A DNA stretch of 51,278 nt from an uncultured Pseudoflavonifractor sp. (lineage in GTDB: Bacteria > Bacillota > Clostridia > Oscillospirales > Oscillospiraceae): the NCBI RefSeq assembly GCF_944387275.1, contig NZ_CALXEG010000020.1, positions 1 to 51,278 of the forward strand. The letters are read 5' to 3'. A program made the translations under genes and the position numbers. The notes under the pieces are model-generated. The model was not told where the DNA came from, made no database searches, and was given only the letters and a program-made list of their open reading frames with translations. Shown here piece after piece: positions 1 through 51,278 of the stretch (its first letter is position 1; each line of letters opens with the position of its first letter).

Positions 1-444
1 ATGACACAGAAATATCTGGGTATGGCCGTGGGCTTCCCCGAGAAATCCGCCGATGTGCGCCTGGCTCAGTATGAGACAGGATCAAGAACCCCTAAGGCAG
101 ACCTGACTGCTGCCCTGGCACAGGTGCTTGATGTATCCCCCCACGCACTCTCTGTTCCGGATATAGACTCCTATGTTGGGCTCATGCACACCCTGTTTGC
201 CCTGGAGGATAACTACGGGCTGAAAGTCACAGAACAGGATGGTGTACTCTCCCTGCAGGTAGATTTCCGCAAAAATAAGGATGCTGCCAGACTTCACGAG
301 ATGCTCTGGGCCTGGCGGGAACAGGTGGCCAAATTGGAAGCCGGTGAGATCTCTCAGGAGGACTATGACCGCTGGCGTTACCACTACCCGGAGTACGACA
401 GCAGCCAGATCCACGCCAAGGTGCCGCCGGAGGGCCTGATCTGA
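1..444 (+). CDS. XRE-family helix-turn-helix regulator, 5' end outside the window
   Basis: The visible 147 residues start inside a helix-turn-helix: the segment TQKYLGMAVGF...ADVRLAQYETGSRTPK looks like helices 2-4 of a Cro/CI-type DNA-binding domain. The ATG at position 1 is therefore probably an internal methionine, with the true start upstream. Residues 50-147 form a charged C-terminal part (DFRKNKDAARLHEMLWAWREQ) with no enzyme motif. Proteins of this shape are common as repressors on integrative elements of gut Clostridia. The gene ends with TGA at 442-444 and is followed by a strong terminator. It points toward the 3' end of guaA, a known integration site for genomic islands, so it is probably element-borne (inference). 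The operator and partner genes are not visible. Confidence 0.75.
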   Translation: MTQKYLGMAVGFPEKSADVRLAQYETGSRTPKADLTAALAQVLDVSPHALSVPDIDSYVGLMHTLFALEDNYGLKVTEQDGVLSLQVDFRKNKDAARLHEMLWAWREQVAKLEAGEISQEDYDRWRYHYPEYDSSQIHAKVPPEGLI

Positions 445-521
445 CCCTCTCACTTGTAGGCCACAGGAGAGCCTGTTTGTTGCACAAAATCAGTAAATTC
501 AGATACATGAGAGCAAAATAA

Positions 522-561
522 AAAAGGTCTAACTGATCGGCAAAAATCAGTTAGACCTTTT
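522..561 (+). terminator. Rho-independent terminator after the XRE gene
   Basis: A perfect 16-bp inverted repeat (522-537 with 546-561, 8-nt loop) starts with an A run and ends with a T run. It can stop transcripts from either side: the XRE gene on the plus strand, and anything reading out of guaA on the minus strand. Confidence 0.85.
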
Positions 562-718
562 CTCTTAGAATAAAAATCCTGCGAATTCGCAAGCCACCCA
601 AATCACCAGAATAACTCTGAATTTGACGGGTGCTATCAATCTGCTATCAAAGGGGAAATCTGAAATCCGAAAACCCAGTGTTTATGCGGGTTTACAGGCT
701 CCCATATCCACTTTTTAC
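562..718. other. AT-richer spacer with short direct repeats, next to the guaA 3' end
   Basis: No gene is evident here. The 9-mer TGCTATCAA occurs at 631-639 and again at 642-650, one helical turn apart. The stretch is AT-richer than its surroundings and lies directly against the guaA stop codon (719-721). Short direct repeats beside the 3' end of a conserved gene are typical of recombinase arm sites or of an attachment-site edge. No integrase is in the window, so this is only suggestive. Confidence 0.35.
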
Positions 719-2260
719 TTATTCGAACTCCACCGTGGCAGGGGGCTTGGAGGTGATGTCGTAGCAGATACGGTTGATGCCCTTGACCTCGTTGACGATG
801 CGCACGGACACCCGGTCCAGTACCTCGTAGGGGATGCGGGCCCAGTCGGCGGTCATGAAGTCGTCGGTGGTCACGGCCCGGAGGGCCAGGGTGTAGTCGT
901 AGGTGCGGCCGTCGCCCATGACGCCCACGGAGCGGGTGTTGGTCAGGACGGCGAAGTACTGGTTGATGCTGCCGTCCAGGCCGGCCTTGGCGATCTCGTC
1001 CCGGAAGATGAAGTCGGCCTCCCGGAGGGTGTCGGCCTTCTCCTTGGTGATGTCGCCGATGATACGGATGGCCAGGCCGGGGCCGGGGAAGGGCTGGCGG
1101 GAGACCAGGTACTCGGGCAGGCCCAGCTCACGGCCCAGCTGCCGGACCTCGTCCTTGAACAGCAGGCGCAGGGGCTCGATGATCTCCTTGAAGTCCACAT
1201 AGTCGGGCAGGCCGCCCACGTTGTGGTGGGACTTGATGACGGCGGCGTCTCCGGCGCCGGACTCGATGACGTCGGGATAGATGGTGCCCTGAGCCAGGAA
1301 GTCCACGGCGCCGATTTTCTTGGCCTCCTCCTCGAAGACCCGGATGAACTCCTCACCGATGATCTTGCGCTTGCGCTCCGGCTCGGTCACGCCGGCCAGC
1401 TTGCCCAGGAAGCGGCTCTCGGCGTCCACACGGACAAAGTTGATGTCCCAGCGGGCAAAGGCGCGCTCCACCTCGTCGCCCTCGTCCTTGCGCATGAGGC
1501 CGTGGTCTACGAACACACAGGTGAGCTGATTGCCCACCGCCTCGGCCAGCAGGGCGGCCACCACGGAGGAGTCCACGCCGCCGCTGAGGGCCAGCAGCAC
1601 CTTGCCGCTGCCCACCTTGTCCCGGATCTGCCGGATGGCGGTGTGCTTGTAGTCCCCCATGGACCAGTCGCCAACGGCGCCGCAGACCTCATAGAGGAAG
1701 TTGCGGATCATGGCCACGCCGTTTTCCGTGTGGTTGACCTCGGGGTGGTACTGCACGCCGTAGAAGCCCCGCTTCTCGTCGGCAATGGCCACGTTGGGGC
1801 AGGCGTCGGAGTGGGCCACCAGGTCGAAGCCCTCGGGCACCTTGGCCATATAGTCGCCATGGCTCATCCAGGAGATGCCCTGGGCGGGCAGGCCCTTGAA
1901 GAGCTTGCAGTCGGTATTGTAATAGGTCTCCGTCTTGCCGTACTCCCGGGCGGAATCGTCCTGAGCGGCGGTCACCCGGCCGCCCAGGGTGTGGGCCATG
2001 AGCTGGCAGCCGTAGCAGATGCCCAGCACGGGGATACCCAGATCAAAGATTTCGGGGGCCACATGGGGGGCCTTCTCGTCGTAGACGCTGTTGGGGCCGC
2101 CGGTGAAGATGATGCCGATGGGCGCCATGGCCTTGATCTGCTCCAGAGGAGTGGTATAGGGCTTGACCTCGCAGTAGACGCCGCACTCACGCACGCGGCG
2201 TGCGATGAGCTGGTTGTACTGACCGCCAAAGTCCAGAACAACGACAAGCTGATGGGACAT
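719..2260 (-). CDS. guaA: GMP synthase (glutamine-hydrolysing)
   Basis: Converts XMP, glutamine and ATP to GMP in the cytosol, the last step of guanine nucleotide synthesis. The 513 residues match the family length. An N-terminal class I glutamine amidotransferase domain has its nucleophile in GICYGCQ (Cys82) and the rest of the triad in HPEVNHT (His172, Glu174). The ATP-pyrophosphatase domain follows, with the PP-loop SGGVDSS at about 226-232. The C-terminal dimerisation domain ends [14 protein letters not shown] at 2260 is preceded by GAAAGAAGG. The gene is transcribed away from the ATPase/HEPN cassette, and its 3' end faces the putative element edge at 1-718. No purine riboswitch was seen in its leader. 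Confidence 0.97.
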
Positions 2261-2328
2261 CGTCCGACCTTCTTTCTCTGATTTTCCGCCTGCTCCCGTT
2301 GAAGGGCCAGCGCGGGATTTTATAGTTT

Positions 2329-2357
2329 AGAATACCATATTTCCACCCCGGACGCAA
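2329..2357 (-). promoter_or_regulatory. Candidate guaA promoter
   Basis: On the minus strand TTGCGT (2352-2357) is followed after 17 nt by TATTCT (2329-2334). The -10 is preceded by TGG, an extended -10 signature. It lies about 70 bp upstream of the guaA ATG. Confidence 0.55.
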
Positions 2358-2463
2358 GCAACGAGGCCTACAAACCGAGGACAATCCCGATCTGGATTGC
2401 CGTCATCTCTGACAGGGCGAGGGCATGGGGCGGAGAAAAACAGCAAAAAATTGGGCGAGAGTA

Positions 2464-2520
2464 TGTCAAATAGGAAAATACTGTGTTACAATGAGACAAC
2501 AGGCAATTCGAACGGGGTGA
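2464..2520 (+). promoter_or_regulatory. Candidate promoter and RBS of the ATPase/HEPN cassette
   Basis: TACAAT at 2487-2492 is preceded by TGT, giving an extended -10. The -35 region (TGTCAA, 2464-2469) is poor. A GGGGTGA ribosome site (2514-2520) sits 6 nt before the ATG at 2527. This appears to be the only promoter for the two-gene unit. Confidence 0.5.
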
Positions 2521-2526
2521 AACGAG

Positions 2527-5500
2527 ATGGAAACCTTTCAAGATATCATCCTCAGTGAAATCCATGTAGGGGACCGAGTCCAGATCTGCTACGGGCAGCA
2601 GGGGGCCCAGACCGCCACAGGTACGGTGCTGCGCATCAACGAGGTGCTGATCCACCTGAAAAGCGAGAAGAGCGAGCCCAGAATCCTGCTGAATCAGATC
2701 ATCTCCTTTGATATCCTTCCGCCTGAAGAGGAGCAGCAGGACGGCGGCGGGGAGGAGCAGCAGGATCCTGCGCCCGATGTCCGGACGGTGCCTGCGGGGC
2801 ATGTGCTGGCCGACCTGCGGGCGGAGCTGAAGCGGGAAGAGAAGCCTCTGGACGTCAAGACGGCGGCCAAGCTGCTGCGGAAGGCGCTGAAGGAGGAGCC
2901 CAAGACCGTCCGGGAGACGGCCGGCGGCGTGCTGGACAGCCTGGAGAACGCCGTGGCCAACCACACCCTGGCGGACAAGCTCCACGACCTGAAGGCCCGG
3001 ACCAACCGGATCGAGCAGACGGCGGAGACAGCGTCGTCCAAGGCGCTGCTGGCGGTCCTGATGGGCGTGCTGGAGCTGGGCGCGGGGGAGTATCAGACGG
3101 CGGCCCTCTGCTTTTCCCAGGCTGAGTGGCCGGAGCTGGCGGCCGAGTGCCTGATCCAGGCCGAAAAACCGGAGGAGGCCCTGCCGCTGCTGGTCCAGTC
3201 GGCCCTCAGCGGGCGCTGCCTCCAGTACGCGGGCTGCCGGGTCCTGGGCGAGGGGTGCCGTAAGGCGCGGAATCTCTCCCCCATCATCCGGGGCAAGGAG
3301 CAGACCGAGGACGAGGAGACCCTCCACCGGCTGCTGCTGGCCGCCGCTGTGGCAGCGGAGCGAGAGAGCGTGGAGCTGGAAGGGGATGCCTCCGCCGCGT
3401 CCGGTGAGCTGCTGGACGCCCTGTTCTATGCGCTGCCCGCCTCCTGGAAGGAGCTGAGCCAGGAGGTGCGTGACCGGGAGGAGCAGATGGCCCAGGCAGA
3501 GCTGGAGCGCCAGAAGGAGGAGGCGGCGCCCGCGGAGACGGCGGCCCTGACCACCACCATCCAGAATTTCTTCCCGGAGAAGCGGTACGGCTTCCTGCGG
3601 GCATACCCGGACAATATCTTTTTCTATGTCACCCAGGTGACCGACCAGGACCTGGCGCTGCGGCAGCTCCTGGCAAAAGGGAACTACAGCGGCCTGGAGG
3701 TGTCCTACGAGCGGGGGACCAACCACCTGGGCGCTCTGGCGGCCTCCAACATCCGCCTGACCGAGCGGGGCCAGCAGGAGGCGGACAAGCGGCTGGGGCG
3801 GATCGGCCGGGATGAGTTTCAGCAGGGCACCCTTCTGTTCTATCAGAAGGACAAGACCTGGGGCAAGGTGGTGGACCTGAAGGGCAACAAGTGGTCCTTC
3901 AAGGACAACGCCCTGGTAGACCCCTGGCTGGAGGAGTACTGCCACACCAACCTCTTTTTCAGTGAGCAGGAGGTGTTGTTCCGTCTGGACACCCTGAAGG
4001 ACGGCAAACAGGTGGTAGGCCAGATGATGCGGGAGCAGCCCTTCAATGACGCGGAGATCAGCTATCTCCAGCTCAAGCCCTCGGCAGAGCGGCTGGAGCA
4101 GTGGGAGGTCTTCAAGGCGGCGCTGGAGGCGCCCCCCAAGCAGGATGAGTCCGACCCCTATGAGGACTGCCCCTATGAGGCCCTGGAGCCGGCCAAGGAC
4201 CTGCCCGGCGGGGAGAAGAACCAGACCCCGCTGAGCAAGCGGGTGCAGCCCGTGTCCGAGGAGAAGCAGAGCGACGACAGCGTCCAGAAGCCGGCGGAGC
4301 CCGCTCAGCCCGCGCCCGCCCCGGCGCCCAAGCCGGAGGACGAGCCGGTGCGCAAGTCCACGGCCTGGAAGCTGGGGGACCCCTGCCCCAACTATGACAA
4401 GGCCCACCAGCTGCTGATCCGGGGCAATCTGGAGACGGCGCTGTACTACTACAAGCAGGCCCTGGAGCGGGAGGAAAAGCTGGAGTCCACGGTGGCGGAT
4501 CTGATCGGCCTCTATAACCGCCTGCCCGACAGCTGGCAGGACGCGGTGGACCTGTTCAACCACTACCGGGACTACCTCACCAAGGAGAAGGCCCTGAACC
4601 TGGAGATCCAGATCTACCAGAAGGGCAAGACCACCGACGCCCTGGAGCACCTGTGCACCGTGCTGGAGCAGGCCATCCGGGCCGCCAACCGGGGCAGCCG
4701 CAAGTCCCACCACATGATCCAGAAGGCCCAGACCTACATCCGTCTGGGCCGGTATGGCGACGCCCTGGAGACCTACCGCAGGTGGCGGGACCTGTACAGC
4801 CAGTACCGCAGCACGCCCGAGGGCGACCGGCTGGCCAAGGCCGAGCTGTCGGTGAAGAAGGGGGAGGCCACCTGCTACTACCACCAGGGCGAGTTCGCCG
4901 AGGCCGAACGGCTGGCCAAGGAGGTGCTGCGCCTCTATCCCGCCGATCCCATCGCCAACGGCATCCTGGACCGCACCCTGGGGGTGGGCACCTATACCCA
5001 GGACGAGTTCAATGACGAGAATTTTGACGAGGATGACGACGGGGACGAGGTGAGCGACGGCCTGCTCAACGGCTATGTGCTCTCCCGTATCCGCAATCTG
5101 GACCTGGCCGCGGTGGTCAAGAGCCACATCTCCGCCGGCCACTATATCGGCACGCCTTCTGAGGCCGTGCAGGAGATCCGGAAGCAGGTCGACGCCGGCG
5201 GCGGCTCGGCCAAGGCCCGCAGCGACAAACTCTTTGCGGCGGCCAGGATCGTGGACGAGCTGCTGGACCGGTATGAGCCGGGGCGCAGATACGGCGCCAT
5301 GTGGAAAAAGAAGCTCACGGTCCAGAACGAGAAGATCTATGCCTCCCGGGCCATTGCGGCCTGGGGCGACTACATGGTGGACAACGCCAATCAGCTGGAC
5401 ACCGCCCGGTTCGCCTACCTGTCCTGCCTGCCCAACCTGGGCCCCAGGGACCGCTGCTTCCGGGACTCGGTGTACTGTTTCCTCCGGTCCTACACCATGG

Positions 5501-7755
5501 GCCAGCGGGAGCTGTCCAACTTCATCTCCGCCCAGCAGAACGCCAGCAGCCACGACGGACTGGACTTCAGCTTTCTCTCCGAGCGGAGCCTGGCCGACGC
5601 CCTGTACCCTGAGTTCCTGGTGGGCGTGCTGCGCCTGATGCGGGAGCTGCGGGGCCGCCGCCTGGACTTCAAGCAGGGCCTGTACGACGCCAAGCCCCTC
5701 CGGGAGGGCCTGCTGCGCCAGCTGGGCCGGGTGCTGGAGGAGCCGGTGACCATGCGGGAGGACATGGCCGATTTCAGCCGCCTTCTCAACCGGGCGGGCG
5801 ACCTGCTGCGCAAGCGGGAGGAGGAGCTGGCGCGGCATATGGAGGAGTGTGCCCGCCACGTGATGGGCAGCCTGGAGGAGGAGCGCAGCTTCCACGAGCT
5901 CCAGTCCTCCGACTGGGCCAACTGGCTGGACGCCACCGACTACGCCCGGCTCCAGGAGTTCTGCGACATCCTGCGCCGGGAGTGCGACTACCACAAGGGC
6001 ATGGACTTCGAGCACCGGGCCGAGTGCCTCAAGGACACCATCCAGCGCATCGACCAGCTCAACGCCGCCATCCGGGAGACCCCCACCCGCCTGTCCTTTG
6101 ACGTCTACGTCCCCGCCCTGGAGGACATCCGCAGCCAGCTCACCGAGCAGCAGACCAATATGTATGAAATGCTGCCGCCCCAGCTGACCTGGGAGCTGTC
6201 CACGCCGCCCCACTACGACGCCAGCGGCGAGGTGCGGGTGTACCTGACTGTGTCCAACCAGCGCAACCACCAGACCGCCGACACCATCGAGTACGAGGGC
6301 GACGGCGAGGACATCCTGTCCTGCCGGCCCGAGGACGACCGGGGCAGCATCAACGGCCTGCGGGGCGACACCCACACGGAGGTCATCCTGCTGGTGCGGC
6401 TCACCGAGCAGGCCCGGCAGATGGGCAGCTTCACCCTGAACCTGCGGTACAGCTACCGCTATAACCGTACCGCCAAGGACTTCACCAAGAGCGAGCCCCA
6501 GGTGACAGAGCTGACCTGCGTGGTGCGGACGGAGCAGTTCCGCAAGCTGGCCAACCCCTACACCAAGAACGTGGGCAGCCCCATGCACGACGAGACCATG
6601 TTCTACGGCAGAAACGACGAGCTGGACCGGATCTGCGGCAAGATCTGCCCCCCCGACGCGCCCCCCAGCTACAGCCACGGCATCGCCATCTACGGCCAGA
6701 CCCGCACGGGCAAGAGCAGCCTGCTCTACCACCTGAAGCGCCGCCTGAGCCAGCCAGCCTACCGGGACCGGGTGGTGATCTGGGAGGTCCAGAACATGGG
6801 CGACATCCTGATGGACAGCGGAAACGCGGTGGTGGGCTTCTTCTACCACATCCTCAACATCGCCCAGGAGGCCTTCGACAACCGGCCCGAGCTGGCCGCC
6901 GCTCTGGCCGAGCGGGAGGTGGAGAACCCGGCGGAAAAGATCCTGGGGCGGCCGGAGTACGCCTCGGTGCTCTTTGCCAACTACATGCGCCAGCTGGACC
7001 GGATCTTCCGGGAGCGGGGCATGGTGGTGGTGGTGCTGCTGGACGAGTTCACCTACCTGCACACCAAGATCAAGGACGGCACCATCACCAGCGACTTCAT
7101 GAAGTTCTGGAAGGGATTTCTGCAGAACTACTGCGTGTTCGCCGTGGTGGCCGGACAGGACGACATGCCCGACTTCATCCGGGAGAACCAGAACGAGTTC
7201 GCCTGCATGGAGCTGATGCGCATCACCTACCTGGAGGAGGAGCCGGCCAAGCAGCTCATCCGGGAGCCCCTGATGCGGGAGAACCACCTGGCCGAGACCC
7301 CCTTCCGGGAGGGCGCGGTGGACACGCTGTACAACCTGACGGCGGGCAGCGCCTACCTGACCATCCTGCTGTGCGCCAACCTGGTGGACTACATGAACGC
7401 CAGCGGCGCGGCCATGGCGGGGGAGGCCATCGTGAAGAGCTTCCTGCGGACCCGGGCCTTTGGGCGGATGTCCTTCCTGGACGAGTCTATCTTTGAACCC
7501 CAGCTCAACGAGCGGGGCCGGCCGGAGCTGAAGGAGATCAACGAGAAGATCCTGCTGGCAGTGGCCCGGATCTCCCGGACCACCGGGCAGGCCAGCCAGC
7601 GGGAGATCTGCGCCGCCCTGCCCGGGGAAGAGGGCGTGAAAAACGCCCTGGACCGGCTGGTGCAGCGCAATGTGCTGGAACAGGTGACCGGCGACGCCTA
7701 CCGCATTGAGGTCAAGCTGCTGGAGCGCTGGCTGCTGGAGACAAGAGGGGAGTAG
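2527..7755 (+). CDS. Large multidomain STAND-type ATPase with cold-shock-like and TPR regions (putative conflict/defence protein)
   Basis: 1742 residues; I recognise the architecture but no named family. In order: a small barrel at about 10-65 (HVGDRVQICYG...TGTVLRIN, SH3/Sm-like); a helical, charged region to 340; a cold-shock-like segment at about 342-412 with RNP1-like KRYGFL and RNP2-like NIFFYV; a second such segment at about 430-500 (DKTWGKVVD); a proline/acid-rich linker at 535-612; TPR-like helices at about 615-815 (GRYGDALETYRRW, GEFAEAERLAKEVL); an acidic stretch near 828-842; more helices to 1185; a beta-sandwich at about 1185-1335; then a P-loop NTPase with YGRNDELDRI near 1360, Walker A GQTRTGKSS at 1390-1398 and Walker B VVVVLLDEF with D1506/E1507. 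A winged-helix-like end (QREICAALPGEEGVKNALDRL) closes it. There is no signal peptide or membrane segment. The stop is 2 nt before the next ATPase gene, so the two are translationally coupled. Nucleic-acid sensing is inferred from the barrels. Confidence 0.8.
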   Translation: METFQDIILSEIHVGDRVQICYGQQGAQTATGTVLRINEVLIHLKSEKSEPRILLNQIISFDILPPEEEQQDGGGEEQQDPAPDVRTVPAGHVLADLRAELKREEKPLDVKTAAKLLRKALKEEPKTVRETAGGVLDSLENAVANHTLADKLHDLKARTNRIEQTAETASSKALLAVLMGVLELGAGEYQTAALCFSQAEWPELAAECLIQAEKPEEALPLLVQSALSGRCLQYAGCRVLGEGCRKARNLSPIIRGKEQTEDEETLHRLLLAAAVAAERESVELEGDASAASGELLDALFYALPASWKELSQEVRDREEQMAQAELERQKEEAAPAETAALTTTIQNFFPEKRYGFLRAYPDNIFFYVTQVTDQDLALRQLLAKGNYSGLEVSYERGTNHLGALAASNIRLTERGQQEADKRLGRIGRDEFQQGTLLFYQKDKTWGKVVDLKGNKWSFKDNALVDPWLEEYCHTNLFFSEQEVLFRLDTLKDGKQVVGQMMREQPFNDAEISYLQLKPSAERLEQWEVFKAALEAPPKQDESDPYEDCPYEALEPAKDLPGGEKNQTPLSKRVQPVSEEKQSDDSVQKPAEPAQPAPAPAPKPEDEPVRKSTAWKLGDPCPNYDKAHQLLIRGNLETALYYYKQALEREEKLESTVADLIGLYNRLPDSWQDAVDLFNHYRDYLTKEKALNLEIQIYQKGKTTDALEHLCTVLEQAIRAANRGSRKSHHMIQKAQTYIRLGRYGDALETYRRWRDLYSQYRSTPEGDRLAKAELSVKKGEATCYYHQGEFAEAERLAKEVLRLYPADPIANGILDRTLGVGTYTQDEFNDENFDEDDDGDEVSDGLLNGYVLSRIRNLDLAAVVKSHISAGHYIGTPSEAVQEIRKQVDAGGGSAKARSDKLFAAARIVDELLDRYEPGRRYGAMWKKKLTVQNEKIYASRAIAAWGDYMVDNANQLDTARFAYLSCLPNLGPRDRCFRDSVYCFLRSYTMGQRELSNFISAQQNASSHDGLDFSFLSERSLADALYPEFLVGVLRLMRELRGRRLDFKQGLYDAKPLREGLLRQLGRVLEEPVTMREDMADFSRLLNRAGDLLRKREEELARHMEECARHVMGSLEEERSFHELQSSDWANWLDATDYARLQEFCDILRRECDYHKGMDFEHRAECLKDTIQRIDQLNAAIRETPTRLSFDVYVPALEDIRSQLTEQQTNMYEMLPPQLTWELSTPPHYDASGEVRVYLTVSNQRNHQTADTIEYEGDGEDILSCRPEDDRGSINGLRGDTHTEVILLVRLTEQARQMGSFTLNLRYSYRYNRTAKDFTKSEPQVTELTCVVRTEQFRKLANPYTKNVGSPMHDETMFYGRNDELDRICGKICPPDAPPSYSHGIAIYGQTRTGKSSLLYHLKRRLSQPAYRDRVVIWEVQNMGDILMDSGNAVVGFFYHILNIAQEAFDNRPELAAALAEREVENPAEKILGRPEYASVLFANYMRQLDRIFRERGMVVVVLLDEFTYLHTKIKDGTITSDFMKFWKGFLQNYCVFAVVAGQDDMPDFIRENQNEFACMELMRITYLEEEPAKQLIREPLMRENHLAETPFREGAVDTLYNLTAGSAYLTILLCANLVDYMNASGAAMAGEAIVKSFLRTRAFGRMSFLDESIFEPQLNERGRPELKEINEKILLAVARISRTTGQASQREICAALPGEEGVKNALDRLVQRNVLEQVTGDAYRIEVKLLERWLLETRGE

Positions 7756-7757
7756 AG

Positions 7758-9290
7758 ATGAGAAAGACAAATCGCTTTCTGGCGGGCCCCCAGGTGTCCG
7801 GGGACTCCTTCTTCGGGCGGCGGAGCGAGCTGGACCGGCTGGGCGAGTGGATGTTCGGCAGCTCTCCCTGTTACGGGCTGTCCATCGTGGGCCCCCACCG
7901 CATCGGAAAGAGTTCCCTGGTGGCCCAGGTGCTGCGGGAGCACGCCGGGCAGGGCAATGTGCTGGTGATCCGGATGAACCTGGCCGAATACCCGGACGCG
8001 GCCTCCTTCTGGTACATCTTTGCCGAGGAGCTGGAGGGAGCGCTGCGCCGGCAGGGCGTCTGGGACGATGAGCTGGAGCGCGCCCGGGCAAAGCTGGAAT
8101 GCGTGGCGGCCAAGGCGGAGAACTGGTATATGCGCATGCGCCAGCCCCTGACGGCCATGCTGAGAAAGACGCAGACGCAGGGCCTGCGGGTGCTCTGGGT
8201 GCTGGACGAGTTTGACGCGGCCAGGTGGGTGCTGGACGAGAAGTGCTACTTCCAGTTCATCCGCACCCTGTCCTCGGAGACGGACAAGTACAATATGACC
8301 ACGGTCCTCATCTCCCGCAGCCCCGTGGCGGAGATCGAGCGCAGCGCCGACGGCATCTCCACCTTCCACGGGGTGTTCACCACCTTTCCCCTGTACGGCT
8401 TCAGCGACCAGGATATGGACGAGTTCTATGGGGCCCTGACGGATTACGACATCTTCCCCGACGAGGAGATGAAGGGCCGCCTGGCGTACTACTGCGGCCG
8501 GATCCCCTATCTGCTCTCCATGTTCGCCCGGGAGATGGCGGAGGACCAGATGCAGCAGCGGACGGTGGACGCCGACCGGGTGGACGAGATCTTTGCCCGG
8601 CGGCTGAGGGGCGACATTGAGGACTTCTACATAACCCTCCGCAACCGTTTTCAGGAGGACCACCAGCTGGAGGCCATGCTGGGGGCGCTGTTCGGGCCCA
8701 TGACGCTGGAGGAGCAGCGGAACGTGAGCGTGCTGGAGCAGCGGGGCTATCTGAGCGAGGACGAGAACGGATATTATTCCATGACCCGGGACTTCACCAT
8801 ATATCTGGAGCTGCAGCAGACGAATATTCCCCTGTTTGAGACGCTCATCCGGGCGGAACGGCGGCTCAAGGAGATGATCCAGAGGGAGTTTCCCGTCATG
8901 GCGGAGGTGCGCTACCAGGCGGGCAAACCCAAAGAGGAGGAGATCCGCCGGTGGGCAACGGCCCTGGGCCCCTACCAGAGCGCCGGCCTGCCGGGATATC
9001 AGAATTTCCTGGAAAAGACCTACACCAGCTGCCGCACCCTCTCCAACTGGCAGGAGAATCCCTCTTTCCTGGATGGGATCACCCTGGGTACGGTGGTCAG
9101 CATCATCAATACCAGCTGGGAGGACCGCTTTGCCAAGTATTTTCCCAAGGAAGGCGGCGACGGGTGGAAGGACCGGCTGGAGGAGTTCCACCAGATCCGC
9201 AACCCTGTCATGCACGCCAACGGACACCTGATCCCTCAGGATGTTCTCAAGCGGGTGCTGGAGAGCTGCCAGTGCATCTGCGGGCTGTGA
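7758..9290 (+). CDS. STAND-type ATPase with C-terminal Swt1-like HEPN RNase domain
   Basis: 510 residues. The N-terminal P-loop domain has an entry motif FFGRRSELDRL (about 18-28), Walker A GPHRIGKSS (45-53) and Walker B VLWVLDEFD (D150, E151); a sensor-like ISRS follows at 185-188. It resembles the partner's ATPase and NACHT/STAND-like AAA_16 proteins. A winged-helix-like linker (about 300-350) follows. Residues 355-510 look like a Swt1/MAE_18760-type HEPN domain: FETLIRAERRLKEMI at the start, then a helical core with WEDRFAKYF, then HQIRNPVMHANGHL. R481 and H486 form the Rx4H motif with N482, the metal-independent RNase signature. ATG at 7758 is preceded by GAGGGGAG. A strong terminator follows. 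Inferred role: RNA cleavage switched by the ATPase modules, as in abortive-infection systems. Confidence 0.8.
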   Translation: MRKTNRFLAGPQVSGDSFFGRRSELDRLGEWMFGSSPCYGLSIVGPHRIGKSSLVAQVLREHAGQGNVLVIRMNLAEYPDAASFWYIFAEELEGALRRQGVWDDELERARAKLECVAAKAENWYMRMRQPLTAMLRKTQTQGLRVLWVLDEFDAARWVLDEKCYFQFIRTLSSETDKYNMTTVLISRSPVAEIERSADGISTFHGVFTTFPLYGFSDQDMDEFYGALTDYDIFPDEEMKGRLAYYCGRIPYLLSMFAREMAEDQMQQRTVDADRVDEIFARRLRGDIEDFYITLRNRFQEDHQLEAMLGALFGPMTLEEQRNVSVLEQRGYLSEDENGYYSMTRDFTIYLELQQTNIPLFETLIRAERRLKEMIQREFPVMAEVRYQAGKPKEEEIRRWATALGPYQSAGLPGYQNFLEKTYTSCRTLSNWQENPSFLDGITLGTVVSIINTSWEDRFAKYFPKEGGDGWKDRLEEFHQIRNPVMHANGHLIPQDVLKRVLESCQCICGL

Positions 9291-9310
9291 GGCTGAATGG
9301 CCTGAGACAG

Positions 9311-9352
9311 TGCAAAAAAGAGACCTGCCTGCCGGCAGGTCTCTTTTTTGCA
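9311..9352. terminator. Bidirectional terminator between convergent genes
   Basis: A perfect 19-bp inverted repeat (9311-9329 with 9334-9352, 4-nt loop) with a six-base A run on one side and a T run on the other. It serves both the HEPN gene (plus) and the ABC permease gene (minus), whose stop codon begins 2 nt away. Confidence 0.9.
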
Positions 9353-9353
9353 C

Positions 9354-10691
9354 TTATTCGCTCTTGATGGCCTCCAGGGCGGGGATCTGTACCGCCTTGT
9401 TGGCGGGGTAGTACCCGGAGCCGAGGCCGATGAACACGGAGAACACAATGGCAAACAGCAGAAGCCACGGCGGGATGACGGACACCCGGTTCACCGTCTC
9501 GCCGCCGATGATGGCGGGGAGCAGGTTCTCCACCGACGGCCCAAGCGAGACCAGGTTGATGATCACCGAGGTGATAAAGCTGATGACGCAGCCGATGAGG
9601 CCGCCGATGAGGCCGATGGCACCGGCCTCGGAGAGGAACATGACCCGGATATCGGTGACATAGCAGCCCAGGGACTTCATGATGCCGATCTCCCGGGTCC
9701 GCTCGGAGATGGACATGATCATGGTGTTGGTGATGCCCAGGGCGGCCACGAACAGGGAGATGGCGCCCAGGCCGCCCAGCATCATCTGCTTCTGCCGGGC
9801 CTCCTTCTCCATGGGCTTGCGGATGCTCTCCATGGAGTCGGTGGAGTAGCCCATGGACCGGATCTCCTGCTCCACCGGCTCCACCATGTTGATGCCCGAG
9901 ACCTTGACCATGATGGAGTCGTAGGGCAGGGACTTTTTCTTGTTGCCCTGGACCTTGTCCAGCATCTTGCGCAGGTCGGCCAGGCTGACCATGATGCCGT
10001 CGGAGGTCTCGCCGCCCTTGGAGTAGTCCTCCTTGGTGACACCGGAGGGCTTGACCGTAAAGGTGAACTTGCTGCCCTGGGACTCGATCTCCATGGTATA
10101 GGTGGCCTTCATGGCGTCAAAGTAGGGGGGCGGCACGTCGGTCATGTTGCCGTTCTCATCCCAGTTGCCGCTCCACCGGTCCACCATGTTGCGGCCCTCG
10201 GGGCGGAGCTTGTCCCGGAAATTGTAGGCCAGGTACTGGCCCACGATCACCTCGCCGCTCTTGGCGGGTGCGCCGCCCTCCAGCAGCTTGTAGCCCATTT
10301 TCTCCACCTCGCCGGTGTCCAGACCCACCACGGTGGTCCAGTCGGCGATATAGCGCTGGCCGGTGCCGGTGATGAGGGTGATGGAGTCGGCCTCCAGCCG
10401 CTGCTTGGGGGTGACGGCCTCCACACCGTAGATAGAGCGGAGCCGCTTGACCAGCGGGTCGTCCAGCTTGTTCTTGCCCCGACCGCCCTGGGGGGCGTTG
10501 ACGGTGATGATGGTCAGATCGCCCATCTCGGAGAGCAGCCGCTCCTGGGTCTCCTTCATGCCGATGCCCAGGGACACCATGATGACGATGGAGCAGCAGC
10601 CGATGAGCACGCCCAGCACGGTGAGAAAGGTGCGGGATTTCCGGCGCATCAGATTCTGCAGGCACATGCGGAGGAGATCGTTGCGCTTCAC
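9354..10691 (-). CDS. ABC transporter permease, MacB/FtsX type
   Basis: 445 residues, an inner-membrane subunit of a MacB/LolE-like exporter or mechanotransmitter. The start MKRNDLLRMCLQNLMRRKSR is the usual FtsX/MacB N-terminus, followed by a membrane helix at about 19-45 and a large extracytoplasmic domain of about 240 residues. A C-terminal trio of helices includes MIMSISERTREIGIMKSLG, the cytoplasmic coupling loop that contacts the ATPase. The start is GTG at 10691, three bases after the upstream stop, with GGGGAGGGATGAG inside the upstream gene as ribosome site. The operon order is ATPase, CARDB protein, permease. The substrate is unknown; in Firmicutes such sets often handle antimicrobial peptides or envelope stress (family knowledge). 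Confidence 0.88.
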   Translation of the reverse strand: MKRNDLLRMCLQNLMRRKSRTFLTVLGVLIGCCSIVIMVSLGIGMKETQERLLSEMGDLTIITVNAPQGGRGKNKLDDPLVKRLRSIYGVEAVTPKQRLEADSITLITGTGQRYIADWTTVVGLDTGEVEKMGYKLLEGGAPAKSGEVIVGQYLAYNFRDKLRPEGRNMVDRWSGNWDENGNMTDVPPPYFDAMKATYTMEIESQGSKFTFTVKPSGVTKEDYSKGGETSDGIMVSLADLRKMLDKVQGNKKKSLPYDSIMVKVSGINMVEPVEQEIRSMGYSTDSMESIRKPMEKEARQKQMMLGGLGAISLFVAALGITNTMIMSISERTREIGIMKSLGCYVTDIRVMFLSEAGAIGLIGGLIGCVISFITSVIINLVSLGPSVENLLPAIIGGETVNRVSVIPPWLLLFAIVFSVFIGLGSGYYPANKAVQIPALEAIKSE

Positions 10692-10694
10692 AGC

Positions 10695-13163
10695 TCATCC
10701 CTCCCCGCCGGAGCTGCCGGAATCCTCATCGTTCCAGTCGCTCCACTCCGTCTGGACGGCATTGGAGGCCTTCTTCTTCCGCACGATCAGCACCGCGGCC
10801 ACGGCCAGCACCACAGCGCCGGCGCCGATGGCCACCGGCACCACCGGGAAGCTGCCCTCCTCGGGGGGCAGATCGTCGGGGGAGTAGTCGTCGGGCGGGG
10901 GGATGTCGATGGCACGGAGGGTGATGGGAAATTCCTTGGTCTGTACCTGCTGGTCGCCGTTTTCATAGGAGATCTTCAGCACCAGCTTGAGGTCGCCCTC
11001 CTGCTCGGGGGTGATGGCGAAGCCGATGTTGCCGTTGGTGCCCGCGGTCACGTTGCCCAGGTACTGGGTGCGGGCGGGGGTGGAGATGCCGTCGCCCTCC
11101 ACGGTGGCCTCCAGGTTGGCCAGGTCGTCCTTGCCCTTGTTGACATAGGACAGGAGGACCTCGGCCTCCTCGCCCACGGTCACCGACTCGGGCACGGTGG
11201 GGGCGTTGATGTGGAACCGGTCGGGCTGGTACACGGGCAGGGAAATTTTGATGTCCGCGCTGGCCTGGGACCGCTTCTCGCCGTCCACATACTCGTACTT
11301 GAAGCCCACGCTGATGCTCTGAGCGCCGCTCTTGCTGTTGGGCACGGTGCGCATGGGCACCTCCTGGACCTGGGTGCCGCCGGCGGCAAGGCTGCTGTAG
11401 TAGAAGGTATTGGTGCTGCCGTCCATGGTGAAGCTCTCGCCGCCGTCCACGGTCACCACCACGTTTTCGATGGCCACCTTGCCGGTGTTCTCAAAGGTGA
11501 AGCTGAGGGGGAATTTGCTGCCCGCCGCCACCGAGGTGCCGCCGTAGGAGAAGTCCCGGATGACGATGCTGGGCACCGACGTGTCCGACTTGAGGGTGGC
11601 GTTGGCCGAGATGTTGACCTTGTCGGAGGTGGCGGCCTGGGTGATGGTCTCGCCGTTGTCGTAGCTGTACTTCAGGTCGGTGCCGATAGACTGGGTGGTG
11701 GAGGAGATCTCCGCCGCCGCCTTCACCTTCAGGCTGATGGAGGCGCTCTTGCCCGGCTCGATGTCGGGCAGGAGGAAGGTGGAGGTGTCGTTGAGGAGGA
11801 TGAGGGAGTCGGAGGGGGTCACCGAGGCGGAGGGGGAGATGAGCTTGGTGGAGCCCGCGTTCTGGAAGGTGAGGGTCAGGCTCATGGTCTCCCCGGCGGA
11901 GATGGGCTTGTTCACCGCCGAGCGGGTCACCAGCACCACCGGCTGGGGGACGCTCTCCCTGGCCTGGGCGGGGATGTTGACCTTGTCGGAGGCGGTGGCC
12001 TGGGTCAGGGTGGTGCCGTTGTCGTAGCCGTACTTCATCTCGGTGGCGATGGACTGGCTGGTAGAGGAGATGGTCTTGGCGGCCTTGATCTTCAGGCTGA
12101 CAGTGGCGCTCTTGCCCGGCTCGATGTCGGACAGGAGGAAGGTGGACACGTCGTTGAGGAGCATGAGGGACTCGGAGGGGGCCACCGTCACCACCGGGGC
12201 CACCAGCTTGGCGGAGCCCGCGTTCTGGAAGGTGACGGTCATCTCCCGAATCTCGTCGGGGGCGATGGGGGTGTCCATGGGGGAGCGGGTGACGATGACC
12301 ACCGGCTGGGGGACGCTCTCTCTGGCCTGGGCGGGGATGGTCACCTTGTCGGTGACGCTGGCCTGGACGGAGGAGATATTGTTGTAGTAGTTGAACTTCA
12401 GCTCCACCCCCAGGGACTGGCTGGAGGAGGAGATGACGTCGGCGGCCTTGATCCGCACCTTGAGGGTGGCGGACTTCTTGCCGGCGATCTCCTCCAGCAC
12501 AAAGGAGGAGGAACCGCCGGACAGGGTCAGGCCATCGGAGGGGGTGATGGTGACCACCGGGGACTTGAGCTTGGTGGTGCTCAGGTTCTGGAAGGTGAGC
12601 TCGATCTCCTTCTCCTGGCCGGGCTGGAGGGGGGAGGCGATGTCGCTGCGGGAGATGAGCACCATGGGGGCGGGGGCAGTATCCGGGGTGGTGTCCGGAG
12701 TGGTGGGGGCGGCCTCGTAGACCACTGCCTCGGTGACGGTCACATCCAGAGTCTGATAGCTGTCCGGCTTGCCCTTTTCGCCGATCTGGAGCTTGAGCAG
12801 CTGGCCCACGCCCTTGTAGCGGGTGTTGCTCACCAGAATCTCATAGGACAGGGGCTGGCCGTCCTGAGAGGTCTTTTTCACCGAGACGGTGCCGCCGGTA
12901 AAGCTGTCGTCCAGCTTGCTGATGTCCAGGGCCGAGGGTACCTTGGAGCTGCTGTTCTCGCTGATGTCCTTGACGGACACGGCAATGCTCACCACCGCGC
13001 TCTTGGATACGCTGCTGAGGGGCTTGCCGTCGGCGCTGAGCACGGTGTAGCCGGTGACGTACAGGTTTCCGCCCTCGGCCCGGGCGGCCAGAGGGACAAG
13101 CGCCGTGACCAGGGCCAGCAGGATGAGGACGGAGAAGATGCGCTGAAAACGTTTATGATTCAT
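10695..13163 (-). CDS. Membrane-anchored CARDB-repeat surface protein of the ABC operon
   Basis: 822 residues. ATG at 13163 begins MNHKRFQRIFSVLILLALV, a clear signal peptide ending near AARAEGG. After an N-terminal beta-domain come three Ig-like CARDB/COG1361-type repeats of 121 residues, each with PVVxVTRS, LTFQNAGSxKL and DIEPGKSA motifs, then two diverged copies. The C-terminus has a proline-rich stalk (DDYSPDDLPPEEG), one membrane helix (VPVAIGAGAVVLAVAAVLIV), RKKK and an acidic tail. The protein is thus anchored with most of it outside the cell. Its ATG overlaps the ATPase gene by 11 nt and its stop is 3 nt from the permease GTG, so it is a built-in part of the transporter. It may act as an adaptor like the periplasmic partner of MacB (inference). 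A longer in-frame start at 13298 was rejected because it lies inside the ATPase gene. Confidence 0.85.
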   Translation of the reverse strand: MNHKRFQRIFSVLILLALVTALVPLAARAEGGNLYVTGYTVLSADGKPLSSVSKSAVVSIAVSVKDISENSSSKVPSALDISKLDDSFTGGTVSVKKTSQDGQPLSYEILVSNTRYKGVGQLLKLQIGEKGKPDSYQTLDVTVTEAVVYEAAPTTPDTTPDTAPAPMVLISRSDIASPLQPGQEKEIELTFQNLSTTKLKSPVVTITPSDGLTLSGGSSSFVLEEIAGKKSATLKVRIKAADVISSSSQSLGVELKFNYYNNISSVQASVTDKVTIPAQARESVPQPVVIVTRSPMDTPIAPDEIREMTVTFQNAGSAKLVAPVVTVAPSESLMLLNDVSTFLLSDIEPGKSATVSLKIKAAKTISSTSQSIATEMKYGYDNGTTLTQATASDKVNIPAQARESVPQPVVLVTRSAVNKPISAGETMSLTLTFQNAGSTKLISPSASVTPSDSLILLNDTSTFLLPDIEPGKSASISLKVKAAAEISSTTQSIGTDLKYSYDNGETITQAATSDKVNISANATLKSDTSVPSIVIRDFSYGGTSVAAGSKFPLSFTFENTGKVAIENVVVTVDGGESFTMDGSTNTFYYSSLAAGGTQVQEVPMRTVPNSKSGAQSISVGFKYEYVDGEKRSQASADIKISLPVYQPDRFHINAPTVPESVTVGEEAEVLLSYVNKGKDDLANLEATVEGDGISTPARTQYLGNVTAGTNGNIGFAITPEQEGDLKLVLKISYENGDQQVQTKEFPITLRAIDIPPPDDYSPDDLPPEEGSFPVVPVAIGAGAVVLAVAAVLIVRKKKASNAVQTEWSDWNDEDSGSSGGEG
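11587..12675 (-). repeat. Three tandem 363-bp coding repeats
   Basis: Three consecutive units of 363 bp (about 11587-11949, 11950-12312, 12313-12675) encode the CARDB-like modules. The segment GGCTGGGGGACGCTCTC begins at 11941 and again at 12304, exactly 363 bp apart. The boundaries are approximate. The DNA similarity is high enough for slippage or recombination to change the copy number. Confidence 0.8.
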
Positions 13164-13887
13164 GGTGCTTGCTCTCCTTGTCGTTGACTTGATTGCGGAC
13201 GATCTCGCCGTCAATGAGGGTGACGATGCGGTCGGCGTAGGATGCCATCTCCGGGTCGTGGGTGACCAGGATGATGGTCTGATGGTAGTCCCGGGCAAAG
13301 GAACAGATCATATTCATGATCTCCACTGTGGTCTTGGAGTCCAGGTTGCCGGTGGGCTCGTCGGCGAAAACCACGTCGGGCCGGGCGATGAAGGCCCGGG
13401 CGATGCCGGCCCGCTGCTGCTGTCCGCCCGACATCTGCCGGGGGAAGTGGTCCAGCCGGTGGGACAGGCCCACCTGGCAGAGGATCTTCCGGGCCGCCTC
13501 CTCCCGCTGCTTCCGGGGCACGCCCCGGAACATGAGGGGCATGGCCACGTTTTCCGTGGCGGTCAGGTTGGGCAGCAGGTTGTAGGACTGGAACACAAAG
13601 CCCAGGTGCCGCTGGCGGAAGGAGGCCAGCTGGTTTTCGCTCAGCCGGGAGATGGGCACGCCGCCAATGGACACATTGCCCCGGGTGGGTTTTTCCATCC
13701 CGGCCAGCTGGTTGAGCAGGGTGCTCTTGCCCGAGCCGGAGGTGCCGAAGATGCAGCAGATCTCCCCCCGCATGACATTTAAATTGATGCGCTTGAGCGC
13801 CACCACCGTCTCGTCGCCCACAGGGTACTCCTTGCGGAGGTCCTTGACCTCGATGATGGGGCGGCTGCGCAGGTCAGATCCGTTCAT
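13153..13887 (-). CDS. ABC transporter ATP-binding protein, MacB/LolD type
   Basis: 244 residues; powers the exporter encoded downstream. Walker A GTSGSGKST at 48-56, Q-loop FVFQSYNLLP, signature MSGGQQQRAGIARAF at 152-166, Walker B DVVFADEPTGNLDS from 171, and the H-loop VTHD at 208-211. FADEPTGNLD is typical of the LolD/MacB/FtsE subfamily. ATG at 13887 is preceded by AAAGGGGGC; a longer frame up to 14007 would run through the spacer and the terminator of the kinase gene, so it was not used. The C-terminus is lysine/histidine-rich (NDKESKHHES) and overlaps the next gene by 11 nt. The divisions upstream suggest control by the adjacent two-component system. Confidence 0.93.
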   Translation of the reverse strand: MNGSDLRSRPIIEVKDLRKEYPVGDETVVALKRINLNVMRGEICCIFGTSGSGKSTLLNQLAGMEKPTRGNVSIGGVPISRLSENQLASFRQRHLGFVFQSYNLLPNLTATENVAMPLMFRGVPRKQREEAARKILCQVGLSHRLDHFPRQMSGGQQQRAGIARAFIARPDVVFADEPTGNLDSKTTVEIMNMICSFARDYHQTIILVTHDPEMASYADRIVTLIDGEIVRNQVNDKESKHHES

Positions 13888-13985
13888 CGGCTCTGCCCCC
13901 TTTCTGACACAGAGCATACACCTCCACTCTTTGTTTGCCGTTTGCGTCGATTTAAGATTCGTAAAGAAAAACGCAAGGAAAACAC

Positions 13986-14021
13986 AAAAAACGTCCGCCG
14001 GACTCATGGTCCGGCGGACGT
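13986..14021 (-). terminator. Terminator of the two-component operon
   Basis: An inverted repeat (13991-14003 with 14009-14021, 5-nt loop) of GC-rich sequence, followed on the minus strand by a T run (13986-13990). It separates the histidine kinase gene from the ABC operon, which therefore needs its own promoter in 13888-13985. No clear -35/-10 pair was found there. Confidence 0.85.
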
Positions 14022-14028
14022 GTCTGTT

Positions 14029-15618
14029 TCACGATGTCAGAGGAAGGCGGAGGACGAACTCGGTGCTTCTGCCCGGGCCCGGTCGGGGAGAGAGGGCCAC
14101 GGTGCCGCCGTGCTTTTCCACGATCCGCTTTGTAATGGACAGGCCCAGGCCGCTGCCCGTGCCCGAGCGGGCGTCGCTGCCCACCACAAAGGGCTCGAAG
14201 ATGTACTTGGCCCGGTCGGCAGGGATGCCCGAGCCGTTGTCCGCCACCCGGAGGACTGCGGCGCCCTCCTCCACCGATACGTCGAAGAAGAGAATGGTGC
14301 CCAGCCGGTTGTGGCGCAGGGCGTTGGAGAGCAGGTTGTCCAGCACCCGGCGGAACTGGAGCTGGTCCAGGGCGCAGAACACGGGGCGCTCCGGGATGGA
14401 CACCTCCAGGGAGAAGCCGGCCAGATCGATCTCATCGTACTTGCCCGCCAGGTATTCCCGCAGGAACTCGCACAGGTCGGTGCGCTCGGTGTGGAGGACG
14501 AACTCGGGGTGTTCCACCTTGCTGTACTCGTGGAAGGCGTTGACCAGCTCGGTGAGGGCCTCCGCCTTGCCCTGGATGGCCCGCAGATAGCGGCCCGTCT
14601 CCTCGGGGGGCACCTTGCCGTCGCAGATGGCGTCGATGTACCCGGCGATGACGGTGATGGGGGTCTTCAGGTCGTGGGAGATGTCGGCGATGAGCTTCTG
14701 CCGGCCCTGGTCCAGCCGCCTCCGCTCCGCCTCGCTCTCGGCCAGCCGGTCGGAGAAGCGGTCAAAGCTCTCCCCGATGAGCCGGATCTCCCGCGGGCCG
14801 CCGCAGTCTCCCACCCGCACCACACGGCCCTCCGACTGGGACACCACCGCGTCGTTGAGCCGCCGCAGGGGCCGCCCGATCTTCCGGCGCATCCACCAGA
14901 TGAACACCCCGGCCCCCGCCAGATACAGGGGGATGAACAGCAGCCAGATCCGCCAGGAGTGGGTGTAGTGCTGGTAGTAGATCTCGTCGGTGATGTAGGC
15001 GTTGCGCAGCAGGACCGTCATAGTCTGGCCGGACTGGTCCGGGCAGGTGTCCCGGTACAGATAGGCGTCGGGGAAGCGGGTGTCGGTCAGGTAGAGGAAT
15101 TCCCGCCGGGTGTAGCTGGTGCGGCCGTCCCCAAAGCCGCCGTACACCACCTGCAAATTGCCGTCCAGCACCATGGTGTCGGTCTGCTCCGGCGTGCCGT
15201 CCTGCCCGAAGAGCCGGCGGACCAGCAGACAGCGGGGCTCCTCCCCCTGAAAGGAGGAGAGCTCGTAGACGCTGATCTCCTCAGTCCCGCCCCACAGGGG
15301 GACAAAGCCCAGCTCCGCCGGGGTACACTGTGCGTCAAAGCCGTTGCCCGAGGCGTACACCAGGGCACCGCCGCTGTCATAGACGGCGAAGTCGTTGCCA
15401 GCCCGGCCCAGGTGCCGCCGCAGGGACTCATAGTCCCCGGCGGCCAGCGCCGGGTCGGACAGCAGTGAATTCCAGTTTGCCGGCTGGTACAGGCTGTCCA
15501 GCCAGCTGTTCCACAGGGCGAATACCACACCGGCCATGGCCAGCAGCGTCAGGGTGAAGAGCAGGTAGTTGCGCACCAGCAGGCCGAAGAGGCTCCCCGG
15601 TACTTTTTCATTTTTCAA
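14029..15618 (-). CDS. Sensor histidine kinase, EnvZ/PhoR-like, with extracytoplasmic sensor domain
   Basis: 529 residues. Membrane helix 1 at about 13-36, an extracytoplasmic domain to about 220, helix 2 at about 223-243, HAMP at about 245-297, HisKA with ISHDLKTPIT (phospho-acceptor His315), and HATPase with N-box DNLLSNALRHN, G1 VADNGSGIP and G2 GTGSGLGLSI. It phosphorylates the regulator encoded just upstream. The start is TTG at 15618, overlapping the regulator's TGA by 11 nt; an ATG close by is out of frame. The ribosome site is weak, so translation is probably coupled. Its gene order, directly before the MacB-like operon, suggests the pair senses the compound or envelope stress that the exporter handles (inference). 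Confidence 0.92.
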   Translation of the reverse strand: MKNEKVPGSLFGLLVRNYLLFTLTLLAMAGVVFALWNSWLDSLYQPANWNSLLSDPALAAGDYESLRRHLGRAGNDFAVYDSGGALVYASGNGFDAQCTPAELGFVPLWGGTEEISVYELSSFQGEEPRCLLVRRLFGQDGTPEQTDTMVLDGNLQVVYGGFGDGRTSYTRREFLYLTDTRFPDAYLYRDTCPDQSGQTMTVLLRNAYITDEIYYQHYTHSWRIWLLFIPLYLAGAGVFIWWMRRKIGRPLRRLNDAVVSQSEGRVVRVGDCGGPREIRLIGESFDRFSDRLAESEAERRRLDQGRQKLIADISHDLKTPITVIAGYIDAICDGKVPPEETGRYLRAIQGKAEALTELVNAFHEYSKVEHPEFVLHTERTDLCEFLREYLAGKYDEIDLAGFSLEVSIPERPVFCALDQLQFRRVLDNLLSNALRHNRLGTILFFDVSVEEGAAVLRVADNGSGIPADRAKYIFEPFVVGSDARSGTGSGLGLSITKRIVEKHGGTVALSPRPGPGRSTEFVLRLPLTS

Positions 15619-16282
15619 GCTTGTACCCCAGTCCTCTCACGGTGATGATGTAGCGGGGGTTTCTGGGATCGTCCTCGATCTTCTCCCGCAGCTTGGAGAT
15701 ATGCACCATCATGGTGTTGTCGTCCCCCTCGAAATAGTTGCCGATGGCGCCCTCATAGAGCTGGATTTTTGTGAAGATGCGGCCGGGGGAGCGCATGAGC
15801 AGGGCCAAAATCTTGTACTCCATGGGGGTGAGTGGGATGGGGACGCCGCTCTTGGTCAGTTGGAAGGCTGCGGTGTCCAGGGTCAGCTCCCGCACGGTCA
15901 GCAGGTCGCCGCTGCTGCGGGCGGCACGGCGGAGCTGGGCTTTCACCCGGGCCACGATCTCCACCGGGTTGAAGGGCTTGGCGATGTAGTCGTCCGCACC
16001 CAGGTTCAGCCCCAGGATCTTGTCGTTGTCCTGGCTCTTGGCGGAGAGGATGAGGATGGGGATCTCGCTGTACTTCCGCAGGGCGCGGGTGAGCTCGAAG
16101 CCGTTCATCCCGGGCATCATGATATCCAGAATGGCCATATCGGGCGCGTGTTCCCGGGCCAGGGACAGGGCGGTATTGCCGTCCTCCGCCTCCAGCACCC
16201 GGAAGCCGTCTCCCTCCAGGTACAGCCGCAGCAGGGCGCGGATGTCCGCATCATCCTCGGCAATGAGAATCAGTGGATTCAA
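15608..16282 (-). CDS. Response regulator, OmpR/PhoB family
   Basis: 224 residues. The receiver domain starts LNPLILIAEDDADIR, with the phospho-acceptor aspartate in DMAILDIMMPGM and the switch lysine in DDYIAKPFNP. The C-terminal winged helix has LTPMEYKILALLMRSPG and MMVHISKLREKIE, with the final VRGLGYKL signature. The start is TTG at 16282: a strong AAAGGAGG (16291-16298) lies 8 nt before it. An in-frame ATG at 16321 overlaps the likely -10 box and has no ribosome site. The stop overlaps the kinase start. Likely targets are its own promoter and the ABC operon. Confidence 0.93.
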   Translation of the reverse strand: MNPLILIAEDDADIRALLRLYLEGDGFRVLEAEDGNTALSLAREHAPDMAILDIMMPGMNGFELTRALRKYSEIPILILSAKSQDNDKILGLNLGADDYIAKPFNPVEIVARVKAQLRRAARSSGDLLTVRELTLDTAAFQLTKSGVPIPLTPMEYKILALLMRSPGRIFTKIQLYEGAIGNYFEGDDNTMMVHISKLREKIEDDPRNPRYIITVRGLGYKLEK

Positions 16283-16319
16283 GCAGGCGTCCTCCTTTAT
16301 AAAAATAATTCCTACCGAC

Positions 16320-16348
16320 ATTCTATCAGATTCCCCGGGACCTTGAAA
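16320..16348 (-). promoter_or_regulatory. Candidate promoter of the two-component operon
   Basis: TAGAAT on the minus strand (16320-16325), preceded by TGA (extended -10), with only a weak TTCAAG/TTTCAA at the -35 position. It would give a leader of about 30 nt to the TTG start at 16282. Confidence 0.4.
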
Positions 16349-16481
16349 CCCCCAACGGTACGAAAGCCGAAAATCTTTTTAAATCTTAAGGCGGCGCAGA
16401 GAGAGAATACAGCTTTTCCCGCTATGATGGAGACAAGCGCGCGGCGGAGGACTCTGGACCCCGGTCCGCGCTGGAGATAGA

Positions 16482-16520
16482 TGCCCCGACCGGTCTCCCG
16501 GCCGGGGCACGCTGATTTTT
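16482..16520 (+). terminator. GC-rich hairpin upstream of the YwaF-like gene
   Basis: 12-bp arms (16482-16493 with 16498-16509, one mismatch, 4-nt loop) followed by CGCTGATTTTT. It has the look of a terminator or attenuator on the plus strand, just before the membrane-protein gene. The rest of 16299-16481 holds the minus-strand promoter and nothing else clear. Confidence 0.5.
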
Positions 16521-16541
16521 ACTCGGGAAAGAGTGTATATC

Positions 16542-17279
16542 ATGTTTCAGCCGCCCCACATCGCGGTGCTGGTCTGCACCGCCCTTTTCACTGTCCTGGC
16601 CTGCCGGTGGGCCCGCAGCGCGCCCAGGGAGGCCGTAGCGCGCTGGCTCAGGGTGGGGGCCGTGGCGGTGCTGCTCTTCGATCCGGCCTACTGGCTCTGG
16701 GAGGTGGGCAGCTTCGGCCGCATCAACCCGGCCACCTCTCTGCCGCTGTACCTGTGCTCCCTGTTCTGGATGATGCTGCCTCTGGCGGTGTTCGCCCGGC
16801 GGGACTGGCTGCGGCAGATGGCCTCGGCCACCGTGTGCACCATGGGACTGCTGGGGGGCGTGTTCGGCCTGGTGTTCAACATCTATCTCAGCCGCTACCC
16901 CTTTTTCAGCTTTGTGCCGGTGCGCAGCCTACTCTACCACATGCTGATGGTACTGGTGCCCGCCGTGATGTGGAGTAGCGGCTGGTACAGCCCCAGGCGG
17001 GAGGACCGTTACCGCTGTTTTGTGCCGGTGGCGGCGCTGGTGGGGGTGTGCCTGCTGCTCAACCGGCTGTTCGGCTGGGACTACTGCTACACCGCCGGCG
17101 GCGTGGGCACGCCCCTGGAGAAGCTCAGCGGCGTGCTGCCCAGGGGGCTGTTTCTGCTGGTGCTGTACGGGGCCCTGCTGGGACTCATCCAGCTGCTGTT
17201 CTACCGGCGTATCCCGGCGGACGAGCCCGGCGGTGCGGACTGGGATGGCGATGGAGAAATTCCACAAAAAGAATTCTGA
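16542..17279 (+). CDS. YwaF/TMEM164-like integral membrane protein
   Basis: 245 residues with about six or seven membrane helices. The layout matches the YwaF family (TIGR02206-like): an early aromatic helix (FDPAYWLWEVG), then a short polar turn before PLYLCSLFWMMLPL, then VPVRSLLYHMLMVLVP. Function is unknown for the bacterial family; the eukaryotic TMEM164 relative is an acyltransferase, but I would not transfer that. Two starts are possible: GTG at 16533 or ATG at 16542. GGGAAAGAG at 16525-16533 fits the ATG. It stands between a two-component operon on the other strand and the mgl operon, with its own hairpin upstream. The acidic tail DWDGDGEIPQKEF is cytosolic or extracytoplasmic depending on helix count. 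Confidence 0.75.
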   Translation: MFQPPHIAVLVCTALFTVLACRWARSAPREAVARWLRVGAVAVLLFDPAYWLWEVGSFGRINPATSLPLYLCSLFWMMLPLAVFARRDWLRQMASATVCTMGLLGGVFGLVFNIYLSRYPFFSFVPVRSLLYHMLMVLVPAVMWSSGWYSPRREDRYRCFVPVAALVGVCLLLNRLFGWDYCYTAGGVGTPLEKLSGVLPRGLFLLVLYGALLGLIQLLFYRRIPADEPGGADWDGDGEIPQKEF

Positions 17280-17294
17280 CATCTGTCCAAAAAC

Positions 17295-17310
17295 TGTGAA
17301 ATACTTCACA
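17295..17310. promoter_or_regulatory. TGTGA-N6-TCACA palindrome
   Basis: A perfect inverted repeat (TGTGAA, 4 nt, TTCACA) identical in form to the Crp/Fnr-family half-site pair. It lies about 65 bp upstream of the putative mglB -10 box. Whether a Crp/Fnr-type protein binds here is unknown. Confidence 0.4.
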
Positions 17311-17317
17311 TAGCACC

Positions 17318-17380
17318 GTAGTTTTTTCATAGAACACAGTAGATTTTTCTATCGTCTTTTGGCCCTCCAATCTCTAAAAT
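17318..17380 (+). promoter_or_regulatory. Candidate mgl promoter with two direct repeats
   Basis: Two copies of GTAGwTTTTTC start at 17318 and 17339, 21 bp (two helical turns) apart. The second copy runs into the -35 region. A TAAAAT -10 box is at 17375-17380 and the -35 itself is poor. Tandem direct repeats abutting a weak -35 are the usual arrangement for an AraC-type activator, which fits the YesN-type regulator encoded at 21531. This is inference from spacing. Confidence 0.45.
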
Positions 17381-17456
17381 GAGAGACACAAGGGAGGCAA
17401 CGCCGCCTCCGGTAAGGAAAGGAATCCACCCATCCAAATCAACAGGAGGAATCAAG

Positions 17457-18593
17457 ATGAAGAAGAAACTGGCTCTGATCCTGGCGGCCGTCATGATGCT
17501 CGGTCTGTTCGCCGGATGCTCCAACAAGACCCCCACCGGCAGCGGCACGCCTTCCGGCAGCGGCAGCGCCGATGCCATGCGGGTAGACGTGTTCTACTAT
17601 GACTTCTCCGATGTGTACATCTCTACCGTCCGCATCGCCATGGACGAGCAGCTCAAGGCCATGGGTATTGAGCCCAACAACTGGGACGCCGCCGGCTCCC
17701 AGCCCACCCAGACCGACCAGGTCAACACCGCCATCACCGCCGGCTCCGACCTGCTGATCGTCAACATCGTGGAGACCGCCACCTCCTCCCCCGCCCAGGA
17801 CATTGTGAATGCCGCCAAGAGCGCCGGCATCCCCGTCATCTTCTTCAACCGCGAGGTGGCCGACAACAGCGTCATCAACGGCTATGAGAAGTGCGCCTTC
17901 GTGGGCACCAACGCCCCCGACGCCGGCCACATGCAGGGCGAGATGATCGGTAACTACCTGCTGGAGAACTATGACGCCGTAGACCTCAACGGCGACGGCG
18001 TGATTTCCTACGTCATGTTCAAGGGCCAGGAGGGCAACGCCGAGGCCGAGGCCCGCACCCAGTTCGCCGTGGAGGACGCCGACAAGATCCTGACCGACGC
18101 CGGCAAGCCCGCCCTGGCCTACTACGACGCCTCCGCCTCCACCAAGTACCTGGTCGACACCGAGGGCAAGTGGTCCGCCAAGGCCGCCAACGACTACATG
18201 GTGGCCCTGCTGGGCTCCTACAACGAGGGCAACAACAACATGGTGGAGCTCATTATCTGCAACAACGACGGCATGGCCGAGGGCGCCATCTCCGCCCTCC
18301 AGAACGTGGGCTACAACAAGGGCATCGACGAGAACGGCGAGCCTCTGTCCACCAACATCCCCGTCTTCGGCGTGGACGCCACCGACTCTGCCAAGGCCCT
18401 CATCAAGGCCGGCAGCATGGTGGGCTCCATCAAGCAGGACGCCGTGGGTATGGCTACCACCATCAACACTCTGGTGAAGAACGTGATGGACGGCGCCGAG
18501 CTGATGGCCAACACCGACCAGTTTTCCGTGGACAGCGACGTGGCCAAGATCCGCGTGCCCTACGCCATGTACGACGCCACCAGCGAGGGCTAA
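17457..18593 (+). CDS. mglB: Galactose/glucose-binding lipoprotein of the mgl transporter
   Basis: 378 residues, extracytoplasmic solute-binding protein that delivers galactose or glucose to MglAC. A signal peptide ends in the lipobox LFAGC (Cys21), followed by a Gly/Ser/Thr linker, so it is a lipoprotein. The Peripla_BP_4 fold shows FYYDFSDVYIS near the sugar-binding N-lobe, PVIFFNREV, NNDGMAEGAI and PVFGVDA. DLNGDGVISYVMFKG at 176-190 is the calcium loop of the E. coli galactose-binding protein, with ligand positions D176, N178 and D180. ATG at 17457 follows AGGAGGA (17444-17450). The regulatory region is at 17295-17380, and a hairpin separates the gene from mglA, typical for giving the binding protein in excess. 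Exact sugar preference is not proven. Confidence 0.92.
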   Translation: MKKKLALILAAVMMLGLFAGCSNKTPTGSGTPSGSGSADAMRVDVFYYDFSDVYISTVRIAMDEQLKAMGIEPNNWDAAGSQPTQTDQVNTAITAGSDLLIVNIVETATSSPAQDIVNAAKSAGIPVIFFNREVADNSVINGYEKCAFVGTNAPDAGHMQGEMIGNYLLENYDAVDLNGDGVISYVMFKGQEGNAEAEARTQFAVEDADKILTDAGKPALAYYDASASTKYLVDTEGKWSAKAANDYMVALLGSYNEGNNNMVELIICNNDGMAEGAISALQNVGYNKGIDENGEPLSTNIPVFGVDATDSAKALIKAGSMVGSIKQDAVGMATTINTLVKNVMDGAELMANTDQFSVDSDVAKIRVPYAMYDATSEG

Positions 18594-18648
18594 GATCAGC
18601 GCCGAGCTGAACAGCGGCATCAGCCCCTATTGAGAAGCAAACGGCCGA

Positions 18649-18675
18649 GCGGGGCTGCCATTGAGGCAGCCCCGC
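18649..18675 (+). terminator. Intercistronic hairpin between mglB and mglA
   Basis: An 11-bp perfect stem (18649-18659 with 18665-18675, 5-nt loop) without a U run. This placement usually stabilises the binding-protein message and lowers downstream expression; a leaky terminator is the alternative. Confidence 0.6.
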
Positions 18676-18763
18676 TTGCGGCCTGACGCGGAATCACCGC
18701 TTGATGCGCGGAAAACGGACCGCGGATGAAGCGATGATTCCGCAAGGTGAGAGGAGGAAGAAT

Positions 18764-20263
18764 ATGGAGCAGCCGGCACTGCTGGAGATGCGAGGCATCT
18801 GCAAGGAATTCCCGGGCGTCAAGGCCCTGGACAATGTGGACCTGACGGTCCGGCCCGGTACCGTCCACGCCCTGATGGGGGAGAACGGCGCGGGCAAATC
18901 CACCCTGATGAAGTGCCTGTTTGGCATCTACCGCCGGGACAGCGGCACTGTGACCCTGGACGGCAAGGAAGTGGAATTCAAAAGCGCCAAGGACGCACTG
19001 GAAAACGGCGTGGCCATGGTCCACCAGGAGCTGAACCAGGCCCTGACCCGCAGCGTACAGGACAATCTGTGGCTGGGGCGCTACCCCAAGAAGATGGGCA
19101 TCATGGTCAGCGAGAGCGAGATGAAGAAGCGCACCAAGGAGATCTTTGAGACTCTGGGCGTCAGCGTCAACCCCAAGGCCATCATGTCCACCCTGCCCGT
19201 CTCCCAGCGGCAGATGGTGGAGATCGCCAAGGCCGTGTCCTACAATTCCAAGATCATTGTCTTTGACGAGCCCACCTCCTCCCTGACGGAGACCGAGGTG
19301 GAGCACCTGTTCCGCATCATCAACATGCTGCGGGACAAGGGCTGCGGCATCATCTACATCAGCCACAAGATGGAGGAGATCCTCCGCATCAGCGACGACG
19401 TGACCATCATGCGGGACGGCCAATGGGTGGCCACCCGTCCGGCCAAGGAGCTGACCATGGACGAGATCATCCGCCTGATGGTGGGCCGGGAGCTGACCAA
19501 CCGCTTCCCGCCCAAGACCAACCAGCCCGGCGAAGTCATCCTGGACGTGCAGCACATTTCCGGCAAGTACACCCGCCTGAAAGACGCCACCTTCCAGCTT
19601 CGGAAGGGGGAGATTCTGGGCATCGCCGGTCTGGACGGCTCGGGCCGCACCGAGGTGCTGGAGAATCTGTTCGGCGCCATGACCCGGGGAGGCGGTACCA
19701 TCACCCTCCACGGAAAGCCCATCCGGAACAAGAATCCCAAGGATGCCATCAAGAACGGCTTTGCCCTCCTCACCGAGGAGCGCCGGGCCACCGGCATTTT
19801 CGGCATCCGGGATATCAAGGAGAACACCGTGGTGTCCAGCCTGAAGGACTACCTCCTGGGCGGCTTCTGCCTCAGCGACAAGAAGATGCGGGACAAGACC
19901 GACTGGGCCATTCAGGCCATGCACATCAAGACCCCCACCCAGCGCACCCAGATCCGCTCCCTGTCCGGCGGCAACCAGCAGAAGGTCATCATCGGCCGCT
20001 GGCTGCTCACCAAGCCGGAGGTGCTGCTGCTGGACGAGCCCACCCGCGGCATTGACGTGGGCGCCAAGTACGAGATCTACCAGCTCATCATCGACCTGGC
20101 CAACGAGGGCAAGGGAGTCATCATGGTCTCCTCGGAGATGCCCGAGCTGCTGGGCGTGTGTGACCGGATCGTGGTTATGTCCGGCGGCCAGGTGGCCGGA
20201 GAGGTGGACGCCCGCAATACCAGCCAGGAGGAGATCCTCACCCTGGCGGCCAAGTATGTGTAA
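18764..20263 (+). CDS. mglA: Galactose/methyl galactoside import ATPase
   Basis: 499 residues with two fused ABC domains, the standard sugar-import ATPase of the Mgl/Rbs/Xyl class. N-terminal domain: Walker [11 protein letters not shown]-loop MVHQELNQ, signature-like [14 protein letters not shown], Walker [15 protein letters not shown]-terminal domain: a degenerate Walker A (GLDGSGRTE), then a good signature [15 protein letters not shown] and [15 protein letters not shown]. The degenerate second P-loop is normal for this family. ATG at 18764 follows GAGGAGG; a longer frame from 18701 lacks a ribosome site. It works with MglB and MglC, 18 nt downstream. Confidence 0.94.
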
Positions 20264-20281
20264 AGAGGAGGAGACTGTCTT

Positions 20282-21346
20282 ATGAGTACCCAGTCCAAGG
20301 AGCTGGCCAAAAAGGCCCAGGGCTTTTCCGCCAAGCGGGTGGGAAACGCCCTGCTGAACAACGCCCTGATCATCATCATGCTGCTGGTGGCCGTGTATGT
20401 GGCCGTCACCCAGCCGTCCTTTCTGACCCCCCGCTCCCTCATCAACCTGCTGTCCCTGACCGCCGCCTACCTGCCCGTGGCCCTGGGCATCGCCGGCTGT
20501 ATCGTCCTCACCGGCACTGACCTGAGCGCCGGCCGGGCCGTGGGCATCACCGCCTGCGTGTCTGCCTCCCTGCTTCAGGCGTCCGGCGCGGCCAACAAGA
20601 TGTGGCCCAATATCGGCACCCTGCCCATCCCCGTGGTCATCATTATCGCGGTTGGCCTGGGCGCCCTCATCGGCGCCTTCAACGGCTTCTTTGTGGCCAA
20701 GTTCAAGCTCCACCCCTTCATCGTCACCCTGGCCACCCAGCTTATTCTGTATACCCTTCTGCTTCTCTACGTCCAGATGGGCAACAACAACGGCATGGCC
20801 ATCTCCTCTCTGGACCAGGGCTACCGCAACTTCGTGGTGGGCGATCCCCCGCTGCTGAACTTCAACGGCGGTGAGATCCAGATTCCCAACTACGTCATCT
20901 ACGCGGTGCTTCTTTCGGCGCTGATGTGGTTCATCTGGAACAAGACCACCTTCGGCAAGAACATGTTCGCCCTGGGCGCCAATGAGGAGGCCGCCCGGGT
21001 GTCCGGCGTCAACGTGTTTATGACCACCATCCTGGTCTTCGCCCTGGCCGGCGCCATGTACGGCTGGGCCGGCTTCGTGGAGTCCGCCCGCGTGGCCTCC
21101 AACACCGCCAACACCGGCGTCAACTACGAGCTGGACGCCATCGCTGCCTGCGTCATCGGCGGCGTGTCCTTCGTGGGCGGCATCGGCAAGGTCAGCGGCA
21201 TCATCATCGGCGTCATCATGCTCCGCCTCATCTTCGTGGCCCTGCCTCTGGTGGGCATGGACCAGAACCTCCAGTACGCCATCAAGGGCGGCATCATCCT
21301 CTTCGCCTGCGCCCTGGATATGCGCAAGTACCTGGTCAAGAAATAA
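20282..21346 (+). CDS. mglC: Galactose/methyl galactoside ABC permease
   Basis: 354 residues, BPD_transp_2 family, with about 8-10 membrane helices. It forms the membrane channel for the MglB/MglA importer. The motif GANEEAARVSGVNV near residue 235 is the conserved cytoplasmic loop (EAA-like) of this family, and LTGTDLSAGRAVGITA is the typical helix 2-3 region. The C-terminus ends in ALDMRKYLVKK. The ribosome site AGAGGAGGAG lies just upstream of ATG 20282. A terminator follows at 21377. Confidence 0.93.
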   Translation: MSTQSKELAKKAQGFSAKRVGNALLNNALIIIMLLVAVYVAVTQPSFLTPRSLINLLSLTAAYLPVALGIAGCIVLTGTDLSAGRAVGITACVSASLLQASGAANKMWPNIGTLPIPVVIIIAVGLGALIGAFNGFFVAKFKLHPFIVTLATQLILYTLLLLYVQMGNNNGMAISSLDQGYRNFVVGDPPLLNFNGGEIQIPNYVIYAVLLSALMWFIWNKTTFGKNMFALGANEEAARVSGVNVFMTTILVFALAGAMYGWAGFVESARVASNTANTGVNYELDAIAACVIGGVSFVGGIGKVSGIIIGVIMLRLIFVALPLVGMDQNLQYAIKGGIILFACALDMRKYLVKK

Positions 21347-21376
21347 GAGGAAACAATTCCAGGACCTGTTTACAGC

Positions 21377-21419
21377 GGCGTCCGCCCGTCAGAAGACGGA
21401 CGGACGCCAGACTGTTTTT
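21377..21419 (+). terminator. Terminator of the mgl operon
   Basis: 14-bp arms (21377-21390 with 21395-21408, one mismatch, 4-nt loop) followed by AGACTGTTTTT. Confidence 0.85.
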
Positions 21420-21447
21420 GGGTATATTCACCGATGAAAACTTGTGT

Positions 21448-21524
21448 TATGATCATATCTGCTGAGGATAATGACCAAATTCTGGGGAAGAGCGGGGCCT
21501 GATGGGCCTGCTCGGTAAGGAGGA
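21448..21524 (+). promoter_or_regulatory. Candidate promoter of the sugar-sensing operon
   Basis: TATGAT at 21448-21453 preceded by TGT (extended -10), with no good -35. It lies between the mgl terminator and the response regulator gene, whose ribosome site is AAGGAGGAA at about 21517-21525. Confidence 0.45.
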
Positions 21525-21530
21525 ACTGCC

Positions 21531-23135
21531 ATGGAGCCCTACCGTGTGCTGCTGGCGGACGACGAGGAGGAGATCCGCGCCGGTATCAGCCGGAAAATCG
21601 ACTGGGCCGGCCTGGGCTTTGCGCTGGTGGGAGAGGCGGAAAACGGGGCGGAGGCCCTGGAGCTGTCCGAGCAGCTCAGGCCCGACGTGGTCCTCACCGA
21701 CATCAAGATGCCCTTTATGGACGGCCTGGAGCTGTGCCGCAGGCTGCGCCAGTCCCTGCCCGCGGCCAAGCTGGTGGTGTTCTCCGGGTTTGACGACTTT
21801 GAGTACGCCCGGCAGGCGGTGGGCATGGGGGTGTCGGAGTACATTATGAAGCCCATCAACGCTCCCGAGATGGGGGAGGTGCTCATCCGCCTGCGGGAGC
21901 AGCTGGACAGGCAGCGCATGGAGCGCCGGGACATGGAGACCCTGCGCCGCCGGTACGAGGAGAGCCTGCCCGTACTGCGGGAGCTGTTCTACACCCGCCT
22001 GCTGGACGGGCGGATCCGGCCCGACCAGGTGGCCGACCGGGCCGCCCGGTACGAGCTGGACATGCCGGAGGGCGCCTGGACGGCAGCCCTGACCCGGGTG
22101 GGGGGCGCAGGGGAGAGCGAGGCCCAGCGGGACGAGCTGCTGCTGCTCTCCGCCCTGGCCTTTCTGGATGAGCACTTCCAGCTGCCCGGCGCCTGTGTCC
22201 GCAGCCTGCTCTACAACGACGCGGTGGCTCTGCTGGTCCGGCTGGAGGGCCCGGAGCAGGTGTACGCCCTGACGGAGGAGATGGAGCGGCTGTGCGCGCT
22301 GGCCCGCAGCATTCTGGGCATGTCCCTCACGGTGGGCATCGGCCAGCCCTGCGCCGGGCCGGGGGAGCTGCGCCAGTCGGCCGACGGCGCCCGCTCCGCC
22401 CTGGACTACCAGGTGCTGGTGGGGGAGGAGCGGGCCATCTATATCGGCGACCTGGAGCCCGACCGGTCGGTCCGGCTGTCCTTTGGCGAGGAGGACCAGC
22501 GGGCCCTGGAGAGCGCGGTGAAACTGGGCAGCAGGGAGCAGGTGGAGGCCCTGGTGGAACAGCTGACCCACCGGGTGCGGGAGACCAGGCGCTCCCTGTC
22601 TCAGTGCCACCTGTTCTTCCTGGAGATCGTCACCGCCATGATCCGCCTGGCCCGCTCCGGCGGCGACGAGGTGGAGGAGCAGTTCAGCCGCAGCTTTACC
22701 GGCATGGTGTCCTTCTCCGACTTCCACTCCCCCGAGGAGCTGGGCCGGTGGCTGTGCGCCCGGTGCCTGAAGCTGCAGGAGCTGCTGGGCCGCCAGCGGA
22801 CCGACTCGGCCTGGAAGACTGTGGAGCAGGCCAAGGCCTTTATCGCCGGAAACTACGCCGACTGCGATCTGAGCGTGGAGAGCCTGTGTGCCCATCTCCA
22901 TCTGTCGGCCACCTACTTCTCCACCCTCTTCAAGCGGGAGACAGGGCAGAGCTTTACCGCCTACGTCACCGAGCTGCGGATGGGCCAGGCGGCCCGCATG
23001 CTCCAGGACACCGATGAAAAGACCTATCTGATCGCAGAAAAGACGGGGTACACAGACCCCAACTACTTCAGCTATGTGTTTAAGCGCCATTTCGGCGTCA
23101 CGCCCTCCAAGTACCGGGCGGGACAGCGGGCCTGA
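21531..23135 (+). CDS. Response regulator with AraC-type DNA-binding domain (YesN-like)
   Basis: 534 residues. The receiver domain starts YRVLLADDEEEIRAGI, with the phospho-acceptor Asp57 in VVLTDIKMPFMDGLEL and the switch lysine in MKPINAPEMGEVL. The central region of about 280 residues includes a GGDEF-like fold seen in long YesN proteins, without catalytic motif. The C-terminal AraC domain (about 430-530) has two helix-turn-helices, ending YFSYVFKRHFGVTPSKYR. Partner of the YesM-like kinase encoded 20 nt downstream. Likely target: the mgl promoter, which has two direct repeats 21 bp apart (inference). ATG at 21531 follows AAGGAGGAACTGCC. Confidence 0.9.
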   Translation: MEPYRVLLADDEEEIRAGISRKIDWAGLGFALVGEAENGAEALELSEQLRPDVVLTDIKMPFMDGLELCRRLRQSLPAAKLVVFSGFDDFEYARQAVGMGVSEYIMKPINAPEMGEVLIRLREQLDRQRMERRDMETLRRRYEESLPVLRELFYTRLLDGRIRPDQVADRAARYELDMPEGAWTAALTRVGGAGESEAQRDELLLLSALAFLDEHFQLPGACVRSLLYNDAVALLVRLEGPEQVYALTEEMERLCALARSILGMSLTVGIGQPCAGPGELRQSADGARSALDYQVLVGEERAIYIGDLEPDRSVRLSFGEEDQRALESAVKLGSREQVEALVEQLTHRVRETRRSLSQCHLFFLEIVTAMIRLARSGGDEVEEQFSRSFTGMVSFSDFHSPEELGRWLCARCLKLQELLGRQRTDSAWKTVEQAKAFIAGNYADCDLSVESLCAHLHLSATYFSTLFKRETGQSFTAYVTELRMGQAARMLQDTDEKTYLIAEKTGYTDPNYFSYVFKRHFGVTPSKYRAGQRA

Positions 23136-23155
23136 GCAGGCGGAAAGGAGGCGTT

Positions 23156-24976
23156 ATGGGCCACGTATTTCGGCGTGTTGCGGGGCGGCTGGCGGGCCGG
23201 TACCGGAAGATGAGTATCCAGATGGTCATCGCCCTCTCCTTCACCATTGTGGCAGTGGTGGGGGTGGTGTTTATGGGCCTGAGCCTGGTGCTGCGGTTCT
23301 CCAACGCCACCTCGGCGCTGCTGGAGAAAAACACCCAGCGGGTGCTCCACCAGGTCAACCTGAACCTGGACAGCTACCTGCGGCGGATGATGCGCATCTC
23401 CGACACCATGTACTACCGGGTCATCAAATACACCGACCTGTCGGGCGGCAGCCTGTCCGACGGCATGAATCTGCTCTACGAGGAGAACCGGGACGCCCTG
23501 GTGTCCATCGCCGTCTTTGACGGCGGCGGGGCGCTGGTGTCCGCCGCGCCTCTGTCCGGGCTGAAGAGCTCCGCGCTGCCCCAGGAGAGCGGCTGGTTCC
23601 AGGCGGCCGTGGACAAGATGGAGAATCTCCACTTCTCCGCACCCCACGTCCAGCGGCTCTTTGACGACCCGGACTACCGGTACCGGTGGGTGGTGTCCCT
23701 GAGCCGTTACGTCCAGCTAACCCGGGGCGGCGTCACCGAGAGCGGCGTGTTGCTGGTGGACATGAGCTTCGCGGGCATCGAGCAGGTGTGCCGGGATGTG
23801 GAGCTGTCCAACGGCGGGTATCTCTACCTGATCGACGGGGACGGGGAGCTGATCTACCACCCCCGGCAGCAGCTGATCTACGCCGGGCTCCAGCAGGAGA
23901 ACAACCAGGCGGCCGCCGCCTACCGGGACGGCACCCGCTGGGAGACCTTTGAGGGCAGCCGCAGGCAGGTCACGGTCAAGACCGTGGGCTACACCGGATG
24001 GAAGCTGGTGGGCGTGGTACCGGCGGACAACCTGGCCGCCGGGTCCCAGCAGCCACTGCTGTTCGGACTGTCACTGCTGCTCTTCTCCGCATTTCTGCTG
24101 GCCTTTCTCAACTTCCGCATCTCCGCCTATATCGCCGACCCCATCCGGCGGCTGGAGCAGTCCATCAAGGAGCTGGAGGCGGGAAAGGAGAACGTGGAGA
24201 TCGAGGAGGCGGCGGGCTGCTATGAGGTGCGGCGGCTGAGCCACTCCATCCGCTCCATGGTGTCCACCATGCGCCACCTGATGGACGACATCATCGAGCA
24301 GGAGCGGCAGAAGCGCCGCAGCGAGCTGGAGGTACTCCAGTCCCAGATCAACCCCCATTTTCTCTACAATACCCTGGATTCGGTCATCTGGATGACCGAG
24401 GCAGGCCGGTACGACGAGGCCATCCAGATGGTCACCTCCCTGGCCCGCCTCTTCCGCATCGCTCTGAGCCGGGGCAAGAGCGTCATTCCCCTCAAGGACG
24501 AGCTGGAGCACGCCCTCCACTACATGACCATCCAGGAGATCCGGTTCAAGAAAAAATTCTCCACCCGCATCACCGCCCATCCGGGCACCGAGGGGCTGTA
24601 CACCCTGAAGCTGATCGTCCAGCCCATCCTGGAGAACGCCATCTACCACGGCATGGCGGGGGCGGAGGACGACGGGCTCATCACCGTGGACGCCCGGCGG
24701 GAGGGGGACGACCTGGTCATCGACGTGGAGGACAACGGCATGGGCATGCGGCCGGAGGTGGCAGCCTCCCTGCTGGACGAGAACCGGCCGGAGATGCGCA
24801 CCACCGGCTCGGGTATCGGCGTGCGCAACGTCCACCGCCGCATCCGCCTTACCTTCGGCGAGGGGTACGGCCTGACCATCTTCAGCGAGCCGGACGAGGG
24901 CACCCGGGTGCGGCTCCGGCTCCCGGCTCTGGACGAGGAGCAGGCGGCGGCCTGCCGGAGGGAGGACGGCCTATGA
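23156..24976 (+). CDS. Sensor histidine kinase, YesM-like (His_kinase family)
   Basis: 606 residues. Membrane helix 1 at about 22-46; an extracytoplasmic Cache-like domain to about 298, with SGVLLVDMSFAGIEQV and GYLYLIDGDGELIYHP; helix 2 at about 300-325; HAMP at about 327-380; a coiled segment (IIEQERQKRRSELEVLQSQ); then the His_kinase block QINPHFLYNTLDSVIWM, with His401 as phospho-acceptor. The ATPase domain has PILENAIYHGM and DVEDNGMGM. ATG at 23156 follows AAAGGAGG. Its stop overlaps the next start as ATGA, so kinase and binding protein are coupled. The two binding proteins downstream may present the sugar signal to its extracytoplasmic domain (inference). Confidence 0.93.
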   Translation: MGHVFRRVAGRLAGRYRKMSIQMVIALSFTIVAVVGVVFMGLSLVLRFSNATSALLEKNTQRVLHQVNLNLDSYLRRMMRISDTMYYRVIKYTDLSGGSLSDGMNLLYEENRDALVSIAVFDGGGALVSAAPLSGLKSSALPQESGWFQAAVDKMENLHFSAPHVQRLFDDPDYRYRWVVSLSRYVQLTRGGVTESGVLLVDMSFAGIEQVCRDVELSNGGYLYLIDGDGELIYHPRQQLIYAGLQQENNQAAAAYRDGTRWETFEGSRRQVTVKTVGYTGWKLVGVVPADNLAAGSQQPLLFGLSLLLFSAFLLAFLNFRISAYIADPIRRLEQSIKELEAGKENVEIEEAAGCYEVRRLSHSIRSMVSTMRHLMDDIIEQERQKRRSELEVLQSQINPHFLYNTLDSVIWMTEAGRYDEAIQMVTSLARLFRIALSRGKSVIPLKDELEHALHYMTIQEIRFKKKFSTRITAHPGTEGLYTLKLIVQPILENAIYHGMAGAEDDGLITVDARREGDDLVIDVEDNGMGMRPEVAASLLDENRPEMRTTGSGIGVRNVHRRIRLTFGEGYGLTIFSEPDEGTRVRLRLPALDEEQAAACRREDGL

Positions 24977-25926
24977 AAAAGAGACGCAGAGACCTGATCC
25001 AGCTGTCCATCCTGGTGGTGCTGGGTGCGGCGGTGATCCTCTCCCTGGTGCTGCCCCAGCTGCCGGGCAGAGGCCGGGAGGTGCAGCCCCTGGAGCTGTC
25101 GGTCATCTTCCGGGAGGCGGACACCGCCCTGTGGTCCAACACCCGTCTTGGCATGGAGCAGGCGGCAGGGGATCTGGGGGCGGAGCTGCGGTTTCTCACC
25201 CTGACCCGGACCGGGGACAGCGTCGAGCAGACGGAACTGCTCCGCCGGGAGGCCGACGGCGGCGCCGGCGCCCTGGTGGTGGTGCCGGCTGACCCGGAAA
25301 ATCTGAAGCTTCAGCTGAGCGAGACCGTGGGCAGCTGCCCGGTGGTGAGCATTGAGTCCCCGCTGGAGGGGGCCGGGCTGGTGGTGGCCCCCGACAACGA
25401 GGCCCTGGGCCGGGAGCTGGCCGAGGCGGTGCTGGAGGACTGGAGGGGCGGCATGGTGCTGCTGCTGGACACTGCCGTCGGGAGCACCGGCGTGGCCGCC
25501 CGGCTGGACGGGGCAGAGGCGGTGCTGACGGCGGCGGGGGTGCCTGTCTTCCGACAGACCGCTGCGCCCGGGCGGCTGGCCGCCGGGCTGAGGGTGCTCT
25601 CCAGCGTACAGAAGGCGGAGGCCATCATGGCCTTTGACCCCTACGCCACGGAACAGACCATCCGGGCCGTGGAGGCCGGGGGCCTGGGCCAGCTGGTGTA
25701 CGGCGTGGGGGTCAGCACCTACGTGGTGGGCGCGCTGGAGCGGGGCAGCGCCGCCGCTGTGGCCGCCTGGAGCGATTACGCCGCGGGCTATCTGGCCGCT
25801 GAGGGGGCCATCCGCCTGGCCCGGGGCGAGGCGTACACTGCGGAGGAATTGCCGTTTACCGTTGTGCGAGGGGAGGATATCTATGAGGCGGACAACCAGA
25901 AGCTGCTCTTCCCGGTCACGTCCTGA
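24973..25926 (+). CDS. Membrane-anchored substrate-binding protein (Peripla_BP_4), probable accessory sugar sensor
   Basis: 317 residues. After KKRRRD a hydrophobic helix (about 8-29) acts as uncleaved anchor or signal peptide; there is no lipobox. The rest is a type I periplasmic-binding fold: FREADTALWSNTRLGMEQAA, GALVVVPADPENL, CPVVSIESPL, MAFDPYATEQTIRAV, YGVGVSTYVVGALERG. It resembles the ribose/galactose-binding superfamily, but it is short and has no ABC partner in the operon. Its ATG overlaps the kinase TGA by 4 nt, which couples it to the sensor. Likely role: a ligand-binding partner of the YesM-like kinase rather than a transporter component (inference). Ligand unknown. Confidence 0.78.
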   Translation: MKKRRRDLIQLSILVVLGAAVILSLVLPQLPGRGREVQPLELSVIFREADTALWSNTRLGMEQAAGDLGAELRFLTLTRTGDSVEQTELLRREADGGAGALVVVPADPENLKLQLSETVGSCPVVSIESPLEGAGLVVAPDNEALGRELAEAVLEDWRGGMVLLLDTAVGSTGVAARLDGAEAVLTAAGVPVFRQTAAPGRLAAGLRVLSSVQKAEAIMAFDPYATEQTIRAVEAGGLGQLVYGVGVSTYVVGALERGSAAAVAAWSDYAAGYLAAEGAIRLARGEAYTAEELPFTVVRGEDIYEADNQKLLFPVTS

Positions 25927-26968
25927 CCGCCTGGCGGCGCTGGCCCTGGGGGCGGCTATGCTGCTCACATTGGCGGCGGGCTGCCGGGCCGACGGCGGCG
26001 GCAGGGACAACACCCTGCGGGTGGGGGTGGCCCTGTACACCCAGGACGACACCTTTATCTCCACAGTGGCCCAGGACCTGGAGCGGCTGGCCCGGGAGGC
26101 CGAGGGGGAGGACGGAGAGCTGAAGATCAACCTGTCCGTGGCCGACGGGCGGAGCAACCAGACCACCCAGATGGACCAGGTGGACCAGTTCCTCAGCCGT
26201 GGCTGCGATGTGCTGTGCGTCAACATTGTGGACCGCACTGCCGCCGCCGTGCTCATTGACAAGGCGGAGGAGGCGGGGGTGCCCGTCATCTTCTTCAACC
26301 GCCAGCCGGTGGCGGAGGACATCCAGCGCTGGGAGCAGATCTACTACGTGGGCGCCCGGGCGGAGGAGGGCGGCGCCCTCCAGGGCCAGCTGGTGCTGGA
26401 GGCGTGGCAGGCCGACCGGGCCCGCTGGGACCGGAACGGAGACGGCGTGGTCCAGTACGCCATGCTGGAGGGGGAGCCCGGCCATCAGGACGCCCTGCTG
26501 CGCACGGAATACTCGGTCAAAGCCCTCACCGACGCCGGGCTGGAGGTGGAGAAGCTGGCCAGCGACACCGCCAACTGGAACCGGGGCCAGGCGGAGGCCA
26601 AGATGAAGCAGTGGCTGGAGGAGTTTGGGGAAGAGATCGAGGTGGTGTTCTCCAACAACGACGATATGGCCCTGGGGGCCATTGACGCCATCCGGGAGGC
26701 GGGACTGGAGCCGCCCCTGGTGGTGGGGGTGGACGCCACCGCCCCGGCTCTGGAGGCGGTGGCCGCCGGTACGCTGCAGGGCACCGTCCTCAACGACGCC
26801 CAGGGCATCGCGGGAGCCATGCTGGACCTGGTGCTGGCCCTGAACAGGGGAGAGGACCCGGGGGAGGCGGTAGACCTGGAGGACGGGCACTATGTCTGGC
26901 TGCCCTACCGGCAGATTACCCGGGAAACGCTGGCGGAGGAAGGGCAGTTGCCCTTACCTGCAAACTGA
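25883..26968 (+). CDS. MglB-like sugar-binding lipoprotein in the sensor operon
   Basis: 361 residues. The N-terminus is basic and long (MRRTTRSCSSRSRPDRL), followed by a hydrophobic core and the lipobox LAAGC (Cys34). The mature part parallels MglB: ALYTQDDTFIST, IVDRTAAAVLIDKA, PVIFFNRQPV, and a calcium loop DRNGDGVVQYAMLEGEPG (about 183-200) with D183, N185 and D187. SNNDDMALGAIDAI and VVGVDATAPALEAV complete the sugar pocket. ATG at 25883 has GAGGGGAGGA upstream and lies 44 nt inside the previous gene. Upstream methionines in the same frame lie deep in that gene and encode no signal peptide. Likely binds galactose or glucose and signals to the kinase (inference). Confidence 0.82.
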   Translation: MRRTTRSCSSRSRPDRLAALALGAAMLLTLAAGCRADGGGRDNTLRVGVALYTQDDTFISTVAQDLERLAREAEGEDGELKINLSVADGRSNQTTQMDQVDQFLSRGCDVLCVNIVDRTAAAVLIDKAEEAGVPVIFFNRQPVAEDIQRWEQIYYVGARAEEGGALQGQLVLEAWQADRARWDRNGDGVVQYAMLEGEPGHQDALLRTEYSVKALTDAGLEVEKLASDTANWNRGQAEAKMKQWLEEFGEEIEVVFSNNDDMALGAIDAIREAGLEPPLVVGVDATAPALEAVAAGTLQGTVLNDAQGIAGAMLDLVLALNRGEDPGEAVDLEDGHYVWLPYRQITRETLAEEGQLPLPAN

Positions 26969-26973
26969 AAAGG

Positions 26974-27010
26974 AAGAGCGCCTGCGAACTTGGTTCGCAG
27001 GCGCTCTTTT
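26974..27010. terminator. Bidirectional terminator between the sensor operon and the GH101 gene
   Basis: 14-bp perfect stem (26976-26989 with 26993-27006, 3-nt loop) with A-rich sequence before and TTTT after. It can stop both convergent transcripts. Confidence 0.88.
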
Positions 27011-27027
27011 GTGCGCTGATGGGAAAA

Positions 27028-30000
27028 TCAGATGTTCTGGCAGAAGCGGCTGAGGATGGCGGCCGCCTCGGCGCGGGTGGCAGTACCGGCGGGGTCCAGC
27101 AGGTTGCCGTTCTTGCCGTTGATCAGGCCCTGGCCGTTGGCCCACTTGAGGCCGTCGGCAGCCCAGGCGCTGACAGAGGCGCTGTCGGCAAAGCCGGAGA
27201 GGTCGCCGCTGACAGTGACGTCAAGGCCCTTGTACCGGGCATAGCCGTACAGGATGACGGCCAGCTGTTCCCGGGTGATGACATCGTCAGGCCCGAAGAG
27301 GCCGGTGTCATAGCCCTTCACAATGCCGTTGGCGGAGGCCCAGGCCACAGCCTCGGAGTAGTACTGTCCGGTGGGCACGTCTCCGAAGGGGGCCGCGCCG
27401 CTGACAGCGGGGGAGCCCTCCAGCCGGTAGAGGATGGTGACGATCATGCCGCGGGTGGTGAACATGTCGGGGCTGAAGGTGGTAGCGGAGGTACCGGTCA
27501 TCAGGCCGGTGCTGCAGACATAGCGGATGTCGGGGTAGTACCACTCGCCCTCCTTCACGTCGGTGAAGGGGTTGACCCAGGTGAGGGCGGGATCGTAGCC
27601 GATGACATACTTGGAGAAGTGGCCGGTGACAAAGGTGACGGTCTTGTCCACAGCGTGGTAGGTGGTCTCACAGGGGGTGAGAGCGCCGTCCTCAGCCATG
27701 TAGTAGACCACGATGCACTCCGGCTTCTGGCCGTCCTCAGCGGCGTAGGGGAGGGTGACGGAGGCCAGGCCGCCGCCCAGGTCGCTGATGGTGACAGAGC
27801 CGCTGGTCAGGGTGATCTCGTATACGGGCATGCCGTTGGCGGCCGCCTTCTGGGCGTCGGTCAGGTCGTCCTCAGACAGAAGGGAGATGGTGAGGGTGAC
27901 GGACCGGCCCTCCACGGCGGAGGCGGCAGCCAGCGCGGCGGAGTCCAGCGTGATGGTGCCCAGACCGGATACGACCCGCAGGGAGGCGTCCGCGTTGGCG
28001 CTGAGGGTCTTGAGACCGTCGGTGGGGAGGGTGATCTCCACGGTGCCGGCCTGACCCTTGACCACGAACTCCACCACGGGGGCAGAGCCGTTGGCCTGGG
28101 CGGCGGACAGAGCGCTGTTTACCGCCCGGTTCATGGTAAAGGTGGTGACGCTGACGGCGGCAGTGCCGGCGGAGACACCGGGCCAGAGCTGGGTGGTGAC
28201 CGTGGTGGTGCCGTCGCTGGTGACCGGGCTGCCGGGCATGGGGATGGTGGACTGGGAGTCGCCGTCGTAGGACCAGCCTGCGTACAGGGTGATGGGGGCG
28301 GTCACAGGGGTATCGAAGTCGTAGCGGTTTTCACAGGCGGCCTCGGTGTACCAGCCGGTGAAGATGTAATCGGTACGGGTGGGGGCGGTGGGCTCGGCGG
28401 CCTTCTCGCCCTCCTTCACGGTCTGAGCGGCCACGTCGCTGCCGCCCTGGGAATCAAAGGTGACCACAAAGGTGTTGCCGGAGGGGACCATGGCGGCATC
28501 CAGGGCCTCGATGGCCTCCACCACGGACTTCCAGGTGGCAAGAGGCTCGCTGGCGGCCTCCGCCAGGGCGATGGCGGCGGTCAGCTCGGCGCTGGGCTGC
28601 TCCACGGCCTTGGCCTCGGCCAGCTTGGCCGCCAGCTGGGTGACAATGGCGGCGTCCATGTGGCCCTCGTTGGTGGTGCGCTTGGGGATGATCTTGCCGT
28701 AAGCGTCGGACAGAGCCTTCAGAGCGGCGTCCACCGCGGCCTGCTGGGCGGTCTCGTCCTTCAGGAGCGTCTCAGCGTCGCTGCGGGCCTTCAGGAAGGC
28801 TGCCACCTCGTTGCCGTCCACCACATCGTTCTGGGGGATGGCGGCGCAGAGGGTGTACAGCTCCTGGAGCTTGCTCTTGTCCACCAGGCTGTTCAGGGCG
28901 GCCTTGGCGTCCCGCAGGGCCTGGATCATGGCGTCCACCTGGGGAACGGTGACCTGCTCGGTCTCCTTGAGGGCCTTGGCCTCGGCGATCTTGCTCTGGA
29001 AGGCGGTCCACTGCTCATCCTGCTGGTAGTAGTCGGAGGAGACGGCCTCCATCTCAGTGATGACGGCCTGGAGTCGGTCCAGATCCTCCGCCTTGGCGTA
29101 GGCCACCAGGGCGTCCTTGGCGGACTGGAGGGCGTCCTGAGCCTGCTGGAGCTGCTCCTGAGTGGGCGCGTCGGCATCCAGGACAGCCTTGGCGGCGGTC
29201 ATCTTCTCGGCGAAGACAGCCCAGGTCTCGGGGGTGTAGTCCGCCTGGACCAGCGCCTCACACTGGGTGTACAGGGCCTGGAGAGAGTCCTTGGAGGCCT
29301 CGGAGATCTCGTCCACAAAGAAGTTGTCGATGGCGTACTCAGAGATGCTGCCCGACTTGGTGATGTCCACATAGTAGTCGTCGTAGTCGCCGGTGGTGAA
29401 GGTCAGGGTGACGGGGGCGTTCTCACCCCAGTTGCCCACGGCGGAGCACACGAGGGAGCCCACCACGGCGTTGGCGGTGTCCTGAGCGGCGGCGGCCTTG
29501 TCCGACTTCACAGCCAGGGTGAAGACCTGTCCGGCGCTGCCGGCGATGTACTCCAGGCCGATGGTGTACTTGGTGTTGGGCTGGAGGCGCAGGGTGTGGG
29601 GCAGGGTGCGGAAGTAGTCGCCCGCTCTGGTCTTCAGGGAGAATCTTCCGTCAATGGTGTCGAAGGTGTAGGGCGCGTTGGTCTCGGAGAGGTGGCTGGT
29701 GTCCGACTCGGTGGACACGAAGGGGCCGTAGCCCTCGGTCACGTTCTCAAAGTCCTCGTAGAAGTAGTGGGAGCCGTAGTCGCTGGGGGTGTGCTCCACG
29801 ATGCGGACGTCGTCAAAGTGGACGTAGGAATTCTCGCCGGTGCCGTTGGTGCCGGTGAGGGCCAAGGTGACGGTGCCGCTCTCGGGGGCGGTGAACTCCA
29901 CCCACATCCGCTGGAGGTAGCGCTTGTACTTATCGGTGTGGTGGATGCCGTAGACCACGTTGCTCTCGGTCATGTAGTTGGTGGCCAGCTGAGTGTCGCC

Positions 30001-33000
30001 GTCGCTGACGGTGATGGAGGCGGTCTTGCCGCTGACCTCGGCCCACACGGAGGCCTGATAGGTCTTGCCGGGGGTCAGGCCGGTGATGGTCTGGGTGGCG
30101 GAGCCGTCCTGGCTGCCGTTCATGACCAGGTAGGTGTTCTCGTGGTCGTTGTCCCAGAACTGGGCGTTTTCCACCGTCCAGCCATAGCCGGGGGTAAAGC
30201 TGTCAAAGCCGGCGTCCTTCACCAGGCCGCCCTCGCCCCAGTTGTAGCTGGTCAGGCTGCCGGTCACATCCACATCGGCGTCGCCCTTGTAGATGACGTA
30301 GGGAGTCTTGGCGTCGGCATTGATCTTGACCTGATTGCCGTTGATGACCTCCACGGTCTTCATGTCGGTGCGGCCCTTGTCGGAGAGCTTGAACACCTTC
30401 ACGCTGGTCTGGCCGGCGAAGGTGGCGGGCAGGGTCCAGGTGCTCTCGCCGCCGGAGGGGTTCCAGTGGTAGATCTTCTCCACACCCTCCACGGTGAAGG
30501 GGATGAAGATATTGTTGCCTCTGGCCACCTCGTTGCCGTCCAGGGTGATGACGTTGGTGCCGTTCTCCATCTTGGTGACCACGTTCAGCTTCTCACCCAG
30601 CACCACCTCGTTGGTGTTCTCCCACTGCATGATGGGGTACTGCACCAGGAAGCGGTTGGGCAGGACGCTGGTGAAGAAGTGCTCCAGGGAGCCGTTGTAG
30701 TCGGAGGCGCCCTGCCAGCCGTTGATGCCGGAGACACGGTTGGTGCCACGGAACAGATTGCTGCTGCCGAAGATGTCCTGATACTGGTTATTGACGAACC
30801 GGATCAGGTTGCCGGCCAGGCTGTCCTGGGTCACATGGGCGCCCACATGGTGGGCCCACACGCTGTGCTGGTCCACGGCGCTGGGGTACTCGGTGGCCAT
30901 GGCCATGCCCATGGAGTTGATCTTGCTCACCAGGGTGTACATGGGCCAGCGGGTCTTGTGGTACACGTCCACATAGATGAGGTCCAGCATGCCCTCGGTG
31001 TCCTCGTTCAGCTGGTCCAGACGGGCGGTCATGCCCTCATCGGACTTGTCCAGGGAGTCGTTCTCGTGGTTGATGAGCCGGGCCACATCGTACCAGGGCC
31101 AGCCGCCCAGGGAGGTGGCCAGACGGCCGTAGGTGGAGCTCTCGGGGTAGGTCTCGGTCTCGTTGATGTGGATACCGATGTTGGTGTTGTAGTCCTCAGA
31201 CACGGACAGCAGGGTCTTGAAGTCGGTCAGACCGCCGGCCGCCTGGTTGTAGTTGGCGAAGTCGTTGTTGTTGGAGTCGTGTCCCTGGCCGTTGTAGCCC
31301 TTGATGATGACGGTCTGGGGGAAGTTGTCCAGACCCAGGGACATCTTCTTGATGTTGTCCAGGATGCGGAGGAAGGGGTACTGGGCGGCGCTGCCCACGT
31401 CCATGGCGATGGTGTTGTAGCTGCCCATGACCACCTCGTAGCCGTAGGCGTCGGAGGTCTGGCCGTCCTTCTGGCAGTCGTCGCGGCGGGCGATGGCGCC
31501 GTCCTGGTAGTCCACCTTGTTGTCCTGGTTGCGGTCGCCGGTGACGGCCACCTTCACCCAGGGCTCAGCGAACATGATCTCGTCGTCCAGGCCACGGTAG
31601 GGGAAGCCGGTGCTCCACAGGCCGGTGGTGGTGTGGTCGCCGTTGCGCATGGTCTGGTAGGAGATGCCCCGGTGGCCGTTGTAGGTCTCGTTGTTGATGC
31701 TGGCCGCCAGCTCGTTGTTGCTGATGACCACGATGGAGGCCGACTGGTACATGTCGGCTGCGGGGGCGGTGGTCAGGTCGGTGCGCACCTCGCTGGTGCT
31801 GTAATTGGCAGCCCGCAGCTCGGCCCCGGCCTGGGCGCTGGACACGGACACCAGGCTGTGGACCGGGAAGTTGATGTTGTAGAGGTGGTAGGCGCTGTCG
31901 TCGATGTTCTTCAGCTTCATCTGAAGGACGTTGTTGGTGACAGTGAACTCCACGTCAAAGGTGACGGTCTGGGTCTCAGACACGTTCACGGTCAGGTGGT
32001 AGGTGGCGGTGCTGCCGGTAAACTCGGAGGTGACCGCAGGCCTGTACTCCTTGTTGTTCAGCTCCACCACATAGTAGGGGATCTCCTGGCCGTTCAGGGT
32101 CTTGCCGTCCAGGGTGTAGCTGATGACCCGGGGGAAGCTGCTGTCCATGGTGACGGACATGCTGTCGGAGGAGATGACCTTCTCCTCACCGGTGGACTCC
32201 TCAGCCACGGGCATATCCACGGAGGTGACCTTGAAGCTGAGCAGCTCCATGGTGGCGCCCTTCACGATGATGCCGGGCAGGCCGTTGCCGCCGTTGAAGC
32301 AGTCCACGGGGCCGGACCAGACCTCGTAGTTGTCCACCCACACGACGGCGTTCTTCTCCAGGAAACGGACCCGGACCGTGTAGGGCACTGTGCGGTTGCC
32401 GAACATCTGGTTGCCGTCGTCATAGTTGGGCAGGCTCATGTTGCCGGAGCTGGAGGTGGGGCCCATGGCCACGTAGCTGGAGGTGCCGGCATACCGGGCC
32501 AGAGCGGAGAAGGAACCCGAATCGGTGGTCAGATTGAAGGTGAACTCCACGTCGCAGTTCTTCAGCTGGGGGGCGCTCTGGTCCACCAGGAAGGCGTTGG
32601 AGGCGTTGGAGATGATGAGGGCCTGCTTCTCCGCGTCATAGCGCAGGTTGGCGCTGCCGGAGAGAACGGCCATGGGGTTTTCGCCCTGGGTGGGGTCGGT
32701 GGTGAAGTCCCGGACGTAGTTGATCTGGCTGTCCTGGGGCTTGGCCTGGACCAGCACGTGGAAGGAGGCCTCAAAGCCGTCCTGGAACACAAAGGTAAAG
32801 GCGGCGCCGCCGGCTTCCTTCATCTCCTCGGTGATGAGGGAGCCCTTCAGGGTGACGGTGCTGCCGGACACAGTGTAGTCGGTGTCCTTTGCCAGCTCCT
32901 GCTCGCCCAGTTTGACGGCGGTCAGCGGGTTCTGCTCGGCGGTCTCGCCCAGACGGACGATCATGTCGGCGGTACCCGCCTCGGCATAGGTCAGGGAGTA

Positions 33001-34614
33001 CTCCTCAGGGCTCAGTTCCACGGCGACCCGCTGGCCCACCACGATGTTGTCCAGCTTGGCCTTGCCCTGGTTGTCGCCGGAGTCATAGCCCCAGACCACC
33101 GCGCCTACCTTACCGGAGCCGGTGCCCGCCAGCTCGGGGATGTCCTGAGAGAAGACCCGGCTGCCGTCGATGGTCACAGTGACCTTGGTGCCGGCGAAGT
33201 CCACGCGCAGGTTCTTGGTGGCGTTTTTGTCCCAGGAGCCGGCGTCGAAGGAGGCGACCTGGGTGCCGTTCTTGGTGATCTGCCAGGAGCTGCCGATGTC
33301 GTAGACCACGCTGACATAGTTGCCGTTGTCCTGGAGGCGGAAGGCGATGCCCAGACGGCCGCCGGACAGGTTGGTCACGTCGGCCTGGAGGAAGCCGTTC
33401 TCCACCTCGGGGGAGCGGCCCACCACAAAGAGCGCCTTGGTCAGCATGCCGTCCACCTTGGACACGGTGGCGTAACCGTTGGCGCCCTCGCCGTCCTGGA
33501 AGGTGACGGTGCCGTCGCCCGACTTGAGGGCCAGCTCACCGCGCTTGGAGGCGTCGGTAAAGGTGACCAGGTAGTTGCCGTCAGCGTCGGTCTCGTCCAC
33601 GGGCTCCACAGGCTCCACAGGGGGCTCCTCGGGCTCGGGCAGGGGCTCCACCTGGACGGCGCCCATCTCAATGGCGCTGACCTTGATGTGGCCGCGGGCG
33701 CTGTCGTCCCCGTCGCCCCACACCCGGAAGCCGATGTGGCCGGCCTCCTGGCTGATGGCGGGGTCGTCGATGGTGCCGTGGGCCACCTGGATGCCGTCCA
33801 CCAGCACCCTCACGTCGGCGCCGCTGAAGACCAGCCGCAGGGTGAAGGGGGTGCCGGCCTCCACGGCATAGGAGGCGTCGGCAGTCAGGCCGCCCCACTT
33901 GTTGCCGCCGTTGCCGCACCAGCCCCATTTGCTGTCATCATAGCTGATGCCGGTGTAGTGGGTGCTGTCGGTGTACCGGTAGAGCAGGGCAAAGCGGGAG
34001 GTGGTCACAGGGGTGATGGTGGCCTGGACGTAGCCGTTGGCCAGGGCGGGGGACTGGGCGTCGCAGTAGGCGGTGTTGCCGTTGGCGCCCGTGCCCCACA
34101 GCTCCATCTCATTGTCGGCAAATGCGATGGTGCCGGTGCCGCTGTCCGCGCCCACCTGCCAGCCGCCGTGGGATTCCTCGGTAAAGGAGGAGAGGGCGTA
34201 GGGCTCCTCCACGTCGGCCTGGGTGACCCGGATCTCGGCGGCGGAGGCAAACTTGGCGCCGCCCTCATCACAGGCGTTTACAGCCACCAGCTTGATGTAC
34301 TGGATGTAGTAGGGCGTAAAGGAGGCGGTCTTCCACTCGTGGTCTGCCGCCCAGTCGCCGGAGGCGATCTTTACAAACTGATCGCCGTCAGTGCTGGCCC
34401 AGATCTCATACTGGGTGATGGTACCGTTGAGCTGGTTGCCCTGACGGGGCAGGTACCGCAGGCCGTCCACCGGGATGTCGCGGCTCTCGTCGCCCATATC
34501 GGCAGCGGCCAGGGGAGAGACCTGGGCCTCCGCTGCCGGAGCGGCGCCGGCAGGGGTCTCCACGGCCAGGGCCGGCATGCCCAGCAGAAGGCTCAGGGCC
34601 AGCAGGCCTGCCAT
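27028..34614 (-). CDS. SLH-anchored endo-alpha-N-acetylgalactosaminidase (GH101)
   Basis: 2528 residues from the ATG at 34614; releases Gal-beta-1,3-GalNAc from mucin O-glycans at the cell surface. Order: signal-peptide core (about 1-17); CBM-like region 55-132; jelly-roll modules at about 135-320, 340-530 and 630-800; GH101 sandwich at about 810-1040; catalytic barrel at about 1040-1345, with DLIYVDVYHK (D1216, probable nucleophile) and MATEYPSAVD (E1242, probable acid/base), matched to GH101 by position; carbohydrate-binding modules to about 1770; helical FIVAR-like repeats 1772-2045; an InlB-type repeat 2048-2116 (FDSQGGSDV, GWYTEAAC); three SLH domains from 2348 to the end. SLH anchors to cell-wall polymer. 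The good ribosome site belongs to an upstream ATG at 34638, cut off by a TAG (see next entry). It may need readthrough or reinitiation. Confidence 0.88.
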   Translation of the reverse strand: MAGLLALSLLLGMPALAVETPAGAAPAAEAQVSPLAAADMGDESRDIPVDGLRYLPRQGNQLNGTITQYEIWASTDGDQFVKIASGDWAADHEWKTASFTPYYIQYIKLVAVNACDEGGAKFASAAEIRVTQADVEEPYALSSFTEESHGGWQVGADSGTGTIAFADNEMELWGTGANGNTAYCDAQSPALANGYVQATITPVTTSRFALLYRYTDSTHYTGISYDDSKWGWCGNGGNKWGGLTADASYAVEAGTPFTLRLVFSGADVRVLVDGIQVAHGTIDDPAISQEAGHIGFRVWGDGDDSARGHIKVSAIEMGAVQVEPLPEPEEPPVEPVEPVDETDADGNYLVTFTDASKRGELALKSGDGTVTFQDGEGANGYATVSKVDGMLTKALFVVGRSPEVENGFLQADVTNLSGGRLGIAFRLQDNGNYVSVVYDIGSSWQITKNGTQVASFDAGSWDKNATKNLRVDFAGTKVTVTIDGSRVFSQDIPELAGTGSGKVGAVVWGYDSGDNQGKAKLDNIVVGQRVAVELSPEEYSLTYAEAGTADMIVRLGETAEQNPLTAVKLGEQELAKDTDYTVSGSTVTLKGSLITEEMKEAGGAAFTFVFQDGFEASFHVLVQAKPQDSQINYVRDFTTDPTQGENPMAVLSGSANLRYDAEKQALIISNASNAFLVDQSAPQLKNCDVEFTFNLTTDSGSFSALARYAGTSSYVAMGPTSSSGNMSLPNYDDGNQMFGNRTVPYTVRVRFLEKNAVVWVDNYEVWSGPVDCFNGGNGLPGIIVKGATMELLSFKVTSVDMPVAEESTGEEKVISSDSMSVTMDSSFPRVISYTLDGKTLNGQEIPYYVVELNNKEYRPAVTSEFTGSTATYHLTVNVSETQTVTFDVEFTVTNNVLQMKLKNIDDSAYHLYNINFPVHSLVSVSSAQAGAELRAANYSTSEVRTDLTTAPAADMYQSASIVVISNNELAASINNETYNGHRGISYQTMRNGDHTTTGLWSTGFPYRGLDDEIMFAEPWVKVAVTGDRNQDNKVDYQDGAIARRDDCQKDGQTSDAYGYEVVMGSYNTIAMDVGSAAQYPFLRILDNIKKMSLGLDNFPQTVIIKGYNGQGHDSNNNDFANYNQAAGGLTDFKTLLSVSEDYNTNIGIHINETETYPESSTYGRLATSLGGWPWYDVARLINHENDSLDKSDEGMTARLDQLNEDTEGMLDLIYVDVYHKTRWPMYTLVSKINSMGMAMATEYPSAVDQHSVWAHHVGAHVTQDSLAGNLIRFVNNQYQDIFGSSNLFRGTNRVSGINGWQGASDYNGSLEHFFTSVLPNRFLVQYPIMQWENTNEVVLGEKLNVVTKMENGTNVITLDGNEVARGNNIFIPFTVEGVEKIYHWNPSGGESTWTLPATFAGQTSVKVFKLSDKGRTDMKTVEVINGNQVKINADAKTPYVIYKGDADVDVTGSLTSYNWGEGGLVKDAGFDSFTPGYGWTVENAQFWDNDHENTYLVMNGSQDGSATQTITGLTPGKTYQASVWAEVSGKTASITVSDGDTQLATNYMTESNVVYGIHHTDKYKRYLQRMWVEFTAPESGTVTLALTGTNGTGENSYVHFDDVRIVEHTPSDYGSHYFYEDFENVTEGYGPFVSTESDTSHLSETNAPYTFDTIDGRFSLKTRAGDYFRTLPHTLRLQPNTKYTIGLEYIAGSAGQVFTLAVKSDKAAAAQDTANAVVGSLVCSAVGNWGENAPVTLTFTTGDYDDYYVDITKSGSISEYAIDNFFVDEISEASKDSLQALYTQCEALVQADYTPETWAVFAEKMTAAKAVLDADAPTQEQLQQAQDALQSAKDALVAYAKAEDLDRLQAVITEMEAVSSDYYQQDEQWTAFQSKIAEAKALKETEQVTVPQVDAMIQALRDAKAALNSLVDKSKLQELYTLCAAIPQNDVVDGNEVAAFLKARSDAETLLKDETAQQAAVDAALKALSDAYGKIIPKRTTNEGHMDAAIVTQLAAKLAEAKAVEQPSAELTAAIALAEAASEPLATWKSVVEAIEALDAAMVPSGNTFVVTFDSQGGSDVAAQTVKEGEKAAEPTAPTRTDYIFTGWYTEAACENRYDFDTPVTAPITLYAGWSYDGDSQSTIPMPGSPVTSDGTTTVTTQLWPGVSAGTAAVSVTTFTMNRAVNSALSAAQANGSAPVVEFVVKGQAGTVEITLPTDGLKTLSANADASLRVVSGLGTITLDSAALAAASAVEGRSVTLTISLLSEDDLTDAQKAAANGMPVYEITLTSGSVTISDLGGGLASVTLPYAAEDGQKPECIVVYYMAEDGALTPCETTYHAVDKTVTFVTGHFSKYVIGYDPALTWVNPFTDVKEGEWYYPDIRYVCSTGLMTGTSATTFSPDMFTTRGMIVTILYRLEGSPAVSGAAPFGDVPTGQYYSEAVAWASANGIVKGYDTGLFGPDDVITREQLAVILYGYARYKGLDVTVSGDLSGFADSASVSAWAADGLKWANGQGLINGKNGNLLDPAGTATRAEAAAILSRFCQNI

Positions 34615-34654
34615 CTATCTTCTTGCCATTCTTTTCATATACACGCTCCTTCTC
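34612..34654 (-). other. Interrupted start region of the GH101 gene (in-frame TAG)
   Basis: Reading on the minus strand, a GAGAAGGAG ribosome site (34646-34654) sits 7 nt before ATG 34638. The frame runs MKRMARR, then TAG at 34617-34615, then ATG at 34614 and AGLLALSLLLG. MKRMARR+x+MAGLLALSLLLG is a normal basic-then-hydrophobic signal peptide, so x was probably a sense codon such as TGG (one G-to-A change). The ATG at 34614 has only a weak AGAAG upstream. Sequencing error, real mutation, or a leader peptide are all possible. Confidence 0.7.
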
Positions 34655-34995
34655 TGATCAGTGTATTCCTTCCTGTGTACCCTTCGGCGGCCTCCTTTCC
34701 TGGGGGATTCCGTTCACCTTGGCACAGTATGCGCCGCCGCTCCCCACAGCGGTTTTGCATATGCCCCAAATTCCATATTGTGTTTTAAATTCAAAAGTGT
34801 GAGCAGGGAGGATTTGTGCAAAGTGAACATGGTGATCTCACGCCCAGCATATCATAAAATCTGGATGAAGTCCACTTTATCGGAGAAATCAGCAATATAG
34901 TCACAATATTCTACAAAATAAATAACGTAATCCGCGTATTTCGACATCTTGACCAGATTGCGGCGGAGAGAGAAGGGAATAACTGTGAGGAAAAT
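34655..34995. other. Spacer between the anti-sigma gene and the GH101 gene
   Basis: About 340 bp, AT-rich, with no gene I can support. It must hold the GH101 promoter on the minus strand; several TATGAT- or TAGAAT-like boxes occur but none has a convincing -35 partner. A 38-codon minus-strand frame is present without a ribosome site. Confidence 0.5.
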
Positions 34996-35031
34996 AAAAA
35001 ACGGCTGGAAAGCCGAAAGGCTTTCCAGCCG
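34996..35031 (-). terminator. Terminator after the anti-sigma gene
   Basis: Perfect 13-bp stem (35002-35014 with 35019-35031) with a GAAA-type loop, followed on the minus strand by a six-base T run (34996-35001). Confidence 0.9.
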
Positions 35032-35055
35032 GAAAAAGACTGGAGCTGGAGGCAG

Positions 35056-37269
35056 CTATTTTGTGTTGGCGACGGAGAAGAAGTACCGCTCCGCCGAGGG
35101 GTCCAGCGCGGAGATGGCGCCGTAGCCGTCGAAGGACAGGTTGAAATTGCTCTCAGCCACGGTCAGACTGTCGCCGTGGATGACCTCCAGCTCCATGGCC
35201 TCCAGCGGCGGGCTGCCCGCAAAGGCGGGAGCGAAGTCGAAGCCATAGGGGGCGCTGGAGACCAGGTAGCCGTCCTCGTCTCTTGTTTGGGTGCAGCTGG
35301 GCGAGATGTGCTGGGTGGCCTCCAGGACCACGTGTCCGCCTGCCGGGATGGTCACGTCGTAGGTCCAGAAGAGGAACCGCATCATGCCGGAGGCGGTGGA
35401 GATCAGGTCGTCCACCCGGATAAAGGCGGCGTTTTCCGCGTAGAGGTCGGCCATCACGCCCTGATCTGGGTCGCCGTACACCGCTGTGGACAGGGCGGGA
35501 CCGCAGACATAGAGGAGGATCAGGTCGCACAGGACCCGCTGCACCGTATCCTCGGTGTAGTAGACGCTGCCCTCGGGCTGGTAGTAGAAGTCCTCCACAC
35601 AGCCCAGAAGCGCGTCGGAGAGGGAGAGATTCTCTTTGACAGATACCTGTCCGGTGAGCTCCGGCACTGTCTGGGCGCAAGAGCCGTCGGTGTAGCAGGT
35701 GACAGGGCCCATCTCCAGCGTGCCGCCCACCACAATGATGCGGTGGAGCGCCCGGCTGCTGTCATTGCAGGAGAAGGAGTAACGCCGGCTCAGACCGTCG
35801 CTGGAGAGGGGCTCATAGCCGTTGAAACCGTAGACAAAGACCTGGGCCTCCGGGTTGGAGAGGGTGCAGTCCACCGCCAGAGTGGCGGACCAGGGGTCGT
35901 CCAGGCTGTCCCGGACGGCCTCATAGCCCTGACTGGGCACAATGTCGTACACCGCCACTGGCACGCCGGCCAGCATTCCCACCGGGTCGGCCTTGGCCCC
36001 GGCCAGGGCGTCGCCGCTGTCCATAGCGTTCCGGTAGTCCACCCAGGTGGTGAAGGTACCGACCCAGCTGTCGCTGGTGTCGGGGAAGAGGGCCCCGCCG
36101 ATGAGGGGCGTGTTGTCCTGCTGGTAGCCGTCCAGGGTGATGGCGGGCAGGGAGGTGGAGTAGGCGGTCAGGTTGTTGGCCTGGGGGTAGCAGAGGGTGA
36201 CGGTCAGAGCTCTGTCGCTGCTGTTCTCCACCACGTACCGGTCGGTCACTCGGGGCGTGGGCGTGCCACTGTCATAGTCCTGGCCGTAGAGCAGGTCGTC
36301 GGTAAAGTCCACGGTCAGCTTCCGCCAGGTCCGCAGGCCCGCGCTGTCCCCGTCCACAATGAGGGGCAGAACGGGGGGATTGTACCACTCAAAGCCCACT
36401 GTGGGCTCGGTCTGGGTGGGATATGTGATGCCGATGAGGGGGGCCTGGTCTTCCGCGCCCAGGGGTAGGTAGCACAGGTAGACCCACTGGCTGTCCTCGT
36501 CGCCCGATGCCGCGTCCCAGTCGGGGTTGCGCGCATAGAGGTCCAGCCCGGCGCCGTTGATGACCCCTTTGTGGTCCTCCCAGAAGGTGGTGCCCTCCTG
36601 GAACATGGTCTCCGCACCCTGGGGAAGGTTCTCCGCTCCGAGGGCAGTCTCAGGCAGTTCGGTTACGGCGCGCAGCTTGCTGCCGTCAAAGACGAAGAGA
36701 GCGGCAGTACAGTCCTGGCGGCCGTCTTCATGAACGGTCATGTTGGTGCACAGCAGATACCGCTGGAGGGTGGTCAGGTCGTCCCAGACGTAGAGACAGC
36801 CGCTATCGCCGTAGATGATGGTGGCCGGGTCCACCGGCTCCCTGGTCCGGTTGTCAAAGACGCACAGAATCAGATTGTCCCCACCCACGCCTGGGAGGTG
36901 GGAGGTGTAGAGCAGCACGCCCAGGGTGCAGCCGTTGCCGGCGGCGGAGTAGTACATCTCCCCGCCCCCGCCGGGATCGGGAAGCTGATCTCCCAGCAGC
37001 GTACACAGCTCCTCGTTCGGTATGGTGTCGCTGGAGCCGGTAGCCACCGGAGGCGGGGTGATCTCTCCGCCGTGGTGGAGCCCCCGGAGGAGCACAGGCA
37101 GGACCACCGCCAGCGCCACCGCCAGCACCAGACAGGCGGCCAGGGAGAGCAGCCTGCCCCACCGGAAGGAGCGGGCGGTCCGCCGGCCGGGGAGGGAGGT
37201 GATCCGGCGGCGCAGGTGGTCGGGGGCGCGGAGCGCCTCCACCTCTCTGATATAATCCCGCTTATTCAT
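35056..37269 (-). CDS. Membrane-anchored protein overlapping an ECF sigma gene, putative anti-sigma factor
   Basis: 737 residues. Residues 1-38 are basic and cytosolic (MNKRDYIREVEALRAPDHLRRRI), then one membrane helix at about 39-61, then a 670-residue extracytoplasmic region. I recognise no domain in that region; it is rich in beta-type segments such as YSAAGNGCTLGVLLYTSHLPG. The short N-terminal segment before the helix is where an anti-sigma domain would sit, but it is smaller than a classic zinc-binding (ZAS) domain and has no HxxxCxxC. ATG at 37269 overlaps the sigma stop as ATGAATAA, so the two are translated together. A TTG two codons upstream is an alternative start. A terminator follows. 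Role inferred from position only. Confidence 0.7.
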   Translation of the reverse strand: MNKRDYIREVEALRAPDHLRRRITSLPGRRTARSFRWGRLLSLAACLVLAVALAVVLPVLLRGLHHGGEITPPPVATGSSDTIPNEELCTLLGDQLPDPGGGGEMYYSAAGNGCTLGVLLYTSHLPGVGGDNLILCVFDNRTREPVDPATIIYGDSGCLYVWDDLTTLQRYLLCTNMTVHEDGRQDCTAALFVFDGSKLRAVTELPETALGAENLPQGAETMFQEGTTFWEDHKGVINGAGLDLYARNPDWDAASGDEDSQWVYLCYLPLGAEDQAPLIGITYPTQTEPTVGFEWYNPPVLPLIVDGDSAGLRTWRKLTVDFTDDLLYGQDYDSGTPTPRVTDRYVVENSSDRALTVTLCYPQANNLTAYSTSLPAITLDGYQQDNTPLIGGALFPDTSDSWVGTFTTWVDYRNAMDSGDALAGAKADPVGMLAGVPVAVYDIVPSQGYEAVRDSLDDPWSATLAVDCTLSNPEAQVFVYGFNGYEPLSSDGLSRRYSFSCNDSSRALHRIIVVGGTLEMGPVTCYTDGSCAQTVPELTGQVSVKENLSLSDALLGCVEDFYYQPEGSVYYTEDTVQRVLCDLILLYVCGPALSTAVYGDPDQGVMADLYAENAAFIRVDDLISTASGMMRFLFWTYDVTIPAGGHVVLEATQHISPSCTQTRDEDGYLVSSAPYGFDFAPAFAGSPPLEAMELEVIHGDSLTVAESNFNLSFDGYGAISALDPSAERYFFSVANTK

Positions 37270-37741
37270 CGTCAAACCCTCCTATCATCCGTTTCCGCAG
37301 GGCTTCCCGGCCCCGCCGCAGCCAGGAGAGGGCCGTGCTGGTGGTGCCGCCCATGATCTGGGCGATCTCGGCGGCGGTGTACCCCTCAAAATAGTGCAGG
37401 TAGATGGCGTTCCGGTACCGCTCGGGCAGGCGGCGCACCTCATCCAGTACGGAGCCCTCCTCCCGCTCCGGGGCGGGCAGCGTCTCGCTGAGGGCCACCT
37501 CCCGGCGGTTCCGGAACAGGTTTTTGCACCGGTTCAGGGTGCAGCGGATGAGCCAGGCCTTCAGGTGCTCCTCATCGGCGAAGCCCTTGCGGCAGGTGAG
37601 CAGCCGCTCAAAGACCTCCTGGGTCACGTCCTCCGCGTCCTCCGCCGACGGGGCGTTGTGGACCGCCACCCGGTAGACCGTGTCCATGTAGTGGTCGCAG
37701 GCGTAGGAGAACGGGCACTCCCGCTGGAATTGTCCGGTCAT
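37262..37741 (-). CDS. RNA polymerase sigma factor, ECF type
   Basis: 159 residues, close to the minimum for sigma-70 family ECF factors. Region 2: YACDHYMDTVYRVAVHNAP and AEDVTQEVFERLL. Region 4: LPERYRNAIYLHYFEGYTAAEIAQIMGGTTSTALSWLRRGREALRK, with a helix-turn-helix. It directs RNA polymerase to a small set of genes, usually including itself. ATG at 37741 has GAAAGGAGGAGG upstream. Its stop overlaps the start of the membrane protein gene. The divergent neighbour, a carbohydrate-binding lipoprotein, is a possible target. I could not pick out a clear ECF-type promoter in the 182-bp spacer. Confidence 0.93.
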   Translation of the reverse strand: MTGQFQRECPFSYACDHYMDTVYRVAVHNAPSAEDAEDVTQEVFERLLTCRKGFADEEHLKAWLIRCTLNRCKNLFRNRREVALSETLPAPEREEGSVLDEVRRLPERYRNAIYLHYFEGYTAAEIAQIMGGTTSTALSWLRRGREALRKRMIGGFDDE

Positions 37742-37880
37742 AGGCTTCCTCCTCCTTTCACCCCTAACACACCTGAGCAGGTCAGATTATTGCGGGATAA
37801 AAAATCTTTTTTCCGTTTATTTCGCAGCCGGAAAGTTTACAGTCCATTTACCGAAATTTCAGGTTGCTTTCAGCTTTGAC

Positions 37881-37889
37881 TGCTATACT
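37881..37889 (+). promoter_or_regulatory. Candidate extended -10 for the lipoprotein gene
   Basis: TGC directly before TATACT (37884-37889), 34 bp upstream of ATG 37924. No good -35 is seen at the right spacing. Confidence 0.4.
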
Positions 37890-37923
37890 TGCTCCCATCC
37901 TGAGACAGAAAGGAACTTCAGTT

Positions 37924-39350
37924 ATGCGGAACAAATGGATTCCCGCGGCTCTGATATTGGCGCTGCTGCTCTCCTGCGGCGGGTGCGCCGGACAGGAGGA
38001 GGCCCACACCGCCGAGGAGGCGGTCGCCCACACGGTGGTCACCATCACCCAGCCCGGCACCTATCGTCTCTCCGGTACCCTCTCCGCCGGACAGGTGGCG
38101 GTGGATCTGGGGGAGGACGCGGAGGAGGACCCGGATGCAGTGGTCACCCTGATCCTGGACGGGGTGGACATCACCTGTACGGTGGCTCCGGCGGTCATCT
38201 TCTACAACGTCTATGAGTGCGGCAGCAAGGACACGGAGACCGCCTCTCCCACGGTGGACACCTCCGCCGCAGGCGCCAACGTGCTTCTGGCCGACGGTTC
38301 GGTGAATACGGTCACCGGTTCCCACATGGCCCGGATCTACAAGGAGGGCACCGACAAAAAGCTGCACAAGTACGACGGCGCCTTTTACTCCAAGATGTCC
38401 ATGAATGTGGACGGGGAGTCGGACGAGTCGGGCACCCTCAACATTATCGCCGACAACGAGGGCCTGGACAGCGAGCTCCACCTGACCATCAACGGCGGCA
38501 GCATCTTCATCACCGCCCAGAACGACGGCATCAACACCAATGAGGACGGCGTGTCCGTCACCACCATCAACGGCGGGCGGCTGTCCATCAACGCCGGCCG
38601 GGCGCGGAGGGAGACGGCATCGACTCCAACGGCTACCTGACCATCAACGGCGGCGAGGTGGTGACCGTGGCCAACGGCCAGTCCGGCGACGGCGGCATCG
38701 ACTCGGACAGCGGGATCTACCTCAACGGAGGCAGCGTTCTGGCCCTGGGCAGCCGGAACGACGCGGCGGATACCGCCTCCGGCCAGGCCTACATGGAGAT
38801 GTCCTTTGCCGGGGAACAGGCCGCCGGCAGCAATCTGGTCATCAAGGACAGCGAAGGCAACGAGCTGGTCAACTACACCGCCCAGCGGGTGTTCTCCTCC
38901 CTGACCTACACCGACGCCGCCCTGGCCGACGGGGCCACCTACTCCGTCTATGTGGACGGGGTGCAGCAGCAGTTCACCGGCCACAACTTCGGCATGATGG
39001 GCGGCGGCGGTCCCCAGGGCGGGCAGCCCCCTGAGGATATGGGGGAGCCGCCCGAGGGGATGGAGAATCCTCCTGAGAACATGGGAGAGCCCCCGGAGGG
39101 CATGGAAAATCCCCCTGAAGGCATGGGAGAGCCGCCCCAGGACGGCGAAATGCCGGAGGGAGAGCGGCCTGAACCGCCTGAGGGCGCCGGTGAGGACGGC
39201 CAGCAGCCGCCCCAGCCCACCGACGGCGGAGACCGCCAGCCGCCCCAGGGCGGCATGACGGACGACGGGGAAGGAGAGGCGTCCACCGAGTTCACCCTCT
39301 CGGCGGACACCCACAGCTTTTCCGGCGTGAGTGACGCACAGAGTGAATAA
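37924..39350 (+). pseudogene. Carbohydrate-binding lipoprotein (Cthe_2159-like), broken by a one-base frameshift
   Basis: The 5' frame (37924-38640) encodes a lipoprotein signal (MRNKWIPAALILALLLSC), then a right-handed beta-helix region: VVTITQPGTYRLSGTLSAGQV, DAVVTLILDGVDIT, GTLNIIADNEGLDSELHLTI, SIFITAQNDGINT. The 3' frame (to 39350) continues the same repeat: GIDSNGYLTINGGEVVT, SGIYLNGGSVLALGS, and then a Pro/Glu/Met-rich tail. The switch is at about 38599, in GCCGGCCGGGCGCGG: adding one base there restores AGxGAEGDGIDSNGY. The family is PF14262-like and binds polysaccharides at the cell surface. In the current reading the first frame ends after 238 residues of family sequence plus a short out-of-frame tail. 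Sequencing error is possible; the divergent neighbour is the ECF sigma gene. Confidence 0.78.
39039..39164 (+). repeat. 42-bp tandem coding repeat
   Basis: Units starting at 39039, 39081 and 39123, each encoding MGEPPEGMENPPE(N/G); the third is diverged after MGEPP. The repeat makes the proline-rich tail of the broken lipoprotein. Confidence 0.7.
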
Positions 39351-39354
39351 GACA

Positions 39355-39396
39355 AAACAGCGCCTCCGGGTCCAAGCCCGGAGGCGCTTGCTGTTT
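39355..39396. terminator. Bidirectional terminator between convergent genes
   Basis: 12-bp perfect stem (39359-39370 with 39377-39388, 6-nt loop), with outer AAACAG/CTGTTT pairing. It overlaps the stop codon of the FAD oxidoreductase gene. Confidence 0.85.
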
Positions 39397-40978
39397 ACAG
39401 GGCCTGGGCGATGGCCTCGGCCACCCGGATGCCGTCCACGGCGGCGCTCATGATGCCGCCGGCGTACCCGGCCCCTTCGCCGCAGGGGTACAGCCCCCGG
39501 ACAGGGGACTGGAAGGTGTCGTCCCGGAGCATGCGCACCGGGGAGGACGAGCGGGTCTCCACGCCGGTGAGCACCGCCTCGGGGGCGGCAAAGCCGTGGA
39601 GCTTCCGGTCAAAGAGGGGCAGAGCGGCCCGGAGGGTGCCGGTCACAAAGCCGGGCAGGCAGCGGTCCAGGTCGGCGGGGGTGACGCCGGGCCGGTAGGT
39701 GGGCACGATGCTGCCCAGCTTCCTGGAGGGAACTCCCGCCAGAAAGTCCTCCACGGTCTGGGCCGGGGCCCGGAAGTCCCCGCCGCCCAGCTGGAAGGCC
39801 GCCTCCTCCCACCTGGCCTGGAAGGCGGCGCCCGCCAGAGGGTGGTCGCTGCCGTAGTCGGCGGGGGAGACCCCCACCAGGAAGCCGCCGTTGATGAGGG
39901 CGCCGTCCCGGGCCCGGCAGCTCATGCCGTTGGTCACCAGCCGCCCCTGCTCCGACGCGGCGGCCACCACCGAGCCGCCGGGACACACGCAGAAGGTGAA
40001 GGCGCTGCGGCCGTCGGGCAGGTGGCAGGAGAGCTTGTAGTCCGCGGGAGGCAGCTGCTCCCAGGCGGGGCCGAACTGGGCCGCCGACACCGCCGCCTGG
40101 CTGTGCTCGATGCGCACGCCGATGGCAAAGGGCTTGGGGACCATGGGCACCCCGGCGTCCATCAGCATCTGGAAGGTGTCCCGGGCGGAGTGGCCGGGGG
40201 AGAGCACCAGGGCGTCGCAGGGCAGGTCGTATTGCCCGGTGGGGCCGTCCACCGTCAGGGAGGCCACCCGGCCATCCTTCAGCCCCAGACCGGCCAGCCT
40301 GTGGCCGAAGCGGACGTCGCACCCCAGGCGGATCAGCTCCAGGCGGATGGTTTTCACCACGTCCCGCAGCACGTCGGTGCCGATGTGGGGCTTGTGCTGG
40401 TAGAGGATGTCCTCCGGGGCGCCTGCCATCACCAGAGTGCGGAGCACGGTGGAGATGCGGCTGTCATGGGTGCCGGTGGTCAGCTTGCCGTCGGAGAAGG
40501 TGCCCGCGCCCCCCTCACCGAACTGGACGTTGGAGGCCGGGTCGAGCACGCCGGTGGACCAGAACCGCTCCACATCGGCGGTCCGCTCCTCCACCGGGCG
40601 GCCCCGCTCCAGCACGATGGAGGGGATGCCGTTGCGGGCCAGGTAGAAGGCGGCGAAGAGCCCGGCGGGGCCCATGCCCACCACCACCGGCGGCAGGGCG
40701 GAGGTGCGGCGCACCGGCGGGAAGGTATAGGGGACATTCTCGTGGAGGGAGACGTTTTTGTCCCGGCAGCGGGCCATGACCCCGGCCTCGTCGGCCACGG
40801 TCACGTCCACGGTGCAGACGTAGTGGACGTCGCTCTTTTTCCGGGCGTCGATGGACTGCCGGGCCAGAGAGAGACGGACGACGGCGTCGGGCTTTATACC
40901 CAGGATGCGGGCGGCCTTCTTTTTCAGCTGCTCCTCACCGCCGCCGATGGGCAGGGGGATGTTTTGGATTCGAATCAT
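39395..40978 (-). CDS. FAD-dependent oxidoreductase (COG2509-type)
   Basis: 527 residues. A small N-terminal domain of about 90 residues (MIRIQNIPLPIGGGEEQLKK...SLARQSIDARKKSDV) is typical of the COG2509 group. An FAD-binding Rossmann motif follows (VVVGMGPAGLFAAFYLARNG at about 98-117). Other conserved blocks are VQFGEGGAGTFSDGKL, ALVLSPGHSARDTF, and GLYPCGEGAGYAGGIMSAAVDG at the C-terminus. Its substrate is unknown; the group is annotated as NAD(FAD)-utilising dehydrogenase or aminoacetone-type oxidase. ATG at 40978 follows ACGGAGGTACT; a longer frame to 41080 covers the upstream promoter and terminator, so it was dropped. It lies downstream of purF but with its own promoter. Confidence 0.88.
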   Translation of the reverse strand: MIRIQNIPLPIGGGEEQLKKKAARILGIKPDAVVRLSLARQSIDARKKSDVHYVCTVDVTVADEAGVMARCRDKNVSLHENVPYTFPPVRRTSALPPVVVGMGPAGLFAAFYLARNGIPSIVLERGRPVEERTADVERFWSTGVLDPASNVQFGEGGAGTFSDGKLTTGTHDSRISTVLRTLVMAGAPEDILYQHKPHIGTDVLRDVVKTIRLELIRLGCDVRFGHRLAGLGLKDGRVASLTVDGPTGQYDLPCDALVLSPGHSARDTFQMLMDAGVPMVPKPFAIGVRIEHSQAAVSAAQFGPAWEQLPPADYKLSCHLPDGRSAFTFCVCPGGSVVAAASEQGRLVTNGMSCRARDGALINGGFLVGVSPADYGSDHPLAGAAFQARWEEAAFQLGGGDFRAPAQTVEDFLAGVPSRKLGSIVPTYRPGVTPADLDRCLPGFVTGTLRAALPLFDRKLHGFAAPEAVLTGVETRSSSPVRMLRDDTFQSPVRGLYPCGEGAGYAGGIMSAAVDGIRVAEAIAQAL

Positions 40979-41021
40979 AGTACCTCCGTATGGAAGCGCC
41001 CGGACACCGGCCGGGCGCAAT

Positions 41022-41062
41022 AAAAAATGGTATAATGGCTGGAACACAGCCATTATACCATT
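41022..41062 (-). terminator. purF terminator containing a symmetric TATAAT
   Basis: A perfect 15-bp inverted repeat (41026-41040 with 41048-41062, 7-nt loop) followed on the minus strand by a T run (41022-41027). Both arms contain TATAAT, one on each strand. See the promoter entry that overlaps it. Confidence 0.85.
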
Positions 41063-41080
41063 GCAGAAGGGCAGACACAA
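41052..41080 (-). promoter_or_regulatory. Candidate promoter of the FAD oxidoreductase gene, inside the purF terminator
   Basis: On the minus strand TTGTGT (41075-41080) is followed after 17 nt by TATAAT (41052-41057), with TGG just before. The start site would fall in the terminator loop, leaving a leader of about 65 nt with a second GC-rich hairpin (40996-41018). Confidence 0.5.
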
Positions 41081-41100
41081 CCCGCCGGAGTCTGGAGAAC

Positions 41101-42465
41101 TCAGACGCAGACGGGGTAATTGTCGGTGAAGCAGCCGTCGCAGAAGCCGCAGTTGGCCTGGGGCGCGATCTTGTGCAGGCCCTCCAGACTGAGGAAGCCC
41201 AGGCTGTCGGCGCCGATCATCTCCTTGATCTCCTCCACCGAGTGGTGGCAGGCGATGAGGTTTTTCCGGTCGGGGATGTCGGTGCCGAAGTAGCAGGGGG
41301 CGATGAAGGGGGGCGCGGAGGAGCGCATGTGGACCGCCGTGGCCCCCGCCTCCCGCAGCAGGGAGACGATCTGCCGGGAGGTGGTGCCCCGGACGATGGA
41401 GTCGTCGATCATGACCACCCGCTTGCCCGCCACGCAGCTGGCCAGGGCGCCCAGCTTGATGCGCACCGCCTGCTCCCGGCTCTCCTGGCCGGGGGTGATG
41501 AAGGTGCGGCCGATGTACCGGTTTTTCACCAGACCCACGCCGTAGGGGATGCCGGAGGCCTCGGCGTAGCCCATGGCGGCGTCCAAGCCGGAGTCGGGCA
41601 CGCCGATGACCACGTCGGCCTCCGCCGGGTGCTCCTGGGCCAGCAGGCGGCCGGCGTTTCGCCGGGCCTCATGGACCGACTGGCCGCAGAGCACCGAGTC
41701 GGGCCGGGCGAAGTAGATGTACTCAAAGATGCACATGTGGCTGGAGGCGCCCACGCAGTTCTCCCGGATGGAGCGCACGCCGTCCTTGTCGGCCACCACG
41801 ATCTCGCCCGGGTCCAGGTCCCGCTCGAACTTGGCGCCCACCGCGCTGAGGGCGCAGGTCTCGGAGGCGAAGATCACCGCGTCGCCCCGGCGGCCCATGC
41901 ACAGGGGACGGAAGCCCCAGGGGTCCCGGGCGGCGATGAGCTTCTGGGGGGACATGACGATGAGGGAGAAGGCGCCCCGCAGGCCCTTCAGGGCCTGGCA
42001 CACCGCCTCCTCGGCGGAGGCGCAGCGCAGCCGCTCCTGGGCGATGGCGTAGGCGATGAGCTCGGAGTCGGTGGTGGTCTGGAAGATGGCGCCCCGGTAC
42101 TCAAAGGCGGTGCGCAGGTCGCCGGCGTTGACCAGGTTGCCGTTGTGGGCCACCGCCAGGGTGCCCTTGACGTACTTGAGGGTGAGGGGCTGGGCGTTCT
42201 CCCGGCGGCTGCCGCCGGTGGTGGCGTAGCGCACGTGGCCCACGGCCATGGTGCCGCCCAGCCGGTCCAGGATCTCCGGGGTGAATACCTCGCCCACCAG
42301 GCCCAGGTCCTTGTGGAAGGACATCTCCCGGTCCTGGATGGAGGCGATGCCGCAGGCCTCCTGCCCGCGGTGCTGGAGGGCGAAGAGCCCGTAGTAGGTG
42401 GTGCGTGCGCAGTCTCCGGCGGGGTCCAGCACGCCGAAGACGCCGCATTCTTCATGAATGGACAC
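41101..42465 (-). CDS. purF: Amidophosphoribosyltransferase
   Basis: 454 residues; first step of purine synthesis, making phosphoribosylamine from PRPP and glutamine. The glutaminase nucleophile is Cys7 after a six-residue propeptide (MSIHEECGVFG), as in the Bacillus-type enzyme. Conserved glutaminase blocks: GLFALQHRGQEACGIA, VGHVRYATTGGS, VAHNGNLVN. The PRPP loop is VVMIDDSIVRGTTSRQI. Cysteines in SSHMCIFEY, IACHHSVEEI and NCGFCDGC match the 4Fe-4S ligands of oxygen-sensitive PurF, fitting an anaerobe. The start is GTG at 42465 with GAGAGGAAG upstream. It is the third of three glutamine-related genes on this strand. Confidence 0.96.
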   Translation of the reverse strand: MSIHEECGVFGVLDPAGDCARTTYYGLFALQHRGQEACGIASIQDREMSFHKDLGLVGEVFTPEILDRLGGTMAVGHVRYATTGGSRRENAQPLTLKYVKGTLAVAHNGNLVNAGDLRTAFEYRGAIFQTTTDSELIAYAIAQERLRCASAEEAVCQALKGLRGAFSLIVMSPQKLIAARDPWGFRPLCMGRRGDAVIFASETCALSAVGAKFERDLDPGEIVVADKDGVRSIRENCVGASSHMCIFEYIYFARPDSVLCGQSVHEARRNAGRLLAQEHPAEADVVIGVPDSGLDAAMGYAEASGIPYGVGLVKNRYIGRTFITPGQESREQAVRIKLGALASCVAGKRVVMIDDSIVRGTTSRQIVSLLREAGATAVHMRSSAPPFIAPCYFGTDIPDRKNLIACHHSVEEIKEMIGADSLGFLSLEGLHKIAPQANCGFCDGCFTDNYPVCV

Positions 42466-42543
42466 GAATATACTTCCTCTCTCAAAGGGATGGGGATGAC
42501 GGTATGATTTGGCTCAAGACACGACGATTAGCCCTCTGACAGA

Positions 42544-42585
42544 CTGTTTTTCCGGGAACCCCAATGGGGATTCCCGGAAAAACAG
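42544..42585. terminator. Terminator between glnN and purF
   Basis: A 19-bp stem (42544-42562 with 42566-42585, one bulged A) with T- and A-runs inside the arms. It stops glnN transcripts, so purF needs its own promoter in 42466-42543; none is convincing. Confidence 0.8.
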
Positions 42586-42644
42586 CGCTGCCGAGAGGGC
42601 AAAGCCGGCCGCCGAAGCGGCTGAATATGTTCGGACGGGTCCGA

Positions 42645-44720
42645 TTATACGTAGAACAGCAGGTCCCGGTAGGTGGGGAAGGGCCAGTGGGCGCGGTCCA
42701 CGATCAGCTCCAGCTGGTCGGCGATGGCGCGGGCGGCCTCCATGGCGGGGAGGACGGTCTCGGCGCAGTAGCGGGCGCTCTCCTTGACACCGTCGGGCAC
42801 AGCGGCCACGGTGGCCTCCAGGGCGTCGGTGCGGTCCATCAGGGCGCTGGTCTTGTTGGTGATGGAGCGGACCAGAGCGATCTCGCCCTCGGCGGAGACG
42901 CCCAGGGAGCTCTTTACCGCCGCGCCGTCGGCCACCTGGCCGGAGTAGGAGATGCAGGCGGGGATGATCTGCTTGCGCAGGATGTCCAGAGAGGTCTTGG
43001 CCTCGATGAGGATGGTCTTGGCATACTCCTCCTGGGCGATCTCCTGACGGGAGTGGATCTCCTCCAGGGTGTAGATGCCCTGGGAGGTGAAGAGGGCCAC
43101 GTTCTTCTCGTCGTCAAAGTGCTCCAGGGCCTCGGGGGTGTTGTGCAGGTTCATCAGGCCCCGGCGGGCGGCCTCCTCGGGCCAGTCGACGCCGTAGCCG
43201 TTGCCGTTGAAGAGGATGCGGCTGTGGGCGGAGAGCTCCCGGCGGACCAGGGCAGAGAGGGCGGCGTCAAAGTCCTCGGCCTTTTCCAGCTCGTCGGCGT
43301 AGAGCTGCAGGGACTCGGCCACCGCGCAGTTGAGCATCACGTTGGGGCAGGCGATGTTGAAGGAGGAGCCGGGCATACGGAACTCGAACTTGTTGCCGGT
43401 GAAGGCGAAGGGGGAGGTGCGGTTCCGGTCGGAGTTGTCCAGGGGGATGGGGGGCAGGGCGGTGACGCCGATGTCCATGCTGCCAGGGGCGGCGTCGCTG
43501 TGGCCCACGCCCTGGATGAGGGCGTCCACCACCTCGGACAGCTCATCGCCCACGTAGACGGACACGATGGCCGGAGGCGCCTCGTTGCCGCCCAGGCGGT
43601 GGTCGTTGCCCGCGCTGGCCACGGAGATACGCAGCAGATCCTGGTAATTATCCACGGCGCGGATGACGGCGGTCAGGAACAGAAGGAACTGGGCGTTGTC
43701 CATGGGGGTCTTGCCGGGGTCCAGCAGGTTCTCGCCGGTGTCGGTGGACAGGGCCCAGTTGTTGTGCTTGCCGGAGCCGTTGACGCCTTCAAAGGGCTTC
43801 TCATGGAGCAGGCAGACGAAGCCGTGGCGGTCGGCCACCTTCTTCATCACCTCCATGGTCAGCTGGTTCTGGTCGGTGGCCAGGTTGGCGGTGGTGAAGA
43901 TGGGGGCCATCTCATGCTGGCTGGGGGCGACCTCGTTGTGCTCGGTCTTGGCGTAGATGCCCAGCTTCCACAGCTCCTCGTCCAGGTCGGCCATAAAGGC
44001 CTTGACGCGGGGCCGGATGGAGCCGAAGTAGTGGTCCTCCATCTCCTGGCCCTTGGGGGCGGGGGCGCCGAACAGGGTGCGGCCGGTGAGGATCAGGTCG
44101 GGGCGCTTGGCGTAGTCGGCCTTGTCGATGAGGAAGTACTCCTGCTCAGGGCCCACGGTGGCGGTGACCCGGCGGACCTCCTTGCCGAACAGGCGGAGCA
44201 CCCGCACGGCCTCACGGCTAAGCACGTCCATGGAGCGGAGCAGGGGGGTCTTCTTGTCCAGGATCTCGCCCCGGTAGGAGCAGAAGGCGGTGGGGATGCA
44301 CAGGGTGTCGTCCTTGATGAAGGCGTAGGAGGTGGGGTCCCAGGCGGTGTAGCCTCTGGCCTCAAAGGTGGCGCGCAGGCCGCCGGAGGGGAAGGAGGAG
44401 GCGTCGGGCTCGCCCTTGATCAGCTCCTTGCCGGAGAACTCCATGATGCCGGTGCCGTCCCCGCAGGGGGAGAGGAAGGCGTCGTGCTTCTCAGCGGTGA
44501 CGCCGGTCATGGGCTGGAACCAATGGGTGAAGTGGGTAGCGCCCTTCTCCACGGCCCAGTCCTTCATGGCGGAGGCCACCACGTCGGCCACCGCCGGGTC
44601 CAGGGCCTTGCCCTCCTTGATGGTGCGGCACAGGGCACGGTAGGCGTCCTTGGTCAGACGCTCTTTCATCACGGACTCGTTGAACACCATGCTGCCAAAC
44701 AGCTCGGGAATCTTCTTCAT
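42645..44720 (-). CDS. glnN: Glutamine synthetase type III
   Basis: 691 residues, the usual length for GSIII. Makes glutamine from glutamate, ammonia and ATP in the cytosol. Type III features: the N-terminus [22 protein letters not shown], the block [30 protein letters not shown] (metal ligands), [18 protein letters not shown], the long [19 protein letters not shown] flap, and [21 protein letters not shown] at 44720 follows AAGGAGTGAGCG. A longer open frame up to 45545 is out of phase with gltB, overlaps its 3' end and was rejected. It follows gltB, separated by a hairpin, so the two form an ammonia-assimilation pair. Confidence 0.95.
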
Positions 44721-44771
44721 AACGCTCACTCCTTGAATTGATACCTTGGAATTGTGCAGAAATTTATGTAA

Positions 44772-44804
44772 AAGGACGCTGCGGCAGGTGCCGCAGCGCC
44801 TTTG
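44772..44804 (-). terminator. Hairpin between gltB and glnN
   Basis: A stem of about 13 bp (44772-44786 with 44791-44804, one bulged A) followed on the minus strand by TTTTA. Likely a partial terminator that sets the gltB to glnN ratio; the 125-nt gap gives glnN room for its own promoter. Confidence 0.6.
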
Positions 44805-44845
44805 CTGCCATGTTATGGGGGGATGAAAGACTGGGGTACGGGCCG

Positions 44846-47800
44846 TCAATGGCCCATTCCGGCGCCCTTGCCGGTGCTGGCGTAGAAGGCCTCCACCTCG
44901 GCCTCCTCCCTGGACAGTCCCTTCTCCTCGTACTGGGCAATGGTGTGGAGCATCCGGTCGTAGTCCCGGGGGAGAATCTTCTTGAACAGGGGGAGGTAGT
45001 GGTCGAAGTCGGCCAGAATGAGCTTGGCCTTGGGAGAACCGGTGGCCGCTGCGTGGGCCTGGATCAGGGAGCGCAGCTCCTCGGCGTCGTGCCGTTCCTT
45101 TACCGGGTCCATGGACACCAGCTCTTTGTTGATGCGCAGGTACAGGTCCCGCTTCTCGTCCAGCACGTAGGCCACGCCGCCGCTCATACCGGCGGCGAAG
45201 TTCTTGCCAGTGGGGCCCAGGATGACCACACGGCCGCCGGTCATGTACTCGCAGCCGTGGTCTCCCACGCCTTCCACCACCGCGGTGGCGCCCGAGTTGC
45301 GCACGCAGAACCGCTCGCCGGCCACGCCGTTGAGGAAGGCCTTGCCGCTGGTGGCGCCGTACAGCGCCACATTGCCCACCAGAATGTTCTCCGACGGGTC
45401 GAACCGGCTGCCTCTGGGGGGATAGACCACCAGCTTGCCGCCGGACAGGCCCTTGCCCAGGTAGTCGTTGGCGTCGCCCTCCAGCTCCAGGGTCACGCCG
45501 GCGGGGAGGAACGCGCCGAAGGACTGGCCGCCGCCGCCGCTGCACCGGATGAGGAAGGTGTCCTCGGGGAGGCTGTTGCCGTGGAGCCGGGTGATGTCGG
45601 AGCCCAGGATGGTGCCCACGGCCCGGTCGGTGGAGGACACCGGCAGGGACAGCCGTGTGGGCTTGCCCTCATACAGGGCCTCGCCCAGGGTGGGCTCCAG
45701 GATCTTCAGGTCCACGGTGTTCTCCAGGTGGAAGTCGTAGATATCCGCGGGGTTGAACCGCTGGCCCGGCTGGCCCGCATAGGGGTTGTGAAGGATGGCG
45801 GACAGGTCCACGGTGGCGGCCCGGGGGTTGGCCGCGGGGGTGCGGACGGCCAGCAGGTCGCTGCGGCCAACCAGCTCATCCACAGTGCGGACGCCCAGCT
45901 TTGCCATGTACTCCCGCAGCTCCTGGGCGATGAACCGCATAAAGTTCACCACATACTCGGCCTTGCCCTTGAACCGCTTGCGCAGCTCCGGGTTCTGGGT
46001 GGCCACGCCCACGGGGCAGGTGTCCAGGTTGCACACCCGCATCATCACGCAGCCCAGGGCCACCAGGGGGGCGGTGGCGAAGCCGAATTCCTCGGCGCCC
46101 AGCATACAGGCGATGGCCACGTCACGGCCGGACATGAGCTTGCCGTCCACCTCCAGCATGACCCGGGTGCGCAGGCCGTTCTGGATCAGGGTCTGGTGGG
46201 CCTCGGAGAGGCCCAGCTCCCAGGGCAGGCCCGCGTTGTGGATGGAGGTGCGGGCCGCGGCGCCGGTGCCGCCGTCATAGCCGGAGATGAGCACCACCTG
46301 GGCGCCGGCCTTGGCCACGCCGGCCGCCACGGTGCCCACGCCCGCCTCGCTGACCAGCTTCACCGAGATGCTGGCCTGGCGGTTGGCGCACTTCAGGTCA
46401 TAGATCAGCTGGGCCAGGTCCTCGATGGAGTAGATGTCGTGGTGGGGCGGGGGGGAGATCAGGGTGACGCCCGGGGTGGAGTGGCGGCACTTGGCGATCC
46501 AGGGGTACACCTTTCCGGCGGGCAGGTGTCCGCCCTCGCCGGGCTTGGCGCCCTGGGCCATTTTGATCTGGATCTCCTTGGCGCTGACCAGATACTCGCT
46601 GGTGACGCCGAACCGGCCGGAGGCCACCTGCTTGATGGCGGAGTTGCGCTCCGGGTCGCGGAGCCGGTCGGGCTCCTCGCCGCCCTCGCCGGAGTTGGAC
46701 TTGCCGCCCAGCAGGTTCATGGCCCGGGCCAGGCACTCGTGGGCCTCCTGAGAGATGGAGCCGTAGCTCATGGCGCCGGTCTTGAACCGCTTGACGATGG
46801 AGTCCACACTCTCCACCTCGTCCAGGGGGAGGGGCTGGGCGGCGTATTGGAACTCCATCAGTCCCCGGAGTGTGTGGGGCCTGGTCTCGTCGTCCACCAT
46901 GGCGGTGTACTGCTTGAAGACCTCGTAGTTGCCCTCATGGGTGGCCTGACGCAGCAGGCGGATAGTCTGGGGATTGAAGAGGTGGTCCTCGCCGTCTCCG
47001 GGGCGCTTGGGGGAGGCGGGCTCCTCCTCGGGGGGAGCCTCAAAGGCCTTGGAGTGGTTCCGGTCCACCATGGCGCCCATCTCCTCCAGCCCGATGCCGC
47101 CCACCCGGGAGACCGTGTTGGTGAAGTGGCGGTCGATGACGTCCTTCCGGATGCCCACCGCCTCAAAGATCTGGGCGGACTCATAGGACTGGAGGGTGGA
47201 GATGCCCATCTTGGCGGCGATCTTCACGATGCCGTGGAGCACGGCGGAGTTGTAGTCGGCCACGGCGGAGTGGAACTCCTTGTCCAGCTTGCCCGACTCG
47301 ATGAGGTCCACGATGGTCTCCTCCACCAGGTAGGGGTTCACCGCCCGGGCGCCGTAGCCCAGCAGGGTGGCGAAGTGGTGGACGTCACGGGGCTCGCCGG
47401 TCTCCACCAGGATGGACACGGCGGTCCGCTTCTTGGTGCGGATCAGGTGCTGCTCGATGGAGGACACGGCCAGCAGGGAGGGGATGGCCACGTGGTTTTC
47501 GTCCACGCCCCGGTCGGACAGCACAATGACGTTGGCGCCCTCCCGCCAGGCCCGGTCCACCAACAGGGCCAGGTGGTCCAGAGCCTGCGCCAGGGAGGTG
47601 TTTTTATAGTAGAGCATGGACACGGTCTCCACCCGGAAGCCGGGCTGATCCATGGCCTTGATCTTCATCATATCGGTGGAGGTGAGGATGGGGTTGTGGA
47701 TCTGGAGGACCCGGCAGTTGTCGGCGTTCTCCTGGAGCAGGTTGCCGTCGTCGCCCACATACACGGTGGTGTCGGTGACCACTTCCTCCCGGATGGCGTC

Positions 47801-49369
47801 GATGGGCGGGTTGGTCACCTGGGCGAAGAGCTGCTTGAAGTAGCTGAACAGGGGCTGGTCTTTGGGATCCAGCACAGCCAGGGGAATGTCCACGCCCATG
47901 GCGGCAGTGGGCTCCACCCCGGTCTCCGCCATGGGGAGGATGGTGCTGGTGATGTCCTCGTTGGTGTAGCCGAAGGCGGTGCGCAGCCGGACTAGGTCCT
48001 GGTGGCTGCGCCGCTCCACCCGGCGGTTGGGGATGGGCAGGTCCCGCAGGTGGATCAGGTTCCGGTCCAGCCACTCGCCGTAGGGCTGGCGGGCGGCATA
48101 GGTCTCCTTCAGCTCGTGGTCGGAGATGATGCGGCCCTGGACCGTGTCCACCAGCAGCATCCGTCCGGGCTGAAGCCGGTCCTTGCGGACGATCTCCATG
48201 TCGGGCAGATCCAGCACGCCCACCTCGGAGGAGAGGATGAGCCGTCCGTCGTCGGTCAGGTAGTACCGGGAGGGCCGCAGGCCGTTCCGGTCCAGTACCG
48301 CGCCCACCACGTCGCCGTCGGAGAAGAGAATGGAGGCCGGGCCGTCCCAGGGCTCCATCAGGGTGGCGTAGTAGCGGTACAGGTCCCGGCGGGCCCGGGA
48401 GATGTTCCGGTCCTCACGCCAAGGCTCGGGGATGGCCACCATCACCGCCAGCGGCAGGTCCATGCCCGCCATCATCATGAACTCCAGGGTGTTGTCCAGC
48501 ATGGAGGAGTCGGAGCCGGAGGCGTCGATCACCGGCAGCACCTTGTCCATGTCCCCGGCCAGCAGGGGGGTGTACATGGTCTCCTCCCGGGCCAGCATAC
48601 GGTCGGCGTTGCCCCGGATGGTGTTGATCTCGCCGTTGTGGGCCATGAGCCGGTTGGGGTGGGCCCGCTCCCAGGAGGGGTTTGTATTGGTGGAGAAGCG
48701 GGAGTGGACGATGGCGATGGCGGACTCGTACTCCTCGCTCTGGAGGTCGGGGTAGAACCGGCGGAGCTGGTGGACCAGGAACATGCCCTTGTAGACGATG
48801 GTGCGGCTGGACAGGGAGGGCACGTAGGTGCTGCCGTTGGAGTGTTCGAACACCCGGCGCACCAGGTAGAGCTTCCGGTCGAAGGGAAGGCCGGTGGGCA
48901 GGTCGGCAGGCTTGCCGATAAAGGCCTGCTCGATATAGGGCATCTTGGCCAGGGCCTTCTGGCCCAGAATCTCGGGACAGACCGGCACTTTCCGCCAGCC
49001 CAGGAAGGTGAGCCCCTCGCGGGCGGTGAGCAGCTCAAACATCTTCTTGGCGCGGCGGCGGACGTTCTCGTCCTGGGGGAAGAAGAACATGCCTACGCCG
49101 TACTCTCTGGGGCCGGGGAGGAAGATGCCCACGTCCCGGGCGGCGTTGACGAAGAACCGGTGGGAGATCTGGAGCAGGATGCCCACGCCGTCGCCGGTCT
49201 CACCGGTGGCGTCCTTACCGGCCCGGTGCTCCAGCTTCTCGACGATCTTCAGCGCGTCGTCCACCGTCCGGTGGCTGGGCCGGCCGTGGATGTCCACTAC
49301 AGTGCCGATGCCGCAGCTGTCATGTTCAAAAGAGGGGGAGTAGAGCCCCCGCTGTCGTTTGGTTTTCAT
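44846..49369 (-). CDS. gltB: Glutamate synthase large subunit
   Basis: 1507 residues; transfers the amide of glutamine to 2-oxoglutarate, giving two glutamates. N-terminal class II amidotransferase domain with Cys19 (HDSCGIGTV), exposed after removal of a propeptide. Central domain, then the FMN-binding synthase domain with [22 protein letters not shown] and the 3Fe-4S cysteines in [17 protein letters not shown]. The GXGXG beta-helix domain follows near the C-terminus ([34 protein letters not shown]). ATG at 49369 follows GGAAAGGGGC. No gltD-like small subunit is next to it. Control: consensus promoter and early terminator in the leader (49468-49563). Confidence 0.96.
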
Positions 49370-49384
49370 CGTGGTTGCCCCTTT

Positions 49385-49444
49385 CCGGGCGGACCGGGGA
49401 GTATCCTCCGGCGCCGCGCAAGGCGTGTCCGGCCGGGCGGACCG
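49385..49444. repeat. 12-bp direct repeats in the gltB leader
   Basis: CCGGGCGGACCG occurs at 49385-49396 and 49433-49444, flanking a GC-rich segment that can fold. It lies between the leader terminator and the gltB ribosome site. Confidence 0.5.
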
Positions 49445-49467
49445 ATCACACCTGCCGCAATTGGCCG

Positions 49468-49518
49468 AAAATAGAAAAACGAAGATGCTCCGCCCATGGG
49501 GGTCGGAACACCTTCGTT
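49468..49518 (-). promoter_or_regulatory. gltB leader terminator (probable attenuator)
   Basis: A 15-bp stem (49478-49492 with 49504-49518), two of its pairs G-U, with an inner CCC/GGG stem. On the minus strand it is followed by TTTTTCTATTTT. It begins about 10 nt after the predicted start of transcription and about 100 nt before gltB, so it must be bypassed for gltB to be expressed. The 5' arm can also form a short GAAC/GUUC hairpin with a 6-nt loop that excludes the terminator. The effector is unknown. Confidence 0.65.
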
Positions 49519-49534
49519 CTCAACTGATAGCGTA

Positions 49535-49563
49535 AGTATAGGAGCTGAAAAGGCATTTGTCAA
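49535..49563 (-). promoter_or_regulatory. gltB promoter
   Basis: On the minus strand TTGACA (49558-49563), 17 nt, TATACT (49535-49540). It is the best consensus promoter in the window. The spacer 49564-49638 up to the next gene also holds a GC-rich inverted repeat near 49605-49632. Confidence 0.85.
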
Positions 49564-49604
49564 GAGGAAATTTTCGCAGGCCGGACATTTGTCCCGGAGA
49601 GAAG

Positions 49605-49632
49605 GAGCCGGAGGACAGCGCCTCCGGCTCCC
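49605..49632 (-). terminator. Terminator-like hairpin after the rhomboid-like gene
   Basis: GGAGCCGGAGG at 49605-49615 pairs with CCTCCGGCTCC at 49621-49631, an 11-bp perfect stem just after the rhomboid-like stop (49639). No clear T run follows. Confidence 0.6.
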
Positions 49633-49638
49633 GGTCGA

Positions 49639-50529
49639 TCACTCAATATGGACATGGTTGTGGATATGCTCGGAGCAGTAGCAGTAGTAGCCGTTGCATT
49701 TGGAGCAGTAGCGGAACTCCTCGTCGGGGTAGTCGGTGTCGGTCTTGCCGCAGACAGCACACTTGTGGATATACCCCTTCTGCTGCTGGGCGTGGCGGGT
49801 GGCCTGCTTGAAGTTGATGGTCTGGCGGGAGGTCTGGTGCTTGGCCCGCCCAATGGTGCGGGTGAAGAACCCGGCGATGTCTGACCAGAAGAAGAGCAGG
49901 TAGTTGAGCATGGCCACCAGAGGCGGGATGACCATCACCAGCATGAAGGGCCCGTACATCACGGTGTACGCCAGTCCCTTGCCGATGCCGAAGAGGAAGA
50001 GAGCCGCGTCAAACCAGGCCAGCCACTTGGACTTCAGGGGGATGACAAAAAAGAGCAGGATGGTCAGATCGGGGAACAGGGTGGCCATGGAGAAGAAGAG
50101 GGACATGTTCAGATACTCCGCGCCGGCCAGGGTGGGGAGGGGAGTGGTGAAGCCGCCCAGGAACAGGGCCAGGATCAGCCCGGCCAGGATGTTCATCAGC
50201 ACACCGGTGCCGTAGAACACGGTGAATTTGGTGGAGCCCCACTCCCGCTCCACCGCGCTGCCGATCCACCAGTACATGTACAACGAGAGGATAAACAGGA
50301 GGGGGTTGTCGTCCAGGGGGATAAAGATAAAGGTGATGAGCCGCCACACCTGGCCGCGGATAATGTAATAGGGGCTGAAGGCCAGATAATTGGAGATGGG
50401 GAAGGGGCCGAACTGGTCCAGAACATAGACGATGGCGGTACCGATGACAATGTACATCATCAGGTTGGGGATGGCCAGCCTGGGATGCTTCCGGCAAAAG
50501 CGGTCAAACCAGCTGTCGATGGAGCGCAA
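49639..50529 (-). CDS. Rhomboid-fold membrane protein without catalytic motif, with C-terminal zinc ribbon
   Basis: 296 residues. About six membrane helices. WRLITFIFIP is the conserved rhomboid L1 motif and WWIGSAVEREWGSTKF the following turn. The catalytic GxSG is absent: the matching stretch reads AEYLNMSLFFSMATLFPDL, and I see no catalytic histidine in the last helix. This makes it a rhomboid pseudoprotease of Derlin-like type (inference). The cytosolic tail has CAVC, CSKC and CYC clusters with histidines (HIHNHVHIE), a likely zinc ribbon. The start is TTG at 50529: AGGAGG lies at 50537-50542. An ATG at 50547 would put that ribosome site inside the gene. Transcribed divergently from ahcY. 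Confidence 0.8.
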   Translation of the reverse strand: MRSIDSWFDRFCRKHPRLAIPNLMMYIVIGTAIVYVLDQFGPFPISNYLAFSPYYIIRGQVWRLITFIFIPLDDNPLLFILSLYMYWWIGSAVEREWGSTKFTVFYGTGVLMNILAGLILALFLGGFTTPLPTLAGAEYLNMSLFFSMATLFPDLTILLFFVIPLKSKWLAWFDAALFLFGIGKGLAYTVMYGPFMLVMVIPPLVAMLNYLLFFWSDIAGFFTRTIGRAKHQTSRQTINFKQATRHAQQQKGYIHKCAVCGKTDTDYPDEEFRYCSKCNGYYCYCSEHIHNHVHIE

Positions 50530-50683
50530 GGCAAATCCTCCTAACAATCAGATTGTGTTGTGCATCATTCTACCCGCTTTTCTTAGTAAAGTAAATAAAA
50601 AATCTGTGAACATTCTTCCGCCCGGCGGAAAAGTATGTTAAACTGAAAAAACCGACAAAACACACCTTGAGGAGGCATACGCC

Positions 50684-51278
50684 ATGAGCGTGGTAAGAGA
50701 TATGTCCCTGGCCGAGTCCGGCCGCAGGAAGATTCAGTGGGTGCGGGACTTTATGCCCGCCCTCAGCGGGATCGAGGCCCGCTTTGAGAAGGAGAAGCCC
50801 TTTGCCGGGCTGCGGGTGACCGTGTCCGTCCACCTGGAGGCCAAGACCGCCAACCTGGGCCTGGTGCTGGCCAAGGGCGGCGCCCAGGTGCGGCTCACCG
50901 GCTCCAACCCCCTGTCCACCCAGGACGACGTGGCCGCCGGTCTTGCCAGTCTGGGGGTGGAGACCTTCGGCATCCACGGCGCCACGGCGGAGGAGTACGA
51001 GGACCATCTGGTCCAGGCCCTGTCCCACAAGCCCCACCTGATCGTGGACGACGGCGGCGACCTGGTCCACCTGCTGGGCGGCAAGCGCTCCGACCTGGCG
51101 GAAAACCTGATCGGCGGCTGCGAGGAGACCACCACCGGCATCCTGCGCCTGCGTGCCCGGGAGCGGGAGGGCATCCTGCCCTGCCCCATGATGGCGGTCA
51201 ACGACGCCAAGGCCAAGCACTACTATGACAACAAGTACGGCACCGGCCAGTCCGTGTGGGACGCCATCATGCACACCA
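50684..51278 (+). CDS. ahcY: Adenosylhomocysteinase, 3' end outside the window
   Basis: 198 residues are visible from ATG 50684 (ribosome site GAGGAGG at 50669-50675) and the frame stays open to the window edge. The product hydrolyses S-adenosylhomocysteine to adenosine and homocysteine in the methyl cycle. Conserved blocks: VRDMSLAESGRRKIQWV, VSVHLEAKTANLGLVL, GSNPLSTQDDVAA, IVDDGGDLVHL, GGCEETTTGILRL and AVNDAKAKHYYDNKYGTGQS, where the lysine and aspartate lie in the catalytic region. The NAD-binding half is beyond the window. The 136-bp leader has a TTCCGC/GCGGAA hairpin and a TAAACT box, but no SAM or SAH riboswitch that I recognise. Confidence 0.95.
   Translation, partial: MSVVRDMSLAESGRRKIQWVRDFMPALSGIEARFEKEKPFAGLRVTVSVHLEAKTANLGLVLAKGGAQVRLTGSNPLSTQDDVAAGLASLGVETFGIHGATAEEYEDHLVQALSHKPHLIVDDGGDLVHLLGGKRSDLAENLIGGCEETTTGILRLRAREREGILPCPMMAVNDAKAKHYYDNKYGTGQSVWDAIMHT

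Follow-up and report, generated by a model that had tools for sequence, protein, structure and literature searches.

Two adjacent genes in a 51,278-nucleotide stretch of DNA from an uncultured Pseudoflavonifractor sp. (the window) raise the question of what a giant multidomain ATPase protein and a smaller protein joining an ATPase to a HEPN domain might do together. The first gene, P1 (2527..7755; all features described here are on the + strand), encodes a protein of 1742 amino acids with the apparent order barrel, TPR, OB, OB, TPR and STAND-type ATPase, for which homologues were found. The second, P2 (7758..9290), encodes 510 amino acids with a STAND-type ATPase and a predicted HEPN domain. 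These open reading frames and the 2-nt spacing between them agree with the initial annotation, as does an intrinsic terminator behind P2, a hairpin of 21 bp with an A-U-rich base at about 9309..9354 (-37.7 kcal/mol, z -9.56). A single promoter had been proposed as well. A sigma-70-like site is present at 2463..2492 (ATGTCA and TACAAT separated by 18 nt, with TG ahead of the second hexamer), but it comes from a consensus scan only and is weak, with 9 of 12 consensus matches; five such sites occurred in the 12 kb scanned versus a mean of 1.5 in shuffled sequences. Since the terminator lies behind P2 and the gap is 2 nt, one message for both genes fits, and P1 and P2 would therefore be made in step.

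The arms of P1 appear to be folds of nucleic-acid-binding type, which may indicate that this protein senses RNA. Residues 1-64 (2527..2718) form a small SH3/Sm-like barrel of one helix and five strands in the AF2 model; profile matches of this region fall among various SH3-like barrels (best E 0.0079), and a weak LSM profile match was detected in a distant relative (E 0.0027, below cut-off). TPR-type helices are present in the model at residues 92-333 (2800..3525), and TPR repeats at residues 697-808 (4615..4950) match Pfam TPR_12, TPR_2, TPR_19 and TPR_14 above cut-off, these matches spanning about 697-810. Both the barrel and the TPR-like helices had been noted from the sequence by the initial annotation, together with two cold-shock-like segments. 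OB fold 1 (residues 341-411, 3547..3759) is of cold-shock type by profile and by the order of strands and helices in the model: a profile built from six loci gave 23 PDB matches at E <= 1 (best E 1.9e-5), all 23 named cold-shock, CSD or UNR, and the Pfam CSD score is below cut-off (13.2 vs 27). OB fold 2 (residues 432-502, 3820..4032) is an OB-type fold in the AF2 model. Foldseek with the model of residues 1-564 gave nothing at E <= 1e-3; its best 50 rows include cold-shock proteins (TM by target 0.61-0.82) and Hfq (1kq2, 0.71; 4v2s, 0.65), with an Hfq-RNA complex at row 42 (E 0.075). A putative beta-sandwich at residues 1216-1340 (6172..6546) was an impression from sequence only and was not confirmed, the best match in a PDB sequence search of approximately this region having a non-credible E of 0.21.

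P1 ends in a predicted STAND-type ATPase, assigned by motif and sequence. In its core (residues 1359-1546, 6601..7164), with Walker A GQTRTGKSS (K1396) and Walker B DEF (1506-1508), K1396 and D1506-E1507 are invariant in 13 of 13 aligned sequences. Pfam matches of the window P1 core to ATPase_2 and AAA_16 are below cut-off; relatives of P1 are nSTAND1-like (six of 13 at E <= 0.1, two relatives above cut-off). P2 has a P-loop NTPase of its own, as had been claimed. Its residues 1-352 (7758..8813) comprise an ATPase core with K51, D150-E151 and S186-R187 and a winged-helix-like part, and match AAA_16 above cut-off. For this protein a STAND-type fold was matched: whole-model searches with the AF2 model (pLDDT 88.9, pTM 0.86) returned 2qen/2fna, Cdc6/ORC and CED-4. 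Walker A GPHRIGKSS and the DEFD motif are intact in the window protein, S186-R187 is conserved among homologues, and GK[ST] is kept in 16 of 17 loci, the ATPase site being eroded in L040.

The remainder of P2 (residues 356-510, 8823..9287) is probably a Swt1-like HEPN domain, which supports the initial annotation at the level of sequence. This part is helical in the AF2 model, and matches to the ATPase part took up the whole-model fold searches; a profile of the C-terminal part searched against the PDB gave no credible solved HEPN. Both R481 and H486 of the Rx4H motif R481-N-P-V-M-H486 (9198..9215) are invariant in the 28 of 28 HEPN-bearing homologues aligned, and ten diverse P2 C-terminal slices are just 20-31% identical to that of the window. 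HEPN_Swt1 (PF18731) was detected in seven of ten C-terminal slices at E <= 1 (best 7e-5) and in eight of 23 P2 homologues. For the window slice it is the sole Pfam match (E 8.9e-4), with scores below the cut-off of 27.5 for both the slice (20.0) and the whole protein (17.6). P0031, a P2 homologue (E 6.8e-20), is itself without HEPN_Swt1 annotation; among the 120 of its 327 relatives that are listed, 91 carry precomputed HEPN_Swt1 (counted by eye). The conserved motif suggests that the domain cuts RNA. Among 31 P2 matches, P0025, P0027 and P0028 are without HEPN, a Pfam search of their C-termini giving no credible match, and P0017 is without the HEPN motif. Effector exchange is one possible origin of such HEPN-less homologues.

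P1 lies directly ahead of P2 in 17 of 17 assessable loci, the window included, so that a survey of homologues bears out conserved pairing. The P1 search led to ten loci, all ten with P2 adjoining; these came from two short patterns, and later searches found pairs that the patterns had missed. Searches with P2 showed P1 adjoining in seven of seven assessable genomes (G001, G483, G718, G680, G841, G791 and G942); an eighth, G795, was left out as its locus is cut by a contig end, and the total is 17 because G001 and L013, which agree in length and place, are the same contig and were counted once. Gaps between the two genes, with start codons chosen by the analyst, range from -5 to 36 nt. The Rx4H motif and the P1 Walker A are each present in all 17 loci. 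Distances and trees of P1 and P2 agree (r 0.93, 0 of 2000 permutations), and both genes have a dN/dS of 0.14 between the window and the congener G001, indicating purifying selection.

We consider it somewhat probable that the pair is an RNA-triggered alarm in which P1 senses foreign or abnormal RNA and switches on RNA cutting by P2, and the infected cell stops. P1 would use its barrel, OB and TPR arms to bind invader RNA, perhaps together with protein; once bound, its ATPase would load ATP and form an assembly with that of P2, in the manner of STAND proteins. HEPN domains generally work as dimers, as a passage of PMC13092281 states, so this assembly could join the HEPN domains of P2 and form an active site around R481 and H486. 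Bulk or target RNA would be cut, and the cell would stop growing or die. The pair would presumably be a mobile, abortive system with an antiphage function.

Whether such a pair falls within a system that has already been predicted is a membership question, and the answer overlaps with the RNA-triggered alarm. Passages of Kaur et al. (2021, eLife 10:e70394; PMC8195603) describe a predicted two-gene, dual-STAND nSTAND2 system with HEPN or GT4 effectors, which is called mobile and predicted to counter invaders. The window pair could be a clostridial branch of this system, a possibility that we regard as doubtful. The two are alike in having adjacent STAND-type NTPase genes, one of them with HEPN; nSTAND2 (PF20702) was also detected in 11 of 23 P2 homologues at E <= 0.1 (best 3e-6) and on 19 among the 120 listed relatives of P0031, P0031 included, and the eroded P2 site in L040 points in the same direction. 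However, window P2 scores 20.7 bits against a cut-off of 24, and window P1 has no match to PF20702 at E <= 1. The nSTAND1-like nature of P1 relatives and the retention of GK[ST] in nearly all loci also argue against membership.

The pair is patchy and laterally spread, across class and phylum borders. Among sampled genomes it was found in at least 1 of 398 for the phylum, 3 of 250 for the family, 8 of 189 around the Selenomonadaceae genome of L015, and 2 of 394 and 1 of 299 in two further samples, own genome counted in each case. All of these are lower bounds given the loose first look and the limits of E 1e-20 or 1e-25, as are the ten loci from the two patterns of the P1 search. A lineage housekeeping gene was dropped as the main reading on the family and phylum counts. 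L042, from the sample around the L015 genome, and L029, from the family of the window, group as sisters in the P1 tree and in the P2 tree (support 1.0 each), and two Ruminobacter genomes (gammaproteobacteria) hold the pair. It sits at different chromosomal places in different genomes; presence in every relative was looked for and not found. In G001 the pair is at the same place as in the window, with 87.6% DNA identity. A second congener, G002, is without it and has a carB-type gene (named by eye) on that side of guaA; its best match to the ABC permease of the window is 40% over a part, and no clean empty site could be discerned because the whole flank differs. GC3 of P1 (0.92) and P2 (0.88) resembles that of guaA (0.91) and thus gives no sign of recent arrival. 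No copy was found in the plasmid, phage and viral collections searched, at a reach of fairly close relatives only.

A survey for neighbourhoods rich in defence genes had been suggested by the initial annotation. In the window the pair is flanked by guaA, without PADLOC match, and an ABC permease whose matches are limited to the LolE portion of CARF-LolE models (2.6e-12), so that a PADLOC scan of these two shows no defence island. Restriction genes were recognised beside only two of the 16 other loci, with the neighbours of 12 of the 16 scanned in part: L017 is adjoined by a type I specificity gene and L029 by an EcoRI-type pair. Eight of ten flanking open reading frames at L015, L016, L018, L020, L021, L022 and L040 are without PADLOC match at 1e-5; one at L022 matches kinase-type models (best mad6, 3.5e-34) and one at L040 matches WYL.

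An alternative is a host stress or translation-control module, with P1 sensing cellular RNA or a stalled ribosome state, P2 trimming RNA and no role against phages. Its conservation at one place in two congeners under purifying selection, the host-like GC3 and the ordinary surroundings in the window would fit this alternative, and folds of cold-shock type or like Hfq occur in housekeeping roles as well. We nevertheless consider it unlikely, since the pair is absent from nearly all sampled relatives and occupies differing genomic places over several classes and into another phylum. A selfish pair of toxin-antitoxin type, with P1 restraining the P2 RNase and persistence by addiction, would account for strict pairing with a likely RNase and for patchy spread. 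Unlike small antitoxins, P1 has 1742 residues, several folds and its own ATPase; together with the host-like composition and the lack of copies on the plasmids and phages searched, this makes addiction decidedly improbable. Some HEPN domains are inactive, as passages of Anantharaman et al. (2013; PMC3710099) note, and P2 homologues without HEPN exist, yet a domain that binds RNA without cutting it, in a pair serving as a remodelling ATPase machine, is most improbable given an invariant R481 and H486 among the HEPN-bearing homologues and such divergent C-terminal slices.

Returning to the RNA-triggered alarm, the pair adjoins an RdRP/YonO-type polymerase gene in two relatives. PF05183 was detected at E 1e-8 in three of the 189 genomes around that of L015 (G680, G727 and G664), and this search missed G718, where an RdRP-type gene is clear. 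With G718 added by hand, which favours the link (otherwise 2 of 8), the RdRP gene occurs in 3 of the 8 pair-bearing genomes versus 1 of the 181 others (Fisher p 2e-4, in a test made after seeing the two cases). Because the RdRP module of G664 lies on a different contig from the pair and G727 has the module with no pair found, the polymerase is an independent module, found together with the pair in some cases. A bolder and rather unlikely version of the alarm would be a two-ATPase RNA-sensing inflammasome. Here a giant sensor of Sm-like and cold-shock modules, whose number varies between relatives, would spot invader RNA and recruit the second ATPase, and clustered HEPN domains would destroy RNA; some lineages would be wired to an RdRP/YonO-type polymerase that could produce the trigger RNA or multiply it, which would be a bacterial equivalent of the RNA amplification known from eukaryotic RNA silencing.

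To our knowledge, few bacterial immune proteins detect RNA directly. The paired design, with RNA-binding-type modules on one ATPase and a likely RNase on the other, would offer a clean test of how a signal passes from one gene product to another among STAND proteins, and a way to ask if variable Sm and cold-shock modules can stand in for one another as RNA sensors. Transfer of the pair to laboratory hosts is feasible, with R481, H486 and both Walker lysines as ready controls.

Compared with known systems, the window pair matches none in PADLOC, where only weak matches of the ATPase parts were found (mad8, 2.3e-4, for P1; PDC-S27, 8.2e-4, for P2). The archaeal 2qen/2fna proteins, Cdc6/ORC and CED-4 share the ATPase fold of P2 but are without HEPN, and ORC/Cdc6 act in replication. 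Avs, bacterial NACHT and other STAND antiphage proteins follow the same logic of ATPase, repeat sensor and effector. They hold sensor and effector in one protein, whereas the effector of the window pair sits on a second ATPase. Closer precedents are found in passages of PMC3710099, whose Table 1 puts Swt1/Abi2-family HEPN with STAND-ATPase, TPR and S1, and which note HEPN-STAND proteins with cold-shock-like OB domains; those combinations are single-protein fusions, while here they are divided between two genes, each with its own ATPase. The nSTAND2 system, as described in passages of PMC8195603, differs in that its effector-bearing NTPase is eroded, while both ATPase sites of the window pair are intact; both of its NTPases are nSTAND2, while window P1 is not by Pfam. 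A conserved arginine finger in both NTPases is another trait of that system. Those passages make no mention of barrel, OB or TPR arms such as those of P1, and of the two effectors that they name, HEPN is present in the window and GT4 was not seen. The initial annotation had called the system undescribed. This stands for the exact pair, which was not described in titles and abstracts among the full-text matches listed (most subscription journals lie outside their coverage), but not for the kind of system, which is not wholly undescribed given these precedents of 2013 and 2021. The pair is a new variant within an already predicted kind, set apart by two intact ATPase sites and by RNA-binding-type folds on P1.

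The initial annotation placed two reading frames here, and both are borne out: the gene of P1 (1742 aa) occupies 2527-7755 of the forward strand, and that of P2 (510 aa) follows two bases later on the same strand, at 7758-9290. In this oscillospiraceous clostridium, a weak promoter-like site lies upstream of P1 and a strong 21-bp hairpin downstream of P2. When a collection covering 84,980 species was scanned with P1 patterns, 10 loci emerged, each with P2 directly downstream of P1; searches with P2 found P1 directly upstream in all seven assessable genomes, a set without G795, whose sequence ends inside P2. Distinct loci number 17 including the window, with locus L013 and the congener genome G001 counted once because they are one contig. 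Gaps between the genes range from -5 to 36 nt. Distances among P1 and among P2 proteins correlate at 0.93 (0 of 2000 permutations as high), which by itself is no proof of contact. The pairing shows that P1 and P2 are inherited as a unit.

AAA_16 exceeds its Pfam cut-off in window P2, and nSTAND2 and HEPN_Swt1 fall under theirs. The AlphaFold2 model of P2 is confident (pLDDT 88.9, pTM 0.86); residues 1-350 resemble the archaeal STAND-type ATPases 2qen and 2fna, Cdc6/ORC and CED-4. All 28 sequences of alignment A6 share R481 and H486 of the HEPN motif. The alignment comprises the window, nine loci and 18 of 31 P2 matches; removed in advance were P0001, which is the window's P2 itself, several near-duplicates (P0004, P0020-22, P0026), fragments (P0006-8), P0017, in which the motif is missing, and three proteins that lack HEPN (P0025, P0027, P0028). 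HEPN_Swt1 was found in 8 of the 23 members of P2 alignment A1 (E <= 0.1) and in seven of 10 C-terminal P2 slices (E <= 1, best 7e-5); four further HEPN-named or Abi models each appeared in one or two of these slices.

The C-terminus of P2 varies. In the homologues P0025, P0027 and P0028 the ATPase is present and HEPN is replaced by a different, unmatched C-terminus. Nine relatives (P0016, P0019, P0023, P0024, P0029, L019, L029, L038, L042) carry an extra C-terminal segment, which follows HEPN in proteins of about 600 aa such as those at L019:5064-6890 and L038:10687-12483, and also P0016, P0019, P0023 and P0024; it gave no credible Pfam match when scanned in P0016, P0029, L019 and L029. Such different or extended ends would be consistent with a changeable effector module. 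The P2 relative at L040:10025-11578 has eroded Walker A (GIGKDD) and Walker B (IIEEFD) motifs and keeps RLAPAH.

P1 combines several predicted folds. Its TPRs inside residues 697-810 exceed Pfam cut-offs. A model of residues 1-564 (pLDDT 82.9) contains a barrel of five strands with one helix, further helices and a pair of OB-type folds; with a pTM of only 0.46, the placement of all these domains is unsure. Foldseek returned nothing at E <= 1e-3 for this model; many of its top rows are cold-shock proteins, and others are Mpa/ARC-type ATPases, S1 and TPR proteins and Hfq-RNA. A six-locus profile built on the first OB fold matched 23 PDB sequences at E <= 1 (best 1.9e-5), all named cold-shock, CSD or UNR. 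Since the barrel profile matched only assorted SH3-like barrels, calling this barrel Sm-like rather than another SH3-like kind is a preference. A weak hit to the LSM family (E 0.0027, under cut-off) falls in the distant P1 relative at L029:3301-9561 (2086 aa); by eye, this protein and the relative at L042:224-6133 (1969 aa) carry a row of several units, Sm-like and OB-like, ahead of the ATPase. The weak match and the repeated units in L029 suggest that Sm-like units may form an array of changing length among P1 relatives. The putative beta-sandwich proposed by the initial annotation drew no credible PDB sequence match. At L044:137-5407, in a draft genome, P1 is split into two ORFs near its N-terminus.

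The pair is patchily distributed: searches hit it in 1 of 398 genomes of a phylum sample, 2 of 394 of an order sample, 3 of 250 sampled from the window's family, 8 of 189 from the Selenomonadaceae (family of L015's genome) and 1 of 299 from the Lachnospiraceae (that of L014's), where every count includes the query's own genome, the 3 also G001, and the 8 also two further genomes already known from the P1 pattern scan. L042 and L029, by sampling from Negativicutes and Clostridia, are sisters in both the P1 and P2 trees (support 1.0 each), and two Ruminobacter loci extend the pair to Pseudomonadota. Settings also differ: the window pair lies next to guaA, and L029 next to an EcoRI pair; judged by eye from product starts, L015 adjoins heptose-synthesis-type genes, L018 a phosphate-dikinase-type gene and L021 an RNase-E-type gene. 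In G001 the pair sits at the same place with 87.6% DNA identity to the window; GC3 of the window's pair is host-like, dN/dS is 0.14, and two of three genomes seen in the genus have the pair. On these grounds the pair is laterally spread on a long scale and, within the window's genus, a resident of some genomes.

At two loci the pair adjoins an RdRP-family gene (PF05183, over cut-off; E 7.9e-13 in L038, 3.8e-17 in L039) and its 365/382-aa partner gene (L038:3-4334; L039:404-4976). Both polymerases contain DFDGD, and that of L039, whose gene is 9 nt from P2 on one strand, shares 23-30% identity with phage proteins of YonO type or with RdRP names. L048 and L049 have the same two-gene module apart from the pair, and L050, a faecal phage contig, has a more distant version. 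Near the lone module, an AbiL-like gene pair (PADLOC AbiLi/AbiLii) lies at L049:853-2764.

STAND switches typically assemble upon a trigger, and HEPN RNases generally act as dimers. Given these family traits, the simplest model for the pair would be a two-ATPase alarm: P1 would act as sensor and then assemble with P2, whereby HEPN domains would meet and cut RNA. From the cold-shock-type and Hfq-like folds of P1, we infer that the trigger is RNA.

Kaur et al. 2021 (PMC8195603) predicted an operon in which two genes each encode an nSTAND2 NTPase and the inactive NTPase bears a GT4 or HEPN domain. Anantharaman et al. 2013 (PMC3710099) tabulate Swt1-family HEPN with STAND, TPR and S1 domains and also mention HEPN-STAND proteins with cold-shock-like OB domains. 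Every ingredient of the pair has thus been seen before; among the papers listed by full-text literature searches, none describes by title or abstract a gene pair in which both ATPases are intact and the sensor is of the barrel-OB type. P2 is distantly akin to the nSTAND2 operon, with nSTAND2 in 11 of 23 P2 homologues (E <= 0.1); among the 120 listed of 327 relatives of the P2 homologue P0031, 19 have PF20702 and 91 PF18731 (counted by eye). The P2 of L040 resembles the inactive effector-bearing STAND of PMC8195603. However, window P2 falls under the nSTAND2 cut-off, P1 is without an nSTAND2 match and P2 keeps its ATPase site in 16 of 17 loci, so that we call the pair a variant of the kind described by Kaur et al. 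2021 rather than a member of it.
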